From NCBI RefSeq assembly GCF_963667735.1, contig NZ_OY763919.1, positions 1,116,001 to 1,180,000 on the forward strand: a stretch of 64,000 nt of DNA, given 5' to 3'. Positions within the stretch are counted from its first letter, which is position 1. Each line of letters opens with the position of its first letter. The position numbers and the translations under genes were made by a program. This document shows, in pieces, positions 1 to 64,000 of the stretch. A model generated the notes under the pieces. That model was not told where the DNA came from. It was given only the letters and a program-made list of their open reading frames with translations, and did no database searches. This stretch comes from an uncultured Methanoregula sp. (lineage in GTDB: Archaea > Halobacteriota > Methanomicrobia > Methanomicrobiales > Methanospirillaceae).

Positions 1-744
1 CCTCAGGGACCTATTGAAAATCCGTTTGGCAGCGGAGAATTCTATTTCACTTACTCCCGGGGTAAGGACGAAGAGGTCATTCTTGTCGAACAATTCCGGA
101 ACTCGACAAAATGTTCGGACAAACCGGTGTTCCAGCCGGCTGTCGAAGGCTCACTCCGGGCAGCGCGAAAAGAGACAGGGGAACTCTCCTGGGGTGACCG
201 CGGGTGGTGTTATATGCTCACCGGCACGCTCCCGCGGGAAGACCTGGAGAAGATCGGCGCGTCGGTGCAGCCCGTCCCGTACAGGGAAGGTGTCATGCCC
301 CCCTACGAGTACGTACCTCCAGCCCGGCCGCTTGTCGGGAAGATTCCTGCAAACGTGAGCCTGTCCACAGGAAGGGAGATGGTCACGGTCGATTCCCTCC
401 AGTGCACGCCGGAGGCCTGCACGGTCATGATCCGCATCTCTGACAACACGCCTCCTCCCGCCACCCCGTCACCCGTTGTTACCCTTCCCCCGGCCAACCC
501 CGATCTGCACGCGGTCTGGCAGGTGGACGGGGGCCGGCCCCTCCTGACCATGCCAGGTGGTGGTTACTCGTACAATACAACGTACGTTTTTTGGAAGATC
601 GAACCCCTGCCGGAAGGATCCCGCCAGCTCACGGTGAATTTTTCAAGCGTGCGCGGAATCTCTGGCCAGTGGCAGCTCTCCATTCCCCTCCAGAACCACC
701 CGGGCATCGGTCAGCCGTCCGTATCCCCTTATCCAGTCCGGTGA
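1..744 (+). CDS. Extracytoplasmic protein of unknown function, 5' end outside the window
   Basis: The frame is open from base 1, so the gene begins upstream; a GTG at 127 is an internal codon, not a convincing start. About 247 residues are visible. I do not recognise a family. The visible part is polar, with Asn-X-Ser/Thr sites, a Pro/Thr-rich linker in its middle (TPPPATPSP) and a C-terminal stretch with beta-rich character ending in a short proline-containing tail. This suggests an exported surface protein, but the signal peptide would lie outside the window. The next gene converges on it from the minus strand. Confidence 0.6.
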   Translation, partial: PQGPIENPFGSGEFYFTYSRGKDEEVILVEQFRNSTKCSDKPVFQPAVEGSLRAARKETGELSWGDRGWCYMLTGTLPREDLEKIGASVQPVPYREGVMPPYEYVPPARPLVGKIPANVSLSTGREMVTVDSLQCTPEACTVMIRISDNTPPPATPSPVVTLPPANPDLHAVWQVDGGRPLLTMPGGGYSYNTTYVFWKIEPLPEGSRQLTVNFSSVRGISGQWQLSIPLQNHPGIGQPSVSPYPVR

Positions 745-872
745 TCGCCCAGGTAGCCTGCCGGGTAGGGGAGTCTTCTCATTGGGGATACACTCACTCG
801 TCCAGGCCATCCTCTCTACGGTGTCTGGGTAAAACTAGGGTTTTACAAACCCGGGCTGGAGAAAAAAGGGAA

Positions 873-1373
873 TTACTTCTTGAGTTTTTCCAGCTGTTCC
901 GGGTCAATTGCCACGTACACGTCGACTTCCTTGCTCGCCGGCCGGGTGAACCGCTTGTCGTACACCTCGAAATCGTACGTATAGGTCCGGGGCAGCTCGG
1001 AGAGCCAGATCGTGCTCCAGATGCCGAGCAGCTCGTCCGGCATCTTTCCTTTTACATTGAAGACCGCGTAGGTCTGCGCGGGGATTCGCCGGACTTCCAT
1101 TCCTTCGGGAACCGTTTCGGCCCGGGTCACCCCGCAGCCGAGCAGGAACGAATATTCTCCCCGCCAGTCACTGGCATAATCCGAGTATACGACATACAGG
1201 GTCGGGGGGATTGCCCGGTTCTTTATTTTTGCCGTGGAGTTCTGGGACAGGAACTCCTTCCAGCAGGCCGGAATGTCATCGATGCTCCTGCCATCGGCAT
1301 TGCAGGTTCTCTTCGAGATCCCGACAACGGTCCGTTCGGGCACTTTCCGTATGGTATACCGGATATTCTCCAT
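873..1373 (-). CDS. GyrI-like / AraC effector-binding domain protein
   Basis: The 166-residue product matches the pattern of the GyrI-like small-molecule-binding superfamily: it opens with a strand-forming MENIRYTIRKVPERTVVGIS and contains the signature region around PAQTYAVFNVKGKMPDELLGIW followed by the aromatic-rich C-terminal strands. Such domains bind hydrophobic or cationic ligands, either alone or fused to AraC regulators. No DNA-binding domain is present here, so it is a stand-alone domain. The frame stays open further upstream to 1502, but the start at 1373 is where family-like sequence begins, and it leaves a 113-bp divergent gap to cofC. Confidence 0.7.
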   Translation of the reverse strand: MENIRYTIRKVPERTVVGISKRTCNADGRSIDDIPACWKEFLSQNSTAKIKNRAIPPTLYVVYSDYASDWRGEYSFLLGCGVTRAETVPEGMEVRRIPAQTYAVFNVKGKMPDELLGIWSTIWLSELPRTYTYDFEVYDKRFTRPASKEVDVYVAIDPEQLEKLKK

Positions 1374-1486
1374 TCCCAGAAATCTCGACTTGCGGGATGT
1401 TAAACCACACCATTCCTGCCATGCCCGGCCGGCAGGAAATGCAACATCAGTATCTTTTTTTTCATCCCCGGCGTATCTCGCTGTAC

Positions 1487-2113
1487 ATGTGTCCTCCAGC
1501 ACTCATTCCCTATAAACCAAAAAACCCCAAGACCCGACTTTCCGCAATACTCAGTCAGGAGGAACGGGAGCAGTTTGCAAACGCTATGCTGTCCGATGTC
1601 AAAGACGCAGCAAAGGACGCCATGCTCAGCCCGGTGGTAGTCTGCTCCGAACTTTACGACAGCGAGGATGTTCAGGTCACTATTCTCGACGCTGACCTGA
1701 ACGGGGCCCTCAACGAGATCCTCCCGCAGTCCGTCACCTCGGCGCTCATCATCATGGCCGATCTTCCCCTTGCCAATGCCGAATCCATCCGCCGGGTTAT
1801 ATCGACAGAGAAGGATATGGCGATTGTCCCGGGCCGGGGCGGCGGTACGAACGCTATCTTCCTGAAGGAACCAAAACGTTTCCATGTTGATTATTACGGC
1901 GCCAGTTTCACAAAACACATGAAGATAGCGGAAGAAGCGGGCCTCTCCTGCGAAGTGATCGATTCGTTCCGGCTCCACACGGATATTGACGAGGAAGATG
2001 ATCTTGTCGAGCTCCTGATCCACGGATCGGGGAAGAGCCGGGCGTACCTTGAGGAGCTGGGCTTTTCCCTCGCTGTCGATAAGGGCCGGGTTGGCGTGAC
2101 CCGCAATCGATAG
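1487..2113 (+). CDS. cofC: 2-phospho-L-lactate guanylyltransferase
   Basis: CofC activates 2-phospholactate (or a related phosphoacid) with GTP to form the phosphodiester donor used in coenzyme F420 synthesis. The 208-residue protein shows the family's nucleotidyltransferase start IPYKPKNPKTRLS, the metal/nucleotide region ALIIMADLPL, the loop IVPGRGGGTNAIF and a C-terminal DIDEEDDL segment. The ATG at 1487 was chosen because homologues begin directly before IPxKPxNPKTRL; the longer open frame back to 1211 overlaps the divergent gene. The RNase III gene follows 31 bp downstream, and cofE of the same pathway lies about 2.5 kb away on the other strand. Confidence 0.9.
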   Translation: MCPPALIPYKPKNPKTRLSAILSQEEREQFANAMLSDVKDAAKDAMLSPVVVCSELYDSEDVQVTILDADLNGALNEILPQSVTSALIIMADLPLANAESIRRVISTEKDMAIVPGRGGGTNAIFLKEPKRFHVDYYGASFTKHMKIAEEAGLSCEVIDSFRLHTDIDEEDDLVELLIHGSGKSRAYLEELGFSLAVDKGRVGVTRNR

Positions 2114-2144
2114 CATTATCACCCTCTCCTGCTGAACCCATGGT

Positions 2145-2858
2145 ATGAGCCGGGGGTCTGGTCATTCTCTTGCGGATCTTCTCCACGAGGCCGATCCGGA
2201 CGTCGATGCCATCATTGATACCTTCATCTCCCTTTTCAATGCCGCGTACGGGACTACTGGTGCGGAGCGCTGGGATATCTCAAAAGAAGACTGGCAGCGG
2301 TACGAATTCCTCGGCGACCGGGTACTCGAACTCATCGTGGCCCAGACCCTCTTCACCCAGCGCAACGCGGTGCTCAACGAAGGGGAGATGACCAGGATCC
2401 TGAGCAGCGTTGTCTCCAACCGGGCCCTGGATGCCCTGTCCCGGCAGCATGGGAAGAAGATCTTCACCCGGCTGATCCCCCTTGTCATCGGGGAGCAGAA
2501 CACGTACGGGGAGCGCATCACCGGCGGGGCGTTCGAGGCGTTCATCGGGGCTCTCTATTGCGAAGTCGGGCTCGATGACGTGACCTACTTTGTCAATGCC
2601 ATCATGAAGATCCCCCTTGATACCTGCAATCCTCAGGAGAATGTGATCGGTATCCTGCAGGAATATTACCAGAAGCAGAACCAGCCTCTCCCCCGGTACG
2701 ACGAAGTATCCCGGAGCGGCCCCGAGAACAAACTGCATTTCTCCGTCAGGGTCACGCTCGCGGATGGGAGAACCTTCGATGGATCGGGGCTCTCCCTCTC
2801 GGCAGCCCGGAAGGATGCTGCAAAAAAAGCCCTGGACGATATCTGCAGCAGCCCGTGA
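2145..2858 (+). CDS. rnc: Ribonuclease III family protein
   Basis: The 237-residue protein has an N-terminal RNase III domain (signature YEFLGDRVLELIV near residue 51, second helix FEAFIGALY near residue 128) and a C-terminal double-stranded RNA-binding domain (about 160-236, ending SAARKDAAKKALDDI). Bacterial RNase III cleaves dsRNA as a homodimer with four metal-binding acidic residues. Compared with E. coli numbering, E41, D45, E65 and E117 are kept, but E38 aligns with Gln and D114 aligns with Gly (ITGGAFEAF). Whether it cuts RNA normally is therefore uncertain. RNase III is uncommon in archaea, where tRNA and rRNA processing uses other nucleases. Probably co-transcribed with cofC. Confidence 0.85.
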   Translation: MSRGSGHSLADLLHEADPDVDAIIDTFISLFNAAYGTTGAERWDISKEDWQRYEFLGDRVLELIVAQTLFTQRNAVLNEGEMTRILSSVVSNRALDALSRQHGKKIFTRLIPLVIGEQNTYGERITGGAFEAFIGALYCEVGLDDVTYFVNAIMKIPLDTCNPQENVIGILQEYYQKQNQPLPRYDEVSRSGPENKLHFSVRVTLADGRTFDGSGLSLSAARKDAAKKALDDICSSP

Positions 2859-2889
2859 ACGTGCGGGCTCCCTTCGGCCGGTTCCCCGG

Positions 2890-3540
2890 TTATTCCTTTC
2901 CTTTCGGGTAATGCCCGTTCCGGAACCGGATGAGCCCGTCGCAGAACTCGGCCCGGTATTTCTCCATCGAGAGGCTGCCTTCCTGGAACTGGCAGTCGTC
3001 CTCCTCGATGACCCGGTTGATCAGGTCGTGGGTGGGGAGGAGGAGATCGAGAGGCACGCCTGCTTTCTCGGAACCCCTCACCAGGGCTTCCCGGAAAAGC
3101 CCGATGCAATACGCAACGCGGTACTTGTACGCAGTCTTTGTTTTGGTAAGGTATTCCGCTACCCGGTCAGTCTCGATGCGGAGGAAATCCTCCTTGATCT
3201 TCTCGTCTTTGCACTTCCCGAGCATGTACTTGTAATGGGCATACGGGTACATCTCTTCGAGTTCGGCAGGAACAATCCCGCAGGTGCCGAAGATGACGAT
3301 GTGGTACTGCGATGGCTCGAAAACCTGGGAGATGATCATCCGTATGATCTGGTGGCTGGGGCTTGCTGAGTAGGGTTTCCTGACTGCACAGGGCATGAAG
3401 ATGGCGATATCGCGGGGTTCTATCTCGTACTCGTCGATGATGTACCGGTACGACTTCTCGAACTCCGGCAGGTAAAAGGGCGGGTCGGTGAGTATGGGGC
3501 GGTTCCCGTTCTCCCCCTCTCTTGCTTTCTTGTCAGCCAT
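2890..3540 (-). CDS. DUF5591 / archaeosine-synthase-type domain protein
   Basis: The 216-residue protein contains the motif PCAVRKPYSASPSHQ (about residues 50-64), the PC-x3-KPYS-x-S-x2-H hallmark of the archaeosine synthase (ArcS) core domain, which is related to tRNA-guanine transglycosylase. ArcS converts preQ0 at tRNA position 15 to the archaeosine precursor using lysine or glutamine. Full ArcS proteins also carry TGT-like and PUA regions; here the DUF5591 domain stands alone. The exact reaction is therefore inferred only at family level. Convergent with rnc (31 bp between stops); its start is followed by about 100 bp before the next minus-strand gene's stop. Confidence 0.75.
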   Translation of the reverse strand: MADKKAREGENGNRPILTDPPFYLPEFEKSYRYIIDEYEIEPRDIAIFMPCAVRKPYSASPSHQIIRMIISQVFEPSQYHIVIFGTCGIVPAELEEMYPYAHYKYMLGKCKDEKIKEDFLRIETDRVAEYLTKTKTAYKYRVAYCIGLFREALVRGSEKAGVPLDLLLPTHDLINRVIEEDDCQFQEGSLSMEKYRAEFCDGLIRFRNGHYPKGKE

Positions 3541-3647
3541 CCGGTGTCACTATCAGGTTGCTTGGGAAATACAAGAATTAAACGTCCGGGCCATGCCTCT
3601 GCAGGTTGAATTATTTCAGCAAAGAACGTTCAGAGTTTGAATCGGGA

Positions 3648-4499
3648 TCAGGATGGGACCGATCCTGCCTCCACCCGCTCCCAGTGACCATCCGGGTAAT
3701 AGGCGATCCGGACCCCGTCATCGCCAAAGAATCTCCCGCCGGGGTACCGGCTCCACCAGTCAAGGTTGAGCCAGTAACGCGGTCCGGCCGGACCATTGGT
3801 GATGTGGCAGCCCACGTCCGTTATTTTATACCGCTGCCGGATATACCCTGCAGCTGCATCGAACTCCTCCTTTGTTGTACCGACATACACTTCCGGGTAG
3901 GCATGACCGGCCGTGCCGTTTGAAGCATAGATGACGCGGGCATCCCCGCCAACCGATTCTATCATGGCGGCAACAACGATGGCGAAGTCATCGCAGTCGC
4001 CTTTGAGCCCGAGGGCAATGGTGTGGCTGGCGGGGGAGTAATAGTCGCCGGTTCTTGGATCATCCACGTAGGTCCAGCGGGAGTAAACGGTTTCCCAGAG
4101 GTCGCAGATCTGGGCAAGGTTGAACGGCCCGCCATGGGTCCGCGGGATGAGCGAGACAGCAAAGTCCCGGGTTACCGGGTCCCGCGAATCCATGGCATCC
4201 CGGATGGCGGCTGCTTTCCGGTCTTCGGGGGAGGTGTCGGTCCTGCCCGGGCCGGTCACACTCCCTGCAGACGTATTGACGAGGTTCTGGTACAGGAAAT
4301 AACCTGTGGAATCCGCACCGTAATTCCGGCTGTCGGGTGTACCGGTACCAGGCCCGCCGGTATGGATACAACCGGCGCAGGTGAGAAGGAGTACAATGAG
4401 GCTGGTCAGAACGGGAAGGACCGAAAGCGTCCTGTCGGGTCTCCGGGACCGGTGCCGATTGTGGCTCTCCGGTATTTTTGCCTCCTTCCCTGCTGCCAT
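3648..4499 (-). CDS. Transglutaminase-like predicted lipoprotein
   Basis: The 283-residue product has a basic N terminus, one hydrophobic segment (about residues 25-43) and a lipobox-like CAGC at residues 41-44, so it is probably exported and lipid-anchored. The body is a transglutaminase-like cysteine protease fold: GDCDDFAIVVAAM holds the candidate catalytic Cys, HAYPEV the His and LNLDWW the Asp. Methanogen surface proteins of this type are thought to act as peptidases or cross-linkers; the substrate is unknown. The long n-region (24 residues before the hydrophobic core) leaves the exact start somewhat uncertain. Confidence 0.75.
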   Translation of the reverse strand: MAAGKEAKIPESHNRHRSRRPDRTLSVLPVLTSLIVLLLTCAGCIHTGGPGTGTPDSRNYGADSTGYFLYQNLVNTSAGSVTGPGRTDTSPEDRKAAAIRDAMDSRDPVTRDFAVSLIPRTHGGPFNLAQICDLWETVYSRWTYVDDPRTGDYYSPASHTIALGLKGDCDDFAIVVAAMIESVGGDARVIYASNGTAGHAYPEVYVGTTKEEFDAAAGYIRQRYKITDVGCHITNGPAGPRYWLNLDWWSRYPGGRFFGDDGVRIAYYPDGHWERVEAGSVPS

Positions 4500-4649
4500 G
4501 TCCGGAAGATCTCGGTTCCGGAGAGGAATATTTTTTTGTATCCTGTCCTGCCCGAACTAAAAAAAGTGTGTGCGTCACACGGGGATATGTTCGTGTGTAG
4601 GGAGTGGATGATGAATAATCCTCTTTCAAAGAATTAGGGAAAAGAGGAG

Positions 4650-5426
4650 TTACCATTCGGTCCGGCTGTTCCGGAACGCTCCCATGAAGAGGCAGTCGGT
4701 GGCATCGATGGTCTCGATACCCACATGATCCCCGATTGAAAGACCGATTCCCCGGACAATTGCTGCAGGAGTGCATTCATCGGCTTCGCCCATGACCAGT
4801 TCGGCTGCCGAGGCGATGTTGTCTGCAACCGCCCTTTTCGTGACTTCCAGTTTCCGGCCGAAGAGATCGCACCGGCCCCGGTCGTCGATCACGGCAGTGA
4901 TGCCGGCTGCCCCGATGGCAACGCCGCTGCAGCCAAGGCGCATGGCATGGGTGCGGCTGTCGGCAATGATGACACCGATGGATTTCCCCGTCTGGCTTTT
5001 TATGGCCTCCTTGATGGCGAGTGCGCTCTTGTCCGGGTCGGCCGGCAGCGGGGTGACGCAGCCCGGGGGTGCGTTCGATGCATCCACGCCGGCATTGGGC
5101 AGGAGGGTGCCATTCTTCATGGAGAGGAGGAACCCCGGGATACCCCCGACAATGGAGTCGCTCTCCCGGAGGACCACTTCGACGGTCCTGGGATCCATGT
5201 GGTATTGTCCTGCCAGTTCGAGGGCCCGGGGGGATGGGGTAACAAACGAGAGATCCACCACGTTTCCTTCCGAGGTTGCAACCGCGGTCTCGGCAAGGAC
5301 CAGGATATCCCCGTCCTCAAAACCATCGCAGACTTCCTTTGCGGTTGCAACAACGCGGTCGGCAATGGAATCCCCGCTGTGGATGATGCCGGTTGAGAGC
5401 CCGAAGACCTCGAACGTGCTGTTCAT
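4650..5426 (-). CDS. cofE: Coenzyme F420-0:L-glutamate ligase
   Basis: CofE adds one or more glutamates to F420-0 in a GTP-dependent reaction, completing coenzyme F420. The 258-residue protein carries the family hallmarks ILVLAETAVATSEG (about 41-54), LLPNAGVDASNAP (metal/GTP site), a VIIADSRT strand and the C-terminal FMGAF region. Its start overlaps the stop of the upstream folP-like gene by 4 bp, so it is the last gene of the operon glyA-folD-folP-like-cofE. Length is typical of the archaeal enzyme. Confidence 0.95.
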   Translation of the reverse strand: MNSTFEVFGLSTGIIHSGDSIADRVVATAKEVCDGFEDGDILVLAETAVATSEGNVVDLSFVTPSPRALELAGQYHMDPRTVEVVLRESDSIVGGIPGFLLSMKNGTLLPNAGVDASNAPPGCVTPLPADPDKSALAIKEAIKSQTGKSIGVIIADSRTHAMRLGCSGVAIGAAGITAVIDDRGRCDLFGRKLEVTKRAVADNIASAAELVMGEADECTPAAIVRGIGLSIGDHVGIETIDATDCLFMGAFRNSRTEW

Positions 5427-6235
5427 ATCCCGTTCACCATCCGCTCGTACACGCGGATTGTATCAAGGGTCTGTGCCACATCGTGGGTCCGGACAATGGA
5501 TGCACCTTTCCTCAAAAGCTCAAACGTCACGGCAAGGCTCCCGGCAAGCCGTTCCTCCGGCTCCCGGTTCACAATGCTCCCGATGAAACTCTTCCGTGAG
5601 ATTGCAGCAAGGAGCGGGCGATCGAACTGTCTGAACCGGTCGAAATTGCGGCAGAGCTCCCAGTTGTCATCGTAAGAACGGTACGGCGTCCAGATCCCGA
5701 TGCCCGGGTCGAGCACATAGTTGTCGATCCCTGCAGATTCGCATCGCTGAACCACGGCTGCCAGGGTGGCGATCGTGGCATCGAGCCCGACTGCATCCCC
5801 GGGGATATAATCCGTTGCCATCACGAACGCGGGGAGTCCGGCCTGTGCCACACGCTGGACATATGCAGGCGATGCGAACCCGGCAATATCATTCACTGCA
5901 TGGATCTCGTGCTTCAGGCAGACATCCAGCACCCAGGGATTCATCGTGTCCACCGAGATGGTGAACCCGGTCCCGTCAAGCTCTTTCAGGGCCGCATCGA
6001 TCCGGCTTGCTTCTTCGGTTCCGCTGATCGCCTGCGCATTGGGAGCAGTGCTCCGGGCGCCCACATCGAGCAGGTCCGCCCCGGCTTCGATCATCTCGAC
6101 GGCTTTTTTATGGATCTCGCTCGAAGGGATGAACGAGTCGTGGTAGAAGGATTCCGGGCTGACGTTGAGCACGCCCATGACCCGGGGGGGGGCATCCCCG
6201 CCGATGACAAGCTTGTTCACCACGCACTGTCGCAT
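5423..6235 (-). CDS. folP: Dihydropteroate synthase-like protein
   Basis: The 270-residue TIM-barrel protein opens with [12 protein letters not shown], the dihydropteroate synthase N-terminal signature, and has [12 protein letters not shown] in place of the bacterial DIGGESTRPG loop, SVDT, AVNDI and a C-terminal [13 protein letters not shown] condenses a pterin pyrophosphate with an aminobenzoate; in methanogens the true substrate may be part of tetrahydromethanopterin or folate synthesis, which cannot be told from sequence. It overlaps the 3' end of folD by 19 bp and the start of cofE by 4 bp, so translation is probably coupled. Confidence 0.85.
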
Positions 6236-7065
6236 GCCCTCACCTTTGCTGCACGGAACGTGTTCTCCATTAAGGTTGCAATGGTCATCGGGCCGACACC
6301 GCCGGGAACCGGCGTGATGGCCGATGCGATCTCCTTTACCGCGGCGAAGTCCACATCGCCGACGAGTTTCCCGTTCAGCTGGTTGATGCCGACATCGATG
6401 ACAACCGCGCCGGGCTTCACCATCTCCGGCGTTATGAAATGCGCCTTGCCGATGGCCGAGACCAGGATATCCGCCCTCCTGAGCTCTTCATTGAGCTCCC
6501 GGGTTTTACTGTGGCAGACCGTGACGGTTGCATCGGCATTGGTGAGCAGGGCCGACATCGGGCGCCCGACATCGATGCTCCGGCCGACAACAACCGCCCT
6601 GGCGCCGGCAACGGGTATCTTGTATTCGGAAAGGAGGGTCATGATCCCCGTTGGCGTGCACGACGTGAACCGGGGTTTTCCTGAGAAGAGGAGCCCCATG
6701 TTTTCCGGGTGGTACCCGTCCACGTCCTTTGCCGGGCTTATGGCATCTATCACCTGCTCCGGATCGATCTGTTTCGGGAGCGGGAGCTGGACGAGGATGC
6801 CGCTGATATCCTCGTCCTTGTTGAGTCTTCTCACCGCATCAAGGACGTTCTGGGTTGTTGCATCCGCTGGCAGTTCTATCCCGACGGAGCCGATCCCCAC
6901 CTGCTCGCAGGCCCGGTGCTTCATCCGCACGTACATCTGCGATGCCGGGTCGCTTCCGGCAATGACCGTCGCAAGCCGGGGATAGAGACCGGAATCCTCG
7001 ATCTCTTCCTTAAGGATCTCAAGACGCATCTCCGAGATCTTCTTTCCGTCGAGAATGGTTGCCAT
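6217..7065 (-). CDS. folD: Bifunctional methylene-tetrahydrofolate dehydrogenase/cyclohydrolase
   Basis: FolD interconverts methylene-, methenyl- and formyl-tetrahydrofolate with NADP. The 282-residue protein shows [15 protein letters not shown] (contains the catalytic Tyr and Lys region), [38 protein letters not shown] (Rossmann loop) and the C-terminal [14 protein letters not shown]. The ATG at 7065 gives the family start [11 protein letters not shown]; the frame is open further but contains no family-like sequence. It follows glyA by 16 bp. Presence in a methanogen, where most C1 flux uses tetrahydromethanopterin, suggests a biosynthetic folate-type route. Confidence 0.95.
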
Positions 7066-7081
7066 GCCGGTACCTCTGAAA

Positions 7082-8320
7082 TTATTCGGGATAGAGGGAG
7101 AACTTGCCTGCAAGCGCTTCCACTTTTCCGTGGACGTCGCGGATGAGTGTCTCGTTCTTGCTGTCCTTGATGACACTTGCAATCCAGTTCCCGATGAGGC
7201 GCATGTCCGCCTCTTTCATGCCCCGGGATGTGACGGCCGGGGTACCGATCCGCAGGCCGCTTGTGACAAACGGGCTCTTGGTCTCGTTCGGGATGGTGTT
7301 CTTGTTGACCGTGATGCCAGCCTTGCCGAGCGCAACCTCTGCTTCGAGACCGGTGATGCCCTGCTCGGTTAAGTCGAGGAGCATGAGATGGTTGTCCGTG
7401 CCGCCCGAGACAAGCCGGAGGCCGTTTGCCATAAGGGTCTCGGCAAGGACTTTGGCGTTTTTGATGATCTGCTTGTTGTATTCCTTGAACGAGGGCTTGA
7501 GCGCCTCCTCGAAACAGACCGCCTTTGCCGCGATCGTGTGCATAAGGGGGCCGCCCTGCATGCCGGGGAAGACCGCCTTGTCGATGGCAACGCCGAGATC
7601 AGCATTGCACATGATGGCGCCGCCGCGGGGTCCGCGTAAGGTCTTGTGAGTCGTGGTGGTGGTATAGTTGACCACGCCGACCGAGTTCGGGTGGAGGCCG
7701 GTTGCGACAAGACCTGCGATGTGGGCGATATCGGCCAGACAGACCGCACCGACATCATCGGCGATCTCCTGGAATGCCTTGAAGTCGATGGTACGGGGGT
7801 ACGCCGAGGCACCGCAGACGATGATCTGGGGCTTCTCCTGCTTTGCCATCTCCGCAACTGCACCGTAGTCGAGCATCTCGGTCCCCGGATCAACGCCGTA
7901 CTGTGCCACCTGGTAGAATTTACCGGTGAAGCTGACCGGGGAACCGTGGGAAAGGTGGCCGCCCTGGTTGAGTTTCATGGAGAGGATCTTGTCTCCCAGC
8001 TTGATGGCTGCAAAATAAACCGCCATGTTCGCCTGGGTGCCCGAGTGAGCCTGGACATTGGCGTGCTCTGCGCCGAAGAGCTGCTTGAGCCGGTCGCGGG
8101 CCAGGTTCTCGGCCATATCGTGGAACTCGCATCCGCCATAGTACCGCTTGCCGGGGTAGCCCTCGGCATATTTGTTGGTCATGATCGATCCCATGGCTTC
8201 GAGCACTGCACGGGAAACAACGTTCTCGGAAGCGATCAGCTCCAGGCCATTGACCTGCCGGAGCCTCTCTTTTTCGATGATATCTGCAATCGCTGGATCG
8301 GTTTTTGACAGATACGACAT
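7082..8320 (-). CDS. glyA: Serine hydroxymethyltransferase
   Basis: GlyA is the PLP enzyme that moves the serine hydroxymethyl carbon to a reduced pterin, giving glycine. The 412-residue protein has [23 protein letters not shown], the PLP-lysine segment [15 protein letters not shown] and [13 protein letters not shown]. The start ATG at 8320 ([11 protein letters not shown]) fits homologues; an open frame upstream to 8575 overlaps the divergent coiled-coil gene. First gene of a four-gene operon with folD, a folP-like gene and cofE. Archaeal homologues can use H4MPT or H4F; pairing with folD makes H4F plausible (inference). Confidence 0.96.
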
Positions 8321-8536
8321 ATGGAGAAGGGTTCGCTCTTTTGAGGTAATACCTTTTCTTAGAGGTAATAACGTACCGGCAGATCCCGGGCCGGCCAGGT
8401 CCTGTGCCATCCAATGGACTGCTACCGGCTTTTGGCAAAAACACGTCCAGATAAAGCGCAAACCTTTTTTCCTAATCAGGCGATCACTACTATTATTAAT
8501 AGGGGATGCGCCGCACCAGTACAGTACAGGTTCATT

Positions 8537-9082
8537 ATGGCGCAGTCTGATGCAAAGATCAAATATCTTGAGCACGAACTAGATGAACAGGAGAGAACGA
8601 TTACCATGATGGAAAGTTCAGGACCGAGCGAGGACCGGGTTGCGGCCCTCGAAAAGAAAGTACGTGAGATGGAAGCGCTGGTCAAGGGACTCACCCAGGA
8701 ACTTCTGGACCTCAAGTCCATCGCCATGAAGATGTCCAAGCAGACCGAGGAACGCAGCAGGCAGGAACTCAAACGCGGGCCGATCGTCCAGAGCTCCGGA
8801 AGCGCCCCGGCCTCAGCACCCCAGCCCACCACTTCCGCAAGCGGCACAACGGTCATCCGGCCCAAGTCTGCAGCAGCACCCGCCGAGCCCGCAGAACCGG
8901 CCATGGACCTGATCATGCAGCCGGACGGGACGATGAAGCTCGAACCCCGGCGCGGGGACAAGGACTACATCGTTGCATCGGCCGGGTACGGGCGCAACAA
9001 GAAAGGTGTTTCAACCAAGGCCAAGCAAAGCGACCTGATCTACGCTGCTGAAGAAGACAAGTCAGATTCCGGAAAGAAGTAA
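8537..9082 (+). CDS. Coiled-coil protein upstream of smc
   Basis: A 181-residue soluble protein without a recognised enzyme domain. Residues 1-75 form a predicted coiled coil (regular heptads in [16 protein letters not shown] and [16 protein letters not shown]), followed by a Ser/Ala/Pro-rich flexible linker (about 90-125) and a basic C-terminal part with the motif [17 protein letters not shown]. It ends 12 bp before smc and shares its direction, so a role with the condensin-like complex is possible but not shown. Start ATG 8537 was chosen because the earlier frame lacks coiled-coil character and overlaps the glyA promoter side. Confidence 0.75.
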
Positions 9083-9094
9083 GGAGCCGGATCT

Positions 9095-12000
9095 TTGCAT
9101 ATCACAGAGCTGGAGATCGATAATTTCAAGTCTTTTTCAAAAAAGACAAAAATTCCCTTTTTAGAGGGTTTTACCGTCATATCCGGTCCCAATGGATCCG
9201 GTAAAAGCAATATCATCGATTCGGTTCTTTTCGTCCTTGCCCTCTCGAGCTCCCGCAATCTCCGGGCGGAGAAGCTCACCGACCTCATCAACCTGAACTC
9301 CGGGAAGAATACTGCCGAAGTCTCCCTTGTCTTCTCCGACGGCACGAAGATCCGGCGGAGGATCAAGCGGACCGGCAATGGCTATTACAGCTACAATTAC
9401 CTGAACGAGCGGCTCTGCAAGCAGAGCGATATCGTTGATCACCTGGCCAGACACGGTATCAAACCGCACGGCTACAATGTCGTGATGCAGGGCGATGTCA
9501 CCCGGATCATGGAGATGAGCGATTTCGAACGCCGGAAGATCATCGACGAGATCGCCGGGGTCTCGGAGTTCGACACCAAGAAGCAGCAGTCCCTTGCAGA
9601 ACTGGATATCGTCCGCGAGCGCATCGAGCGCGAGGAACTTCTCTTACTCGAACTCGGACGGAGGGCAAACGAGCTCAAGCGCGAACGGACCGCGGCCCTC
9701 GAATACCAGAAATGGCAGAAGGATCTCGCCTATTACCAGAACTGCCGGTCGGCAGCCCAGCTCCACGAGCGGGAGAAGGAACTTGCCTCCCTTAAGCGTT
9801 CCGTGGAGGACCACACGGTCCAGGTCACCCGGATCGCCTCCGACCGGAGCATCGAGGAGAACGAACTCTCCTATCTCCAGGCCGACTTAAAAGATATCGA
9901 CGAGCTCATCAACAAGAAGAGCGGTGCGGATTATCTCAAGCTGATAGCAGAACTCGAAGAGGCAAAGAGCGGGATCCGGCTCTCTGAACAGACCATCATA
10001 AGGCTTCGGAAGGAAAAAGAGACCAATCTCGAAGCCATCAACCGCACCTACCTGGATGCCAAGAGGTCCGAGGCCCGGGTTGCCGAATGCACCGACCAGA
10101 TCCGCTCGCTCTCCATTGACCGGACCAACATCGCGATGGAAGTGGCAACCGCAAAGGCTCTTGCCGAGAAGATCGAGACCGAGATAAAAGCCCACAGCCA
10201 GGACACGGAAGGGGCCCGGGACCGGCTTTTTGCCCTCATGAAGGAGGTGGAGGAGAAGAAAGGGGAGCGATCGGGGATCCTCCACCAGCAGGACCTCTTC
10301 ATCGAGAAGAGCCGGATGCGGACCGGCGAACTCGAACGGCTCACCGGCCTTCTCCGGCAGCTCGACGAGGAATATGCGGCAAAACAGACCCAGCTCGCCG
10401 AGAGCAAAAAAGGCACCGAAGATCTCGCGGCCGAGAAGAAGGAGCTGGACCGGAACCTCTCCGAGCTCGAAAGCTCGCTCTTTGCCCAGCGCTCGTCCCT
10501 CGAACGTCTCCGGAACGAGATGAAAGAGTACGAGCAGGATGCAATAAGGCTCGAAGCAGCCCAGCAGGCCCGGGGGGAATCGGGGGGAAAAGCCCTCGAA
10601 GCGGTCATGGGCATGGAAGGCGTCCATGGCACGATTGCGGATCTTGGCAAAGCCCCCAAGGAGTACTCGACCGCCCTCAACGTGGCGGCCGGCAACAAGC
10701 TCCAGTTCGTTGTCTGCGACGACGATGAAGTGGCGGCCGGGGCGATCCGGTACCTCAAGGAGGAGCGCCTGGGCAGGGCCACATTCCTCCCGCTCAACAA
10801 ACTCCGTCCACCGGCCCTCCCGCCGCTCAAAGAGCCGGGTGTTGTGGATTACGCGGTCAACCTGCTCGAGTACGATCCGAAATACGACCGGGCATTTGCG
10901 GTCGCTCTCGGTGCAACGGTTGTCGTTGACACGCTCGAGCGGGCCCGGAAGCTGATCGGGAAATACCGGATGGTGACGATGGATGGCGAACTTCTGGAGA
11001 AGAGCGGGGCCATCACCGGCGGTTCGGTCCGGAAGCAGACCGTCCGGGGCTTCGGGGCTGCGGTGGACGACGAGATCATGCGCCTGCGGTCGCGCCTCGG
11101 GGAACTCGCGGGCCAGGCCTCCACGCTCGATGCCGGGATCAAGCGCCTGACCGAGGAAGTGGATGCAAAGCGGACCAAAAGAAACGAGATCGACCAGCAG
11201 GTGGCCCGCTTCTCGATGTTCACCGAGGAATTCACCCGCCGGTTCGATGCGATCACAGTCGAGAAGCAGACGATCGAAGCAGCAGTGCTCCGCCAGCAGG
11301 AGGAGACGAAGAACGGGGCTGCGGAACTGGCCGGGCTCGAAACAAAGCTCGACTCCGTTACGGGGATCATCAACGGCCTTGTCGGCCAGATCGAGGAGAT
11401 CAAGAAGCGCCTCGACGACACCAACATCCCGGCCCTCACCGAGCAGCTCGAGAAGAAGAGAAAAGAGATCGAGGAGTCCGAGCGCCGGCTCCGGAACAAG
11501 GACGCCGATGTCAACGATGCCCAGCGGGAGCGGCAGCACTTCAATGCACGGATCGCGGAACTCGGGGAGGAGCGGACCCGGCAGGACGAACGCAACCGGG
11601 AGCTCGATTCGGAGATCAGCGCAGCAGGAGAACAGATCGCGGCCAACAGGACGCAGATTGCAGCACTGGAGGAGCGCCAGAAGGAATTCTCGGGAGAGCT
11701 CGACGAACTCCGGAAGAAGCGCTCCGAAGTCTCCTCGCATATCCACGACTCCGAACTGAACCTGATGAAGTTCGATGCCGAGAAGGAGCGCATCACCGCC
11801 CTGCTCACGGCTCTCGAGGAGCGCTCCAGGACACTGGCCCTTGAGATCGAGATGCTCCGCCAGCAGATAGGCGAGATGGACACCAATCTGACCCTCTCCG
11901 AGATTGAAGGCAAGATTGCCGAGGCCGACGGGGCGCTGCGGAAGATAGGCGCGGTGAACATGCTTGCCATCGAGGAGTACGAGAAAGTCGAGCGGCAGGT

Positions 12001-12544
12001 GACCGAGCGGACCGAGAAGAAGGAGACGCTCTCGGGCGAACGGGAGAGCCTGATCGAGCGGATCGAGCAGTACGAGCAGATGAAGTACCAGGCGTTCTCC
12101 ACGGCGTTCAAGGCCATCGATGCCAATTTCCGGGAGATCTTCGCCCGGCTGACAAGCGGGAGCGGGAACCTGGTTCTCGAGAACGAGGAGGACCCGTTCA
12201 CCGGCGGGATGACGTTTGCCGTCAAGCCCCGGGACAAGAAAGTCCACCTGCTCAACTCCCTCTCCGGCGGCGAGAAGTCGCTCACCACCCTTGCCTTCAT
12301 CTTCTCGATCCAGCGCTACATCCCGGCCCCGTTCTATGCGTTTGACGAAGTGGACATGTCGCTTGACGGTGCCAACGTGGAGCGGATCTCCTCGATGGTC
12401 TCGGAACTTGCGCCGAGCTCGCAGTTCATCATCGTCTCCCTGAGAAAACCGATGATCGAGGCTGCCGAACGGATCATGGGCGTGACGCTGCGGCCGGACA
12501 AGAGCACGCTCGTTACCGGGGTAAAGGCGCATGCCGGCGGATGA
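9095..12544 (+). CDS. smc: Chromosome segregation protein SMC
   Basis: SMC is the ATPase core of the condensin-like complex that compacts and separates chromosomes. The 1149-residue protein has Walker A GPNGSGKSN (residues 31-39), a long coiled coil, a hinge around 510-650 with repeated Gly residues (GVHGTIADLG ... ITGGSVRKQTVRG), a second coiled coil, the ABC signature LSGGEKSL near 1054 and Walker B FYAFDEVD near 1085. Translation most likely begins at TTG 9095, with AAGGAG at 9081-9086 eight bases upstream. The last 14 bp overlap scpA, its partner gene; I do not find scpB in the window. Confidence 0.97.
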   Translation: MHITELEIDNFKSFSKKTKIPFLEGFTVISGPNGSGKSNIIDSVLFVLALSSSRNLRAEKLTDLINLNSGKNTAEVSLVFSDGTKIRRRIKRTGNGYYSYNYLNERLCKQSDIVDHLARHGIKPHGYNVVMQGDVTRIMEMSDFERRKIIDEIAGVSEFDTKKQQSLAELDIVRERIEREELLLLELGRRANELKRERTAALEYQKWQKDLAYYQNCRSAAQLHEREKELASLKRSVEDHTVQVTRIASDRSIEENELSYLQADLKDIDELINKKSGADYLKLIAELEEAKSGIRLSEQTIIRLRKEKETNLEAINRTYLDAKRSEARVAECTDQIRSLSIDRTNIAMEVATAKALAEKIETEIKAHSQDTEGARDRLFALMKEVEEKKGERSGILHQQDLFIEKSRMRTGELERLTGLLRQLDEEYAAKQTQLAESKKGTEDLAAEKKELDRNLSELESSLFAQRSSLERLRNEMKEYEQDAIRLEAAQQARGESGGKALEAVMGMEGVHGTIADLGKAPKEYSTALNVAAGNKLQFVVCDDDEVAAGAIRYLKEERLGRATFLPLNKLRPPALPPLKEPGVVDYAVNLLEYDPKYDRAFAVALGATVVVDTLERARKLIGKYRMVTMDGELLEKSGAITGGSVRKQTVRGFGAAVDDEIMRLRSRLGELAGQASTLDAGIKRLTEEVDAKRTKRNEIDQQVARFSMFTEEFTRRFDAITVEKQTIEAAVLRQQEETKNGAAELAGLETKLDSVTGIINGLVGQIEEIKKRLDDTNIPALTEQLEKKRKEIEESERRLRNKDADVNDAQRERQHFNARIAELGEERTRQDERNRELDSEISAAGEQIAANRTQIAALEERQKEFSGELDELRKKRSEVSSHIHDSELNLMKFDAEKERITALLTALEERSRTLALEIEMLRQQIGEMDTNLTLSEIEGKIAEADGALRKIGAVNMLAIEEYEKVERQVTERTEKKETLSGERESLIERIEQYEQMKYQAFSTAFKAIDANFREIFARLTSGSGNLVLENEEDPFTGGMTFAVKPRDKKVHLLNSLSGGEKSLTTLAFIFSIQRYIPAPFYAFDEVDMSLDGANVERISSMVSELAPSSQFIIVSLRKPMIEAAERIMGVTLRPDKSTLVTGVKAHAGG

Positions 12545-13403
12545 TCCCACCGGGAAGGAATGGCTGCCCCCCGGCGAACCGGTTCCCGTGAATCAGGCCG
12601 ATGGTGCCGGAAACCCGCCGGAGGCCGGGCCGGTGATCCAGGTGCCGCTCGAGGACCCGGTCGAGATCCTTGTCGGCATGGCCGAGCGGGGGGAGATCGA
12701 TCCCTGGAACATCAACATCATCGAGGTCACCGACCGTTTCCTCTCGGAGCTGGACCGGAGGCGCGAGCTCAATCTCCAGGTCTCGGGAAGGACGCTCTTC
12801 TACGCATCAACGCTCCTGCGGATGAAGTCCGAACAGCTCGCCATTGTGGAAGCTCCGGAGATCGAGGACGAGGGCGACGGGGAGGACCTCTTCGGCGATG
12901 ACTTTGGCGGGGGAGCAGAGGATATCGATTACGGCGGCCGTCTCGGCCCCATCGAGCGGCTCGAACACGAGATCCAGCGCCGCCTTGACCGGAAGAACAT
13001 GCGGAAGAGCCCGACAACCCTCTTCGAGCTGATAACCGAGCTCAAGAACATCGAGAAGGAGGAGCGCCGCAGGAGGCGGATGGCTTCCGGTATCAGCGTT
13101 GATGACGATTCCCTGATCGATGCCGACGACGTGGTCAGTATCGCCCACGAGGAAGGATTCCAGGAATCGTCCATGGTCCGGCTGGCCGAATACCTCGGGG
13201 GACTGGAGATCGACGAGGAGATGACGCTAGCCGATCTCTGCCGCCAGCTGGACTGGGGCATCCCGGAGGTCTTCATCCCGCTCCTCTTCCTGGCCCTCGA
13301 CGGGCGCTGCACCCTGCGGCAGGAGGATTTCTACGGGGATATCTGGGTGCAGATCTGCCGGGTGGAAGATGTAGCAGATTCCCCGGGATCTATGGCCGAG
13401 TGA
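12531..13403 (+). CDS. scpA: Segregation and condensation protein A
   Basis: ScpA is the kleisin that bridges the SMC heads. The 290-residue protein has the typical N-terminal motif VEILVGMAERGEIDPWNINIIEVTDRF (split here as EDPVEILVGMAERGEID then PWNINIIEVTDRF), the following RTLFYASTLLRMKSEQL, an acidic disordered middle (about 105-140) and a C-terminal winged-helix region ending FLALDGRCTLRQEDFYGDIWV. The first about 35 residues are a Pro/Gly-rich extension. It overlaps the smc 3' end by 14 bp, so the two are translationally coupled. Confidence 0.93.
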   Translation: MPADDPTGKEWLPPGEPVPVNQADGAGNPPEAGPVIQVPLEDPVEILVGMAERGEIDPWNINIIEVTDRFLSELDRRRELNLQVSGRTLFYASTLLRMKSEQLAIVEAPEIEDEGDGEDLFGDDFGGGAEDIDYGGRLGPIERLEHEIQRRLDRKNMRKSPTTLFELITELKNIEKEERRRRRMASGISVDDDSLIDADDVVSIAHEEGFQESSMVRLAEYLGGLEIDEEMTLADLCRQLDWGIPEVFIPLLFLALDGRCTLRQEDFYGDIWVQICRVEDVADSPGSMAE

Positions 13404-13423
13404 ATGCCCGGTTCACCCTCTGT

Positions 13424-13936
13424 TCAGGCCAGTTCCGGCACCCCGTCCGCCCACTGCTCCACCCGCCCGCGGATGGCATCATCGGTATAGGACGAGACGG
13501 TTATCCGGTCCCGCGCCAGGCTCAAAAAGAACTTCTCCCCCTCCTGGGCATGGCACTTCAGGAGAACGGTGAAGTGGTCTTTGTCCGGGAGATGCCGGGC
13601 CCTGCCCCGGTGTGCTGCTATGTTGGCCATGTTGGAGATGACTGCGGCGATGCCGTCTTCGTACCCCTCAACGGAATCGTACGTCTCCAGCCCGCGCCCG
13701 ATCTGTTTCTTGTTCTTGTCCAGGTACACGAACTTCGCGGTGTACATCTCCCGCACGATCTCGACTGGCGGGTGGTTCCTTCGGGCGCTCATGTAGGGTG
13801 TGCAGCCGAGCGGGTTGGTGAGGATGAGGGTCCGGACAACGGCATTGAATGCCGCGATGTCCGCAAACGGGGTATCCAGTATCCGGACCGCACTCTTTGT
13901 ATTGGGTTTTGGCATGAAGAGTCTCATATCATTCAT
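13424..13936 (-). CDS. Conserved hypothetical protein
   Basis: A 170-residue soluble protein I do not recognise. Sequence that looks constrained: NPLGCTPYMSARRNHPPVE (about 43-61), KFVYLDKNKKQIGRGLETYDSVEGYEDG (about 69-95) and a C-terminal KDHFTVLLKCHAQEGEKFFLSLARDRITVSSY region. There is no signal peptide or membrane segment. It converges on scpA with 20 bp between stops. Upstream of its start lies a 398-bp non-coding region holding repeat element A. Confidence 0.7.
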   Translation of the reverse strand: MNDMRLFMPKPNTKSAVRILDTPFADIAAFNAVVRTLILTNPLGCTPYMSARRNHPPVEIVREMYTAKFVYLDKNKKQIGRGLETYDSVEGYEDGIAAVISNMANIAAHRGRARHLPDKDHFTVLLKCHAQEGEKFFLSLARDRITVSSYTDDAIRGRVEQWADGVPELA

Positions 13937-13987
13937 TCCCGATGTACGGGAACGCTGCGGGAAGAGAAAGCCTTCGCGGTCGTGTGT

Positions 13988-14278
13988 GGGGGTCTGTGGT
14001 GAAAAAAAATTCTGGCAGATGCGGGCAAAGAATCCGATCCTGCCGGGGAATAATCGCAGTTATACGTCGTAAATTATTGAGCGGATGATTGCTTCCCGGG
14101 GGGATTTTCTTGCGGGCCGTAGCAGGGTCCGGAAGAAACTTTCACCACAGACCCCCCCACCCTGTGCCGGATTTTATGCATGGAATGTTCTGGTTTTCTG
14201 GAATATTTACGACGATCAAATTGGGTAAATCACCGTCCTGTTTTATGACCCGGCTTGAGGGGGGGTCTGCGGTGAAAA
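13988..14278. repeat. Repeat element A: three copies of an 18-23 bp repeat in plus/minus/plus order
   Basis: Three copies of GGGGGTCTGTGGTGAAA (with variable flanking G and T runs) lie at 13988-14005 (plus), 14140-14158 (minus) and 14259-14278 (plus, one C for T). Between them CGTCGTAAA at 14065-14073 is matched by its reverse complement TTTACGACG at 14206-14214. The same order and similar spacing recur at 62518-62786. The element fills the 398-bp space between two minus-strand genes; I see no open frame or transposase in it. It could be a miniature mobile element, a protein-binding array or a structured RNA. Confidence 0.75.
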
Positions 14279-14334
14279 TTTCTATCATCCCAGAAAATCC
14301 GGGGAATTGATCCCCGGTTGGCGGTTATTCCGTT

Positions 14335-15228
14335 TCAGGGTACTATGGTGAACGATCGTTCCGCTGCCTCTCCGGCGCACGGGCTGTCCATTGCAAAAAT
14401 ATACCTGCCGGTCGTGAATCCCGTGGTACTGAACCGGAACGCAAACAGCCGGGGAGTTCCGTCGTAGGGAAATGGGTACATGGTTCCCCATACCCGTTCT
14501 CCTGCATGCGGGTGGTGCAGGTCTGTCTTGTACCGGGCATCGCGAAGGGAATAACGGATTGCAGCAGGGTTACCGGTAAAGCCGGTGATGACGAGCATCT
14601 CTCCCTGTTTCACATCATGGATCGGATCCAGGTTGAGGGATGTATTTGCCGGAAGACCACCCCCCGTGCTGACCGATGCGCTCTCATTTTGGAAGATCGT
14701 GAATATTTGGGAACTCCCGTTCTCATTATCTTCCCGGTACCGTGCCATAAGAAGAAATTCCTGTGGACGCAGGTTCGTGCTGTCAAGGGACATGGCAAAC
14801 GAACGGTTGCAGCTCCTCCCCTGGAATACCGTTGTTGCAGACACCAGTTCATCATCGTAACAGCATTTGCAATGGGGGTGAAATGACGATTCCACTATGA
14901 GGATCTCGATTGTTTCTCCCTCCGGGATATTCGTTTCTCCACGGATGTCAATCAGATCTCCCCTGCGGAGATCATTGATGGGATTCAGGGTAATCCAGAA
15001 CGATTCGTTTCCCCGCACGGGGCACATGGTCGGGACCGGTGCCTGGGTAGTGAACGTCGTGGCCTGGGCAGGAGTTGTGGCTGGCTGCACGGTCATGGGT
15101 GCGGGAAGGGACGTTGAGTTGCTGACGGCAACCGGACGATTCGGGCTGTCAGCCTGGCCCAGGCATCCGGCTCCGAGTATGAGCGCTGCTGCGATTATCA
15201 GGATGCATGTTGTTCTAAAAGAGATCAT
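14335..15228 (-). CDS. Predicted lipoprotein with two tandem beta domains
   Basis: The 297-residue protein starts with a signal peptide (about 1-21) ending in the lipobox LGAGC, then a Thr/Pro/Ala-rich stalk (about 25-65). Two related domains follow: SFWITLNPINDLRRGDLIDIRGETN (about 76-100) and SLNLDPIHDVKQGEMLVITGFTGN (about 200-223), a pattern seen in methanogen DUF3821-type surface proteins. Several Asn-X-Ser/Thr sites and a Cys-rich HPHCKCCYDD stretch are present. It is probably exposed on the cell surface. Function unknown. Confidence 0.75.
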   Translation of the reverse strand: MISFRTTCILIIAAALILGAGCLGQADSPNRPVAVSNSTSLPAPMTVQPATTPAQATTFTTQAPVPTMCPVRGNESFWITLNPINDLRRGDLIDIRGETNIPEGETIEILIVESSFHPHCKCCYDDELVSATTVFQGRSCNRSFAMSLDSTNLRPQEFLLMARYREDNENGSSQIFTIFQNESASVSTGGGLPANTSLNLDPIHDVKQGEMLVITGFTGNPAAIRYSLRDARYKTDLHHPHAGERVWGTMYPFPYDGTPRLFAFRFSTTGFTTGRYIFAMDSPCAGEAAERSFTIVP

Positions 15229-15290
15229 CAGGGATCACTGATCGCCCGATCTCCCGATCCGGCGTTTCGGTAAGAACGTGTCAGCAGGCT

Positions 15291-15300
15291 TATTTATATA
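15291..15300 (-). promoter_or_regulatory. TATA box for the 14335-15228 lipoprotein gene
   Basis: On the minus strand TATATAAATA sits about 65 bases upstream of the start codon, giving an expected transcription start near 15268 and a 5' leader of about 40 bases. Confidence 0.5.
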
Positions 15301-15403
15301 ATCTCCGAAATATTATTCCCGGGACTTCCAACCGGAATAAGATGAATCCTGCGGGTGCCCTCGGGTATCCGCGGTTCGGGAAAGAAATGGGGTATTCCCG
15401 GTG

Positions 15404-16105
15404 CTATGCTTTCCGTGCCACGGTCACGATGAACGTCCGGTTCTTGTACACCACGTCGACATCTTCAAACCCGGCCTCTTTCAGCCACGCAAGCTGCACC
15501 GACAACTTCTCGTTCCGGTCCAGGGTGTCCCTGCGCTTCAGGATCTCCGCGTGCTGTTCCTCCGTCATCGGGCCGCTTTTGAGAAAGGCGTTCCAGTACG
15601 AAAGATACCGCTCCCGGAAGTACGGGGTCTCCCCGTCCGCCTGGTCTGCGTTCACGAACATCCCGCCCGGAACAAGGGCATCATGGATCCGGTGGAAGAG
15701 CTGCTGCTTGTCCGCAGGTGCAAGATGGTGAATGGAGAGGGCCGAGCAGACAATATCGTACGGCCCCCCGAGATCGGCCCGGCTGTAATCGCAGGTAACA
15801 TACCGCGTGCCCGGCCGGGTGGCAAAGCGTTTTTGTGCCATCTCCAGCATGTTCTCGGCAATGTCCATCAGGGTGAGGCGGGCATCCGGGAACTTCTGGA
15901 CCACGAATGCCCCCAGAAGACCGGTGCCTGCGCCGACATCGAGGATTGCCGGTTCCGGCTCTTGTGATTCCATGGCCCAGACCGCAGCCCCGTAATACTG
16001 GGCAAGGTCCGGAATGATGTACTCGCGCTGGGTGTCGTAATCCTGTGCAAACCGGTTGAATGCCTGTCGTATATGATCCAGAATAATCCCTCCAGAGTCC
16101 TGCAA
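15404..16105 (-). CDS. Class I SAM-dependent methyltransferase
   Basis: The 233-residue protein has a Rossmann-type methyltransferase core: ILDVGAGTGLLGAFV (about 54-68, motif I), LTLMDIAENML (motif II), DIVCSALSIHHL (motif IV) and PGGMFVNADQ. The N-terminal FNRFAQDYDTQR is common in small-molecule methyltransferases such as the Methyltransf_25/BioC-like group. The substrate cannot be inferred. It is followed by a 15-bp gap to the start of the minus-strand... response regulator's 3' end, so it lies downstream of that gene and may be co-transcribed with it. Confidence 0.85.
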   Translation of the reverse strand: MQDSGGIILDHIRQAFNRFAQDYDTQREYIIPDLAQYYGAAVWAMESQEPEPAILDVGAGTGLLGAFVVQKFPDARLTLMDIAENMLEMAQKRFATRPGTRYVTCDYSRADLGGPYDIVCSALSIHHLAPADKQQLFHRIHDALVPGGMFVNADQADGETPYFRERYLSYWNAFLKSGPMTEEQHAEILKRRDTLDRNEKLSVQLAWLKEAGFEDVDVVYKNRTFIVTVARKA

Positions 16106-16120
16106 TACCGTATAATGGTA

Positions 16121-16897
16121 TCAGGATTTTGGCTTCTTCTCTTTTATGGAAACCAGCACCGCGAGGAGCTTCTCATGATTGTCCTTGACCGGGCGGACGG
16201 TAACCCCGACTTTCCGGCGCTTGGAGGTTGTTGTCACGGCCGAGGTATTGGAATCGTAGACAATCCCGGCCATCTGCCGTGCCGCCTCGTCAACGGGATC
16301 CTTCAGTTCCTCGTTGTTGGTATCGCTGAGAAGCATCAGGACCTCCCGCCAGTGTTTCATGAGAATCTTCTCTTTGGGAATATCGATGAACCATGCAGCA
16401 TAGGGATTGAAAAAGATGATCCGGCCCCGCTTGTCCGTGATGATGACAGCTTCGAGCGCTTCCATGAGCTTCTTCGGGTCGCCTGCAGGGAACCGCTCAA
16501 GGGTTTTACACCGGTTGCTGTGGTTGTAGATGGCGAGATCCACGTTGGTTGAGATCTCGACCATGGTGAACGGCTTGAAGATGATCCCGTACGGCTGGGA
16601 GTACTTGGCCCGCTCGAAGAGCTCCTCCTCCGAATGGGCCGTGATGAAGATGATGGGATACTGGAAGAGCTGGAAGATGAAATGAGCCGCATCCATGCCA
16701 TCCATCTCCCCGGCCAGGCTGACATCCATGATCACGAGATCGGGATTCAGCTCTGCTGCCTTGAGTATGGACTCCTCGCCTGTTGTGACGATCCCGACCA
16801 CGTTGTACCCCTTCTTCTGGAGCATCATCGAGATGAGCTTCGTTATGATGGGGTCATCATCAACGATCAGGATGCGGATCGGCTGGGTCATGATCAC
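16121..16897 (-). CDS. Response regulator with C-terminal PAS domain
   Basis: The 258-residue protein has an N-terminal receiver domain (about 5-125; acidic pocket VDDD at 12-15, phospho-acceptor Asp in VIMDVSL near 58, conserved Thr/Lys in FITAHS and IIFKPF) followed by a PAS-like domain (about 145-250; AVIITDKRGRIIFFNPYA). There is no DNA-binding or kinase output. This architecture is common in methanogens, where receivers relay phosphate or interact with partner kinases. Two ATG codons lie at the start (16897 and 16891). The three kinases in this window lack an obvious partner, but pairing is speculation. Confidence 0.9.
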   Translation of the reverse strand: MIMTQPIRILIVDDDPIITKLISMMLQKKGYNVVGIVTTGEESILKAAELNPDLVIMDVSLAGEMDGMDAAHFIFQLFQYPIIFITAHSEEELFERAKYSQPYGIIFKPFTMVEISTNVDLAIYNHSNRCKTLERFPAGDPKKLMEALEAVIITDKRGRIIFFNPYAAWFIDIPKEKILMKHWREVLMLLSDTNNEELKDPVDEAARQMAGIVYDSNTSAVTTTSKRRKVGVTVRPVKDNHEKLLAVLVSIKEKKPKS

Positions 16898-17019
16898 CTG
16901 GATGGACGGGTTTTAAGCAGATATCATTGTTGAGAGGCTTATAGTTTGGTTATGGGAACCCGCGCCTGGCAGAAAGGATGCCGGAGCCGCGGGAGGGCGG
17001 GACCGGCAGGGGCCCGCGC

Positions 17020-18459
17020 TTATCTCTTGCCTGCTGCTTCGGCTTCAAACGACCCGAGACTGGACTGGAACGTGCTGTCGAGAAAATCGACATTGCAGGG
17101 CCGGGCCTGCTCCCCGTCAATGGGGAGCGGGTAACACCCGGTGAGGCACCCGGTGCAGAGGTTCTCCCGGTCAAAGCCGATCGCTTTCACGAGCGCGTCC
17201 AGGGAGATATGGTGGAGCGTTGTCGCCGTGATGCTGTGGCGGACCTCGTCCTCGCTCCTGTTGCTTGCAATGAGCTCCTCGCGGGTCGGCATATCGACCC
17301 CGAGATAGCAGGGCGCCTTGATGGCGGGGGAACCGATCCGCATATGGACCTCGCGGGCACCGGCATCCCGCATCATCTCGATGATCCGTTTCGAGGTGGT
17401 TCCCCGCACGATGCTGTCATCGACAAGAACAACCGACTTGTCCTTTAAGTGCCCCGGGATCGGGTTGAGCTTGATCCGGACCGCCTTCTCCCGCTCCTTC
17501 TGGGTGGGCATGATGAACGTCCTGCCCATGTACCGGTTCTTCATCAGGGATTCGACGAACGGGATCTTCGAGCCTTCCGCGTACCCGATGGCGTACGCCG
17601 TCCCGGAATCGGGGACCGAGCAGACGGAGTCAGCTTTGACCGGGTCCTCCTCGAAGAGCTGCTGGCCGATCTGCCGCCGGACATCATAGACCAGGACACC
17701 GTCGATAACCGCATCGGCCCGGGCGAAATAGATGTACTCGAAGATGCAGTGGGCACGCTTCCCGGCAACTGCAACCTGCGTGCAGCGGATACCTTCGGGA
17801 TCGATCCGGATCAGTTCGCCGGGCTTCACGTCCCGGACGAATTTTCCGCCAAGGGCGTCGATGGCGACACTTTCGGATGCCACCATGTACCCGTGCTCGA
17901 TCTTTCCTATGCAGAACGGTTTGATGCCGAGAGGGTCCCGGAACGCGTAGATGCTTCCGTCGATCATCATCACAACCGAGTAGGAGCCCCGGAGTCTGCG
18001 CATGCAGATCCGGACCGAGTCCTCCACGCAGCCCGACCTGCTGATCTCGTCCATGAGGATCTTGGCTATAACCTCGGTGTCGGTGGTCGTGGTGAAGATC
18101 TGGCCTGCCTGTTCGTACTCGGCCCGTATCTCGCAGGTGTTGACCAGGTTCCCGTTGTGGGCAAGGGAGATGAAATGATCCTTGAACTGGAAGTTGAGGG
18201 GCTGGATATTCTCGGGGAGATTGGCCCCGGTTGTCGGGTAACGGACATGGCCTATCCCGGCTGTGCCTTTGAGATCGGATAGAACAGAAGGAGTGAATAC
18301 ATCGGCAACGAGGCCGTTTCCCTTGAATTTATGGAGACTGGTCCCGTCAAAAGAAGAGATCCCGGCGCTCTCCTGGCCACGATGCTGGAGAGCGTACAGC
18401 GCATAATAGAGCTGGATTGATACACCGCCAGCATCCACGATGCCAACGATACCGCACAT
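17020..18459 (-). CDS. purF: Amidophosphoribosyltransferase
   Basis: PurF makes phosphoribosylamine from PRPP and glutamine, the first committed step of purine synthesis. The 479-residue protein begins MCGIVGIVDAGG, so Cys2 becomes the nucleophile without a propeptide. It has GHVRYPTTG, ALAHNGN-type glutaminase motifs (SLAHNGNLVNT), the PRPP loop VVLVDDSIVRGTTS, and a C-terminal LCTGCLTGCYP consistent with an iron-sulfur cluster as in the Bacillus-type enzyme. It follows rpl37e by 9 bp as the last gene of the lsm-rpl37e-purF operon, a common euryarchaeal arrangement. Confidence 0.97.
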   Translation of the reverse strand: MCGIVGIVDAGGVSIQLYYALYALQHRGQESAGISSFDGTSLHKFKGNGLVADVFTPSVLSDLKGTAGIGHVRYPTTGANLPENIQPLNFQFKDHFISLAHNGNLVNTCEIRAEYEQAGQIFTTTTDTEVIAKILMDEISRSGCVEDSVRICMRRLRGSYSVVMMIDGSIYAFRDPLGIKPFCIGKIEHGYMVASESVAIDALGGKFVRDVKPGELIRIDPEGIRCTQVAVAGKRAHCIFEYIYFARADAVIDGVLVYDVRRQIGQQLFEEDPVKADSVCSVPDSGTAYAIGYAEGSKIPFVESLMKNRYMGRTFIMPTQKEREKAVRIKLNPIPGHLKDKSVVLVDDSIVRGTTSKRIIEMMRDAGAREVHMRIGSPAIKAPCYLGVDMPTREELIASNRSEDEVRHSITATTLHHISLDALVKAIGFDRENLCTGCLTGCYPLPIDGEQARPCNVDFLDSTFQSSLGSFEAEAAGKR

Positions 18460-18468
18460 GATGAAACT

Positions 18469-18651
18469 CTAATGCGTTGGGACTTTTGGTCGCTTGTTGT
18501 TCCACTTGTTGCTGACGAGCTTCGTGCTCCTGCCAAAACCACAGGCAGAGCAGACTTTCTTCTGGGCGTGGAACGAGATCTTCCCGCAGCGCCGGCAGGC
18601 GATGTGGGTGAACTTGTTCATCTTACCCATTGATGGAGTGCCTTTTGACAT
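18469..18651 (-). CDS. rpl37e: Large ribosomal subunit protein eL37
   Basis: The 60-residue basic protein has the L37e zinc ribbon CRRCG-x10-CSACG (residues about 19-37 in [25 protein letters not shown], read in two halves) and the family start [12 protein letters not shown]. It binds 23S rRNA in archaeal and eukaryotic ribosomes. It lies 11 bp after lsm and 9 bp before purF. Confidence 0.97.
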
Positions 18652-18662
18652 GTTACTTCACC

Positions 18663-18905
<243 letters not shown>

Positions 18906-18923
18906 TTACCATCGCTCTGGAGT

Positions 18924-18930
18924 AATATAT
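18924..18930 (-). promoter_or_regulatory. TATA box of the lsm-rpl37e-purF operon
   Basis: The minus strand reads ACACATATATTACTCC here, 31-37 bases upstream of the lsm start, which predicts a very short leader. Confidence 0.5.
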
Positions 18931-19064
18931 GTGTGCGAGCGGATCACTTAAACATACCGTAGATCCAGACTGGCAAATACTTTTGGGTTTGTGTGCCCGG
19001 CAGGCATGCTGGACCGGCATGCAAATTTTTTTCACCCGTGCAGTATGAATATAGATGCAACACC

Positions 19065-19562
19065 ATGAAAAAGATCGTACTCAAGAAACGCCATTCCGTC
19101 CGGAAAAGTCAGGGTGCCGACCTGCTGAACCGGCTTGCGGAACAGATCGGTCCGTCGGCTTCCCTCTTTCGCGCGGATATGATCGAGGTGCTGGAGACCA
19201 ATGCGGAGATCTCGCTTTTTATGGTCAACAAGAAGCCGTTTCTTATGGACAACGGAACCTGGGTCTTTCCCACGCTCAAAGGTGCCGTGCAGCTGCCGTT
19301 CCCTGAGCGCCGGGTGACCGTGGATGCCGGGGCAATTCCGTATGTTGTCAACGGTGCAGATATCATGCGGCCGGGCATCGTGTCCGTGACCGATGACGTG
19401 AAGGCAGGTCTCCCGGTCCAGATCGTGGACGAGCGGCACGGCAAGCCGCTTGCTATCGGGATCGCGCTCCTGGATGCGCCCGAAATACGGGCAAGTACGG
19501 CAGGCAAGATGGTCAAAAAGTTCCATCACGTCGGGGACGAGATCTGGAACATGGAATTCTGA
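19065..19562 (+). CDS. PUA-domain RNA-binding protein
   Basis: The 165-residue protein has an N-terminal domain with MKKIVLKKRHSVRKSQ and a C-terminal PUA domain (about 85-155: VTVDAGAIPYVVNGADIMRPGIVSV ... GKPLAIGIALLDAPEI). This is the archaeal MCT-1/DUF1947-PUA type, related to the eukaryotic MCT-1/DENR translation recycling factors and to Tma20. It probably binds tRNA or ribosomes. The ATG at 19065 was preferred because the 24 upstream codons do not resemble the family. Divergent from lsm. Confidence 0.85.
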   Translation: MKKIVLKKRHSVRKSQGADLLNRLAEQIGPSASLFRADMIEVLETNAEISLFMVNKKPFLMDNGTWVFPTLKGAVQLPFPERRVTVDAGAIPYVVNGADIMRPGIVSVTDDVKAGLPVQIVDERHGKPLAIGIALLDAPEIRASTAGKMVKKFHHVGDEIWNMEF

Positions 19563-19653
19563 AAAGTACCGGTTCCTGCACTGGTGCAGAAAAACACTGT
19601 TTTTTCCCATTTTTCTGGCTGAAACAGCGCCCGGATGGTTTCGAAATAGATAC

Positions 19654-19663
19654 TATTAAATAA
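19654..19663 (+). promoter_or_regulatory. TATA box of sepF
   Basis: TATTAAATAA is centred about 27 bases before the sepF ATG at 19685, so the transcript is predicted to be leaderless or nearly so. Confidence 0.5.
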
Positions 19664-19684
19664 TTTTCATCATACAGTTTTTTT

Positions 19685-20050
19685 ATGGTTAAGATCATAG
19701 ACACCCTTCTTGGAAAAAGCGCCTCGAGTTCGGATGACGATTACATGGAACTCGACCTCGCATCCTACGAGGAGCACTCCGCCGGATCTCCCGCTCTCCT
19801 CGTGAAGATTGCAACAATCACCGACCTCAAGGACACCCCCCGGGTCAAGGACGAGGTCTACTCCGGCAATATCGTGATCGTGGACATCTCCCGGCTGAAA
19901 ATGGACAAGATCTCCTATGAGCGTGTCTTAAAAGATCTCAAGGAAGTTGCAAAGGATGTCAACGGGGACATCATCGGCCTTGGCGACCAGCGCTATGTTG
20001 TCTTAACCCCGATGTCGGTCAAGATCTCCCGCGACAAGATCGGTGGATAA
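19685..20050 (+). CDS. sepF: SepF-like cell division protein
   Basis: The 121-residue protein begins with an amphipathic helix MVKIIDTLLGK, the membrane-targeting element of archaeal SepF, then an acidic linker and the SepF core (about 40-120; VKIATITDLKDTPRVKDEVYSGNIVIVDIS). Archaeal SepF anchors FtsZ to the membrane at the division site. The family was formerly annotated DUF552. Its last 8 bp overlap the next gene, a zinc finger protein, so the two are coupled. Confidence 0.9.
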   Translation: MVKIIDTLLGKSASSSDDDYMELDLASYEEHSAGSPALLVKIATITDLKDTPRVKDEVYSGNIVIVDISRLKMDKISYERVLKDLKEVAKDVNGDIIGLGDQRYVVLTPMSVKISRDKIGG

Positions 20051-20579
20051 GTTCGTGGAAACAAGAGTCCCGGGACCGTGTCCGTGCTGCAATACTGAAA
20101 TCCAATATCTGTATAAGACAGAAAATATTCCCTATTTTTCTGATATTCTTATCATTTCGGCCATCTGCGACAAGTGCGGTTATAAATTCGTTGATACCCA
20201 GCTCTTAAAGCATGGCGAGCCGTGCCGCCATACCCTTGCGATCTCGACCGAGGATGATCTTGCGGCCCGTGTTATCCGGAGCATGAGCGCCAGCATCGAG
20301 ATCCCCGAGCTCGGAGTCCGGATCGACCCGGGTCCCGTATGCCAGGGTTTTGTCTCGAACTTCGAGGGGGTTCTCGACCGCGTCGAGCAGGTTGTCCAGG
20401 GGGCCTTCCGGTGGGGTACTGAGGAAGAGAAGGCAAACGCCACCCAGCTGCTCGCCGACATGGCGAAAGTGAAATGCGGGCTCCTGCCGGTGACTCTCAT
20501 CCTTGAAGACCCGTGCGGGAACAGCGCTATCGTCTCGGACAATGTGACAAAAGAACCCTATACGCCGGAAGACGAGTGA
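20043..20579 (+). CDS. ZPR1-type zinc finger protein
   Basis: The 178-residue protein starts at GTG 20043 inside the sepF 3' end. It has a four-cysteine zinc finger PCPCC...CDKCGYKF (about residues 13-43) and the ZPR1 body, with AARVIRSMSASIEIPELGVRIDPGP and FEGVLDRVEQVVQGAF. Eukaryotic ZPR1 is a chaperone for elongation factor eEF1A; archaeal single-domain versions are conserved but little studied. Overlap with sepF suggests co-expression. A run of seven T at 20599-20605 follows. Confidence 0.88.
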   Translation: MDKFVETRVPGPCPCCNTEIQYLYKTENIPYFSDILIISAICDKCGYKFVDTQLLKHGEPCRHTLAISTEDDLAARVIRSMSASIEIPELGVRIDPGPVCQGFVSNFEGVLDRVEQVVQGAFRWGTEEEKANATQLLADMAKVKCGLLPVTLILEDPCGNSAIVSDNVTKEPYTPEDE

Positions 20580-20598
20580 GACCGGCGTACCGTAATTC

Positions 20599-20605
20599 TT
20601 TTTTT
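20599..20605 (+). terminator. Oligo-T terminator after sepF-zpr1
   Basis: A T7 run 20 bases past the stop codon fits archaeal intrinsic termination. The remaining sequence to 20853 holds no gene I can support. Confidence 0.45.
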
Positions 20606-20853
20606 ATCCGATCCTGTACATCATTCATCTCTGACTCCCCGTGTTTCCCGCCCGGCCGAACCCCCGGCTGCCGATGGCAGGTTTATCAGGCATTATCCTG
20701 TGTCCGGCACATGTTCTGCGCCACCAGTTTCCGTCTTCTGCCGGACAGCGGGATCTCGGGAAAACCGGGTCAGGCAATCATGCCGGGAATGCGATCGAAA
20801 AAAAAGAGCGTCGGGATGATCGTTCACCCGGTATTCCCGGAACCAGCAGCCCG

Positions 20854-22158
20854 TTATTTTTTCTCCGCCCGGTTCCGCCAGTGCAGCCAGATGACCACCA
20901 GCAGGATGGCGATCAGGGTGGCCCAGGATGCTGAATAGATGACAATGATCGGGTTGCTCAGGATATTCTGGGGGGTGATGACCGGGACGGACGGGGGCTG
21001 CGGGGGCGTACGGCTGCTGAACAAGACGTCCACGGTGATCGGGAACCGGCTTTTCCCATCGAAATACTTCACGTTCGCCGTGGCATTGCCGGAAGCGATG
21101 GTTCCTGCTATAGGGCGGCTGTTCGTGTTGGCGAAGGCAACGATCCGGTCGAGCCGGCCCTTCTCGTCGGCTACTTCAGCATACCAGGCATCGGGATCGG
21201 ATGAAGAATAGTGATCCCTGACCTGGACTTCAAGCGTGGAGCCGGGAGGGAGACTGATATTCCAGGCGCCGGTCTCGTTTGATGCGGAGAACGTGAGGGT
21301 CCGCAGGGCACTTTCCCCCGGGCCCAGGTGGAGCGATCCCGAATTGTAGATGCAGGCTGCAGCCGCATTGGTCAGGATCGGTTTTCCGAACGGAGCAGCG
21401 ATCGCACCCGGGGTACAGCGGAGCTTGTCGTCGATAATCTGGCTCGTGGTCAGGGCGGCAGGGTAGATCCTCACCTCGTCAAGTCCTCCCCGGAAGTAAC
21501 GGGGACAGACCCGTGCGGGCTGATCGTACGTCCCGGCATCGGCCCCGAGCATCACGTAGTTTTCGTATTCATAGTGGATCGGCCCCGAGGCATTCACCTG
21601 GTTCATGAGGATGCCGTCCAGGTAGATTTTTGAGCTCTTCCCGTTATAGGTGGCGGCTACGTAATGCCACTGGTGCGGGGCGATGCTCTCGTGCTGGACC
21701 GGCACCGAGATCTCGCCCGAACCCTGGAGATTGATGCTCCACCAGAGATCGTTCCCGTCGCCGAACCCAAGCCGGTAACCCCCGTCCTGGTAACTTGATA
21801 CGAGGGTCTGCGGTTCGAACGAATCCGTGTAGAACCAGGTCGAGACCGTGATCGCATCTCCCGGGTGATTTGCCGAATTGTACGGGATACTGACATAATC
21901 CCCGATGCCATTGAAGATCATCGCCTGCCCGCAGGCCGCGTTGTCTGCCCGGCCCGCACCGAATATGGTGCCGGAAGTCCCGTGCCCGGAGAGATCGAAT
22001 GCAGTTACCCCGCTGCCTTCGTTGAAGTTGAGATATACACCGGGATCCACCGGCAGATCGTTTGCGGGGCCGGCAGCGCAGGCACCCCCGGTGAGGATGA
22101 ATAAAAAGAGCAGTGCGGCAAGGATCCTTATGAATCTCCGGGCTGGTATGGCATCCAT
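20854..22158 (-). CDS. LamG-domain surface protein with C-terminal membrane anchor
   Basis: The 434-residue protein has a signal peptide (about 1-28), a concanavalin A/LamG-type lectin domain (about 40-230; YLNFNEGSGVTAFDLSGHG, DAITVSTWFYT, WHYVAATYNGKSSKIYLDG, FRGGLDEVRIYPAALT), a second beta-rich domain and a C-terminal transmembrane helix (about 404-427) followed by WRNRAEKK. It is therefore held in the membrane with the lectin domain outside; carbohydrate or matrix binding is inferred. It is transcribed away from the downstream fusion reductase gene. Confidence 0.85.
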   Translation of the reverse strand: MDAIPARRFIRILAALLFLFILTGGACAAGPANDLPVDPGVYLNFNEGSGVTAFDLSGHGTSGTIFGAGRADNAACGQAMIFNGIGDYVSIPYNSANHPGDAITVSTWFYTDSFEPQTLVSSYQDGGYRLGFGDGNDLWWSINLQGSGEISVPVQHESIAPHQWHYVAATYNGKSSKIYLDGILMNQVNASGPIHYEYENYVMLGADAGTYDQPARVCPRYFRGGLDEVRIYPAALTTSQIIDDKLRCTPGAIAAPFGKPILTNAAAACIYNSGSLHLGPGESALRTLTFSASNETGAWNISLPPGSTLEVQVRDHYSSSDPDAWYAEVADEKGRLDRIVAFANTNSRPIAGTIASGNATANVKYFDGKSRFPITVDVLFSSRTPPQPPSVPVITPQNILSNPIIVIYSASWATLIAILLVVIWLHWRNRAEKK

Positions 22159-22282
22159 ATGATCGGCTCAATGGTGTATTGGGGTTCGTTCAAAAAGAAG
22201 ATTGCGATGGGATCCCGGCATGACCGGGGCTCTCTTTCGCCTGCTCAAAAACCATTAAGTATTTTGCAACGTCATCTCCGGC

Positions 22283-23443
22283 ATGATGACCAAGGTTACC
22301 GTCTATTCCACCCAGAACTGCCCGTACTGCCGGATGGCAAAAGCATTCCTGGATCAATACCGCGTGCCGTACGAGAGTATCGATGTGGGGGCCGATACCG
22401 CAGCTGCAAAGAAGATGATCGACCTCTCGGGGCAGCGGGGGGTCCCGGTCATTGTCGTGGATGACGAGGTGATCGTCGGCTTCGATGCCCAGCGTCTCAA
22501 CGAGCTCTTCGGGGAGACGACCGGGGAAGAGACGAGCGATGTGCTCATCATCGGCGCAGGCCCCGCGGGCCTCACCGCCGGGGTCTACTGCGCCAGGAAG
22601 ATGCTCTCCACCCGGATCATCAGCGAGAACATCGGGGGCCAGGCGCTGGAGTCCTGGGCCATCGAGAACTACATGGGATACCGGATGGTATCCGGTGAAG
22701 ACCTGATGAAGAAGTTCGAGGAACAGGCCCGGAACCTCAATATCCGGCTCGACCTTGACCGGGTAACCTCCATCACCCGTGAAGGGGAGCTCTTTGTTGT
22801 CGGGACGCTCTCGGGTGCAGCAATCCGGGCAAAGTCCCTGATCCTGACGCAGGGCAACAAGCCCCGGAAACTGGGCATTGCAAACGAAGAACAGTTCCTG
22901 GGCCGCGGCCTCTCGATCTGCTCCACCTGCGACGGCCCGCTCTACAAGGGAAAACGGGTGGCGATTGTCGGGGGCGGCAACTCGGCAGTCCAGACCGCAA
23001 TCGAGATGAGCAACATTGCCAGCTCCGTCAGCCTGATCGTCCGGAGCACGATCAAGGCCGACCCGGTCTATGCGGAGAGGCTGAGCGGGCAAAAGAACAT
23101 CACCGTCCATCTCAATACTCACATATCAGCGCTCCAGGGCGACAAGTTCCTCTCGGGAATCACCCTGAAGGACGAGAATGGCCGGGAACAGACGATCAGT
23201 CTCGACGGGGTCTTCATCGAGATCGGCTGGCTGCCCAACACGGAGATGGTGGAAGGGCTCCTTGACCTCAACGCGAAAAAGGAGATCGTTGTGGACATCA
23301 ACGGGAAGACGAGCCTTCCGGGCATCTTTGCGGCAGGGGACGTGACGAATGTCCACAGCAAGCAGATCATCATCGCAGCAGGCGACGGGGCAAAAGCGGC
23401 GCTCGAAGCGTACGAGTACCTGATGAAGAAGTCTGAAAAATAA
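22283..23443 (+). CDS. trxB: Glutaredoxin-thioredoxin reductase fusion
   Basis: The 386-residue protein joins an N-terminal glutaredoxin-like domain (about 1-78; active site CPYC at 12-15, cis-Pro in RGVPVIVV) to a thioredoxin reductase-like flavoprotein (about 85-386; FAD motif VLIIGAGPAGLTAG, redox pair CSTC in SICSTCDGPL, nucleotide-binding VAIVGGGNSAVQTA, GIFAAGDVTN). The fusion suggests that electrons pass from the flavin disulfide to the attached glutaredoxin. The nucleotide motif GGGNSA and the following residues do not settle NADPH versus another donor such as F420H2. Divergent from the LamG gene. Confidence 0.93.
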   Translation: MMTKVTVYSTQNCPYCRMAKAFLDQYRVPYESIDVGADTAAAKKMIDLSGQRGVPVIVVDDEVIVGFDAQRLNELFGETTGEETSDVLIIGAGPAGLTAGVYCARKMLSTRIISENIGGQALESWAIENYMGYRMVSGEDLMKKFEEQARNLNIRLDLDRVTSITREGELFVVGTLSGAAIRAKSLILTQGNKPRKLGIANEEQFLGRGLSICSTCDGPLYKGKRVAIVGGGNSAVQTAIEMSNIASSVSLIVRSTIKADPVYAERLSGQKNITVHLNTHISALQGDKFLSGITLKDENGREQTISLDGVFIEIGWLPNTEMVEGLLDLNAKKEIVVDINGKTSLPGIFAAGDVTNVHSKQIIIAAGDGAKAALEAYEYLMKKSEK

Positions 23444-23469
23444 GAGCAAATGCCGGGGATCCCCGGAGT

Positions 23470-24921
23470 TTATCCTTTTTTCCGGTCCTTCTCCCGGTAA
23501 CCTTCGAGAAGGACGGTGGCGATATTCTTGACCGGCTTATCGGTGTGGCCCTGGATATGGAACTCGCAGAACGGGCAGGAGGTGATGACGATCTCCGCGC
23601 CGGTCTTTGCGATCTCCTCACCCCTCCGCTTCCCGAGCGCGGCCGCCTCCTCCGGGTTCCCGGACCGGACGCCTCCTCCCGAGCCGCAGCAGATGGACGG
23701 CATCTCCACGAGATTGACCACCTGCCGGATCAGCTCCCGGGGCTGGTCGCGGATGCCCTGCCCCCGCATCAGGTGGCAGGGATCATGGTACGTTGCCCTG
23801 ATCGGGAGGCGTGCCGGGGGCTCGATCCCGTATTTGGTGAGGAGCTCGTTGATGTCGATCACCGCAAACGGGGTCTGGTAATCGTGCTTCAGCGTTGAGC
23901 CGCAGCCGGCGCACATGGTCAGGACGGTGTCGATACCCCGAGACCGGAACGTCTCGATGTTGCGCTGTTTGAGTTCCTCCACGTACTCGAGCTGGCCGGT
24001 CCGTATGAGGGGCGAGCCGCAGCAGACCTGCTCTTTGGGGATGATGACCCGGATCCCGTTGCGCTTCAGGACTTCCATGGCATCGAGCGCCGACTGCTGC
24101 TGCCGGAGATTGTATACGCAGCCGATGAACAGGCCTACCGTTGCTTTCACGGGTCCCTCCGGCTCGATGACCGTCCCCACCTTCTCCAGGAACGACTCGG
24201 CAGTCCGGGGAACACTCCTGCCCGTTGCCTTCACGAGCGCCGCCACTTCCTGGTGCCGGGGAAGGGTGAAGCCCCGTTTGTTGGCAAATGCCCGGAGTTT
24301 CTCGATCGCTTTTGCCGGGGTCTGGATCTCTTTCGGGCAGACCTTCCAGCAGGCCTGGCAGGTGGTGCAGGTAAAGAGGCCGTCCCGGACCGCATCCGAG
24401 ACCCGGTCGCCGCTGTCCCGGGGATCGAGGACCAGGCGCATCTCCTGGCGCATCGCGGTGGGCCCGAGGAACTTTGTCACATCAACGGCCGGGCAGGCCG
24501 AGACACAGCAGAGGCACTCGATGCAGTCTTTCAAGGGTTTTATCGCATCGATATCGGCTTTCTTCGGGAGCACGGTCTCCTTCCCGGGCACAAGGGAGGC
24601 GATCTGTTCGAGCCGAGGCACGAGATCGGTGACGAGATCTTTTTTGATGCTGAGGTTCAGGGGCTCGATCGTGATATTGTCCTCTGCCTCCTCCATGCAG
24701 GCAAGGACCGGCTCGCCGTTCACCCGCACCGCACAGCTCCCGCACTGACCCGAGGCGCAGGAGTAACGGTACGAGAGCGTGGGGTCGATGGTGTCGTGGA
24801 TCGCGTGGAGGACGTTGAGGACCCGGGCCCCATCGTTCACCTTAACGGTATAATTCTCAAGATGCGGCGCTTTGTCCTTGTCCGGGTCGAATCGCCGGAC
24901 CCGCACATTCAGGTCCTTCAT
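23470..24921 (-). CDS. tfrB: Thiol:fumarate reductase subunit B
   Basis: The 483-residue iron-sulfur subunit has a plant-type 2Fe-2S region (CASGQCGSCAV plus a later Cys), two 4Fe-4S motifs (CIECLCCVSACPAVD and CTTCQACWKVCPKEI), and a C-terminal pair of CCG cysteine-rich domains (CCGSPLIRTG with CAGCGSTLKHD; ICCGSGGGVRSGN) like HdrB. With TfrA it oxidises coenzymes M and B to the heterodisulfide while reducing fumarate to succinate, in the cytoplasm. It overlaps tfrA by 4 bp. The HdrB-like domain separates it from ordinary SdhB/FrdB. Confidence 0.93.
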   Translation of the reverse strand: MKDLNVRVRRFDPDKDKAPHLENYTVKVNDGARVLNVLHAIHDTIDPTLSYRYSCASGQCGSCAVRVNGEPVLACMEEAEDNITIEPLNLSIKKDLVTDLVPRLEQIASLVPGKETVLPKKADIDAIKPLKDCIECLCCVSACPAVDVTKFLGPTAMRQEMRLVLDPRDSGDRVSDAVRDGLFTCTTCQACWKVCPKEIQTPAKAIEKLRAFANKRGFTLPRHQEVAALVKATGRSVPRTAESFLEKVGTVIEPEGPVKATVGLFIGCVYNLRQQQSALDAMEVLKRNGIRVIIPKEQVCCGSPLIRTGQLEYVEELKQRNIETFRSRGIDTVLTMCAGCGSTLKHDYQTPFAVIDINELLTKYGIEPPARLPIRATYHDPCHLMRGQGIRDQPRELIRQVVNLVEMPSICCGSGGGVRSGNPEEAAALGKRRGEEIAKTGAEIVITSCPFCEFHIQGHTDKPVKNIATVLLEGYREKDRKKG

Positions 24922-26567
24922 GCTTTTGCCTCCCGTGTCTCTATCCCTTCGCGGGCAGTCGAGATGAACGTGTGGCCGAAGGGCGAGTGTTCCGCATCAT
25001 GGGTTGCAGCGACATCGGTACGGACGTGCGCTCCCCGCGATTCCGTCCTGAGCAGGGCAGAGCGACAGATGAGCGAGGCAACCAGGTTCATGTTCTGGAG
25101 AATGCAGCACTCAGAGAGGTTCTGCGCCGATGCTGCTTTGAGGCTGATCGCCTGGAGCTGCTTGATCGTCCTTGTCGTCTCCTCAAGAGCAGCGGCGTTC
25201 CGGAAGATGCCGGCCCCCTGCCACATCGCACTCTGGAGTTTCTTTCTTATCTGTGCAGGGTTCGTGTTCCCGGCAAGGAACCCGTCGAGGCGCTTCTGCC
25301 AGGCCTCGACCTGCCGCTCGTCCACGGTCTTCTGCCTCTTTGCTGCTTTTCCCGCCGATTCCCCGGCGCGTTTCCCGAAGACCTGCGTCTCGGCAAGGGC
25401 ATTGCCGCCCAGCCGGTTGGCGCCGTGGACTCCCCCGGAGACTTCCCCGCAGGCATAGAGCCCCGGAAGCGTTGTCCGGCATTCGGGCGTGATCCGGAGA
25501 CCTCCCATGATATGGTGTGCAGTCGGAGCCACTTCCATCGGGGTTGTCCGGATATCCACGCCGAACTTGAGGAACTGTTCGAGCATCACCGGCAGCCGGG
25601 TCTCGATCTGATCGCGGGGCAGGTGGGTGACATCGAGATATACGCCGCCATTGGCGGTTCCCCGGCCTTTGAGGATCTCGGTTGCGATGGACCGGGCCAC
25701 CACGTCGCGGGTGGAGAGTTCCAACCGGGCCGGGTCATAGGTCTTCATGAACCGCTCTCCCAGTGAATTCCTGAGGATCCCCCCCTCGCCCCGGACTGCT
25801 TCGGTCACGAGCCGCCCCCGGGCATCGTAGGGGAAGACTGCCCCTGTCGGGTGGAACTGGATCATCTCCATGTCGATGAGCTCGGCCCCGGCCCGGTATC
25901 CCATCGCGTACCCGTCGCCCGTGCCGCTCGACGAGTTGGTGGAGATATCGTAGACCTTTGTCCCGCCACCGGTCGCGAGAATAGTGCTGTCCGCTTTCAT
26001 GACCACGAGACGACCTTTCTCGTCAAGAGCCAGCGCCCCGATGACGGCATCCCCGTCTTTCAGCAGGTCGATGACTGTATATTCCTGCAGGAGCGTGATG
26101 CCTTTACCTCCGGACTGGTGCATGGCTGACGAGAGCCGGTCCACGAGCGTCATCATCATCTCGTGGCCGGTCCGGTCGCCGGCATAACAGGTGCGGGGGA
26201 ACCGCTGGCCGCCGAACGGCCGCTGGGCAACCTCGTCGTTGTCCGTGAAATCGAAGACCGCTCCCCATTTCACGAGATCGCCCATCCGGAGCGGGGCTTC
26301 CCGGACAAGGATCTGCACGAGCTCAGGGTTGTTTAAAAATGCCCCGCCTTTCATCGTGTCCTCGAAATGGATCCCGCAGGAATCTTCTTCCCGGAGCACT
26401 GCGTTGAACCCGCCTTCCGCCATCGTGGTGCAGCCCCCCTTGCCCACGATCGTCTTGGAGAGGAGCACCACATCGCCATACTGCGAGGCCTCGATCGCAG
26501 CCCGGACTCCTGCCCCTCCGCTCCCGATCACCAGCACATGGCAATCCACAACCTCATCTGCAAGCAT
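24918..26567 (-). CDS. tfrA: Thiol:fumarate reductase subunit A
   Basis: The 549-residue flavoprotein has VLVIGSGGAGVRAAIEA (FAD binding), the covalent-flavin type region GKGGCTTMAEGGFNAVL, an active-site segment EMIQFHPTGAVF and MGGLRI followed by the C-terminal GLYACGEVSGGVHGANRLGGNAL. It accepts electrons from TfrB and reduces fumarate, supplying succinate for the incomplete reductive citrate pathway of methanogens. It is the first gene of the pair and its start faces lysC across 63 bp. Confidence 0.94.
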   Translation of the reverse strand: MLADEVVDCHVLVIGSGGAGVRAAIEASQYGDVVLLSKTIVGKGGCTTMAEGGFNAVLREEDSCGIHFEDTMKGGAFLNNPELVQILVREAPLRMGDLVKWGAVFDFTDNDEVAQRPFGGQRFPRTCYAGDRTGHEMMMTLVDRLSSAMHQSGGKGITLLQEYTVIDLLKDGDAVIGALALDEKGRLVVMKADSTILATGGGTKVYDISTNSSSGTGDGYAMGYRAGAELIDMEMIQFHPTGAVFPYDARGRLVTEAVRGEGGILRNSLGERFMKTYDPARLELSTRDVVARSIATEILKGRGTANGGVYLDVTHLPRDQIETRLPVMLEQFLKFGVDIRTTPMEVAPTAHHIMGGLRITPECRTTLPGLYACGEVSGGVHGANRLGGNALAETQVFGKRAGESAGKAAKRQKTVDERQVEAWQKRLDGFLAGNTNPAQIRKKLQSAMWQGAGIFRNAAALEETTRTIKQLQAISLKAASAQNLSECCILQNMNLVASLICRSALLRTESRGAHVRTDVAATHDAEHSPFGHTFISTAREGIETREAKA

Positions 26568-26592
26568 CTTATTATTTTGTGGATCGTATAGT

Positions 26593-26605
26593 TACATAAA
26601 TAAAT
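26593..26605 (+). promoter_or_regulatory. AT-rich element in the tfrA/lysC divergent promoter
   Basis: TACATAAATAAAT is centred about 32 bases before the lysC ATG, and on the other strand ATTTATTTATG lies about 30 bases before the tfrA start. One AT-rich element may therefore serve both genes. Confidence 0.45.
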
Positions 26606-26630
26606 GGCACAGCACGAGTGAGAGAGAACA

Positions 26631-28031
26631 ATGAGATTTTTAATGAAATTCGGCGGAACATCCGTTGCCGATGCCCAGTGTATCCGGCGCGTTGTGGATA
26701 TTCTCGAACAGCACCATAAAGCCGGTGACGAAGTGGCAGTCGTGGTCTCCGCCCAGCGGGGCGTGACCGACCAGCTCATCGAGATTGCCGGAAAACTTCC
26801 CACTGCAAAGGACGATTCCGCCATCGCGCCCCTGATCCAGGCCCTCAGCAAGCGGCACATGCTGACCCTCGAAGGAGCAGCGCCAGACCAGGTTGCCGTG
26901 GTTGGTGCAGAGCTGGAAGAGCGGCTCATCAGCCTCCAGAGCATCCTTTTTGCCATCTATAATCTGCGGGAACTCACTCCCCGCTCCAGGGATCATATCA
27001 TCTCGTTCGGGGAACGCCTGCTTGCTCCCATTGTGAGCGCTGCAATCCGGGAACGGGGCATTGCGTCAACGGTCCTGGACGGGTGCGAAGCCGGGATCCT
27101 CACCACCGCCCAGCATGGCGAATCCACCTCGCTTCCCGAGAGCGACGAGCGGATCCAGCGCCGCGTAGGGCCGCTGCTTAAAAAAGAGATCCCGGTCATC
27201 ATGGGATTCATGGGATGCACCCGCGAGGGAATCCTCACCACCCTTGGCCGGAGCGGCTCGGACTACTCGGCCTCCATCATCGGCGCCGGTATCGATGCCG
27301 ACGAGATCTGGATCTGGACCGATGTGGACGGGATCATGACCTGCGATCCCCGGGTCATCAACGATGCCCGCGTCATGCCCTCCCTTTCCTACCTGGAAGT
27401 CATGGAACTCTCGTACTTCGGGGCAAAAGTGATGCACCCCCGGTCCATCGAACCCGCGATGCGCAAGAACATCCTTGTCCGGGTCAAGAACACCTTCAAC
27501 CCGACCCATCCCGGCACGGTAATCGTCAGGAACGGCCAGCGGGACAACCGGGTGGTCAAAGCCCTCACCTACATCGACAAGGTTGCCGCCATCAACATCA
27601 ACGGGGCCCAGATGATCGGGAGGCCCGGCGTTGCAAAAGCGATCTTCACGATCCTTGCCGACCACGAAGTGAACGTGATGATGATCTCTCAGGGTTCAAG
27701 CGAGGCGAACATCTCGCTAATCGTTGACGAGTCCCACCTGGCAGCAGCAGTTGCGGCCCTCTCCGATCTCATGAAACAGGGAGTTGTCCGGGAAGTCTCC
27801 CACAACCCTGATGTCTGTGCGGTCGCCGTGGTGGGAGCGGGTATGGCGGGCGCACCGGGAACCGGTGGCCGGATCTTCACCGCCCTTGGCGCTGCGGAGA
27901 TCAACGTGATGATGATCTCTCAGGGTTCAAGCGAGGCGAACATCTCGTTCGTTGTCCACCAGAACGACGGCCCCCGGGCGGTCCGCGTGCTGCACGATGA
28001 ATTCCACCTCTCGGAGGCAAGCGATGAGTAA
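26631..28031 (+). CDS. lysC: Aspartate kinase
   Basis: The 466-residue enzyme phosphorylates aspartate at the head of lysine, threonine and methionine synthesis. It starts MRFLMKFGGTSVAD and has FGERLLAPI, GFMGCTREG, LGRSGSDYSAS and two C-terminal ACT domains (about 325-395 and 400-466) for allosteric control. The two ACT domains share a perfect 45-bp DNA repeat (27672-27716 and 27903-27947), encoding the same 15 residues around MMISQGSSEANIS. The 3' end overlaps purM by 8 bp. Confidence 0.95.
   Translation: MRFLMKFGGTSVADAQCIRRVVDILEQHHKAGDEVAVVVSAQRGVTDQLIEIAGKLPTAKDDSAIAPLIQALSKRHMLTLEGAAPDQVAVVGAELEERLISLQSILFAIYNLRELTPRSRDHIISFGERLLAPIVSAAIRERGIASTVLDGCEAGILTTAQHGESTSLPESDERIQRRVGPLLKKEIPVIMGFMGCTREGILTTLGRSGSDYSASIIGAGIDADEIWIWTDVDGIMTCDPRVINDARVMPSLSYLEVMELSYFGAKVMHPRSIEPAMRKNILVRVKNTFNPTHPGTVIVRNGQRDNRVVKALTYIDKVAAININGAQMIGRPGVAKAIFTILADHEVNVMMISQGSSEANISLIVDESHLAAAVAALSDLMKQGVVREVSHNPDVCAVAVVGAGMAGAPGTGGRIFTALGAAEINVMMISQGSSEANISFVVHQNDGPRAVRVLHDEFHLSEASDE
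27672..27947 (+). repeat. Two identical 45-bp copies inside lysC
   Basis: Bases 27672-27716 and 27903-27947 are identical, with a 186-bp spacer. Each encodes the conserved ACT-domain segment NVMMISQGSSEANIS. Surrounding codons of the two domains have diverged much more. Confidence 0.95.
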
Positions 28032-29016
28032 CAATGCGTATGCGGCAGCGGGCGTGGATATCGATCTCGAAGCAACCGCGATCAAGTCGTTAATCAAGAA
28101 CCTCTCCTTCAAGCGGAAAGGTGCCGCCAGGATGATGGGATCGGTAGGTCACTTTGCCGGGCTCATCGATTTCGGCGAGATGGCGCTCGCGCTTACCACG
28201 GACGGCGTGGGCACGAAGATGCTCGTTGCCGACCAGATGGCCGACTGGAGCACGGTCGGTATCGACTGCATAGCAATGAACGTCAATGATCTCTATGTCA
28301 TGAACGTGGAACCGGTGGCGTTTGTCGATTATATCGCAACCGACCAGCTCTCGATTGAGAAGATGGCCCAGATCGGGATCGGGCTCAACGAAGGTGCCAA
28401 GCAGGCGAACATCGATATCGTGGGCGGGGAGACGGCCTCCCTCAAGGGCCTCGTGAACGGCCTCGACCTGGCCGGCACCTGCCTCGGGATGCAGAAGAAG
28501 GACAAGATCATTGCGGGCGACAAGATCAAACCGGGCGACACGATCATCGGGGTTTCGTCCACCGGCGTCCACAGCAACGGTCTCTCCCTTGCCCGCCGGG
28601 TTGTGGAGAAGTATGCGGGATATGACAAGAAGTTCAAAGGGAAGAAGACCTTCGGGCAGGAACTCCTCACTCCCACCCGGATCTACCACGAGAGCCTGTC
28701 GGTTGCCGCGTCCTGCACCGTGCACGGGATGTGCCATGTTACGGGAGGCGGACTCCTGAATTTCAAGCGGCTCAGCGAATACGGGTTCCTGTTCGATACA
28801 CCGATCACGCCCCCGGAGATCTTCAGCTGGATCCAGAAGGCGGGCGACATAGCCCCTGGAGAGATGTACCGCACCTTCAACATGGGCATGGGTTACGCGT
28901 ACGTTGTACCGAAAAAGAGCGTGCCCTGCGTGCTAGAGATGGTGAAAGGTGCGCAGGTTGTGGGCAAAGTCATCGAAGAACCGGGTGCCTGGCTCGGAAA
29001 GATCGAGATAACGTGA
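28024..29016 (+). CDS. purM: Phosphoribosylformylglycinamidine cyclo-ligase
   Basis: PurM closes the imidazole ring of AIR using ATP in purine synthesis. The 330-residue protein has the ATP-grasp-like PurM fold: AGLIDFGEMALALTTDGVGTKML, NDLYVMNVEPVAFVDYI, VGGETASL, GVSSTGVHSNGLSLAR, MCHVTGGGL and FNMGMGYAYVV. The start ATG 28024 overlaps the lysC stop. A longer open frame from 27952 lies inside lysC and is rejected. Confidence 0.95.
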   Translation: MSNNAYAAAGVDIDLEATAIKSLIKNLSFKRKGAARMMGSVGHFAGLIDFGEMALALTTDGVGTKMLVADQMADWSTVGIDCIAMNVNDLYVMNVEPVAFVDYIATDQLSIEKMAQIGIGLNEGAKQANIDIVGGETASLKGLVNGLDLAGTCLGMQKKDKIIAGDKIKPGDTIIGVSSTGVHSNGLSLARRVVEKYAGYDKKFKGKKTFGQELLTPTRIYHESLSVAASCTVHGMCHVTGGGLLNFKRLSEYGFLFDTPITPPEIFSWIQKAGDIAPGEMYRTFNMGMGYAYVVPKKSVPCVLEMVKGAQVVGKVIEEPGAWLGKIEIT

Positions 29017-29046
29017 AAGCATCAGCACAAGAGATGCAGAACCCTT

Positions 29047-29054
29047 AAAAAAAA
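29047..29054 (-). terminator. Oligo-T run downstream of the 29149-29757 gene
   Basis: A8 on the plus strand is T8 on the minus strand, about 95 bases past the stop of the minus-strand membrane protein gene; it could end that transcript. It also lies after purM. Confidence 0.3.
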
Positions 29055-29148
29055 TCTCCGGCTCGTGCATCACGATCCGGACCCGATCCCGTTGTTTTGT
29101 CCGGAGTCTCCACGATCCGGGTGATGGGGATCGATCCGGCCCCCGGTT

Positions 29149-29757
29149 TCAGATCCAGTACCGTTTCACGAAGAGCTCGTGCTCCCGGATGAACGGTGTC
29201 CCGAACCAGAGCACCGCGGGCACGATCACTGCACAGATGATCATGTTGCCGATGAACCAGACCGAGAAGAGCGGGAGCAGGTTCGGGAGATCGACAAGGC
29301 CGGCCGGCGCGAGCGAGAGGGTCCCCCAGATCGCCCCGGCAAGATTGTTCAAGATGATCCCAAAGACGATGAGGATCCCCATGTCGCGCCGGGTCCGGAG
29401 GGAGGCGTCCGCACCGAGCAGCCGGAACGCAAGGAGCGGGATTGCGACCTGCAAAAGATCCGCAACCGACCAGACCAGGCTTGTCGTGGGGGAGAGGCCG
29501 CTTAAGACGCCCGCACCGATCCAGCAGCCGGCGTACGCGGCAATCGCACCCCAGAGGCCAAACCAGAGCGTTGTCACGATCATCACGGCTACCACGAGGT
29601 ACAGAAGCGATGTCCCGGGACCTGCAACAAAGGAGAATACCACGAACTTTGCAATGAGGGCATCTACGCAGATGAGAAGGAAGAGCAGCGCAACCCGCAG
29701 GAAGAGCGGGACGGTTGCAGTCGCGTTTGCACCGGTACCGGAATCATATCCAGCCAT
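29149..29757 (-). CDS. Integral membrane protein of unknown function
   Basis: The 202-residue protein has about five or six hydrophobic helices (approximately 18-38, 45-65, 68-85, 90-112, 122-145, 160-182). The segment VTTLWFGLWGAIAAYAGCWIGAGVL resembles the MASE1/ECF-S-like small membrane domains common in archaeal sensors and vitamin transporters, but no soluble domain is attached. Function cannot be assigned. It lies divergently from the histidine kinase gene at 29851, which might use it as a sensing partner (speculative). Confidence 0.7.
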   Translation of the reverse strand: MAGYDSGTGANATATVPLFLRVALLFLLICVDALIAKFVVFSFVAGPGTSLLYLVVAVMIVTTLWFGLWGAIAAYAGCWIGAGVLSGLSPTTSLVWSVADLLQVAIPLLAFRLLGADASLRTRRDMGILIVFGIILNNLAGAIWGTLSLAPAGLVDLPNLLPLFSVWFIGNMIICAVIVPAVLWFGTPFIREHELFVKRYWI

Positions 29758-29850
29758 AACGTAACTACCATATCTTCCCGACTCCTATATGAGATCATCC
29801 GAAAGGATACGAGGGAGTGACCGAGCATATATCGTGACGTTTCCGGATCA

Positions 29851-30774
29851 TTGCGAACCTGGCTCTGCCGCCCGCCCGTCCAGGCGCTGCTGGTCGCGGT
29901 TTTTCTTCTTGCTGTTCTTCTTCCCTACTGGTGGCTTGCGGCTCTCTGGTGCCGGGATGTCCTGCACACGGAAGACCAGCAGTTTGCGTTCATAACAACG
30001 ACCTTCCTTCTCGTGATGGTTATCGCGGACAGCGCCTTCCTCACCCGGTACTACCAGGCAAAGCGGAAGCACGAGCTCTCCTGCATGACCGAAGAACTCC
30101 GGATCAGCGAAGAATCGCTCCGGATCACGGTCAAAAAACTGAACCTGCTCTCCAGCATCACCCGCCACGATATCCGGAACTATCTTGTCGGCATGAAGAT
30201 CTACCTGGATCTCGCCCGGACAACCTCCGGTAACCGGGAGATGACGGAGGAATATCTTGCAAAGGAAGAGGAGATCGCCACCGCGATCGAACGCCAGCTG
30301 GACTTTTCCCGGGCATACGAGACCCTCGGAGCCGCACATCCAAACTTCCAGGATCTTACCGCATGTATCGGGCGGGCGCAGGCCGGGCTCGATCTTTCCG
30401 GAACCCGAATAACCCTTGCCGGAATCCCCCGGGTCGAGATCTTTGCAGACCCCCTGCTCCAGAAAGTCTTCCACAATCTCTTCGATAACTCCCTCCGGCA
30501 TGCGGGCCATGAGATGAATGCGATCACGATCGTCATTGCGGAAACGGGAGACCGGCTATGGATAACGTTCGAAGACAACGGGTGCGGTATTCCCACAAAT
30601 CTGAAAGAGCGGATCTTCGAGCGGGGATATGGGATGAATACCGGATTCGGTCTCTTCCTGATCCGGGAGATCCTGGATATCACCCGGATCACCATCAAAG
30701 AGACCGGGACATCTGGTGCCGGTGCCAGGTTCGAGATGACGGTGCCGGCCGGTGCGTACCGGATCCTTCCGTGA
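29851..30774 (+). CDS. Membrane histidine kinase
   Basis: The 307-residue protein has two N-terminal membrane helices (about 10-35 and 45-65), a short coiled linker, an H-box SSITRHDIRNYL (His near residue 105) and an HATPase domain (about 200-305; NLFDNSLRHAG, FEDNGCGIP, GFGLFLIREIL). The H-box form with HDIRN is the archaeal type shared with the kinases at 43612 and 51297. There is no extracellular sensor loop of note. Translation probably starts at TTG 29851; no ATG lies before the helices. Confidence 0.88.
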   Translation: MRTWLCRPPVQALLVAVFLLAVLLPYWWLAALWCRDVLHTEDQQFAFITTTFLLVMVIADSAFLTRYYQAKRKHELSCMTEELRISEESLRITVKKLNLLSSITRHDIRNYLVGMKIYLDLARTTSGNREMTEEYLAKEEEIATAIERQLDFSRAYETLGAAHPNFQDLTACIGRAQAGLDLSGTRITLAGIPRVEIFADPLLQKVFHNLFDNSLRHAGHEMNAITIVIAETGDRLWITFEDNGCGIPTNLKERIFERGYGMNTGFGLFLIREILDITRITIKETGTSGAGARFEMTVPAGAYRILP

Positions 30775-30847
30775 ACGTGACCTGAACCGGACTGCTCCCG
30801 GAAAAACGATCACAAACCCCCCGGGGCAGGAAGAAAAGAAAATAGGT

Positions 30848-31351
30848 TCAGAGGGTGATTTCCCGGAACTGCTTGCCGAAAACCCCGCAGATCGGGCACT
30901 TGTCCGGGGCTTTTCCCATCTCGATGTTCCCGCAGACTGGGCAGAGGAATACCTTCTCTCTTGGGAGATCCGACCCGGACTTTACCGCAGCCAGCGCCTT
31001 CTTGTAAAGGCCTGCATGCACCTGCTCGGCTTTCATCGCAAACGTGAACGCGAGCAGGGCCTCGTTCTTCTTCTCGGCTTCGGCCTCCTTGACGAACGCG
31101 GGATACATGGATTCGAACTCATGGGTCTCCCCGGCTACGCTGGCCTCCAGGTTTGCTGCAGTGGGTCCGACCGCGGAGATGACCTTCAAGAGCTTCTTTG
31201 CATGGATCGCCTCGGCCTCGGATGCTGCCTTGTACAGGATTGCCACGTTCTTGAATCCCTCTTCGGCAGCTTTCTCGGAAAACGCCTGGTATTTCCGGTT
31301 TGCCTGCGATTCGCCGGCAAACGCTTCCTTTGCATTCTCTATGGTTGCCAT
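30848..31351 (-). CDS. rbr: Rubrerythrin
   Basis: The 167-residue protein has a ferritin-like di-iron domain (AFAGESQANRKY, FKNVAILYKAASEAEAIHA; second pair around AFTFAMKAEQVHAGLY) and a C-terminal rubredoxin-like domain (CPVCGN ... CPICG). Rubrerythrin reduces hydrogen peroxide in anaerobes. The start ATG 31351 (MATIENAKEAF) is preferred over the upstream one. Bases of the next plus-strand gene radC begin about 200 bp away. First of the redox genes in this region. Confidence 0.95.
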   Translation of the reverse strand: MATIENAKEAFAGESQANRKYQAFSEKAAEEGFKNVAILYKAASEAEAIHAKKLLKVISAVGPTAANLEASVAGETHEFESMYPAFVKEAEAEKKNEALLAFTFAMKAEQVHAGLYKKALAAVKSGSDLPREKVFLCPVCGNIEMGKAPDKCPICGVFGKQFREITL

Positions 31352-31548
31352 GAAGCTATGGTTAGGCAGGGGTGCATCATAAACATTCTTCATGGGGCAT
31401 GGTAGCGCCGAGGCACTTCATGAGCGGTTGTCGGGGCGATAATAATATACAATGCGTAATATATATTGATCAACCACACCTGGTTGCGCGGAATGATTCC
31501 TATTGGATTCACCCTCCTGCCACCCGTGCATCCCCTGACCTGATTGTT

Positions 31549-32217
31549 ATGAAGAAGATGAAAGATCTGCCCCTCCTGGACCGGCCGCGTGAAGTCATTG
31601 CAAGAAAGGGGGCCTCGGCCCTCTCGGACACCGAACTCATCGAGGCGATCATCGGCAGGGGAACGAGAAACCGGGATGTCCGGGTGCTCTCAAAGGAGAT
31701 CTGCGGCCTCCTGCAGGAACAGAAGCCGGACCTGTGTTATGCGGATCTCCGGGCCATCGAAGGCGTAGGCCCGACCCGGGCATCCCAGATCCTGGCCTGT
31801 TTTGAACTGGGCCGGCGCTACTTCACGCAGTTTGGGCCGGAGGGCCGGGTCACGAAACCCGAGGATGTCCTGCCGCTTGTGAAGAACCTCCGGGACAAAC
31901 GGCAGGAGCATTTCGTCTGCATCACCCTCAATGGCGCCGGCGAGGTGCTGGGAAACCGGATTATCACAGTCGGCCTCCTCAACCACAGCCTCGTCCACCC
32001 GCGGGAAGTCTTTGCCGATGCGATCGTGGACCGGGCCGCGTCCGTCATCTGCGTGCACAACCATCCCTCGGGATCGCTCGATCCGAGCCCGCAGGACATC
32101 GCCATCACCACCCAGCTGAAAGAGGCCGGCCGGCTTGTCGGGATCCAGCTTGTTGATCACATCATTGTCACCCGATCCGGGCACGTGAGCCTGCGGGAGC
32201 GCGGGCATATTTCCTAA
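31549..32217 (+). CDS. radC: RadC-family JAB-domain protein
   Basis: The 222-residue protein has an N-terminal helix-hairpin-helix region (ALSDTELIEAIIGRG ... LRAIEGVGPTRASQIL) and a C-terminal JAB/MPN metalloprotease-like domain with the zinc signature HNHPSGSLDPSPQD (about 165-178). RadC/YeeS proteins are linked to DNA repair or mobile-element defence by context, but the enzymatic role is unsettled. The start ATG 31549 fits homologues (MKDLPLLDRPRE); the ATG at 31558 is an alternative. Confidence 0.93.
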   Translation: MKKMKDLPLLDRPREVIARKGASALSDTELIEAIIGRGTRNRDVRVLSKEICGLLQEQKPDLCYADLRAIEGVGPTRASQILACFELGRRYFTQFGPEGRVTKPEDVLPLVKNLRDKRQEHFVCITLNGAGEVLGNRIITVGLLNHSLVHPREVFADAIVDRAASVICVHNHPSGSLDPSPQDIAITTQLKEAGRLVGIQLVDHIIVTRSGHVSLRERGHIS

Positions 32218-32287
32218 AAAAACCGTTTCCATTATTTGTCGACGTTATCAGGGTTGTGCGGTCGTAATTCCCGACAATCCCGATCGC

Positions 32288-32890
32288 TCAGGACGGACAA
32301 TCCTGCAGGAGTGCTTTCCCCAGGGACAATCCCTTCTCATATGCAGCATCGAGAAGATCGCACCGGGCCGCTACGTCCAGTATCCTGTCCATATCATTGA
32401 TGAGGAGCTCGTCGCTGTACGGGCAGTCGATGATATCGAAAAATGTACTGGCAGTCAGTTTGGCGCCAACAAAGACTTCCGGCACAGCCATACCCGAGAT
32501 ACAGATGAAGAGTCCTCTCCTCCACCCGATCCGGTCCTTGTCGACAAGCGGGGATTTACGGAGATATTTTGCCATGTAGAAGACCTGGAATCTGTCCATG
32601 AACGATTTGAGTTTTCCGGGAATGCCCATGGTCATCACCGGCGTTGCAACAATGATGCTGTCCGCGGATTTGATCTTCTCATACATGAGCTGCATGTCGT
32701 CGTCCATGATGCAGGTCTCGTGATCCCGGCAGAAGAACATCTCGTTGCAGGCCTCGAAATCGAGACCGGCAACCGCGATCTCCTCGACTGTGCACCCGGC
32801 ATCCGCCGCTCCCCGGAGCGCCTGGCGCAGCAGGAGTGCGGTGTTCCCCTCTGTCAAGGGACTTCCAAGGATGCCGATTACCTTTACCAT
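32288..32890 (-). CDS. Flavodoxin-fold FMN reductase family protein
   Basis: The 200-residue protein has an FMN-binding flavodoxin-type fold (GILGSPLTEGNTALLLRQ; SIIVATPVMTMGIPGKLKSFMDR). The cysteine cluster of iron-sulfur flavoproteins is partly lost: only ACNEMFFCRDHETC remains in place of CX2CX2CX5C, so a normal 4Fe-4S cluster is doubtful. It probably is an FMN-dependent reductase. Its start faces the zinc-ribbon gene. Confidence 0.82.
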   Translation of the reverse strand: MVKVIGILGSPLTEGNTALLLRQALRGAADAGCTVEEIAVAGLDFEACNEMFFCRDHETCIMDDDMQLMYEKIKSADSIIVATPVMTMGIPGKLKSFMDRFQVFYMAKYLRKSPLVDKDRIGWRRGLFICISGMAVPEVFVGAKLTASTFFDIIDCPYSDELLINDMDRILDVAARCDLLDAAYEKGLSLGKALLQDCPS

Positions 32891-32980
32891 AGTATACCAT
32901 CAGGAAAAATATGCAATATAGTTTTGCAACCGCAAACGGGTCTGGACTCTCTGCCTGTCGGTGTGCATCAACACAACCCA

Positions 32981-32987
32981 TATATAT
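32981..32987 (+). promoter_or_regulatory. TATA box of the zinc-ribbon gene
   Basis: TATATAT in CATATATATC lies about 27 bases before GTG 33011. This puts the expected transcription start after the ATG at 32999, so GTG 33011 or TTG 33020 is the more likely start codon. Confidence 0.5.
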
Positions 32988-33010
32988 CTTTCAGGTGAAT
33001 GAGAAGTTTG

Positions 33011-33250
33011 GTGAGTCGTTTGACCGAACAGAAAACCTACAATGCCGGCGCAAAAGTCGGGCCGGGCAAATATGTGTGTATCGACTGCGGAAAGGAGCTC
33101 ACGCTCGACAAGAGCGAGCAGGATCTCCGGAAGTGCCCGGCCTGCTCCTGCGAGGAGTACCAGTGCTTCCCGATGACTCACATCCGCCCCGACATCAAGA
33201 CTCCGGAAGACGCCAAGCACCCGCCAAAACGCGGGAAGAGTCTCCAGTAA
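33011..33250 (+). CDS. Zinc-ribbon protein
   Basis: The product is about 79 residues with a single zinc ribbon YVCIDCGKELTL ... RKCPACSCEE and a tail FPMTHIRPDIKTPEDAKHPP. Rubredoxin-like fold proteins of this kind accompany oxidative stress genes, but the metal and role here are inferred. An ATG at 32999 is in frame, but the TATA box at 32981-32987 places transcription start near 33008, so I use GTG 33011. TTG 33020 (LTEQKTYNAG) is also possible. Confidence 0.75.
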   Translation: MSRLTEQKTYNAGAKVGPGKYVCIDCGKELTLDKSEQDLRKCPACSCEEYQCFPMTHIRPDIKTPEDAKHPPKRGKSLQ

Positions 33251-33253
33251 TCC

Positions 33254-33271
33254 CTTATTTTTCCAAATAAG
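33254..33271. terminator. Hairpin after the zinc-ribbon gene
   Basis: CTTATTT TTCC AAATAAG forms a perfect 7-bp hairpin four bases after the stop codon. It may be a terminator or an mRNA 3' end structure. Confidence 0.45.
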
Positions 33272-33336
33272 CACCGCACCGCTGGCATGAATGCTGGTGC
33301 CGGAACCAGGCAGACGGTAAGAATCATTCCGGTTTT

Positions 33337-33356
33337 TGCGGGAACTATTTCCCGCA
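33337..33356 (+). promoter_or_regulatory. 8-bp hairpin before the desulforedoxin start
   Basis: TGCGGGAA ctat TTCCCGCA is a perfect 8-bp stem with a 4-base loop, 12 bases before the ATG at 33369 and next to the likely ribosome site AGGAAAGAG. It may control translation or be an operator. Confidence 0.5.
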
Positions 33357-33368
33357 GGCAGGAAAGAG

Positions 33369-33494
33369 ATGGTGAACGTATCCAAGGAAGGGCAGGTCTT
33401 CAAATGCGAGATCTGCGGAAATGTTGTTGTGGTCAAAGAGGCTGGCGGCGGCGAACTGATCTGCTGCGGCGAGCCCATGGTATTGGAGGATTGA
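33369..33494 (+). CDS. Desulforedoxin-type rubredoxin
   Basis: A 41-residue protein, [20 protein letters not shown] then a Gly-rich turn and [12 protein letters not shown]. The CX2C and CC pair are the four iron ligands of desulforedoxin and of the N-terminal domain of superoxide reductase (Dfx). It has no SOR catalytic domain. It may pass electrons to rubrerythrin or a partner oxidoreductase. It ends 4 bp before the AhpD-like gene, so the two share a transcript with the peroxiredoxin. Confidence 0.85.
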
Positions 33495-33498
33495 AATT

Positions 33499-33933
33499 AT
33501 GGCAGTAAAGAAACCAGTAGCAAAGAAAACAACCGTAACGAAACCCGCAGTAAAGAAGGCACCGGCAAAGAAGCCGGTCGTGAGTGCAGCAGCAGCCAAG
33601 GATCTCAAGGGCCTTGAGAAGAAGATCGGGAAAGTGCCGAAATTCTTCCGCGAGCTGACCACAAGGGAGCCCGAGATGTTTGAGCTGGTCATGCGCTTCG
33701 AGCAGCACATCTGGGACGATGGCAAGCTCTCGAAGAAGACCAAGAAGCTCATCGCGATTGCCATTGCTGCCGCCATGAGGGACCAGCATGCGGTCCGGGC
33801 CCAGCTGGCAGGAGCTGCAAACATCGGCGTGACGAAGGCTGAAGTGGAAGAGGCGCTCCGGGTCACCTTCCTGCTCTCGGGCATGCCGGCGTATGTGTAC
33901 GGGAAAGCCCAGCTCGACGAAGTGATGAAGTAA
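33499..33933 (+). CDS. AhpD-like carboxymuconolactone decarboxylase domain with histone-like tail
   Basis: The 144-residue protein has a Lys/Ala/Pro-rich N-terminal tail (about 1-36, KKP and AKK repeats like histone H1 tails), followed by an AhpD/CMD-type alpha-helical domain (about 40-144; LTTREPEMFELVMRFEQHIWDDG, KTKKLIAIAIAAAMRDQHAVRAQLAGA, ALRVTFLLSGMPAYVYG). The CxxC of AhpD-type peroxidases is absent; the His in RDQHAV is kept. A redox role through cysteines is therefore unlikely as such. It sits between a desulforedoxin and a peroxiredoxin gene. Confidence 0.8.
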   Translation: MAVKKPVAKKTTVTKPAVKKAPAKKPVVSAAAAKDLKGLEKKIGKVPKFFRELTTREPEMFELVMRFEQHIWDDGKLSKKTKKLIAIAIAAAMRDQHAVRAQLAGAANIGVTKAEVEEALRVTFLLSGMPAYVYGKAQLDEVMK

Positions 33934-33949
33934 GGTACCCGTGGTTCCT

Positions 33950-34594
33950 ATGGTGGAAGAATCCGGTATCAGTTTTCCGGTGCTGGGCGAGCCCGCACCG
34001 GAGTTTGAAGCGGAGACCACGCACGGGCCGCTGAAGCTTGCGGATCTGAAGGGAAAGTGGGTTGTCCTCTTCTCCCATCCCGCAGATTTCACACCGGTCT
34101 GCACAACGGAGTTCCTCGCGTTTGCCGCAATCAATGAAGAACTCAAAAGCCTCAATGTCCAGCTTGTCGGTCTCTCGGTGGACAGCGTCTCGGCGCACCT
34201 GGCCTGGGTACATGCGATCAAGGAGAAGATGGGAGTCTCGATCCCGTTCCCGGTCATCGCCGACCTGAACATGAAGGTGGCAAAAAAGTACGGCATGATC
34301 CAGCCGGGCCAGAGCACCACGGCCGCTGTCCGGTGCGTCTTCTTCATCGATGACAAGGGGATCATGCGGGCCATGATCTATTACCCGCTCCAGAACGGCC
34401 GGTTCATGCCCGAGATCATCCGGCTTGTAAAAGCGCTCCAGACCACCGACAAGTACAAGGTCTCGACACCCGCCAACTGGCAGCCGGGCGACAAGGTGGT
34501 TGTCCCGCCGCCCAAGACCGCTGCCGAGATGGAAAAGCGGCCGACCGAGGGGTACGAGTGCAAAGACTGGTATCTCTGTTTCAAGAAGATCTGA
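33950..34594 (+). CDS. Peroxiredoxin, archaeal Prx6 type
   Basis: The 214-residue protein has the peroxidatic site PADFTPVCTTEF (Cys near residue 51) and a C-terminal pair CKDWYLC (CX5C), as in the archaeal Prx6 subgroup typified by Aeropyrum thioredoxin peroxidase, which uses the C-terminal cysteines for resolution. It reduces peroxides. ATG 33950 was preferred to GTG 33941. The stop of the preceding gene is 16 bp before, so it is likely in the same operon. Confidence 0.92.
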   Translation: MVEESGISFPVLGEPAPEFEAETTHGPLKLADLKGKWVVLFSHPADFTPVCTTEFLAFAAINEELKSLNVQLVGLSVDSVSAHLAWVHAIKEKMGVSIPFPVIADLNMKVAKKYGMIQPGQSTTAAVRCVFFIDDKGIMRAMIYYPLQNGRFMPEIIRLVKALQTTDKYKVSTPANWQPGDKVVVPPPKTAAEMEKRPTEGYECKDWYLCFKKI

Positions 34595-34697
34595 ACGGGG
34601 CAACCGTCCCGTTCCCTGCGTTCTCTTTTTTGTCTCTCTGTCACGGAGCGGATCGCTATCCAATCTTTTTTCATCCTGTCGGACAAACGGAGATGTA

Positions 34698-35321
34698 ATG
34701 ACGATAAAAGTCCTCGCGTTTGCCGGGAGTCCCCGCCGGCACGGCAACTCGGAGACCCTGCTGGACTGGGTGCTTGGAGAGATGGGCCGGGATCCGGAAG
34801 TATCTGTCGAGAAGGCTGCCCTGACCGAGGCAGACATCAACCCCTGCCGGGGATGCAATGCCTGCGAGAAGCTCAACAAGTGCATCCAGCGCGATGGTCT
34901 CGATATCTATCACGACAAGATCATCGAGGCCGACTGCATCATCCTCTCCTCGCCCATCTTCTGCATGGGCCTTGCCTCGCAGGTCAAGATGCTCGTTGAC
35001 CGGGCGCAGGTCTTCCGATCCCGGAAGTACGTGCTCAAACTGCCCGTTGTCCCTCCGGAGCGCAGGGGAAAGCGTCTCGGGGTCTTCCTTGCAACCGCGG
35101 GGCAGACCTGGCCGCATGTCTTTGACGCGGCCGTCCCTTCGGTGAAATGCTTTTACCATGTCGTGGATATCCGGGATGCGGACATCAGCTACCTGATGAT
35201 AAACGGGGTCGACGAGTCGGGGGCGATCCTTCGTCACCCGACCGCAGAGACCGATGCAAAACAACTGGCTCAGACCGTAATCGCCGAGCTGAAAAAACGC
35301 CTTTCAGCGGGAGCGGCATGA
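34698..35321 (+). CDS. Iron-sulfur flavoprotein
   Basis: The 207-residue protein begins MTIKVLAFAGSPRRHGNSETLLD (FMN phosphate-binding loop) and has a compact CX2CX2CX5C cluster motif (CRGCNACEKLNKC), then SSPIFCMGLASQVKMLVDR. Iron-sulfur flavoproteins of methanogens take electrons from ferredoxin and can reduce oxygen or peroxide. It overlaps the next, very similar gene by 4 bp (ATGA). The frame open upstream to 34500 overlaps the peroxiredoxin gene's end and is rejected. Confidence 0.9.
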   Translation: MTIKVLAFAGSPRRHGNSETLLDWVLGEMGRDPEVSVEKAALTEADINPCRGCNACEKLNKCIQRDGLDIYHDKIIEADCIILSSPIFCMGLASQVKMLVDRAQVFRSRKYVLKLPVVPPERRGKRLGVFLATAGQTWPHVFDAAVPSVKCFYHVVDIRDADISYLMINGVDESGAILRHPTAETDAKQLAQTVIAELKKRLSAGAA

Positions 35322-35932
35322 CGATAAAAGTTCTCGGGGTATCGGGAAGCCCGCACCGGCACGGCAATACGGAGACCCTGCTCGACAGTTTCCTTGACGG
35401 GGCAAAGGCAGCGGGAGCGGAGGTTGAGAAGGTTGTCTTGAAGGATCTCACCTACTCCTCCTGCCGGGGGTGCAATGCCTGCCACAGGAACGGCGAGTGC
35501 ATTGTGAAAGACGACGCGATCGCCCTTTTCGATAAGATCCTCAAGGCCGACTGCCTGGCGGTTGCCTCCCCCATCTACACGATGGGTATCACCGCGGAAC
35601 TCAAGGGGCTCATCGACCGGGGGCAGTATCTCTGGGCCCGGAAGTTTATCTTGAAAACGCTCTTTTTCCCGGACGATCATATCCGGCGCCACAAGGGGCT
35701 CTTCGTCTCCACGGCCGGCCAGAACTGGGATCACGTGTTCGACGGGGCGTTTCCTGCCATCACCGCCATCTTCAACGGCACCGGTTTTGAGTACTATGAC
35801 AACATCATTGCCAACAACATGGACGAGTTCAAGGGGATCAAAAATCACCCGACTGCGCTTGCCGATGCCTTTGCCAAGGGAAAGAAAGTTGTCGGGGTTC
35901 TTGCGGCAATGGAGCCAGCCGGCTCCGGATAG
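35318..35932 (+). CDS. Iron-sulfur flavoprotein, tandem paralogue
   Basis: The 204-residue protein repeats the layout of its upstream neighbour: MTIKVLGVSGSPHRHGNTETLLD, CX2CX2CX5C (CRGCNACHRNGEC) and ASPIYTMGITAELKGLIDR. The shared first residues MTIKVL and matching order suggest a duplication. It ends with a T6 run at 35945-35950. The same redox role is inferred. Confidence 0.9.
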   Translation: MTIKVLGVSGSPHRHGNTETLLDSFLDGAKAAGAEVEKVVLKDLTYSSCRGCNACHRNGECIVKDDAIALFDKILKADCLAVASPIYTMGITAELKGLIDRGQYLWARKFILKTLFFPDDHIRRHKGLFVSTAGQNWDHVFDGAFPAITAIFNGTGFEYYDNIIANNMDEFKGIKNHPTALADAFAKGKKVVGVLAAMEPAGSG

Positions 35933-35944
35933 AAACGGATGTAC

Positions 35945-35950
35945 TTTTTT
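35945..35950 (+). terminator. Oligo-T terminator after the ISF pair
   Basis: T6 lies 13 bases after the stop. On the opposite strand A7 at 35974-35980 gives a T7 run just after the M50 protease gene, so the convergent genes appear to have separate terminators. Confidence 0.45.
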
Positions 35951-35984
35951 ACCCGGCAGTCATTTCAGGATTTAAAAAAAGGGA

Positions 35985-36668
35985 TTATAATAGATTTGCA
36001 AGGGTTGCCGGGTAGAACGAGAGCACGAGCGCCCCGAAGGCGGCCGCAATCAGGACAATGAAGACTGCCTTGTTCCAGGCCCAGACCTTCTTCCCGTCAA
36101 GCACGCTGACCGGGAGCATGTTGAAGGCAGCTATCATGGCATTGACCTGGAGCCCGATCGTGCCTATCATGGTCACGATGCTGCTCGTGAACGTGGCGCC
36201 CTGGCCGCCGAGGATGAGGATGGCGGCAAACGGGATGCAGAGCACGAGGTTCACGAGAGGGCCTGAGGCCGAGATCTTCCCGTTCTCTTCCCGGGAGAGG
36301 CCCCGGCCGTCCGCGGTGTTGCTGTAGATGACGGTTGCGCCCGGCGCTGCAAAGACTACACCGACAAGAGCCGCGAGGGCAACGGCAACCACGAGCATGA
36401 TATTGTCTTTTCTGAACTCTGCCCAGTACCCGTATTTTATCGCCACGAACTTGTGCGCCATCTCGTGGAGGATGAACCCGATCCCGACAGTCAGGAGCGA
36501 GACCGCGAGGAACGATGCGGCAAGGAGCAGGCTCGCATGGCCGGTATCCCGGAGGAAAATGATTGCAAAAGCAAAGGATATCGCGATCCAGGCAACGAAG
36601 AGGTCCGCCTCCTCGCGCCGTGTTATCCGTTCAAGCATGAAAACCATCAGATCAGATTGGGCGTTCAT
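35985..36668 (-). CDS. Site-2 protease family membrane metalloprotease
   Basis: The 227-residue protein has several membrane helices and the M50 zinc motif HEMAH at residues 68-72, with a second metal-side region NMLPVSVLDGKKVW (near 190) and the conserved GPLVNLVLC segment. Such enzymes cut membrane proteins within the bilayer. It lacks PDZ or CBS domains. It starts opposite the chorismate mutase gene, 70 bp away. Confidence 0.9.
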   Translation of the reverse strand: MNAQSDLMVFMLERITRREEADLFVAWIAISFAFAIIFLRDTGHASLLLAASFLAVSLLTVGIGFILHEMAHKFVAIKYGYWAEFRKDNIMLVVAVALAALVGVVFAAPGATVIYSNTADGRGLSREENGKISASGPLVNLVLCIPFAAILILGGQGATFTSSIVTMIGTIGLQVNAMIAAFNMLPVSVLDGKKVWAWNKAVFIVLIAAAFGALVLSFYPATLANLL

Positions 36669-36708
36669 AATTATCTGTTTTGGTGTTCATGCATCACCGA
36701 TGAGTATG

Positions 36709-36717
36709 TTTATAAAA
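36709..36717 (+). promoter_or_regulatory. TATA box of the chorismate mutase gene
   Basis: TTTATAAAA is centred about 26 bases before ATG 36739, predicting a leaderless transcript and supporting this start rather than earlier in-frame codons. Confidence 0.55.
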
Positions 36718-36738
36718 TTCCCGGATACTGTACATGGT

Positions 36739-37017
36739 ATGACCCTTGAGAAGGTCCGGTCGGATATTTCCCGGATCGATACGGAGATCATCCGGCTTAT
36801 TGCCGTGCGGCAGGAGCTTGCGGAACTGGTTGCAGCGATCAAGGCAAAAGAGAGTCTGCCAACCCACGATGCCGACCGGACTACGGTCGTGCTCCAGTCG
36901 GTATCGGACCAGGCTGAAAGTTTTCACCTGGATCCGGTCCCGGTCCGGAAGATCTTCGAGATACTGATCGCGATGAGCGAGGAACGGCAACGGGAACTCC
37001 GGGACGGGAAAACGTAG
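36739..37017 (+). CDS. Chorismate mutase, AroQ type
   Basis: The 92-residue all-helical protein converts chorismate to prephenate for Phe/Tyr synthesis. It shows the AroQ helix MTLEKVRSDISRIDTEIIRLIAVRQELAELVAAIKA, with the catalytic Arg and Lys positions, and EERQRELRDG at the end. A longer frame back to 36328 exists, but TATA position and family length support ATG 36739. Confidence 0.9.
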   Translation: MTLEKVRSDISRIDTEIIRLIAVRQELAELVAAIKAKESLPTHDADRTTVVLQSVSDQAESFHLDPVPVRKIFEILIAMSEERQRELRDGKT

Positions 37018-37022
37018 CTGAG

Positions 37023-37049
37023 TTTTTTATAGATTTTTTCATCTTTTTT
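37023..37049 (+). terminator. Triple oligo-T terminator
   Basis: T6 runs at 37023-37028, 37034-37039 and 37044-37049 follow the chorismate mutase stop directly. Confidence 0.6.
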
Positions 37050-37762
37050 ATTCAGCTTTCTGGACGGGGAATCCCCCGATTATTACCGGCGTAACTCCCC
37101 CTAAGATCCCCTATATATTAGTGCAGATCCGGCCTCTCAAAAAACCCTGTCACGGGTCATCCACCTGTCCAATTCACCGGACCTGTCACAGGTAACCAAC
37201 CCGTCACAGGTCTCATGACCTGTCCCGGGTGCCCCGGGAATTCTCCGACGGAGATCGCCCTCTCTCCGACGTAAACGTGATCCCAAAAACAGGGGTTCCT
37301 TTCGTTTTGCCCTACACCAGCCTGACCGGAAGGGAGATCGGCCACCCAATTGAGCCTAATTGCGCACATTTAGCTCTCCGACGTTGTTTTTTCTCATCGG
37401 GGCACTTTAATGGGAGATAAAAATGAATTTACATCCATTTTCCGCGAATTCCGCACATATTCCGATCCCGAATACAACCCCTGCCCGGCGTAACTGCTCA
37501 AAATAACCTCTGTTTGCTAAAAGGAGCCATATTTGAAAGGCGGGGCCTGGCCTGTTTGCGATGCTCCCGGGGGCTTTCCCCACCGACGAATGACCCCCGG
37601 GCAGAATTGCCTCAGGCTGAGGGATCAGCGGGTTTATCCTGTGTGTGTCTCTGCGGTTGTCAGCTCTGGTTTACCGGAAACAGGCGTTTTGGTTACGGCT
37701 GGCTTCACAACCGCGATCGCCCCGGCATTTCCGGAAATTTCTTCACCGGGCAAACCGTCCGG
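37050..37762. other. Non-coding region with short palindromic repeats
   Basis: I see no supportable gene in this about 700-bp stretch; short frames overlap with no family resemblance. It holds palindromes ACCCTGTCACGGGT (37144-37157), ACCTGTCACAGGT (37181-37193) and a 32-bp inverted repeat (37199-37230) with arms ACAGGT/ACCTGT and ACCCG/CGGGT. TCTCCGACG occurs at 37242-37250, 37263-37271 and 37375-37383. An ATG at 37423 and nearby AT-rich sequence do not open a convincing frame. Confidence 0.6.
37144..37230. repeat. Cluster of CCTGTCACAGG-type palindromes
   Basis: Palindromes at 37144-37157, 37181-37193 (perfect, central C) and 37199-37230 all share the core CCTGTC/GACAGG; a further half-site ACCTGTCC lies at 37163-37170. 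They could be operators or a small hairpin-rich transcript. Confidence 0.65.
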
Positions 37763-38134
37763 TCATACTCCGGTTCCAAGCGCCGCCCCATCCCTGTCAA
37801 GCTCGACAAGACTTGCATCAGCCACCCGGAAGAACCGCAACGCGTACCGCGGGGAACAGAGCCAGAGCTCGCGGCTGATCCCCGGTCCCGATGACGTGAG
37901 ACGGATGGATGCAAGTATCTCCGCGAGATCCCGTTCGAGTTCCTGCTCTGTACAGCCGAGCCGGCGAACGCATTTTATCCGGACCTGAATGTCGCAGATC
38001 TTTTGAAAAATCGTGAAGCTGAACACCGCTCCCGGCTCGTACTGATAATGCTGGACCCTGCCCCGCTGAGCGGCAATGGTATCGGCCATCTCCTGAGCCC
38101 GGACCGGCAGGCGTCCCCGGGTCATACCGGCCAT
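37763..38134 (-). CDS. Hypothetical protein
   Basis: The 123-residue protein resembles a small soluble domain: MADTIAAQRGRVQHYQYEPGAVFSFTIFQKICDIQVRIKCVRRL then ILASIRLTSSGPGISRELWLCSPRYALRFFRVADASLVELDRDG. The pattern of alternating hydrophobics and the REL-W-x-SPRY-ALRFFRV stretch looks like a real protein, but I do not recognise a family. ATG at 38134 (MAGMTRGR) or a later one at the MADT position is possible. It may be an orphan gene. Confidence 0.5.
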   Translation of the reverse strand: MAGMTRGRLPVRAQEMADTIAAQRGRVQHYQYEPGAVFSFTIFQKICDIQVRIKCVRRLGCTEQELERDLAEILASIRLTSSGPGISRELWLCSPRYALRFFRVADASLVELDRDGAALGTGV

Positions 38135-38564
38135 CCTGAACCACCGGCTCCGTGAACCCGACCGGATAATTGCCCTGTGCTCAGAGCGGATGCTGAAGCG
38201 TGATCATTTCGATGCATGAGATGAGTCCCCGTCAATTGTATTTCAGGGCACATTCCTGCCTTTCGCGCAACAAAAATGTCTGCGCTGACAGGCGTTGCAG
38301 TCCCGGATCATCAGATAATTATGTTACAATATAATACTACTTTTATTATTTATAAAATAAAATTCCTGCCATGGGGCGATGGAAGGACGGGTCATACCGC
38401 TCTTTGAAAATCCCCCGGTCAGATTGGCAGCAGCTTTCCCTTGCCCTTTTTCCCCCCGCCCGGGGCGCCTGCCCGGCACGTATGCAAAAGCGTCCGGTTG
38501 AACGGAGAACCGGTTATCAACATTTTTATTATCCTGGTTCTATAGTACGGAAGTGCGTTATCGT
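38135..38564. other. Intergenic region with an AT-rich block
   Basis: No gene seen. The stretch 38317-38370 is strikingly AT-rich within G+C-rich surroundings, with several TATA-like runs. It lies between the divergent hypothetical gene and the methyltransferase gene at 38565 and probably includes their promoters. Confidence 0.4.
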
Positions 38565-39422
38565 ATGACAGAACCTGCACACCGCTACCCGGTCTCCGAT
38601 ACTGCTGCGCTTGTCATGCTCTGGGCAAGCGGCTATTATGCAGAAAATCCCCGGGTGGGTCCGTATCTCCGGCGGCTGGATCTCTCCTCAGGCCGCCCGC
38701 TCGTGGACCGGTACAATGAGATCTGTCCCTGGTACTCGGAAGTGATCATCAACCGGAAACATTTCATCAGGAGCACGGTGGAGGCCCTGATCAGAAGTGA
38801 AGAAAAGCCGGCGGTCATCGTCAACCTGGGAGCGGGGTTCTCGCCGCTCGCCCTGGAGCTTGCCCCGCTTCTGAGCGACCGGGTGCGTTTTGTCGAGATG
38901 GATATGCAGAACATGGAGAAGAAGACGCGCCTGTATTCGGATCTGTTGCCGGGCCAGTGCAGGCTCATCTCCTGCCACGAGGCGGACATCGGCAACACAG
39001 ACTGCCTTGCAGAGACGCTCTCCCCGATGATCGATAAAGAGAAGACGCGGCTTATCGTGGTCATGGAAGGACTCTCGTATTATATTCCGAAGCCCGTCAT
39101 GGAACGGGTCATCGGGTATCTCACCGGTCTTGCAAAAGACCGGCATTTCATCTTCGAGCACCTCAAGCCGTGCCGGCTGGTAAGCGATGAGCGGCGTTAT
39201 ATCCCGTATAAGATCTTCTCGCACGTGCGGGACTACACGGCAATGGACCGGATGACCACGTACTCCGAGGATGATATCCGGGAGATGTTCGGGAACTGTT
39301 TTTCCTGCAGCTATTACAACATGGACGAGATGGAGAAGCGGAGGACGGGAAACGTGGAATATTTCCCCAAACCGGATTCCGGCTGGCTCTCCTGTGCCAT
39401 CGTCACTGGCAGGCCGGAATAA
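38565..39422 (+). CDS. LCM-family (TcmP/PPM-type) O-methyltransferase
   Basis: The 285-residue protein begins MTEPAHRYPVSDTAALVMLWASGYYAEN and has the leucine carboxyl methyltransferase-like core: VIVNLGAGFSPLALEL (motif I), VRFVEMDMQNMEKKTRLY, LIVVMEGLSYYIP and FEHLKP. These enzymes methylate carboxyl groups of proteins or small molecules; the substrate is unknown here. ATG 38565 was chosen over GTG 38553. Neighbour to the right is a convergent radical SAM gene. Confidence 0.85.
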   Translation: MTEPAHRYPVSDTAALVMLWASGYYAENPRVGPYLRRLDLSSGRPLVDRYNEICPWYSEVIINRKHFIRSTVEALIRSEEKPAVIVNLGAGFSPLALELAPLLSDRVRFVEMDMQNMEKKTRLYSDLLPGQCRLISCHEADIGNTDCLAETLSPMIDKEKTRLIVVMEGLSYYIPKPVMERVIGYLTGLAKDRHFIFEHLKPCRLVSDERRYIPYKIFSHVRDYTAMDRMTTYSEDDIREMFGNCFSCSYYNMDEMEKRRTGNVEYFPKPDSGWLSCAIVTGRPE

Positions 39423-39538
39423 TCCGCGATATCCTTTTGCATGAAAGCCGCCACAGCTGAGCAACGGCTGCAAATCTGATTAGAAAAAAAGGTAACAAAT
39501 CCGCTGCCGCTGCGGGGCTGCCCCGTTCAATATGAGTA

Positions 39539-41182
39539 TCAGAATTCCATCACGGAATCGATCGCCGAGTTCCCGGCAACCTTCCGGTACGCGGCCAGAT
39601 CCTTAAACGGCCGTTTTGCAATAACCGCTGCGATCTTTTTCTTTCCAACGCCCGGGAGCCAGCGGATCGCGGTTGCCGGCAGCGTGTTCACGGCAACCGG
39701 CACCGGGAGCACCGTGACCGATCGCATTCCCCAGTCCACGACAACCGCATCGATCACCCTGCCTTTCTCCAGCCGGAGCGGGATGCCGGCCAGGATCGGG
39801 TACGAGCCCGGCTGCCGGCCGAACGAGAGATCGCCCGACACCTCGACCCGGACATCGTAAAGCACGGTCCCGATCGGGTACACACGCTGGAGCATTGGGA
39901 GATCGATTCTGTTCCGGACAAATTCCTTGAAAGCCCGGAACCGTCGCTCGTATCTCCCGATTGTGTTATCCGTAAAGGCCCGCGTTCCTTCAAACGGCAT
40001 CACCTGCCGGATGTTCACGCGCCGGACCAAAAGACCGGCTTTGAGTACCCGGGACAGGAACTGCTCGCCGAGCTCGTACGTTCTTTCCGTTTCCCCGGCA
40101 AGCCCGCAGACAAAGTTGAGGCCCGGCAGGAGTTCGGGCACATTGTCCCGCCGCTTCCCGCCCTCCTCGTTCACGATCTCAATCGCCCGGAAGACCTCGT
40201 CCGGCAGGGCCTTGAGATTGTTCGCTGCAACAACGGCAGGATCGGCGGTCTCCATCCCGAACGCTGCCACATCCCCGGATGTGTGGTGGCGGATGATGGC
40301 CCGGAGGGCCTCGCGGGCGGCTTCCTCGTGCCGGGCAATGGTGGCCGGGTTCGTGTTGTCGATGTGAAGGGTCCGTAAGTCCGGTGCTGCCGTGCGGATG
40401 GACGAGAAGAGGTTCTCGATCTTCTCCGGATCCGGTACCGGATACTCCCCCGGCCCGGCCCCGTACGCGAGAATGTCCGGCTGCCGGCCCACCCGGAAGT
40501 GCCGGGCACCGCTCCTGCTGAGTGCAGCAACTTCGGCGGCTATTCCCGGGATGCTCCGGTACTTCGGCATGCCGTAGAACGGCTCCGTGCAGAACGAGCA
40601 GCCGCCGGTTGCGCCATGGGAGCAGCCCCGGGCGGTCTCCAGCTCGCACATCACCCAAGGGAAGTCCGGGTGCTGGCTGATGATCGCGCTTCCCGCAACA
40701 CTCCACGGGTCGGTACGGGCATAATCGAGAACTCCAGCCGGCTCATTGCCGGCCAGGTACTCGTCGAGCGCAACTGCGGGCTCGCCCGAAAGGAGCGCAT
40801 CGAAGCCGCTGATCACCTGCCGGATCGCAGCAGTGCCCCCTTCCCCCGCATACCCGAAACCGATCGGCCCTCCGATCAGTTTCTTTGGGCCCTTCACGGT
40901 ATGGCCGATCTGCTGGATCTCGGTGAGCGTGGCGGGAGTTCCCCCGAGATATTTCCCGGGAACCGTAGTGCCGGCAATCATCACGAGCAGGCCGGCCCCG
41001 CCAAAACTGCCCAGGCTGAGGGGATCGCTGCGGAGCTGGTCGATCGTGTGGTACCTGACCGTATAGTTGTGGGATGTGAGCGCTCCTGCTACCGTACGGA
41101 TATAGGGCGAGATGTACGGCGGGACGCCAAGACAGGCCGGCTCGTCCACGTACCCGTCAAGGATGATGGCTTCCTGTGTCAT
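39539..41182 (-). CDS. Radical SAM protein with C-terminal HhH
   Basis: The 547-residue protein has an N-terminal cobalamin-binding-like region (1-165), the atypical radical SAM motif ARGCSHGATGGCSFC (Cys spacing CX7CX2C), a SAM barrel (about 180-420), a TRAM-like region (about 440-490) and a C-terminal helix-hairpin-helix LPGVGKKKIAAVIAKRPF. It resembles methylthiotransferase-type or YgiQ-like radical SAM enzymes and is conserved in methanogens, but the substrate is unknown. It overlaps mptE by 4 bp and follows it in the same operon. Confidence 0.85.
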   Translation of the reverse strand: MTQEAIILDGYVDEPACLGVPPYISPYIRTVAGALTSHNYTVRYHTIDQLRSDPLSLGSFGGAGLLVMIAGTTVPGKYLGGTPATLTEIQQIGHTVKGPKKLIGGPIGFGYAGEGGTAAIRQVISGFDALLSGEPAVALDEYLAGNEPAGVLDYARTDPWSVAGSAIISQHPDFPWVMCELETARGCSHGATGGCSFCTEPFYGMPKYRSIPGIAAEVAALSRSGARHFRVGRQPDILAYGAGPGEYPVPDPEKIENLFSSIRTAAPDLRTLHIDNTNPATIARHEEAAREALRAIIRHHTSGDVAAFGMETADPAVVAANNLKALPDEVFRAIEIVNEEGGKRRDNVPELLPGLNFVCGLAGETERTYELGEQFLSRVLKAGLLVRRVNIRQVMPFEGTRAFTDNTIGRYERRFRAFKEFVRNRIDLPMLQRVYPIGTVLYDVRVEVSGDLSFGRQPGSYPILAGIPLRLEKGRVIDAVVVDWGMRSVTVLPVPVAVNTLPATAIRWLPGVGKKKIAAVIAKRPFKDLAAYRKVAGNSAIDSVMEF

Positions 41183-41799
41183 ATCGTGTGACCGATCAGG
41201 GAGAGGAGTCTCCGGGCCTGGATGAGTTTTCCCCGCTTCAGCGGATCGACATTCCTGTCATCGAGGTCGAACCCGAGGAGGGTCACCCGGGACGCCCCCA
41301 GTTCATCGGCAGCAAAGACTGCCCGGTCGCCGTCCGTGAAGCCCCCGAAATTGTACACGTGCGGGAGAGGGGCAGCCTGCGTTGTTCCGACAATTTTTCC
41401 CGGGAACCGGGGTACCCAGTGGCGCAAAAGCGGCATGTTGTCGCCGTGGGCATGGACAACGATGATTGTCCCTTCCCTGTTCAGGTCGATGAACCGGTCC
41501 GTTGCCCCGTCGAGGTCCGTGAAGATCGCGTCCGGGAAAATCCCTTTGGAATCGAGCACTTCGGCTGCGGCATCGGCGGCAAAGACGATCCCCGATATCT
41601 TGTCGAGCTGGTCTTTGAGGCACGGGGCATTCCCGCAGACCGTCACCTCGTTCCCGTCCACGATCGAGGCAAGGGAGAGGAGATTGTCGTGATCGAGAAG
41701 GGATGCAAGGAGCCGGGCAGCTTCCTCGTCCAGGGCCCGGTCGAACCCGAAGTAATCGAGGATCTCCCGGTAATGGGGCTCCCATGTTGAAAATTCCAT
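41179..41799 (-). CDS. mptE: 6-hydroxymethyl-7,8-dihydropterin pyrophosphokinase
   Basis: MptE (DUF115 fold) makes the pterin pyrophosphate for tetrahydromethanopterin synthesis, replacing bacterial FolK. The 206-residue protein has EVTVCGNAPCLKDQL, GIVFAADAAAEVL, DAIFTDLDGATDRF, HAHGDN and GGFTDGDRAVFAADELGA, all typical of the family. ATG 41799 was chosen because the upstream 65 codons lie in the RCK-DHH gene's antisense area and show no family sequence. It comes first in an overlapping pair with the radical SAM gene. Confidence 0.9.
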   Translation of the reverse strand: MEFSTWEPHYREILDYFGFDRALDEEAARLLASLLDHDNLLSLASIVDGNEVTVCGNAPCLKDQLDKISGIVFAADAAAEVLDSKGIFPDAIFTDLDGATDRFIDLNREGTIIVVHAHGDNMPLLRHWVPRFPGKIVGTTQAAPLPHVYNFGGFTDGDRAVFAADELGASRVTLLGFDLDDRNVDPLKRGKLIQARRLLSLIGHTI

Positions 41800-41830
41800 G
41801 CAGGGTCTCCGTTGTCTTTTGGCGCGGGAA

Positions 41831-43300
41831 TTACGCCCCGCTCTTCTTTCCCTCGTTCTCGAGGCCGACCAGGGTCTTGAACTTCTGGAGGATCGGCTCG
41901 ATGACGAACTCCAGGAGCTGGGCCTTGTTCTCCACTTTGCCGAAGTAGTGGAGGGGCAGGGTGGCTGCAGCCATGTTCGGGTGGCCGCCGGCATCGCCCA
42001 TCTCCCCGAAGGCTTCCGAGAGGGCGTTTCCTATGTGCAGCCGGATATCGCGGTTGCGGGCCGAGATGACAATTGCGTTGTCGGTGATCCCGTACACGAG
42101 CGCCGTGTTCACCCCTTCAAGCGTGATGAGGATCTCGGCAGCCTGCGGCAGGGCGTCGCGGTTCATCACGTAGCCCACGTTTGCAAAGAGATACCCGCTC
42201 TGGACTTTGCGTTCGTGGATGGCCTTCCCTATCACGTCCAGCGTCTCCTGCGACATGGACGGGGACATGATCTTGTCCAGGAGATCGGCATCGGTCAGCG
42301 GGAGGAGGAAACCGGCATAGTTGAGATCCTGCGGGGTCACGTTCCGCTTGAACTCTTTTGTATCGGTCCGGATGCCGTAGAGGAGGGCGGTTGCCACCCG
42401 CTTGTCAACCGGCACGTCCAGTTCCTGCAGGTACTGGGTCATGATGCTCGCGGTTGCCCCGACCCCGGGCCGGATATCGGAGAATGAACCCTGGGTTGCT
42501 GCGTGCTTGCCGTCCTTGTGGTGGTCGATGATGATGTTGATCTTGGTCTGGGGGGGCACATCGTTGTTGGCCCCCGGGCCCGAACAATCGACAAGGGCGA
42601 GGTACTGGCATTTCTGGAGGGCATCGGGCGTGAGGTGCTCCATCTTGATGTCGAGCAGGTTCACAAACGTCCGGTTCTCCTGGTGGCCGATGTTTCCCTC
42701 GTAAAAGATCCGGGGGGTGAGCGATTTCGGGTTCGCGTGCTTTGCGATCTCGGCAAGGGCCATGGCAGACGAGATGGCATCGGGGTCAGGGTTCTTGTGG
42801 GTGATGATCCCGAGCGTGCCTTCCCAGCTTGCAAGGAGCGTAAAGAGCCTCTGCGAGATCCGGCTCGAATGCTGTTTTTTTATCTGGAGGATGGCCGAGC
42901 GGGCCACGACCTCCTGCGGGTACAGGACGAACTCAGCACCGGCTGCCGTGAGTTTCTGGCTGTTCACCGGGTCGGTGGCGAGAGCAACGATCTGCACGGA
43001 GGGGTAGCGTTTCTTGATAGTGACGACCGCAGCAAGGTTGGCATCGGCATTCCCGGCCATCACAAACGCGATCTCGAACGGCGGAAGCCCGACCAGCATA
43101 TCGGATGATGCGATGTCGCGCTGGTAGGCATCGTATTTCTGGTCGCGGAGGTGCCGCACCCGGTTCTCATCCAGGTCCACGACCATCACGCGCTCATTCT
43201 CTTTGGCCAGTTCGAGAATGATGTTGTAGCCGTTTGTGCCGCAGCCGAAAATACAGTATTTTGCCGGGCCGGAAGCTTCAAACGGGGCTGGTTCGGGCAT
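41831..43300 (-). CDS. RCK-N/DHH-DHHA1 phosphoesterase
   Basis: The 489-residue protein fuses an N-terminal TrkA-N/RCK Rossmann domain (about 10-135; YCIFGCGTNGYNIILELA, VMVVDLDENRV) to a DHH phosphoesterase (about 150-330; GIITHKNPDPDAIS, IIIDHHKDG) and a DHHA1 domain (about 340-470; GHPNMAAATLP). DHH-DHHA1 proteins degrade short RNA or cyclic dinucleotides; the attached RCK domain, which in K+ channels binds NAD or c-di-AMP, suggests a nucleotide- or ion-linked role. The start at 43300 (MPEPAPFEA) fits the domain start. It is upstream of mptE by 31 bp. Confidence 0.88.
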   Translation of the reverse strand: MPEPAPFEASGPAKYCIFGCGTNGYNIILELAKENERVMVVDLDENRVRHLRDQKYDAYQRDIASSDMLVGLPPFEIAFVMAGNADANLAAVVTIKKRYPSVQIVALATDPVNSQKLTAAGAEFVLYPQEVVARSAILQIKKQHSSRISQRLFTLLASWEGTLGIITHKNPDPDAISSAMALAEIAKHANPKSLTPRIFYEGNIGHQENRTFVNLLDIKMEHLTPDALQKCQYLALVDCSGPGANNDVPPQTKINIIIDHHKDGKHAATQGSFSDIRPGVGATASIMTQYLQELDVPVDKRVATALLYGIRTDTKEFKRNVTPQDLNYAGFLLPLTDADLLDKIMSPSMSQETLDVIGKAIHERKVQSGYLFANVGYVMNRDALPQAAEILITLEGVNTALVYGITDNAIVISARNRDIRLHIGNALSEAFGEMGDAGGHPNMAAATLPLHYFGKVENKAQLLEFVIEPILQKFKTLVGLENEGKKSGA

Positions 43301-43402
43301 ATTACAGAAGATGTACCATTCCTCGGTATTAAGTGATTCCAAAGCCGTTCCAGCCAAAACCTTTATTCGCAATTGTATACCACATTATTAGGCCTAACTA
43401 GT

Positions 43403-43476
43403 GGGTCTGTAGCTTAGTTCGGCATAGCGGCGGACTCTTAATCCGCAGGTCAAGGGTTCAAATCCCTTCAGGCCCG
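43403..43476 (+). tRNA. tRNA-Lys (anticodon CTT)
   Basis: The sequence folds as a full cloverleaf: acceptor GGGTCTG/CAGGCCC, D arm GCT...AGC, anticodon stem GCGGA/TCCGC with loop CTCTTAA (anticodon CTT) and T arm AAGGG-TTCAAAT-CCCTT, discriminator G. There is no intron and no encoded CCA. A TATA-like TTGTATACC lies about 25-30 bases upstream. Confidence 0.95.
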
Positions 43477-43540
43477 TTCTTTTCAATAGTCATTTTCCGT
43501 TGAGTGCATACTTCCGCGACCTCCTCCTTCCTACCTGTAC

Positions 43541-43550
43541 TTTATAAATA
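43541..43550 (+). promoter_or_regulatory. TATA box of the 816-residue kinase gene
   Basis: TTTATAAATA, about 66 bases before the TTG start at 43612; expected transcription start near 43570. Confidence 0.5.
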
Positions 43551-43611
43551 ATGGCGTAAACACTCACAATATTTGACATAAGTCATGTGAACCGGGAGAT
43601 GTGGACTGATC

Positions 43612-46062
43612 TTGAGCCTGCTTGTCTTTGACCTGATCATCGGGATGCTCATCATCTCCGCTCTCAGCATGGCATGTATTGCGCTGTATGCCCGTCGTTT
43701 TATCGGACGGGTTCCCGCAGCAACACCCTTCATTCTGCTGATGTTCTGTGCGGCAGCCTGGGCGGTACTCTATGCCCTTGATCTCCTGACCCTGTCCCTC
43801 CCGCTGAGGATCTTTTACCATAATCTCCGCTTCCTCTTTCTCCCGTTCTTTCCGGTGCTCGAACTCTGGCTCGTGCTGGCATATGTGAACAAGACCGGCT
43901 GGATGAGAAAAGACTGGGCTCTTCTCATCCTTGCAATCCCGGTTGTCGCCGCAGTTCTCGCACTGACCAGCCCTTATCATGACCTGTTCCGCTATAATTT
44001 TTCCCTGGACCTGGCCGGCCCGGTGCCGGTGCTCCAGTACTCCGAGAGCACATTCTATCTTGTTTACGCACTCTACTCGCTCCTCCTCCTCGTCCTTGCC
44101 ATTGTCCTGCTCGCAACCGAGAGCCGGAAGAAGGGCACGCTCCTCGAGATGCCGACACTCCTCCTGATCCTTGCACTTGCCTTCCCGACTGTTCTCAATT
44201 ATATTGCCCAGTTCTACCCGCTCCCGTTCGCCGGACTCAACCCGACTCCGGCCCTCCTCTGGATTACCGCCATCCTGTACGCTGTCGCCCTCTTCCGCTA
44301 CCGTTTCCTGGATATCATCCCGATTGCCCGGAGCCGGCTGATCGAGGCCCTGAATAAACCCGTAATTGTGCTGGACACGGACGAGCGTGTCATCGATACA
44401 AACCCCGCGGCCCGCTCGCTCTTCGGGCTCACATCGGATGGGGTTCTCGGGAAAAAAATTGAAAAGATCGTCCCGGACTGGCCGGAGTTCCTTGCCCTGT
44501 GCAGGGAAAAGACTCCCCGGAAAAGAGATCTCGAACGGGTTCTTGGCAACGGAACGCATCATTATGTCGGGTCTGTCGAACCGCTCCTGAGCCATAACGG
44601 GATCACCGAGGGGCACCTTGTTTTCCTCCAGGATGTCACCGATCTGAAAAATGCGGAAGCCGCACTGCGGGAGAAGACCGAGGAACTGGACCAGTACTTC
44701 AGCACCAGCCTCGACCTCTTCTGTATCGCCGATACGAATGGGTATTTCCGGCGACTGAATCCCCAGTGGGAGAAGGCGCTCGGGTATTCGCTTGCCGACC
44801 TGGAAGGTCGACGTTTCCTTGACTTTGTGCACCCGGATGATCTGCCGGCAACCCTTGCTGCCGTGACCCGCCTGAGCTCCCAGGAAGAGGTGCTCAACTT
44901 CACCAACCGGTACCGTCACCGGGACGGCACGTACCGCTGGATCGAGTGGCGGTCGTTCCCGAAAGGTGACCGGATCTTTGCCGCAGCCCGCGATATCACG
45001 GAGCGCAAAGAGATGGATGAAGCCCTCCGCGAGAGCGAGGAGAAATACCGGAGCATCATCGATGAGATGCAGGATATATTCTACCGCACGGATCCTGCCG
45101 GGAAGATAACGATGCTCAGCCCATCCGCGGCTAAAATTGCCGGTTATGCTTCGAATGACATGCTCCTGGGAAAAGATGTCCTGTCTCTCTATGCGGACCC
45201 GGCCGACCGCGACCGGCTTCTTGCGGCCCTCAAAGAGACGGGATCGGTGGACTCGTTCCCGATCAGCCTCCGGATCAGCGACGGCACGATCCGGTCTGTG
45301 ACCACGAGCAGCCATTTCTACCGCGATGCGGCCGGGAATATCCGTGGCGTGGAAGGAGTTCTCCATGACATCACGGAGCAGCGCAAAGCCGAGGATGCTC
45401 TCCGGATGGCCAACAAGAAGCTCCACCTCCTCTCGAGCGTCACAAGGCACGATATCCGCAACCAGCTCATGGCGCTGATGGCTTTTCTTGAACTGAGCGT
45501 GGATTCTGTTGACAATCCGGCCGAGCTTGCGGACTTTTTGAAGAAGAACCAGAAGATCGCAGAGAACATCTCGAACCAGATAACCTTCACCAAGGAGTAC
45601 GAGGATCTCGGGGTGGACGCCCCGTCCTGGTATAACGTGAGCGCCGGGATAGGGAAGGTGGCAGTCGGGCTGCCGCTCAAAAATATCCGGCTCGATGACA
45701 TGACTGCCGGTCTTGAGATCTTTGCCGACCCGCTTATCGAGAAGGTCTTCTACAACCTGATCGACAATTCCCTGCGGTACGGGGGAGAGACATTGACCGC
45801 TATCCGCATCAGCTACCGGGAGGCGGGAACGGCGCTTGTCCTTGTCTTTGAAGATGATGGCGCCGGTATTGCAGACCGGGACAAGAAGGTGATCTTCGAC
45901 AAGGGATTCGGGAAGAATACCGGCCTTGGCCTGTATCTTTCCCGCGAGATCCTTTCTATCACCGGTATCACCATCGCTGAGACCGGTGTTGCTGGTAAAG
46001 GAGTCCGGTTCGAGATAACCGTTCCAACCGGTGGTTTCCGGCTCACCAATGCAAATACCTGA
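43612..46062 (+). CDS. Membrane PAS histidine kinase
   Basis: The 816-residue protein has an N-terminal set of about seven membrane helices (1-225, of the 7TM histidine-kinase N-domain type), three PAS domains (about 235-345, 350-470, 475-600), an H-box SSVTRHDIRNQL (His near 611) and an HATPase domain (about 700-810; NLIDNSLRYGG, GAGIADRDKK, GLGLYLSREIL). It starts at TTG 43612 because no ATG is in frame after the stop at 43588. The H-box is of the archaeal HDIRN type. The sensed signal is unknown. Confidence 0.92.
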   Translation: MSLLVFDLIIGMLIISALSMACIALYARRFIGRVPAATPFILLMFCAAAWAVLYALDLLTLSLPLRIFYHNLRFLFLPFFPVLELWLVLAYVNKTGWMRKDWALLILAIPVVAAVLALTSPYHDLFRYNFSLDLAGPVPVLQYSESTFYLVYALYSLLLLVLAIVLLATESRKKGTLLEMPTLLLILALAFPTVLNYIAQFYPLPFAGLNPTPALLWITAILYAVALFRYRFLDIIPIARSRLIEALNKPVIVLDTDERVIDTNPAARSLFGLTSDGVLGKKIEKIVPDWPEFLALCREKTPRKRDLERVLGNGTHHYVGSVEPLLSHNGITEGHLVFLQDVTDLKNAEAALREKTEELDQYFSTSLDLFCIADTNGYFRRLNPQWEKALGYSLADLEGRRFLDFVHPDDLPATLAAVTRLSSQEEVLNFTNRYRHRDGTYRWIEWRSFPKGDRIFAAARDITERKEMDEALRESEEKYRSIIDEMQDIFYRTDPAGKITMLSPSAAKIAGYASNDMLLGKDVLSLYADPADRDRLLAALKETGSVDSFPISLRISDGTIRSVTTSSHFYRDAAGNIRGVEGVLHDITEQRKAEDALRMANKKLHLLSSVTRHDIRNQLMALMAFLELSVDSVDNPAELADFLKKNQKIAENISNQITFTKEYEDLGVDAPSWYNVSAGIGKVAVGLPLKNIRLDDMTAGLEIFADPLIEKVFYNLIDNSLRYGGETLTAIRISYREAGTALVLVFEDDGAGIADRDKKVIFDKGFGKNTGLGLYLSREILSITGITIAETGVAGKGVRFEITVPTGGFRLTNANT

Positions 46063-46165
46063 GAACCTGCCCGCCTCACCCCCGTTCCTTTTCACGCAGG
46101 TATCAGCGGTCATCTGCAAAGAACAACAGGATTAATGAACCGGCGCGGCAAGAGTCTTGGCTATC

Positions 46166-46747
46166 ATGAAGACCCTGGAACTCAAAGGAAGCCAGACTGA
46201 GAAGAACCTGCTCGCGGCCTTTGCCGGCGAGTCGCAGGCCCGGAACCGGTACACGTTCTTCTCGAGCGCAGCAAAAAAAGAGGGCTTTGAACAGATCGCG
46301 GCACTCTTTCTCCAGACTGCAGAGGAAGAGAAGGAGCATGCCAAGATCTTCTTCAAACAGCTCAAAGGCGGCGAAGCGGAGATCACGGCATCCTACCCGG
46401 CCGGCCTCATCGGTGGCACGAAGGAGAACCTTGCAGCGGCAGCTGAGGGGGAGCAGATGGAGTGGGGAACGCTCTACCCGTCCTTTGCAGCATCCGCTGA
46501 AAAAGAGGGATTCAGAGAGATAGCGGGCCTCTTCAAAATGGTGGCAAAAGTTGAGGAGCACCACGAAGCACGGTTCAGGAAACTGCACGCGAACATGGCC
46601 AACGGGATGGTATTCAAGGCCGAGACCCCGGTGAAGTGGTACTGCCGGAACTGCGGGTATGTTCACAACAGCAAGACTGCACCTGCAAAATGCCCGGTCT
46701 GCGATCACCCGCAGGCCCATTTCGAGATCGCTGCAGAAAATTATTGA
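46166..46747 (+). CDS. rbr: Rubrerythrin
   Basis: The 193-residue protein has a ferritin-like domain (LLAAFAGESQARNRYTFFSSAAK; TAEEEKEHAK; EGFREIAGLFKMVAKVEEHH) and a C-terminal rubredoxin-like finger (CRNCGY ... CPVCDHP). A peroxide reductase is inferred. A T6 run at 46763-46768 follows. It is the second rubrerythrin of the window. ATG 46166 is preferred over TTG 46157. Confidence 0.94.
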   Translation: MKTLELKGSQTEKNLLAAFAGESQARNRYTFFSSAAKKEGFEQIAALFLQTAEEEKEHAKIFFKQLKGGEAEITASYPAGLIGGTKENLAAAAEGEQMEWGTLYPSFAASAEKEGFREIAGLFKMVAKVEEHHEARFRKLHANMANGMVFKAETPVKWYCRNCGYVHNSKTAPAKCPVCDHPQAHFEIAAENY

Positions 46748-46762
46748 TCCTCTTCAGGATCC

Positions 46763-46768
46763 TTTTTT
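46763..46768 (+). terminator. Oligo-T terminator after rubrerythrin
   Basis: T6 at 16 bases past the stop codon. Confidence 0.45.
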
Positions 46769-46883
46769 ATTTTCCGGGAAACCTGGCGGACTTTCCTGGT
46801 GAAGCGGTGAAGTGGCGGAGCTGCCCGTCAACCCATCGCGATCCCTGCAGGCAGATACGAATCCGGAGCCCGACCGGTATCGG

Positions 46884-47651
46884 TTATCCCTGGTCTTCTG
46901 CATCTTCCGGAACAGGGATCCGGACGAAATTCTCAATTAAGATATTCCGGCCGTCAATTGCGGTCTCTGTCACGGTCTTGAGGACCGGCACCGCCTCGCC
47001 GCCCTTCGTGAGCAGCAGGCGTTTGGAACGCTCGATGGTCAGACCCAGGTCGTTTATCGGGCATCTCCCCTTCTCCGCAGGACAGATAAACCGGTGACAG
47101 GACTGCCCGATCATCTCCTTTTCCGTGTACCCGGTCAGCCGCTCTCCTTCGGGATTGACCGCGATAATCTCGTGGGAACCGGCGTCGACAAGGATGATAC
47201 CGGCCTGGATATGGTTCCATATGGAATGAAACTTCCTCTCGGACTGCGCGATTTCCCTGTTCTGGGCCGAGATCCGCATCGAGAGGATCATCACGATTGC
47301 AGCGATGATGACAAACACAAAAACCCGGGCCGCTGCTGCAACCACATTGAACGGGTTATACCCGGTAAGGGTGATCACGAAAGAAAAATAGATGAGGCCG
47401 AGTACCGCCGAATACAACACGCCTTTTTTCTGGTACCAGTACGCGGCAAGGATGATCGGAACATAATAGATATGGGTAAAAACTGTCTGGATCCCCTGCT
47501 GGAGACAGTACCCGGTCAGGAGGACAACGAAGATCGACAGGCCCGCGAGAAGTGTACCCCTCCAGGGAATGAACGGGTTTTTTTCCGGGACTGCAGTGTC
47601 CATGGTATTCAATACCGGCGTCGTGGTTAAAATTTTCATCGTTTCTCCCAT
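46884..47651 (-). CDS. Membrane protein with PAS domain, no output domain
   Basis: The product of about 255 residues has four hydrophobic helices (about 35-130; MASE-like membrane sensor region) and a PAS domain (about 145-250; AGIILVDAGSHEIIAVNPEGERLTGYTEKEMIG with a CHRFICPAEKGRCP cysteine pair). No kinase or cyclase domain follows. It could be a sensor adaptor for one of the nearby kinases. ATG 47651, ATG 47639 and GTG 47657 are all possible starts. Confidence 0.75.
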   Translation of the reverse strand: MGETMKILTTTPVLNTMDTAVPEKNPFIPWRGTLLAGLSIFVVLLTGYCLQQGIQTVFTHIYYVPIILAAYWYQKKGVLYSAVLGLIYFSFVITLTGYNPFNVVAAAARVFVFVIIAAIVMILSMRISAQNREIAQSERKFHSIWNHIQAGIILVDAGSHEIIAVNPEGERLTGYTEKEMIGQSCHRFICPAEKGRCPINDLGLTIERSKRLLLTKGGEAVPVLKTVTETAIDGRNILIENFVRIPVPEDAEDQG

Positions 47652-47715
47652 GATCACTTCTGCTTACGAACCTCAAGTATGGTCCATCCGGCATCTCTGC
47701 CGTGCTCTTCTCCCG

Positions 47716-48561
47716 CTATGCGAAGGTTGCCGTCAGCGTATGATCTGCCTGGATATTTGTGATGGTGTAAGTGAGCGTCTGCCCCGTGGACCCCCCTGAA
47801 GAGACCTGCGTCCCGTCCAGGCTGATGGAGGTCACGGCCTTGTTGGTCCTTGGTGTGAACGTGAAGGTCTGGCTCGCGCCCCCTGCTGCGGATACCGTTC
47901 CCGGTGTAATCCCGGGCGGCGAGATCGTACCAAGTCCCCCGGGAGACCAGGAGACGGATATGATGTACGTTGTGGAGGTTGCAGTCGGCGTTGGGGTAGC
48001 GGTAGCGGTTGCTGTAGGTGTGGGCGTTGATGTATTCGTTGGGATCGGTGTAGCCGTGGATGTCGGTGCAGGTGTTGCCGGGCCATACCCTGCGGTTCTC
48101 CAGTCCTGGATCAGGAGTTTGGATGTGTCGTCCACGATCCGTATCCGCATCTCTTCGGAGGGGAAGGGGACTGCGGAGGCCCCGGCTAGGTCCGATGTAA
48201 GGGCGTATCCGGTGCCATTATAATAGAGATAGACCCTGTCGCCTGTCCGGAATGTACTTGCGATCTGCTCAGGGAGAGCGGTGAACGAACCTCCCGGGGT
48301 ATCGATATAGACCCGGGCGAGATGGGGTCCCGTTGTTGCATCTTTGAATGTCACGGTGTCTCCCCCGAGATGGGAAATTGCGAGGACCGGCATCCCCTGC
48401 TTCTGCTGGAACCGGACTTCCGTTGCAAGGTAGGCAGACTGCTGGATCTGGGGGAGCACGCCGAATACGATGATCAGAATAATAGCTGCCATGATCAGGA
48501 CAAGGGCCACAACCAGAATTTCTGCAGTAACTTCATTGACTGCCTCCTCCCGTGATCTCAT
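47716..48561 (-). CDS. Archaeal type IV pilin-like protein with C-terminal repeat domain
   Basis: The 281-residue protein starts with a class III signal-type region MRSREEAVNEVTAEILVVALVLIMAAIILIIVFG (split: EEAVNEVTAEILVVAL then the hydrophobic core), the hallmark of archaeal pilins (DUF1628). A beta-rich domain follows, then a Thr/Pro-rich linker (about 165-200) and a C-terminal bacterial-repeat-like domain ending DHTLTATFA. It is expected to be processed by a prepilin peptidase and to build or decorate a surface filament. ATG 48561 gives the pilin start; codons further upstream do not fit. Confidence 0.85.
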   Translation of the reverse strand: MRSREEAVNEVTAEILVVALVLIMAAIILIIVFGVLPQIQQSAYLATEVRFQQKQGMPVLAISHLGGDTVTFKDATTGPHLARVYIDTPGGSFTALPEQIASTFRTGDRVYLYYNGTGYALTSDLAGASAVPFPSEEMRIRIVDDTSKLLIQDWRTAGYGPATPAPTSTATPIPTNTSTPTPTATATATPTPTATSTTYIISVSWSPGGLGTISPPGITPGTVSAAGGASQTFTFTPRTNKAVTSISLDGTQVSSGGSTGQTLTYTITNIQADHTLTATFA

Positions 48562-48791
48562 GGTGCTCTTTAAAACCAGTCCACCGGTCAATGATAAAAT
48601 AGTATCTAAGGGGCGTGGTAAGTACGCTGCCGGCAACGGGATTCCTTGTGGAAAAAAGATCCCGTGGGATCAGGGCCGGAAATATGTCCAGCCGGGTGCC
48701 GCCACGGTACAGCCGCTTGCCTGCCAGAACCCGGATCCCGGGGGAAATGTCGCGGAATCCGGGTATTCCAAATCAGGGTTTGCCCCGGAGA

Positions 48792-49580
48792 TTACCGGAA
48801 CTCGTAGGCCCCCATCCCGAGATTGCCCCAGTACCAGCTCTGGTGGATTGAGCGTCCCTTTGCATCCGGCCCGGCAGCCCCCAGAGCAACAAGGAGTGGC
48901 ATGAAATGATCCGGATACGGCTGGGCATGAACGGCCGAGGGTGCGAGCTCGCGGTAGCGGATGAGTGCTGCCCGGTCGCCGTCAGCAACGGCCCGGTTCA
49001 GCCAGTCATTGAACGCGATCGCCCAATCGCCGGTCGGGGCCCCTTCCCCCAGTTCAACGGAAGGATCGCCGAGCGGGTGGACCGCCCCGCCGCTTCCGAT
49101 GACAAGAACGCCCTCCTCCCTGAGCGGCGCAATGGCCTCGCCCAGCGCAAGGTGCCGGGCCGGATCGAGATGCCCCTGGATCGAGAGCTGGACTACCGGG
49201 ATCCGGGCATCGGGATACATCAGCATCAGGGGAACCCATGCACCATGATCGAGGCCGCGCCCGGTGTCGCACGCAAATCCCGCGGCTTCCACGAGCATTG
49301 CAACCCTCCGGGCAAGTTCAGGCTCACCACGGGCCGGGTAGCTGATCCGGTAGAGTTCCCCGGGGAACCCTGAAAAATCATGGATGGTGGACGGCCTGAG
49401 AACGGCATTTACGGAGGGACGGGGTGTGTTCCAGTGGGCGGAGATGCACAGCACGGCAGACACGGACGGGAAGCGGGTGCCGAGCTCAACAAGGAACTCC
49501 CGGGCCGGCACACCCTGTTCCAGCGGGAGGGTAGGGGCACCGTGCGAGATGAAGATGGTGGGGAGATGCGACGCCGTCAT
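48792..49580 (-). CDS. Class III extradiol dioxygenase-like protein (DODA type)
   Basis: The 262-residue protein begins MTASHLPTIFISHGAPTLPLEQ and has CISAHWNTPRPSV, GRGLDHGAWVPLMLMYPDA and SGGAVHPLGD, the metal-ligand and active-site segments of the LigB/4,5-DOPA dioxygenase family. These need oxygen as substrate in bacteria and plants, which is odd for a strict anaerobe; archaeal versions may have another function. Start ATG 49580. Confidence 0.88.
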   Translation of the reverse strand: MTASHLPTIFISHGAPTLPLEQGVPAREFLVELGTRFPSVSAVLCISAHWNTPRPSVNAVLRPSTIHDFSGFPGELYRISYPARGEPELARRVAMLVEAAGFACDTGRGLDHGAWVPLMLMYPDARIPVVQLSIQGHLDPARHLALGEAIAPLREEGVLVIGSGGAVHPLGDPSVELGEGAPTGDWAIAFNDWLNRAVADGDRAALIRYRELAPSAVHAQPYPDHFMPLLVALGAAGPDAKGRSIHQSWYWGNLGMGAYEFR

Positions 49581-49768
49581 ACATGAACCTGTGCGCCGAT
49601 GGGTAAAAAACGGTGGGTATAGAGACCGGACGATCTGGACGGTATGGCAGGTCCGTTATCCGGTTTGCCAGCCGAATAATAGTTCGGATTTCGAGCGATA
49701 CATTGGACGTGGTGCAGCGATCCTTACGGTTTCGCCGGGTGTATGGGGCAGCCGAGCGGTCTGTCCGT

Positions 49769-50434
49769 TCAGATCCAGCCCAGCTCCACCCAGCGTTCGT
49801 AATCTTCGGGCCGGAAGTCCCTGTTCTCAAGAACAAGATCCTTGAAAAATTCCCGGTTATCCGCGATCTCCGCTTCCTGTTTCTTATCGGAGAACCCGTC
49901 CCTGATCGCCGATACGAGCCGCTTCCCCAGTGCCCGGGCATCCGCTTCGCGGGAATCGATCGCTCCCGCATCTCCCCCCGTTGCAATGCTGATCCCGCCG
50001 ACCGAGAGAACCGCGAGATAATTTAGTACATGGTTCTGGTACGCGACAACCTCTTCTCCTCCGGATGTATGCGTGCTCGCAACCGAGCACCCGAATTTCC
50101 CGGCAAGGACCTGGTAGTGTATTGCATCGGCGATCCGGTCAAAGAAGATCTTCATCTGGCCGGAGACATTGTCGATGTACACGGGCGATGCGAAGAGAAT
50201 CCCGTCGGCCTCCTTCATGCGCTCAACCAGCGCCGGCATGTCATCCTCGTACACGCAGATGCCGTTGAACGAGCAGCCCTCGCAGGCAGTACAGGGCGTG
50301 ATCTTCAGATCGCAGAGATCGATGAGCTCGGTCTCTGCGCCGGCTTCTGCAGCTCCTTCCAGTACAAGGTTCGCGAGCTGTCGTGTTGTGCTCCGGAGGG
50401 TCCGGGGACTTCCGTGGATGGCGAGAATCTTCAT
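49769..50434 (-). CDS. Iron-sulfur flavoprotein / FMN reductase
   Basis: The 221-residue protein has MKILAIHGSPRTLRSTTRQLANLV, a CX2CX2CX5C motif (CTACEGCSFNGIC), FASPVYIDNVSGQMKIFFDR and a C-terminal extension FKDLVLENRDF. It is a member of the same flavodoxin-fold iron-sulfur family as the proteins at 34698 and 35318. Redox role inferred. Confidence 0.88.
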   Translation of the reverse strand: MKILAIHGSPRTLRSTTRQLANLVLEGAAEAGAETELIDLCDLKITPCTACEGCSFNGICVYEDDMPALVERMKEADGILFASPVYIDNVSGQMKIFFDRIADAIHYQVLAGKFGCSVASTHTSGGEEVVAYQNHVLNYLAVLSVGGISIATGGDAGAIDSREADARALGKRLVSAIRDGFSDKKQEAEIADNREFFKDLVLENRDFRPEDYERWVELGWI

Positions 50435-50496
50435 GATCTTCTTCCTGCAGTTATGTTTGGAGGACCCGGCATAATATCCCGGTTGTCTTGATCGTA

Positions 50497-51186
50497 TCAG
50501 TCTGCCTCGGGGTGCACTATCCTGAGCATCTCATGCCCGTTCCTGAGGAAGTCGTACCTGACCGGCTCGATCCGGGCTGAAAGGCCTGATGCATGGATCC
50601 GTTCCATGACGTTGTCGAAATAGTCAGCCCGCTTCCCGTCCGTATTCACCACGGGATAGATCCTCACCTCGCAGGCAACCCGTGCCATCTCACGTATTGA
50701 CCGGATATGAAAATCCGGCCCGAGCGAGTCGTACAGGAACAGGAAGTGGGAACAGAGGCAGAGATCGAACTGCCGGTTGCGGAACGGGAGGTCGGGAAGC
50801 ATTGCCGTAAGATATCTCCCTTCGGTCAGTCCAACGGTGAAATCGGCCAGGAACTCCCGCATCGCCTTCATACGGACCTCTTCGAGCTCAGCGGGAGAGC
50901 GGAGGGTCTTCCAGGTGAAGTTCTGCAGGTTCTCCCGTACCTGCTGCATCACCTCGTCCCGTGCAGCCAGGATTGCCCGGTCGATCTGGTTGTACGGGAA
51001 CTGGTACAGCGGATCGCAGGATACAACGCGGTGTCCCATCCCGTTCATCCGGGCATTGAACCCGGCCGGGCCGTCCCCGCACCCGAGTATCGAGCTGCGG
51101 AGATCCTCTTCTGTAAGGCTGAACATCGAGATATATTCCTCGAACGATCTCCCCCAGGGTACAACGGACTTCAGGACGAATGACAT
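50497..51186 (-). CDS. SAM-dependent methyltransferase-like protein
   Basis: The 229-residue protein has SSILGCGDGPAGFNARM (motif I), HRVVSCDPLYQF, FDLCLCSHFLFLYDSL and EVRIYPVVNTDG, which fit a class I methyltransferase core with an inserted helical region (about 75-115). The substrate is unknown. It starts facing the large receiver-PAS kinase gene across 110 bp. Confidence 0.78.
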   Translation of the reverse strand: MSFVLKSVVPWGRSFEEYISMFSLTEEDLRSSILGCGDGPAGFNARMNGMGHRVVSCDPLYQFPYNQIDRAILAARDEVMQQVRENLQNFTWKTLRSPAELEEVRMKAMREFLADFTVGLTEGRYLTAMLPDLPFRNRQFDLCLCSHFLFLYDSLGPDFHIRSIREMARVACEVRIYPVVNTDGKRADYFDNVMERIHASGLSARIEPVRYDFLRNGHEMLRIVHPEAD

Positions 51187-51272
51187 GTCTGGTACTGGTG
51201 TTGGGAAGCAGGTGTCATTAGGGTAGCGGAAGAAATACGGGCACCGGATGTCCGGTAACAGAAACTAATATC

Positions 51273-51281
51273 AATTATAAA
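51273..51281 (+). promoter_or_regulatory. TATA box of the receiver-PAS kinase gene
   Basis: AATTATAAA, about 20 bases before ATG 51297; a leaderless or very short-leader transcript is expected. Confidence 0.45.
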
Positions 51282-51296
51282 GGAAAGCATTGAACA

Positions 51297-54200
51297 ATGT
51301 TCTCTCTCCTGTATGTGGACGACGAGCCCAACCTGCTCGAAATCTGCCAGTTGTTCCTCGAAAGAACCGGTGAATTTGAGGTTGCAACCGTTGAATCAGG
51401 AGCAGGGGCACTCGCCCTTCTCTCACGGGTGGATTTCGATGCCATCGTATCCGATTACCAGATGCCCGGCATGACCGGCATCGAACTCCTAAAAGCGGTC
51501 CGGAAATCCGACCCCAATATCCCGTTCATCCTCTTCACCGGACGGGGCCGGGAAGAGGTGGTCATCGAGGCGATCAACAACGGCGCCGACTTCTATCTCC
51601 AGAAAGGGGGAGATCCGCAGGCCCAGTTCGCCGAACTCTCCCATAAGCTGAAGCAGGCAATCGGCAGGCGGCAGGCAGAAAAAGACCTCTCGGATTCGCA
51701 GAAACGTCTTTCCGATATCATCAATTTTCTCCCGGATGCGACCTTTGCCATAGACACGGAAGGAACGGTGATCGCGTGGAACCATGCGATAGAGGAGATG
51801 ACCGGTATTCCGGCACCGGATATTCTCGGTAAGGGGGAGTATGAATACAGTCTCCCGTTTTACGGGAGCCGGAGGCCGCTCCTCATAGATCTCATCTTCG
51901 AGCCAGATGAAAGCGTACTGGAATACTATTCCAATCTCCGCAGGGAAGGAAACATCCTCTCGGCCGAGACCGACCTGCCCCATCCCAAAGGCAACCGGAT
52001 CTTCGTGATGGCGAAAGCAAGCCCCCTCTACAACCGGAACGGGGACATCACCGGGGCCATCGAGTCCATCCGGGACATCTCCGAACGGAGGAAGGCCGAA
52101 GAGGAGCTCCGGGCATTGAACGAACAGCTCACCGCATCCGACGAGGAATTGCGCAGCCAGCTGGAAGAACTGGTCCGGGCCCAGGACGAGCAGGCAAAGA
52201 GCGAGGAGAATTTCCGGATCCTTGTCGATAATGTGCCCGATGCGATCTTTATCCAGACCGGCAACCGGTTCCGGTACCTGAACAATGCAGCCCTGTCGCT
52301 GATGGGAGCATCGTTGTCCGATCAGCTTCTCGGGACCGATTTGTTCGATCGCATACACCCGGCCTTCCACGAACGCCTCCGCGAACGCATCCGGCGCCTG
52401 ACTATCGACCTCCAGCCGGTAGAGCAGCTGGAGGAGATTTACTTAAAACTCGACGGGACTCCGGTCGATGTTGAAGCGAGTGCCGTTCCCTTCCGGTTCG
52501 AGGGGGAGCCCGGCGCACTGGTGATGGTCCGCGACATCACGATCCGGAAACGGGCTGCCGAGGACCTCCTGGCGGCGAACGAGCAGCTGGCAGCCTCCAG
52601 CGAGGAACTCCGGTCCCAGTACAACGAGCTTGCCATAAACGAGAAGCGTATCCGGGAGAGCGAGGAGCGGTACCGGGCCGTCCTTGAGCACGCTCCGGCA
52701 GGAATGCACTTTTATGACCTGAAACCGGACGGGACCCTGGTCTTCAAGGGGGCAAACCCTTCAGCGGATGCCATCCTGAAGATCCGGCATGCTGATTACA
52801 TAGGAAAATCCATCCTCGATGTTTTTCCCGGCCTGGCCGGCACCGAGATTCCCGGCAAATACCGCGAAGTTGCGGCATCGGGTACGTCCTGGCAGACAGA
52901 CCAGGTCTTCTATGACAAGGGAGCGATCAGCGGTGCATTTTCTGTCAGTGCGTTCCAGATACAGCCCGGCTCGATGGCGGCGATGTTCATCGACATCACC
53001 GAACGCAAAAAGGCGGAGCATGAACTACAGGCCGCTTACGAACAGGTTGCAGCAACCGAAGAAGAACTCCGCTCCCAGTACAATGAACTCGTCATAAGCG
53101 AGAACCGGATCCGCTCAAGCGAGGCCCGGCTGCGATACCTCCTCGGGTTCTATGATCTTGCCGAGGGCAGCGAGCGAGCCCTGATGGATTCTGCGGTCGA
53201 AGGCGCCGGTGCGGTGACCGAAAGTCCGCTGGGATACCTTGCGTTCCTCAATGAGGACGAGAGCGAACTTACGATGTATGCTTGGTCGAAGTCCGCCATG
53301 GAGGAATGCGCCCTCCAGGAAAAACCCTTGATCTACAAGACAGATCAGACAGGACTCTGGGGAGAGCCGGTCCGGCAGCGGCGCCCCCTGATAACCAATG
53401 ATTATGCTGTACCGGGGCCGCTCCGGAAAGGCTACCCGGAGGGCCACCCGGAGATCATCCGCCATCTGGGTGTCCCGGTCATTGACAATGGTCGCGTGGT
53501 TCTCGTGGCAGGGGTGGCCAACAAGGCCGCTGATTATACGGATGAGGATGTCCAGAACCTCCTTGTCCTCGTGCAGGGCCTCTGGCAGGTGCTCCGGCGC
53601 AAACGGACGGAAAAGGCGCTCATCGAGAACGAAGCCCGCTTCAGATCCATCTTCGAGAACAGCCCGTATCCCATCGTCATCAACAGCCGGAAGACCCGCA
53701 AGTACATAGCCGTCAACGAGGCATTCCTCCATGATAACGGTTTTACGATGGAGGATGTTCAGGGCAAAGACTCGGTGGACCTGGGCCTGGTCAGTCCCGA
53801 GGACCAGGCAGTCATCGTGAACCTTCTCCAGACCAAGAACCGCGTGGACCGGCTGCCCATCGCCATCCGGAAGAAAGGAGGGGTGGTGGCTCATATCCTG
53901 ATCTCCGCTCTCCCGGTCATGTTCCACGAAGAGCCGGCCATCCTGACCATGACGGCCGACATCACCGAACTGGAGCGGACTCAGGGGGAGCTCCGGGCCC
54001 GGTACGAGGAACTGGCTGCTGCCCAGAACGAGCTTACGGCCCGGACCCGGCAGATGGAGGAGATCGCGTCCACCATCCCGGGAGCCGTGTACCAGTATTA
54101 TGTCCGGTCCGATGGCACGTGCGGGTTTTCGTATATTAATACCCAGTCCGGGATGGAAATTTTCGGTATCGACGATTCGGTTTCGGATTTCCTCTCCTGG

Positions 54201-55895
54201 TTCACGGTCCATGTCCATCCCGAGGACCAGGCCCGTTTCACGGAGTCGATTACTGCCGCAGTACAGGAACGCAAACCCTGGAACTTTGAAGGCCGTTTCA
54301 TCCGGCCGTCGGGGGAGGAGATCTGGTTTGCCGGCTCCTCGTGCCCGGTCGAACACGAGACCGAAGTGGTCTTCACCGGAATCCTGATGGATATCACGAA
54401 CCGGAAACTGGGCGAGGCACGTCTCAAGGCTGCCTACGAACAGCTCTCTTTATCGGAAGAGGAGCTCCGGGAACAGTACGAGTCCCTGGAGAATAGCGGC
54501 CGGGCGATCAAAGACCGGGAGGAGAAGTACCGCCTGCTCGTTGAAGTGACCGGGACCGGGTACGTGATCATTGACGAGAATGGCCGGGTCCTGGATGCAA
54601 ATCCTGAATATGTGCGCATGACGGGCTTTTCCGACCGGGCCGGGATTATCGGCAGGAACGTCCTTGAATGGACTGCCGAGAGCGATCACGACAGGAATAC
54701 GGAGGCCGTCCGGCAGTGTCTCCGGGACGGGAAGATCTTTGATTTCGAGATCAATTACCAGGATCGAGCCGGCCGGATCATTCCCGTTGAGATCAATGCC
54801 GCAGTCGTCCACGAGGGAGGAAGGCTGCAGATAATTGCCCTGACCCGCGACATATCCTCCCGGAAGGCAACCGAGCGGGCCCTCCGCACTTCCGAAAACC
54901 AGTACCGCACGCTCGTCGAGAGCAGCCACGATATCATCTTCACCCTGGACCGGGATGGCATCTTCCTGTTCCTGTCGCCGAGCGTGACAACCCATCTCGG
55001 CTATGCGCCCTCGGACCTAATCGGAAAATCCTACAAATCCGTAGTCTTTCCTGAGGATGTTTCGCTCTGCGAAGCCTGCATCTCCCAGTCCTCCGACAAG
55101 AAGAACCCCATGGCGGAAGTCGAGTACCGCATCTACCATGCAGACCGATCCCTCCGGATCCAGGTTGCCAATGTCTCCCCGGTATTCGATGAAGCCGGTA
55201 CAGTCCTCTTCTATGTCTGCACCGCCCGCGATGTCTCTGACTTAAAACAGTCGCAGCTTGCAATGCGGGAGGCAAGCAAGAAACTGAGCCTCCTCAACAG
55301 TATCACCCGGCATGACGTGGCAAACCAGCTCACGACCCTCCTCGGGTACACCCAGCTTGCGATGATGAGCAAGCCCGCGCCTGCAGTCGGCGATTTCCTC
55401 TCCAAGATAGAGAAGGCTGCAAAAGTGATCCAGCGCCAGATCGAGTTCACCCGCACCTACCAGGAGCTGGGTGCGGGAGCCCCGACCTGGCAGAGGATTG
55501 GGGATCTGGTGACGGGCGCCCAGAATGAGATTGCCATCACCTGCACCTGCAACTCGTTCGAAATTTACGCCGACCCGATGCTCTCGAAGGTCTTCTTCAA
55601 TCTCTTTGACAATGCAGTCCGGCACGGAGAGCATGCCACGGCAATCACGGTCCGGTGCGAGGTGATAGCGGACGAGCTCGTCATCTTTGTCGAGGACAAC
55701 GGAGTCGGCATCCCGCTCGATGAGAAACCCAAATTGTTCCGGAAAGGGTACGGCAAGAACACGGGATTCGGCCTCTTCCTGGCCCGGGAGATCCTCGCGA
55801 TCACCGGTATTGCCATCCACGAGACCGGGGTTTACGGCAGGGGCGCCCGGTTCGAGATTACCGTGCCAAAAAGGGTGTTTCGCCCCGTTGCGTGA
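51297..55895 (+). CDS. Receiver-PAS-GAF hybrid histidine kinase
   Basis: The 1532-residue protein begins with a receiver domain (about 1-120; VDDEP at 7-11, phospho-acceptor Asp53 in IVSDYQMPG, FTGRG, DFYLQKGG). Then come about seven PAS domains and one GAF domain (around 590-750; VTESPLGYLAFLNED), joined by coiled linkers that repeat the pattern LAANEQLAASSEELRSQY. The H-box NSITRHDVANQL (His near 1337) and HATPase (to 1531; GFGLFLAREIL) close the protein. No membrane segment is seen, so it is cytoplasmic. Receiver at the N terminus and kinase at the C terminus suggest input by phosphotransfer. Confidence 0.93.
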   Translation: MFSLLYVDDEPNLLEICQLFLERTGEFEVATVESGAGALALLSRVDFDAIVSDYQMPGMTGIELLKAVRKSDPNIPFILFTGRGREEVVIEAINNGADFYLQKGGDPQAQFAELSHKLKQAIGRRQAEKDLSDSQKRLSDIINFLPDATFAIDTEGTVIAWNHAIEEMTGIPAPDILGKGEYEYSLPFYGSRRPLLIDLIFEPDESVLEYYSNLRREGNILSAETDLPHPKGNRIFVMAKASPLYNRNGDITGAIESIRDISERRKAEEELRALNEQLTASDEELRSQLEELVRAQDEQAKSEENFRILVDNVPDAIFIQTGNRFRYLNNAALSLMGASLSDQLLGTDLFDRIHPAFHERLRERIRRLTIDLQPVEQLEEIYLKLDGTPVDVEASAVPFRFEGEPGALVMVRDITIRKRAAEDLLAANEQLAASSEELRSQYNELAINEKRIRESEERYRAVLEHAPAGMHFYDLKPDGTLVFKGANPSADAILKIRHADYIGKSILDVFPGLAGTEIPGKYREVAASGTSWQTDQVFYDKGAISGAFSVSAFQIQPGSMAAMFIDITERKKAEHELQAAYEQVAATEEELRSQYNELVISENRIRSSEARLRYLLGFYDLAEGSERALMDSAVEGAGAVTESPLGYLAFLNEDESELTMYAWSKSAMEECALQEKPLIYKTDQTGLWGEPVRQRRPLITNDYAVPGPLRKGYPEGHPEIIRHLGVPVIDNGRVVLVAGVANKAADYTDEDVQNLLVLVQGLWQVLRRKRTEKALIENEARFRSIFENSPYPIVINSRKTRKYIAVNEAFLHDNGFTMEDVQGKDSVDLGLVSPEDQAVIVNLLQTKNRVDRLPIAIRKKGGVVAHILISALPVMFHEEPAILTMTADITELERTQGELRARYEELAAAQNELTARTRQMEEIASTIPGAVYQYYVRSDGTCGFSYINTQSGMEIFGIDDSVSDFLSWFTVHVHPEDQARFTESITAAVQERKPWNFEGRFIRPSGEEIWFAGSSCPVEHETEVVFTGILMDITNRKLGEARLKAAYEQLSLSEEELREQYESLENSGRAIKDREEKYRLLVEVTGTGYVIIDENGRVLDANPEYVRMTGFSDRAGIIGRNVLEWTAESDHDRNTEAVRQCLRDGKIFDFEINYQDRAGRIIPVEINAAVVHEGGRLQIIALTRDISSRKATERALRTSENQYRTLVESSHDIIFTLDRDGIFLFLSPSVTTHLGYAPSDLIGKSYKSVVFPEDVSLCEACISQSSDKKNPMAEVEYRIYHADRSLRIQVANVSPVFDEAGTVLFYVCTARDVSDLKQSQLAMREASKKLSLLNSITRHDVANQLTTLLGYTQLAMMSKPAPAVGDFLSKIEKAAKVIQRQIEFTRTYQELGAGAPTWQRIGDLVTGAQNEIAITCTCNSFEIYADPMLSKVFFNLFDNAVRHGEHATAITVRCEVIADELVIFVEDNGVGIPLDEKPKLFRKGYGKNTGFGLFLAREILAITGIAIHETGVYGRGARFEITVPKRVFRPVA

Positions 55896-55910
55896 CCCGG
55901 GCGCTATGGT

Positions 55911-57710
55911 TCAGCTGTTCAGAAGCCCTTCGAGTTTTCCCCGGAACTGGCTCATGTACAGCTCGTAATAGAATCCTTTTCTCTCCATCAGTTCGCTGTG
56001 CTTCCCGCGCTCGACAATCTGTCCTTTGTCGATGACCAGGATCTGGTCGGCATGCCGGATCGTGGAAAGGCGGTGGGCGATGATGAACGAGGTCTTGTCC
56101 TTCTGGAGGGCAAGAAGTCCCTCCTGGATCAGCCTCTCGGTCCGCGTATCGACATTGCTCGTTGCTTCGTCGAGGATGAGCATACGGGGGTTTGCGACAA
56201 TCGCCCGGGCTATCGTGAGCATCTGCCGCTGGCCCTGCGACAGGTTCGCCCCCCCGTCGATGAGGACCGTCTGGTAGCCGTTGGGCTGCTGGAGGATAAA
56301 CTCGTGGGCATTGGCCTGTTGTGCAGCCTGGATGCACTCCTCGTCCGTTGCCCCTTCGCGGGCATACTTCAGGTTTGAGATGATGGTATCCGAGAAGAGG
56401 AACGGCTCCTGGAGCACCTGGGCTATCTGGATGCGGAGGGTGTCCTGCTGCACGGACCTCACGTCCGTCCCATCCACCCTGATCGCCCCGCCTCCGATAT
56501 CATAATACCGGGTGAGGATGTTGATGATCGTGCTCTTCCCCGCTCCCGTGGGCCCGCAGAGGCCGAAGATCTGCCCTGGTTCTGCATGGAAGGAGTTGTC
56601 GGCAAGCACCCTTCTTCCCGGGATATACGAGAAGTCCACGTGATCGAAGACGACATCGCCCTCGACAACGGGCATGGACGGGGCGCCCACATCGTCACCA
56701 ACGGTCGGCTTCTCGTCCAAGATGGCAAAGACCCGGGATGCCCCCACAATCGCGTTGAGGATCTGGGCATAGACCGAGAAGATGCTGGTGAACCCGTTGA
56801 GGAGGGCGAACGAGAACCCGATAAAAGCGATCAGCGTGCCTATCCCGGCCATGCCCTCCATCACCATCAGACCGCCGACAACGAGGAGGATGACCGTAAG
56901 CACGGAGGTGAAGACCGTGGAGATCTGCTGGTTGATGAGGGCCGAGAACTGGGCTTTCTCGCCGATGGTGGCGACCCGGTTGCTCCGGGCCTCGAACCTT
57001 CGCGACGCTTCCTCCTGCTGCCGGCAGGCGATGATAGTCTTGGCCCCCGAGAGCCACTCCTCGGCAAAGCCGTTGAGATCGCTTGTCTTCTCCTGCAGGA
57101 GGACAAACGCCGGGCCCGAGGTTTTTGTTATCAGCCACGAGACCCCGACTAGAGCAAGCACCACGATATACGAGAGGACCGTGAATGCAGGGCTGATCCA
57201 GAGCATGATGATGCTCGTGATGATGATCGTTAAGATTGCCTGGCCGGTCTCGAGCGCACCAATGCTGATGAACTGCTCGATCACCTGCGTATCGTTCGTA
57301 ACCCGGCTCATCAGTTCCCCGATGGGGCGCCGGTCGAAGAAGTCGAGGGAGAGTGTCTGGATGTGGCCGAAGAGATCGGTTCTGAGCTTCAGGAGGGCAT
57401 CCTGCGCAATGTCGGCCAGAAATTTCCTGGATATGATCCCGGACACCCACATGACCATGGCTGCAGAGAGAAGCCAGAGCACAATGAGTTCGAGCGGCCC
57501 GACCGGCTGGTTGGATCCTGCCGAGATGAAGTTGGTGGCCTCCCCCATCAGGATCGAGAAGAGCGCTCCCATGAACGCAAAGACCGCCATGAAGAAGATG
57601 ACCACGGCAAGTTTCAGCTTGTGGGGGGCAAGGTACCGGAAGAAGCGGCGGACGGTCGGGCCCATGGCAGGACCCGCATCCCCGTCAGGGGTTTCTGCGC
57701 GGAGCGTCAT
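55911..57710 (-). CDS. ABC exporter subunit with consensus ATP site residues
   Basis: The 599-residue half-transporter has six membrane helices (about 30-330) and a nucleotide-binding domain: Walker A GPTGAGKSTI, signature LSQGQRQML, Walker B MLILDEATSNVD and switch His in IAHRLST. It pairs with the upstream gene, whose catalytic residues are degenerate, to form a heterodimeric exporter of the TM287/288 type. Substrate unknown (peptides, lipids or drugs are typical). The start overlaps the upstream gene by 4 bp. Confidence 0.93.
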   Translation of the reverse strand: MTLRAETPDGDAGPAMGPTVRRFFRYLAPHKLKLAVVIFFMAVFAFMGALFSILMGEATNFISAGSNQPVGPLELIVLWLLSAAMVMWVSGIISRKFLADIAQDALLKLRTDLFGHIQTLSLDFFDRRPIGELMSRVTNDTQVIEQFISIGALETGQAILTIIITSIIMLWISPAFTVLSYIVVLALVGVSWLITKTSGPAFVLLQEKTSDLNGFAEEWLSGAKTIIACRQQEEASRRFEARSNRVATIGEKAQFSALINQQISTVFTSVLTVILLVVGGLMVMEGMAGIGTLIAFIGFSFALLNGFTSIFSVYAQILNAIVGASRVFAILDEKPTVGDDVGAPSMPVVEGDVVFDHVDFSYIPGRRVLADNSFHAEPGQIFGLCGPTGAGKSTIINILTRYYDIGGGAIRVDGTDVRSVQQDTLRIQIAQVLQEPFLFSDTIISNLKYAREGATDEECIQAAQQANAHEFILQQPNGYQTVLIDGGANLSQGQRQMLTIARAIVANPRMLILDEATSNVDTRTERLIQEGLLALQKDKTSFIIAHRLSTIRHADQILVIDKGQIVERGKHSELMERKGFYYELYMSQFRGKLEGLLNS

Positions 57711-59476
57711 GCTGGTCCTCCGCTCACAATGCCCCGCCCGAGCTGCGAATCATAGATCTCCCGGTACTGCGGGCTCTCTTTCAAGAGCTGCTCGTGGGTG
57801 CCCGAGGCTGCGATCTTCCCGTCCTCGAGAAGGATGATCCGGTCGGCGGCTATCACCGTGCTGATCCGCTGGGCCACGAGAATCTTGGTGGTCCTGGCAA
57901 ACCGCCGGTTGATCCGGTCCTGGATCCGCGCCTCGGTGGCAACATCGCATGCGCTCGTGCTGTCGTCGAGGATCAGGATCTTCGGCTGCGCTGCGAGCGT
58001 CCGGGCTATCGCAAGGCGCTGCCGCTGCCCGCCCGAGAAGTTTGCCCCGTGCCGGGCCACTGCGTCATCGTACCGTTTGGGAATGTTCTCAACGAACCCC
58101 GCGGCATCGGCATCCGCGGCGCTCGCCATCAGGTTCTCGTCCGATTTGTCCGCTGCGGCAAAGAGCAGGTTCTCGCGGATGGTCCCGAAGAAGAGGTTCG
58201 GCTGCTGGAGGCAGATGGCCACCAAACCCCGGAGCGTCTCCTGCGGGAAGGCCCGGATGTCCGTACCGTCGATCGTGATGCGGCCGTCTGTAACATCGTA
58301 AAACCGGGGAATGAGGTTGACCAGCGTCGACTTCCCCGAACCGGTTGCGCCGAGGAACCCGACCGTCTCTCCCGGCTCTGCCACAAAGCTGATGTCGCGG
58401 AGCACGAGCGGGCCGGGGGTATTGTCAGGACCCGCGTACCCGAACGAGACATGGTCGAAGACCACCCGGCCTTTGACCGAAGCAGGATCGATCTCTGCCG
58501 GGGCTCCCGGATCCTGCACATCGGCCGGGGTGTCGAGGATCTCGAAGATCCGTACAAGCGATGGCCGGGCGGAGGAGATGGCGGGCAAGACGGTCCCGAG
58601 GATCATGAACGGCATGATCAGGAGGGAGAGGTACTGGACCGAGGCTATCACTTCGCCGACCGAGAAGCCCGTTCCTAAGAGGACGCTTCTTCCGCCAATG
58701 AAGAATACGGCGGCAAGGGCCAGGTTGACGATGAGCAGCATGGTCGGGATCAGGATGGCGATGCTGGTCTGGGCCCGGAGGGAGGCTGCCCCCACGGAGC
58801 CGGCAACCTCCGCGAACCGCTTGTTCTCAAGGCGCTGGCGGACGAACGCCTTGACCACCCGGATTCCCGCCATGTTCTCCTGGAGGGCCCCGCCCATCCG
58901 GTCGTATCTCTCCTGCCTTGTTGTGAAGACCGGCAGGACAAACCAGAGATATATGGCAAGGAGGATGGAGAAGACGATGATCAGGATCACCATCAGGCCG
59001 ATGAGGGGCGGGGACTTGACTGCAACCAAAAGGAATGTGATGATGAGCATGACCGGGATGAGCGCAAGGTTGAGGATGCCCTGCTGGATGGCGATCTTGA
59101 CATTCTGGATATCGTTGGTCAGCCGCATCAGGAGATCGCTCGGGCGCATCCGGTCCAGGTTCCCGAACGAGAGCTGCTGGATCCGGTCATAGGCCGCAGT
59201 CCTGAGGTAATGGGCGGTCCATTCCGAGAATTTCACGGCAATGAGCGTATTTGCTACCTGGAGTGCCGCGGCTATGAGGGTGAGGATGAGCATGTATCCC
59301 CCGTAGTGGATGACCATGCCGAGATCGTTTCCCATGATTCCGTCGTTGATCAGGGACTGGGATAGGGTCGGGACCGCGATCGTGCAGGCCGATGCCCCGA
59401 TCGTGAGCAGGATCGAAAGTACCAGGTATTTTTTATAATCTCCCCATATGCCGAGGAGCCGCGAGAGCGTGTTCAT
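57707..59476 (-). CDS. ABC exporter subunit with degenerate ATP site residues
   Basis: The 589-residue half-transporter has six membrane helices (about 15-300) and a nucleotide-binding domain: Walker A GATGSGKSTLV, signature FSGGQRQRL, Walker B ILILDDSTSACD (Asp where the catalytic Glu normally stands) and VAQRIST (Gln in place of the switch His). Both changes are typical of the non-hydrolysing half of heterodimeric exporters. First gene of the pair; the partner follows with a 4-bp overlap. Confidence 0.93.
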   Translation of the reverse strand: MNTLSRLLGIWGDYKKYLVLSILLTIGASACTIAVPTLSQSLINDGIMGNDLGMVIHYGGYMLILTLIAAALQVANTLIAVKFSEWTAHYLRTAAYDRIQQLSFGNLDRMRPSDLLMRLTNDIQNVKIAIQQGILNLALIPVMLIITFLLVAVKSPPLIGLMVILIIVFSILLAIYLWFVLPVFTTRQERYDRMGGALQENMAGIRVVKAFVRQRLENKRFAEVAGSVGAASLRAQTSIAILIPTMLLIVNLALAAVFFIGGRSVLLGTGFSVGEVIASVQYLSLLIMPFMILGTVLPAISSARPSLVRIFEILDTPADVQDPGAPAEIDPASVKGRVVFDHVSFGYAGPDNTPGPLVLRDISFVAEPGETVGFLGATGSGKSTLVNLIPRFYDVTDGRITIDGTDIRAFPQETLRGLVAICLQQPNLFFGTIRENLLFAAADKSDENLMASAADADAAGFVENIPKRYDDAVARHGANFSGGQRQRLAIARTLAAQPKILILDDSTSACDVATEARIQDRINRRFARTTKILVAQRISTVIAADRIILLEDGKIAASGTHEQLLKESPQYREIYDSQLGRGIVSGGPA

Positions 59477-59532
59477 ATTCTTCCATCATCCTCCGGTAAC
59501 CCGTGATACGTGAATGATGCCCCCGCTCTTTC

Positions 59533-59540
59533 ATATATAT
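59533..59540 (-). promoter_or_regulatory. TATA box of the ABC exporter operon
   Basis: The minus strand reads AATATATATGAAAG here, about 60 bases before the start codon at 59476. Confidence 0.5.
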
Positions 59541-59647
59541 TGTGGAATGACTGCCTGGACAGGAACAAAGAACCCGCAACCCGGGCAGCCGGCATTTTTC
59601 AGCAATGGGAACATTATGCGGGGGTATCCTGCAACATGGAGTGAGAA

Positions 59648-60025
59648 TTATTGCCAGTCCCTGGAGGCGGAGATGAAGAGCGCGATGATGCCGAAGACCA
59701 GAAGACCTGCCAGGATCCCGTCCGCATCCGAGAACGAACGGCTGATCGCGAGCCCCAGGTACCAGGATATGGCGATGGCCGAGACGAAGAGCGCAATTCC
59801 CAGGAAGACCTCGCTCAGCTGGGAGGAGCGGAGAACCGGAACCTTAAACGGCAGCGTCCAGTCCCGCTTCCGGGCAAATGCCCACAGGAGCCAGAAAAGG
59901 ATGATCAGGAAGAGGATGGCAATCCCGTAGCCCCGGATGATGCTTTCTGCCGAGACCGCACTGAGAAGTGCAGCGAGCACTGCGATGAGGACCAGGAGAA
60001 GATCGGGGAGTGAGATGCCTGCCAT
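59648..60025 (-). CDS. Small integral membrane protein
   Basis: The 125-residue protein has about four hydrophobic helices (approximately 8-25, 30-50, 72-92, 100-120) with a basic loop FARKRDWTLPF between the second and third. I do not recognise a family. It lies upstream of the ABC operon in the same direction, separated by its stop at 59648 and 170 bp, so co-transcription is possible but unproven. Confidence 0.7.
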   Translation of the reverse strand: MAGISLPDLLLVLIAVLAALLSAVSAESIIRGYGIAILFLIILFWLLWAFARKRDWTLPFKVPVLRSSQLSEVFLGIALFVSAIAISWYLGLAISRSFSDADGILAGLLVFGIIALFISASRDWQ

Positions 60026-60161
60026 GCAATGGGATGCTGGCGGGATCCCGATATATTTTTGCTTTCCTGTGATCCGTTCCTCCCGAAGCGTGAGAGCAAA
60101 ACCGGAAAACCATCAAAATATAATCGAAGTTCGTATATAAAATAACAAATCTAGTAGATTG

Positions 60162-60170
60162 TATAAAAAA
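60162..60170 (+). promoter_or_regulatory. TATA-like element before the propeller-PKD gene
   Basis: TATAAAAAA sits about 33 bases before ATG 60199; a second candidate TATATAAAA lies at 60134-60142. Confidence 0.4.
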
Positions 60171-60198
60171 GAGCGATCCCTTGCTCCCATGGTGAACT

Positions 60199-62232
60199 AT
60201 GAGACTTCTTGATGTGTCCTGCAGCCTGCTCCCCCTACTATCTCTGGGCATTCTTCTCATTCTTGCAGTCCAGCCCGCAGCCGCTGCGCCGTCTGCGGCA
60301 TTCAGTGCCAGTCCCACGGCGGGATATCTCCCCTTATCCGTCTCCTTTTCCGATGCTTCCACAGGTTCTCCTACCGGATGGGCCTGGTTCTTTGGCGACG
60401 AGGGGTTCCGGGAGCCCTGGACCGAGCAGACGCCGGCAGCCGGATGGTCGGAGCGGGAAGCCCCCGGCAGTGCAACCCTGTCAGACGGGAGCATCGTGGT
60501 CACCGGTGGTGATTATACATCTCCCATGAACGACACGTGGCGTTCAACCGACAAGGGAGCAACGTGGACACGGATGAACGCGAGTTCCGGATGGGACGAG
60601 CGCGTTGGCCATTCCAGTGCAGTGCTTCCTGATGGAAGTATCGTCCTCACCGGGGGTCTCTCTGCCGGCAAAACGTACAACGACACGTGGCGTTCAACGG
60701 ATCAGGGCGCGACCTGGACGCGGATGAATGCAAGTTCCGGGTGGGAAGAGCGGTATACCCACGCCACGGTTGTGCTGCCGGACGGGAGTATCGTCCTTTC
60801 CGGAGGATTCAGGCACGACTGCGTCAGCCTGAACGACACGTGGCGTTCGACAGACAAGGGGGCAACGTGGATACCGATGAACGGAAGCAGCGGGTGGGAA
60901 GCCCGGTGCGCCCATACCGGCGTTGCCCTGCCGGATGGCAGCACCCTTGTCATGGGCGGGATGGCAGATGCCGACAGTGCCGCTGTCGTGCTGGCAGGTG
61001 CCGCCGATTCGAATAAGATCTATTTCAATGACACCTGGCGCTCAACGGACAAGGGGGCGACCTGGACCCGTATGAGCGCACGTCCCGGGTGGCAGGCCAG
61101 GTACGGCCATGCCAGCGTTGCGATGCCGGATGGCAGTGTCGTTCTTATGGGGGGGAAAGTTACTGACGAGCTGAACGATGTCTGGCGCTCCACGGACAAC
61201 GGGGCAACCTGGACGCAGGCGAACGCGAGCGCAGGGTGGACAAAACGGGCATACCCGGCCGCGTTCGTGCTGCCGGACGGGAGCATCGTGCTCGGCGGCG
61301 GTACAGCCGGTCCATTATACCACGATGTCTGGCGTTTCGCCCCGGCCGGGTCCTCGGACCGGAGCCCGGTGCACACATATACCGGCGAGGGCACCTATTC
61401 CGTTGCATTGCAGGTATATGATGCATCGGGCTGGAGCAGCACGCGCAAGCTCAGTTATATCACGGCCACCCGGAAACCGGAACCTTCCGGGGGATCCGAT
61501 GATGGCCCCGCGCCCGTGAAACAGGGGTTGAAAGCCCCGCTGCAGAGACCGGTATCTTCAATTATGGTGAACGTGGGCCAGATTGGCCGGACCCCGATAA
61601 TCAGCGTGGATATAACCGGTGTTGGGGTCAAAGACGCTGTCGTGACCGCAACGGAAGTCAGCGGGCCCGGAAGTGGGGTTCCCCCGCCGCCGGGGATAGT
61701 GTATGAATATGTGGACATTACCCCGGCCCGGTTCACCGAGATAACCGAGACGAAGATCGTTTTTGTCGTCCCCGTGTCATGGATTAGCGATCACCATCTC
61801 ACCCCGCAGGAGATTGTCCTGTATCACCATGACGGGACCGGCTGGGAAGCGCTGCCGACAACTCTCACCGGCCTAAAAGACGGTGACGCGTATTATACCG
61901 CGGTCGGGTCTGGATTCTCCCGGTTTGCCATTACCGGGCAGCTGAACAGTTCGATCCGGAACACGACCGCCTCATCAAGCGGCAAGACCATGGGAGACCT
62001 GGTGACGGCCACCGTTCCGGTCACTCCTTCACGATCGGTTTCTGCCGCACAGCTCGCCCCGGTTGTTACTACGACAACCGCAGTTCCGGCACAGCAGGTA
62101 TTCCCCGGGTTCCCATTGGCAGCATTGGCGATCATCGTTACTGCCGCTGTAGTCCTTGTTATCGGTATTTTCCTGATCCGCCGCTGGAATATCCGCAGGC
62201 AGAACCCGGCGCTCTTCAAGTCGGATGATTGA
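60199..62232 (+). CDS. Surface protein: PKD domain interrupted by a kelch-type propeller
   Basis: The 677-residue protein has a signal peptide (about 1-29), the first half of a PKD domain (30-72; FSASPTAGYLPLSVSFSDAS, GWAWFFGDEG), six kelch-like repeats (about 73-388), each with PDGSIVLxGG and NDTWRSTDKGATW, then the second PKD half (about 390-420; HTYTGEGTYSVALQVYDASG). A PGF-pre-PGF-type domain (about 450-590), a Thr/Ser-rich stalk and a C-terminal helix (about 635-660) with RRW anchor follow. It is predicted to be membrane-bound with the propeller outside. The repeats are near-identical at DNA level (for example AACGACACGTGGCGTTC three times), so recent duplication is likely. Confidence 0.88.
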   Translation: MRLLDVSCSLLPLLSLGILLILAVQPAAAAPSAAFSASPTAGYLPLSVSFSDASTGSPTGWAWFFGDEGFREPWTEQTPAAGWSEREAPGSATLSDGSIVVTGGDYTSPMNDTWRSTDKGATWTRMNASSGWDERVGHSSAVLPDGSIVLTGGLSAGKTYNDTWRSTDQGATWTRMNASSGWEERYTHATVVLPDGSIVLSGGFRHDCVSLNDTWRSTDKGATWIPMNGSSGWEARCAHTGVALPDGSTLVMGGMADADSAAVVLAGAADSNKIYFNDTWRSTDKGATWTRMSARPGWQARYGHASVAMPDGSVVLMGGKVTDELNDVWRSTDNGATWTQANASAGWTKRAYPAAFVLPDGSIVLGGGTAGPLYHDVWRFAPAGSSDRSPVHTYTGEGTYSVALQVYDASGWSSTRKLSYITATRKPEPSGGSDDGPAPVKQGLKAPLQRPVSSIMVNVGQIGRTPIISVDITGVGVKDAVVTATEVSGPGSGVPPPPGIVYEYVDITPARFTEITETKIVFVVPVSWISDHHLTPQEIVLYHHDGTGWEALPTTLTGLKDGDAYYTAVGSGFSRFAITGQLNSSIRNTTASSSGKTMGDLVTATVPVTPSRSVSAAQLAPVVTTTTAVPAQQVFPGFPLAALAIIVTAAVVLVIGIFLIRRWNIRRQNPALFKSDD

Positions 62233-62517
62233 AAAGCGCAAACTGGGTTTTCTAGTAGAGTGGATTGTGTACCCTGATGTGGGGGGAGCTATCCCTTGCC
62301 CCAGACGACTTACGGAACGGGCTCTTCGGAGTGGATACGAACACTACTCGATCCCGGGCCCGTCTCCGGAGTAACCGGTCGCACTGGCAGCCGCCGGGAT
62401 ACGCTGAGTTCCGGCATATGTGCAGGACGAAAAAAAGCAGCGGTTGTCCGGCCCTGAGGAATGGTTGAGTCCTACAATGGGAGCGTGGTCCTGAACGACA
62501 AATCCCGGTCATGGGAT
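62233..62517. other. Non-coding stretch after the propeller gene
   Basis: No gene seen. Short frames here do not resemble proteins. It ends where repeat element B begins. Confidence 0.4.
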
Positions 62518-62786
62518 GGGGGGTCTGTGGTGAAAATTTTGAAAAAACCCGGAGACCCCACATACGTTGTGTCCGGAAGAGATATTCGGGAAAATACTCG
62601 TCGTAAAATAAAGAAATAATTTTGAGAAAAATCCCTCTTTCGGTTATCATAAAACCTGAGAATTTTACAAATTTTCACCACAGACCCCCTCCACTATATA
62701 TTGCGAGACTGTTATGAAATGGGTAACATTACGACGAAAAATCAGGTTATATTCCCATCTGGTGCTCCGGGGGGTCTGTGGTGAAA
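62518..62786. repeat. Repeat element B: second copy of the plus/minus/plus element
   Basis: Copies of the same repeat lie at 62518-62536 (plus), 62672-62689 (minus) and 62769-62786 (plus). CGTCGTAAA at 62599-62607 and TTACGACGA at 62729-62737 keep the same relative positions as in element A. Other sequence between them has diverged. Intergenic. Confidence 0.75.
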
Positions 62787-63440
62787 GTTCTTTGCGTTCT
62801 GGCAGGAAGAGAATTAAAAACTGCAGACCGGGCCGGTTTTACCGGACTATGCAAGAGATGCCGAACTGGGAGGACAATCTAGTATAGGTATTATTCGGTC
62901 GGATGCATCGCTTATCCTTCAGCATCGCAATATCTGGGGAATGGCCGGGAATTCTCCGGTCCATGGTGGAAACCAGAGTCGGGAGCTGCCCGTGGGGATG
63001 CAGGTACCTTTGAATCTCTGCTCTAGCCGCACAGGTTTCGTCCGGGCCGGATGCGGCACCATCCCCCAGTTTGGCAACCGGGCCCGGAAAAAATGCGCGT
63101 AACCCTGAGTGGTTAGCTGAATTGTTCAGCAAATGGCAGATCGATATTGCCCCGATACGTTCGATCCGACAGATTCCTGAACCTGCGCGATTGCGGCAGG
63201 GGTCCGGGTCCGGTTTGTCTCCCGGGCACATTTACGTCGTGAAGCTCTTTTTTACCAAACTGCGCTCATGGATCCCCCGGGTCCGGAAACTCCGTCCCGG
63301 ATCCCGATTGCCGCAATCGCGCAGGATCCGGTATCAAGAGCCGTATCCGCACAATCTGGATTGCTAATCGGATTCAGGTACCAAAATCGGATTATTCGGA
63401 ATCCGTATATTTTTGAGAGTATACAATGCGGGAAAAACAA
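62787..63440. other. Non-coding region with inverted repeats
   Basis: No gene seen in about 650 bp. Notable structure: a 17-bp perfect inverted repeat (63182-63198 and 63309-63325), a 6-bp hairpin GCTGAA/TTCAGC at 63116-63130, and AATCGGATT at 63366-63374 and 63385-63393. Could be a remnant element or regulatory region. Confidence 0.45.
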
Positions 63441-63460
63441 GTCATTTCCGGGAGGATCAT

Positions 63461-63546
63461 GTTTAAATGCCCGGGTGTGCTATTATGTGATCCACAAAAT
63501 CTGATGACAAACCGACGAAACCTTCTCTCGGGAAAGGTGTCGGTTT
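63461..63546 (+). ncRNA. Candidate small RNA unit 0 of the tandem array
   Basis: TTTAAATG at 63461-63468 could be a TATA box with transcription starting near 63488. Downstream is a strong hairpin: AAACCGAC (63509-63516) pairs with GTCGGTTT (63539-63546), and ACCTT (63520-63524) with AAGGT (63534-63538). It resembles the units that follow in position and ends with the shared GTGAAACAATGC. Its promoter block is less similar, so it is the weakest member. Boundaries are estimates. Confidence 0.4.
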
Positions 63547-63550
63547 CGAG

Positions 63551-63600
63551 GTGAAACAATGCAGGCAACAAGGTTTAAATACCTCCAAAACCTACATTGT
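63551..63600 (+). promoter_or_regulatory. Promoter block of the small RNA array, unit 1
   Basis: The block GAAACAATGC ... AACAAGGTWTAAATA ... CTACATTGT recurs before units 1, 2 and 3 (63551-63600, 63675-63721 and about 63822-63867). It includes the TATA box and the same spacing to the expected start, followed by a shared AAGCCCGTG. Confidence 0.6.
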
Positions 63601-63668
63601 AAGCCCGTGAACGCGTAAAATTCACGACGATGGGAACCAAACAACCCGTTAAAACCGGGCTTGGTCTC
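63601..63668 (+). ncRNA. Candidate small RNA unit 1 of the tandem array
   Basis: TATA box TTTAAATA at 63574-63581 lies in a conserved block; transcription is expected near 63601. Stem P1: CGTGAA (63606-63611) with TTCACG (63621-63626). Stem P3: ACCAA (63636-63640) with TTGGT (63661-63665), enclosing CCCG (63645-63648) with CGGG (63656-63659). The motif ACGACGA follows P1. No open frame. Transcript boundaries are estimates. Confidence 0.55.
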
Positions 63669-63674
63669 TCATGC

Positions 63675-63721
63675 GAAACAATGCGAGTAACAAGGTATAA
63701 ATATCCTTGAAACCTACATTG
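63675..63721 (+). promoter_or_regulatory. Promoter block of the small RNA array, unit 2
   Basis: Contains GAAACAATGC and CAAGGTATAAATATCCTTG, the latter an imperfect palindrome around the TATA box at 63696-63703. It is nearly identical to the block of unit 3. Confidence 0.6.
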
Positions 63722-63816
63722 TAAGCCCGTGAATGCGTGTAACAACACGACGAAGTTCACAGTTCAGGTTCCTTGATGAAGGACCAAACACGCAGGCTCT
63801 GCCTGCCTTGGTCCCG
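63721..63816 (+). ncRNA. Candidate small RNA unit 2 of the tandem array
   Basis: TATA box TATAAATA at 63696-63703. Stem P1: CGTGT (63736-63740) with ACACG (63745-63749). Stem P2: TCCTT (63770-63774) with AAGGA (63779-63783). Stem P3: GGACCAA (63781-63787) with TTGGTCC (63808-63814), enclosing GCAGGC (63792-63797) with GCCTGC (63801-63806). P2 and P3 share three bases, so they may be alternative pairings. Sequences of the stems differ from the other units while pairing is kept. Boundaries are estimates. Confidence 0.6.
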
Positions 63817-63821
63817 ACGGA

Positions 63822-63867
63822 AAATAATGCAAGTAACAAGGTATAAATATCCTTGAAACATACATTA
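63822..63867 (+). promoter_or_regulatory. Promoter block of the small RNA array, unit 3
   Basis: Contains AATAATGC, CAAGGTATAAATATCCTTG and ACATACATTATGAGCCCGTG; TATA box 63842-63849. Confidence 0.6.
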
Positions 63868-63960
63868 TGAGCCCGTGTTCAATCAAGCAACACGACGAAA
63901 CATAACACAATCTCTTTGATGGAGATCCAACGATGCCCGGCTTGACCGGAGTTGGTTCTG
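63867..63960 (+). ncRNA. Candidate small RNA unit 3 of the tandem array
   Basis: TATA box TATAAATA at 63842-63849. Stem P1: CGTGTT (63874-63879) with AACACG (63889-63894). Stem P2: ATCTC (63910-63914) with GAGAT (63922-63926). Stem P3: CCAAC (63927-63931) with GTTGG (63951-63955), enclosing CCGG (63937-63940) with CCGG (63946-63949). ACGACGA follows P1 as in units 1 and 2. The array may continue beyond the window. Boundaries are estimates. Confidence 0.55.
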
Positions 63961-64000
63961 ACGTTGATACTGGCAAAGCGGAAATTTGTTTAGTAACCGC

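Follow-up and report, generated by a model that had tools for sequence, protein, structure and literature searches.

The stretch at positions 63450–64000 of the window, the 64,000-nucleotide piece of DNA from an uncultured Methanoregula sp. that was analysed, comprised the multiple promoters and the 5′ leader, or 5′ external transcribed spacer, of the sole rRNA operon found in this genome. This identity followed from the downstream sequence, in which a 16S rRNA gene started 46 nt past the window end at position 64046 (L007:2046; RF01959) and was followed by 23S and 5S rRNA genes, and from the third of three repeat units, which was the 16S leader itself and ran into the 16S processing stem. A sequence-only reading had taken the stretch for a tandem array of small RNAs that might continue beyond position 64000; the rRNA operon was seen there. 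An rRNA promoter array with a 5′ external transcribed spacer, in which four TATA promoters (P0 and the three repeats) stand in tandem towards the 16S rRNA gene, is a very likely explanation of the stretch as a whole. The predicted promoters are presumably active and would jointly give a high rRNA output, and transcripts from every one of them should run into 16S-23S-5S. Most promoters would be followed by a folded RNA module consisting of a 5′ hairpin, ACGACGA and a kink-turn-like hairpin, and a promoter that is itself read through would fold into a hairpin.

Promoters and leaders in the window

Only one 16S match was obtained in the whole Methanoregula genome, indicating a single rRNA operon. 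The 16S rRNA gene was followed by the 23S rRNA gene (L007:3745-6666), a tRNA and two 5S rRNA genes. The latter, at L007:6906-7027 and 7168-7289, lay 3′ of 23S and had equal scores. No tRNA was found by Rfam in the 16S-23S spacer; a stretch resembling a tRNA 3′ half was seen by eye at about L007:3610-3636. The 5′ strand of the 16S processing stem began at 63963 and was cut by the window end (63963–64000); its partner was the stretch after 16S at L007:3535-3563.

Three direct repeats started at 63553, 63675 and 63821 (spacings 122 and 146) and had a 64-nt promoter block in common, in which the second and third repeats were 84% and 70% identical to the first. They shared a plan of AACAAGG, TATA box, ACATT, GCCCGTG, short stem, ACGACGA and larger hairpin, with GCCCGTG at 63603, 63725 and 63871. 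The three units of the sequence-only reading, each with its own TATA-like promoter, were confirmed by these positions, and the stems it had named were present by eye. Its possible fourth unit was real but not of the same type. This unit, P0, has a different kind of promoter, with the TATA box TTTAAATG at 63462–63469, and is the most upstream rRNA promoter found. Its leader hairpin at 63500–63551 carried the kink-turn signature, with UGAUGA at 63502–63507, AAACCGAC (63509–63516) opposite GTCGGTTT (63539–63546) and GA at 63548–63549. CGACGA started 51 nt from the TATA start in P0 and 51, 52 and 51 nt from it in the repeats. All features of the array were located on the plus strand.

In unit 1, the promoter (63553–63600, direct repeat D1) had its TATA box at 63574–63581 inside an ACAATG..AGG/CCT..CATTGT hairpin. 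Its leader (63602–63672) comprised the stem P1, CGTGAA/TTCACG at 63606–63611/63621–63626, ACGACGA at 63624–63630 and a hairpin at 63630–63672 lacking the UGA/GA signature. The promoter of unit 2 (63675–63722) enclosed the TATA box at 63696–63703 in an ACAATG/CATTGT hairpin. Nested stems GTGAAT/GTTCAC and CGTGT/ACACG and ACGACGA at 63747–63753 were located in the leader of this unit (63725–63820), followed by a kink-turn-like hairpin with UGAUGA at 63774–63779, GGACCAA/TTGGTCC at 63781–63787/63808–63814 and CGA at 63815–63817. Unit 3, the 16S-proximal one, had a promoter at 63821–63868, with TATA at 63842–63849 inside a TAATG/CATTA hairpin. The 16S leader at 63871–63962 contained P1 (CGTGTT/AACACG, 63874–63879/63889–63894), ACGACGA (63892–63898) and the 16S leader hairpin at 63917–63961, TGATGG..CCAAC..CCGG/CCGG..GTTGG..CTGA. 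At least two same-strand promoter-like units therefore lay directly upstream of 16S, as in tandem rRNA promoters, and the third unit, adjoining the processing stem and conserved beyond the genus, was a conserved 16S leader hairpin.

Single-sequence folds of the leader parts went only modestly beyond shuffles, with z of -2.21 for unit 2, -1.21 for unit 1, -1.01 for P0 and -0.05 for unit 3. Rfam gave nothing at gathering level in the stretch, in agreement with the sequence-only reading, which had recognised no known RNA family; there were only three matches in 62500–64000, with E of 3.5 to 4.6. Several short ORFs overlapped the array, including two minus-strand ones of 61 and 70 aa inside it.

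Other repeats were observed upstream of P0. The stretch 63032–63459 contained an inverted repeat (63172–63198/63309–63335), and its counterparts in G018 (L022; 428 nt) and G029 (L009; 274 nt) were 73% and 69% identical to it, respectively. The motif GGGGGTCTGTGGTGAAAATTT occurred at 62519–62545, 62663–62689 and 62769–62789 in inverted pairs about 100–120 nt apart, and similar inverted pairs were present elsewhere in the same genome near 1021.9, 1046.9, 1130.2, 1337.3, 1652.5 and 1958.4 kb. These pairs resemble a short mobile or paired-motif family.

Occurrence in Methanoregula and the Methanomicrobiales

The model R1 was built from 16 distal units, including unit 2 of the window, and contained no 16S-proximal unit. 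It matched 28 of the 39 genus genomes with one to four matches each, in a single cluster per genome. In the window, it matched unit 1 at E 1.3e-16 and unit 3 at E 5.7e-17, the latter being absent from a default-filter search. 16S lay downstream in 27 of the 30 genus loci with R1; at the other three (L194, L197, L205) the contig edge came before it. The gene started about 200–240 nt after the last TATA box, with a shorter distance in one locus containing an N run. Eleven genus genomes had no R1 match, and the three of these that were searched for 16S (G002, G021, G030) had none. P0 was present in 27 of 28 Methanoregula leaders, of which 26 were aligned and one was L022; it was missing in L023, where the contig ended about 130 nt upstream of the last promoter.

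Three alignments were analysed. The class D pattern was passed by 18 of the 22 distal units with a proper promoter, and 16 of these 18 formed alignment A1. Left out were L019 and one of the three L020 copies, as well as the four class O units, among them unit 1 of the window. Alignment A2 comprised 22 proximal units and A3 comprised 26 P0 units. Three nearly identical promoter-leader units of 132 bp followed each other in tandem at L020:1500-1897 (G016), pointing to a recent tandem duplication and expansion of the array. In the distal unit at L019:1500-1669, a short ATTCACAACAA-like segment directly after P1 was triplicated.

Across the order Methanomicrobiales, R1 matched 49 of 199 genomes. 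16S was found in 18 of 24 genomes searched, 18 of which were from the rest of the order and six from the genus. R1 weakly matched the 16S leader hairpin elsewhere, in L157 and L170 (f3), L158 (f5), L165 (f4) and L171 (f2), with E of 0.0002 to 0.19; the G037 match of the order-wide search coincided with L170. Inspection by eye showed the 16S-proximal hairpin (GATGGAGAWCC ... GGTTCTGACG) in leaders of families f1 to f6, among the leaders listed, with a diverged form in L172 and a counterpart in other leaders of the phylum. A strict kink-turn-like pattern located it in most leaders, not all, and in neither of the two of family f6. Other families of the order likewise had, by eye, several TATA boxes ahead of 16S, separated by hairpins. 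The same-genome rRNA operons of G036 (L160, L174, L180) and of G041 (L175, L181, L185) had near-identical leaders from near TTTGCGCG onward; further upstream the sequence differed by eye, marking a boundary of homogenisation.

Predicted folding of transcribed promoters and leader hairpins

Folded as RNA, the promoter segments of the three repeats of the window had z of -3.60, -3.65 and -3.04, and z < -2 was found at none of five TATA-like sites elsewhere in the window. Methanoregula promoters inside the transcribed leader reached z < -2 in 30 of 40 cases with a narrow segment and in 16 of 40 with a wide one. P0 promoters, which have no known upstream promoter, did so in 0/19 and 2/19 cases, respectively. 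The other Methanomicrobiales families, in which first and downstream promoters were separated by hand and ambiguous ones omitted (e.g. the farthest of L161 and L166), showed z < -2 at 10 of 29 downstream promoters with the narrow segment and 17 of 29 with the wide one, compared to 1/12 and 0/12 at first promoters. Nine TATA-like matches in the processing stem or in AT-rich sequence were dropped.

Exchange of the promoter arms gave the same distinction. Own and swapped arms had values of -16.48 and -13.64 in Methanoregula (p 0.0005) and of -14.45 and -11.26 at the downstream promoters of the other families (p 0.0005, also with one locus per species, n=20). The corresponding p values were 0.73 for P0 and 0.54 for the other families' first promoters. 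The helix enclosing the TATA box was paired in 88.2% of cells in A1, where unit 2 belongs, and in 77.7% in A2, where unit 3 belongs, with three and five pairs changed on both sides, respectively. Promoters inside the transcribed leader are thus predicted to fold into a covarying hairpin and P0 promoters are not.

The inverted repeats flanking the TATA boxes might act as DNA rather than RNA, either as sites of a dimeric rRNA regulator or as cruciforms. The arms do flank the TATA box, and mismatches in the promoter hairpin, which could tell RNA from DNA pairing, showed no clear excess of GU over AC (27 vs 14 cells; expected 35.9 vs 24.7). Against such a role, the arm sequences varied within one array (e.g. 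L158 and L159, by eye), a variation difficult to reconcile with recognition by a single regulator, and low z was rare at P0 and at the other, hand-picked first promoters. A function as DNA is therefore rather unlikely, with a further point in its favour coming from the haloarchaea, where the first detected promoters also carry inverted repeats. In leaders taken as haloarchaeal, a label given from promoter and leader sequence with patterns that may miss more upstream promoters, z < -2 was observed with the narrow segment at 9 of 17 promoters detected first, at 4 of 8 middle ones and at 12 of 15 16S-proximal ones, and with the wide segment at 5, 2 and 14 of them. Own versus swapped arms gave p of 0.23, 0.22 and 0.0003 for the three groups. 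In a smaller haloarchaeal pick, z < -2 was reached by six of seven promoters less than 230 nt from 16S and by 3 of 12 of the rest. Since first detected haloarchaeal promoters also fold, either the contrast between first and downstream promoters is not general, or those detected first are not always the first. In L225-L236 and L248-L266, also taken as haloarchaeal, the 16S-proximal promoter lay about 190–225 nt upstream of 16S within a strong inverted repeat whose arms varied.

The leader RNA was paired in 88.0% of cells in A1, and 13 pairs were changed on both sides, a number reached by 17 of 500 shuffles. Ten of these pairs belonged to the leader part (P1 region and hairpin) and the rest to the promoter helix. 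The covariation score of A1 was 0.216, compared to 0.141 in shuffled alignments (0/500), that of A2 was 0.143 compared to 0.077 (0/500; nine pairs) and that of A3 was 0.142 compared to 0.100 (0/500), with shuffles that ignore relatedness in all three cases; according to the scoring tool, related sequences may beat every shuffle without structure. In A2, P1 and the apical stem of the 16S leader covaried. A3 was paired in 88.1% of cells, with only four pairs changed on both sides (15/500) and pair types within the shuffle range (61/500). Slid registers of the three alignments were 22 to 56% paired, a low value that is partly expected, because the structures were read from the same sequences. RNAalifold, run on A1 with no structure supplied, returned the hairpin and P1 in the register of the sequence-only reading, with 6 of 14 pairs changed on both sides. 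In 13 of the 16 A1 rows, P1 competed with nested stems, GTGAAC/GTTCAC around CGTGA/TCACG, and two pairs of the outer stem were changed on both sides. ACGACGA was conserved in 15 of 16 A1 rows and 21 of 22 A2 rows. Selected RNA structure in the array, proposed in the sequence-only reading from changes on both sides of stems, is supported by these alignments, the scores of A1, A2 and A3 lying above 500 of 500 shuffles, with relatedness ignored.

A kink-turn signature, UGA before the upper helix and GA on the opposite strand, is present in most distal hairpins and in every P0 hairpin, in line with what the sequence of a kink-turn should show. UGA preceded the upper helix in all 18 class D distal units; the invariance of the 3′ GA in this class was partly built in, as the selection pattern ended in C-Y-G-A. 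UGA was found in 27 of 27 P0 hairpins; the pattern recovered GA in 26 of them, and in L022 it was seen by eye. Both were invariant in A3, the rows of which were chosen by patterns containing UGA and ending in GA, with the loss of only L022 (CGA by eye) and L023. The signature was missing, for UGA or GA, in unit 1 of the window, in unit 1 of L009, L012 and L195, in the distal unit of L200 and in the truncated unit of L025. In the standard kink-turn register, the flanking helices of A1 were 76.6% and 92.7% paired, with a score of 0.340 compared to 0.170 in shuffles (0/500) and 26 cells changed on both sides with pairing kept. The flanking helices of P0 were 82.1% and 92.8% paired in this register. 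In 23 Methanoregula leaders, the strict pattern gave 38 matches, compared to 0.08 per shuffled leader; 16 matches were distal, and at least two of these 16 seemed spurious. Outside Methanoregula, its matches were confined to the 16S-proximal hairpin, which escaped it in some leaders; a candidate distal kink-turn was seen there by eye in L216-L219, L222-L224 and L158-L159.

The 16S-proximal hairpin in A2 had GATGG by eye and no GA directly before the upper helix, and did not conform to the standard kink-turn register. It fitted a box C/D-like register (UGAUGG, CUGA) with a 3-nt bulge. A box C/D register was rejected for the distal hairpins, and the standard register preferred, because A1 is variable at the first G and the first A of UGAUGA. 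Kink-turn folding of the leader hairpins and their binding by L7Ae are predictions from sequence.

Selection might also act on the promoters only, with the distal leader hairpins as neutrally decaying leftovers of a tandem duplication of the 16S leader. The recent duplication in G016, the matches of the distal-unit model to the 16S leader hairpin of other families and the several distal units without UGA/GA signature are in line with such decay. It is nevertheless improbable in view of the 10 leader pairs of A1, or 13 including the promoter helix, in which both sides had changed without loss of pairing, the 26 such cells in the kink-turn register and the retention of the P0 hairpin across the genus.

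Probable transcription through the array and comparison with known systems

The archaeal termination factor aCPSF1 acts at U-rich RNA. In PMC7515710, the tracts counted near stop codons were U5 to U7. Runs of four T were absent from 63450–64000, and 25 Methanoregula leaders contained one run of at least five T in 8586 transcribed bases, compared to 55 such runs in 13532 bases immediately preceding P0, with composition unmatched. The scarcity of T-runs fits read-through into the rRNA genes and speaks against separate small RNA genes. A search of the own genome returned only the three units, the remaining matches being 14–17 nt long, and in the genomes searched no units were found apart from rRNA operons, the only places being before 16S or at a contig end. 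The paralogous structured small RNAs with a promoter each that the sequence-only reading had proposed are therefore very improbable: the separate TATA boxes and covarying hairpins would suit them, and short leader fragments could accumulate as by-products of 16S processing, but in the genomes searched the units stay with 16S or a contig end, in the window they lack a T-run terminator of their own, and the last of them is contiguous with the processing stem. Nothing pointed to an antisense role either, which the sequence-only reading had named as a possibility.

Under the promoter-array reading, the likeliest role of the modules, put forward tentatively, would be to hold this long RNA, which is not translated, in a folded state while it is being made, with few U runs left single-stranded, and to load it with a kink-turn binder such as L7Ae, so that RNA polymerase escapes termination and pre-16S assembly begins early. 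Tandem duplication of promoter and leader together probably enlarged the array. In bacteria, RNA polymerase is kept on long untranslated rRNA genes by means of a leader RNA signal. A broader proposal, which we regard as unlikely, sees in archaeal rRNA operons an RNA signal that is coupled to promoters and repeated with them, a structural counterpart of bacterial rrn antitermination directed against U-rich termination, in which the kink-turn module would load L7Ae or another factor and the promoters crossed by the polymerase would be folded away as RNA hairpins.

Tandem archaeal rRNA promoters and a conserved 16S leader hairpin are already known. A passage of PMC4983044, citing Dennis 1985, gives up to five tandem rRNA promoters for Halobacterium cutirubrum, the strongest about 750 nt upstream of 16S, and the same source places rRNA start sites of Haloferax volcanii 185, 293 and 444 nt upstream of 16S. 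For Halobacterium R1, an excerpt of PMC3119063 describes a 133-bp deletion in the rRNA promoter via a 27-bp repeat. Judging from these passages, haloarchaea share with Methanoregula the several promoters upstream of 16S, and a repeat copy was lost by recombination in Halobacterium R1; the promoter and leader sequences differ by eye from those of the leaders taken as haloarchaeal, and the module of P1, ACGACGA and hairpin is found in the Methanoregula units. A C/D-box-like structure was proposed for the ligated 16S leader and trailer (passage of PMC7038931, citing Tang et al. 2002; also Kjems and Garrett 1990), and the Methanoregula 16S-proximal UGAUGG/CUGA hairpin beside the processing stem fits that description, whereas in Methanoregula related hairpins also follow the upstream promoters.

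L7Ae is described as an archaeal kink-turn binder in passages of PMC5539422 that make no mention of rRNA leaders. Most distal units resemble the kink-turns described there in having a 3-nt loop, GA on both strands and two helices with changes on both sides. Unlike them, the Methanoregula candidates lie in rRNA leaders and are predicted from sequence, and the proximal unit is off the standard register. The boxB-boxA antitermination leader of bacterial rrn operons, as outlined in the abstract of PMC10250234, is likewise an RNA signal a short way behind rRNA promoters, and the Methanoregula leader might act on polymerase as well; this is an analogy only, and no sequence relation with the Methanoregula leader was seen. 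Recruitment of Spt4/5 is delayed at archaeal rRNA operons, according to an extract of PMC7289017. For the archaeal RNA chaperone TRAM0076, part of PMC6705878 reports antitermination activity assayed in E. coli and rRNAs not enriched among the bound RNAs. The terms leader, promoter, antitermination and kink-turn were all absent from the text of a review of archaeal ribosome biogenesis (PMC8339473). A literature search, mostly of papers open without subscription, returned no account of promoter-enclosing hairpins, per-promoter kink-turns or an archaeal rRNA antitermination leader, and no paper on Methanoregula rRNA start sites. What looks new is the putative covarying leader module behind each promoter, kink-turn-like in most distal units and in P0, together with the predicted folding of promoters that are transcribed through.

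The assignment guards against annotating 63450–64000 as new small RNA genes. The Methanoregula leader provides a defined set of elements that is testable in a genetically tractable archaeon, and it bears on how archaea hold RNA polymerase on long untranslated rRNA genes.
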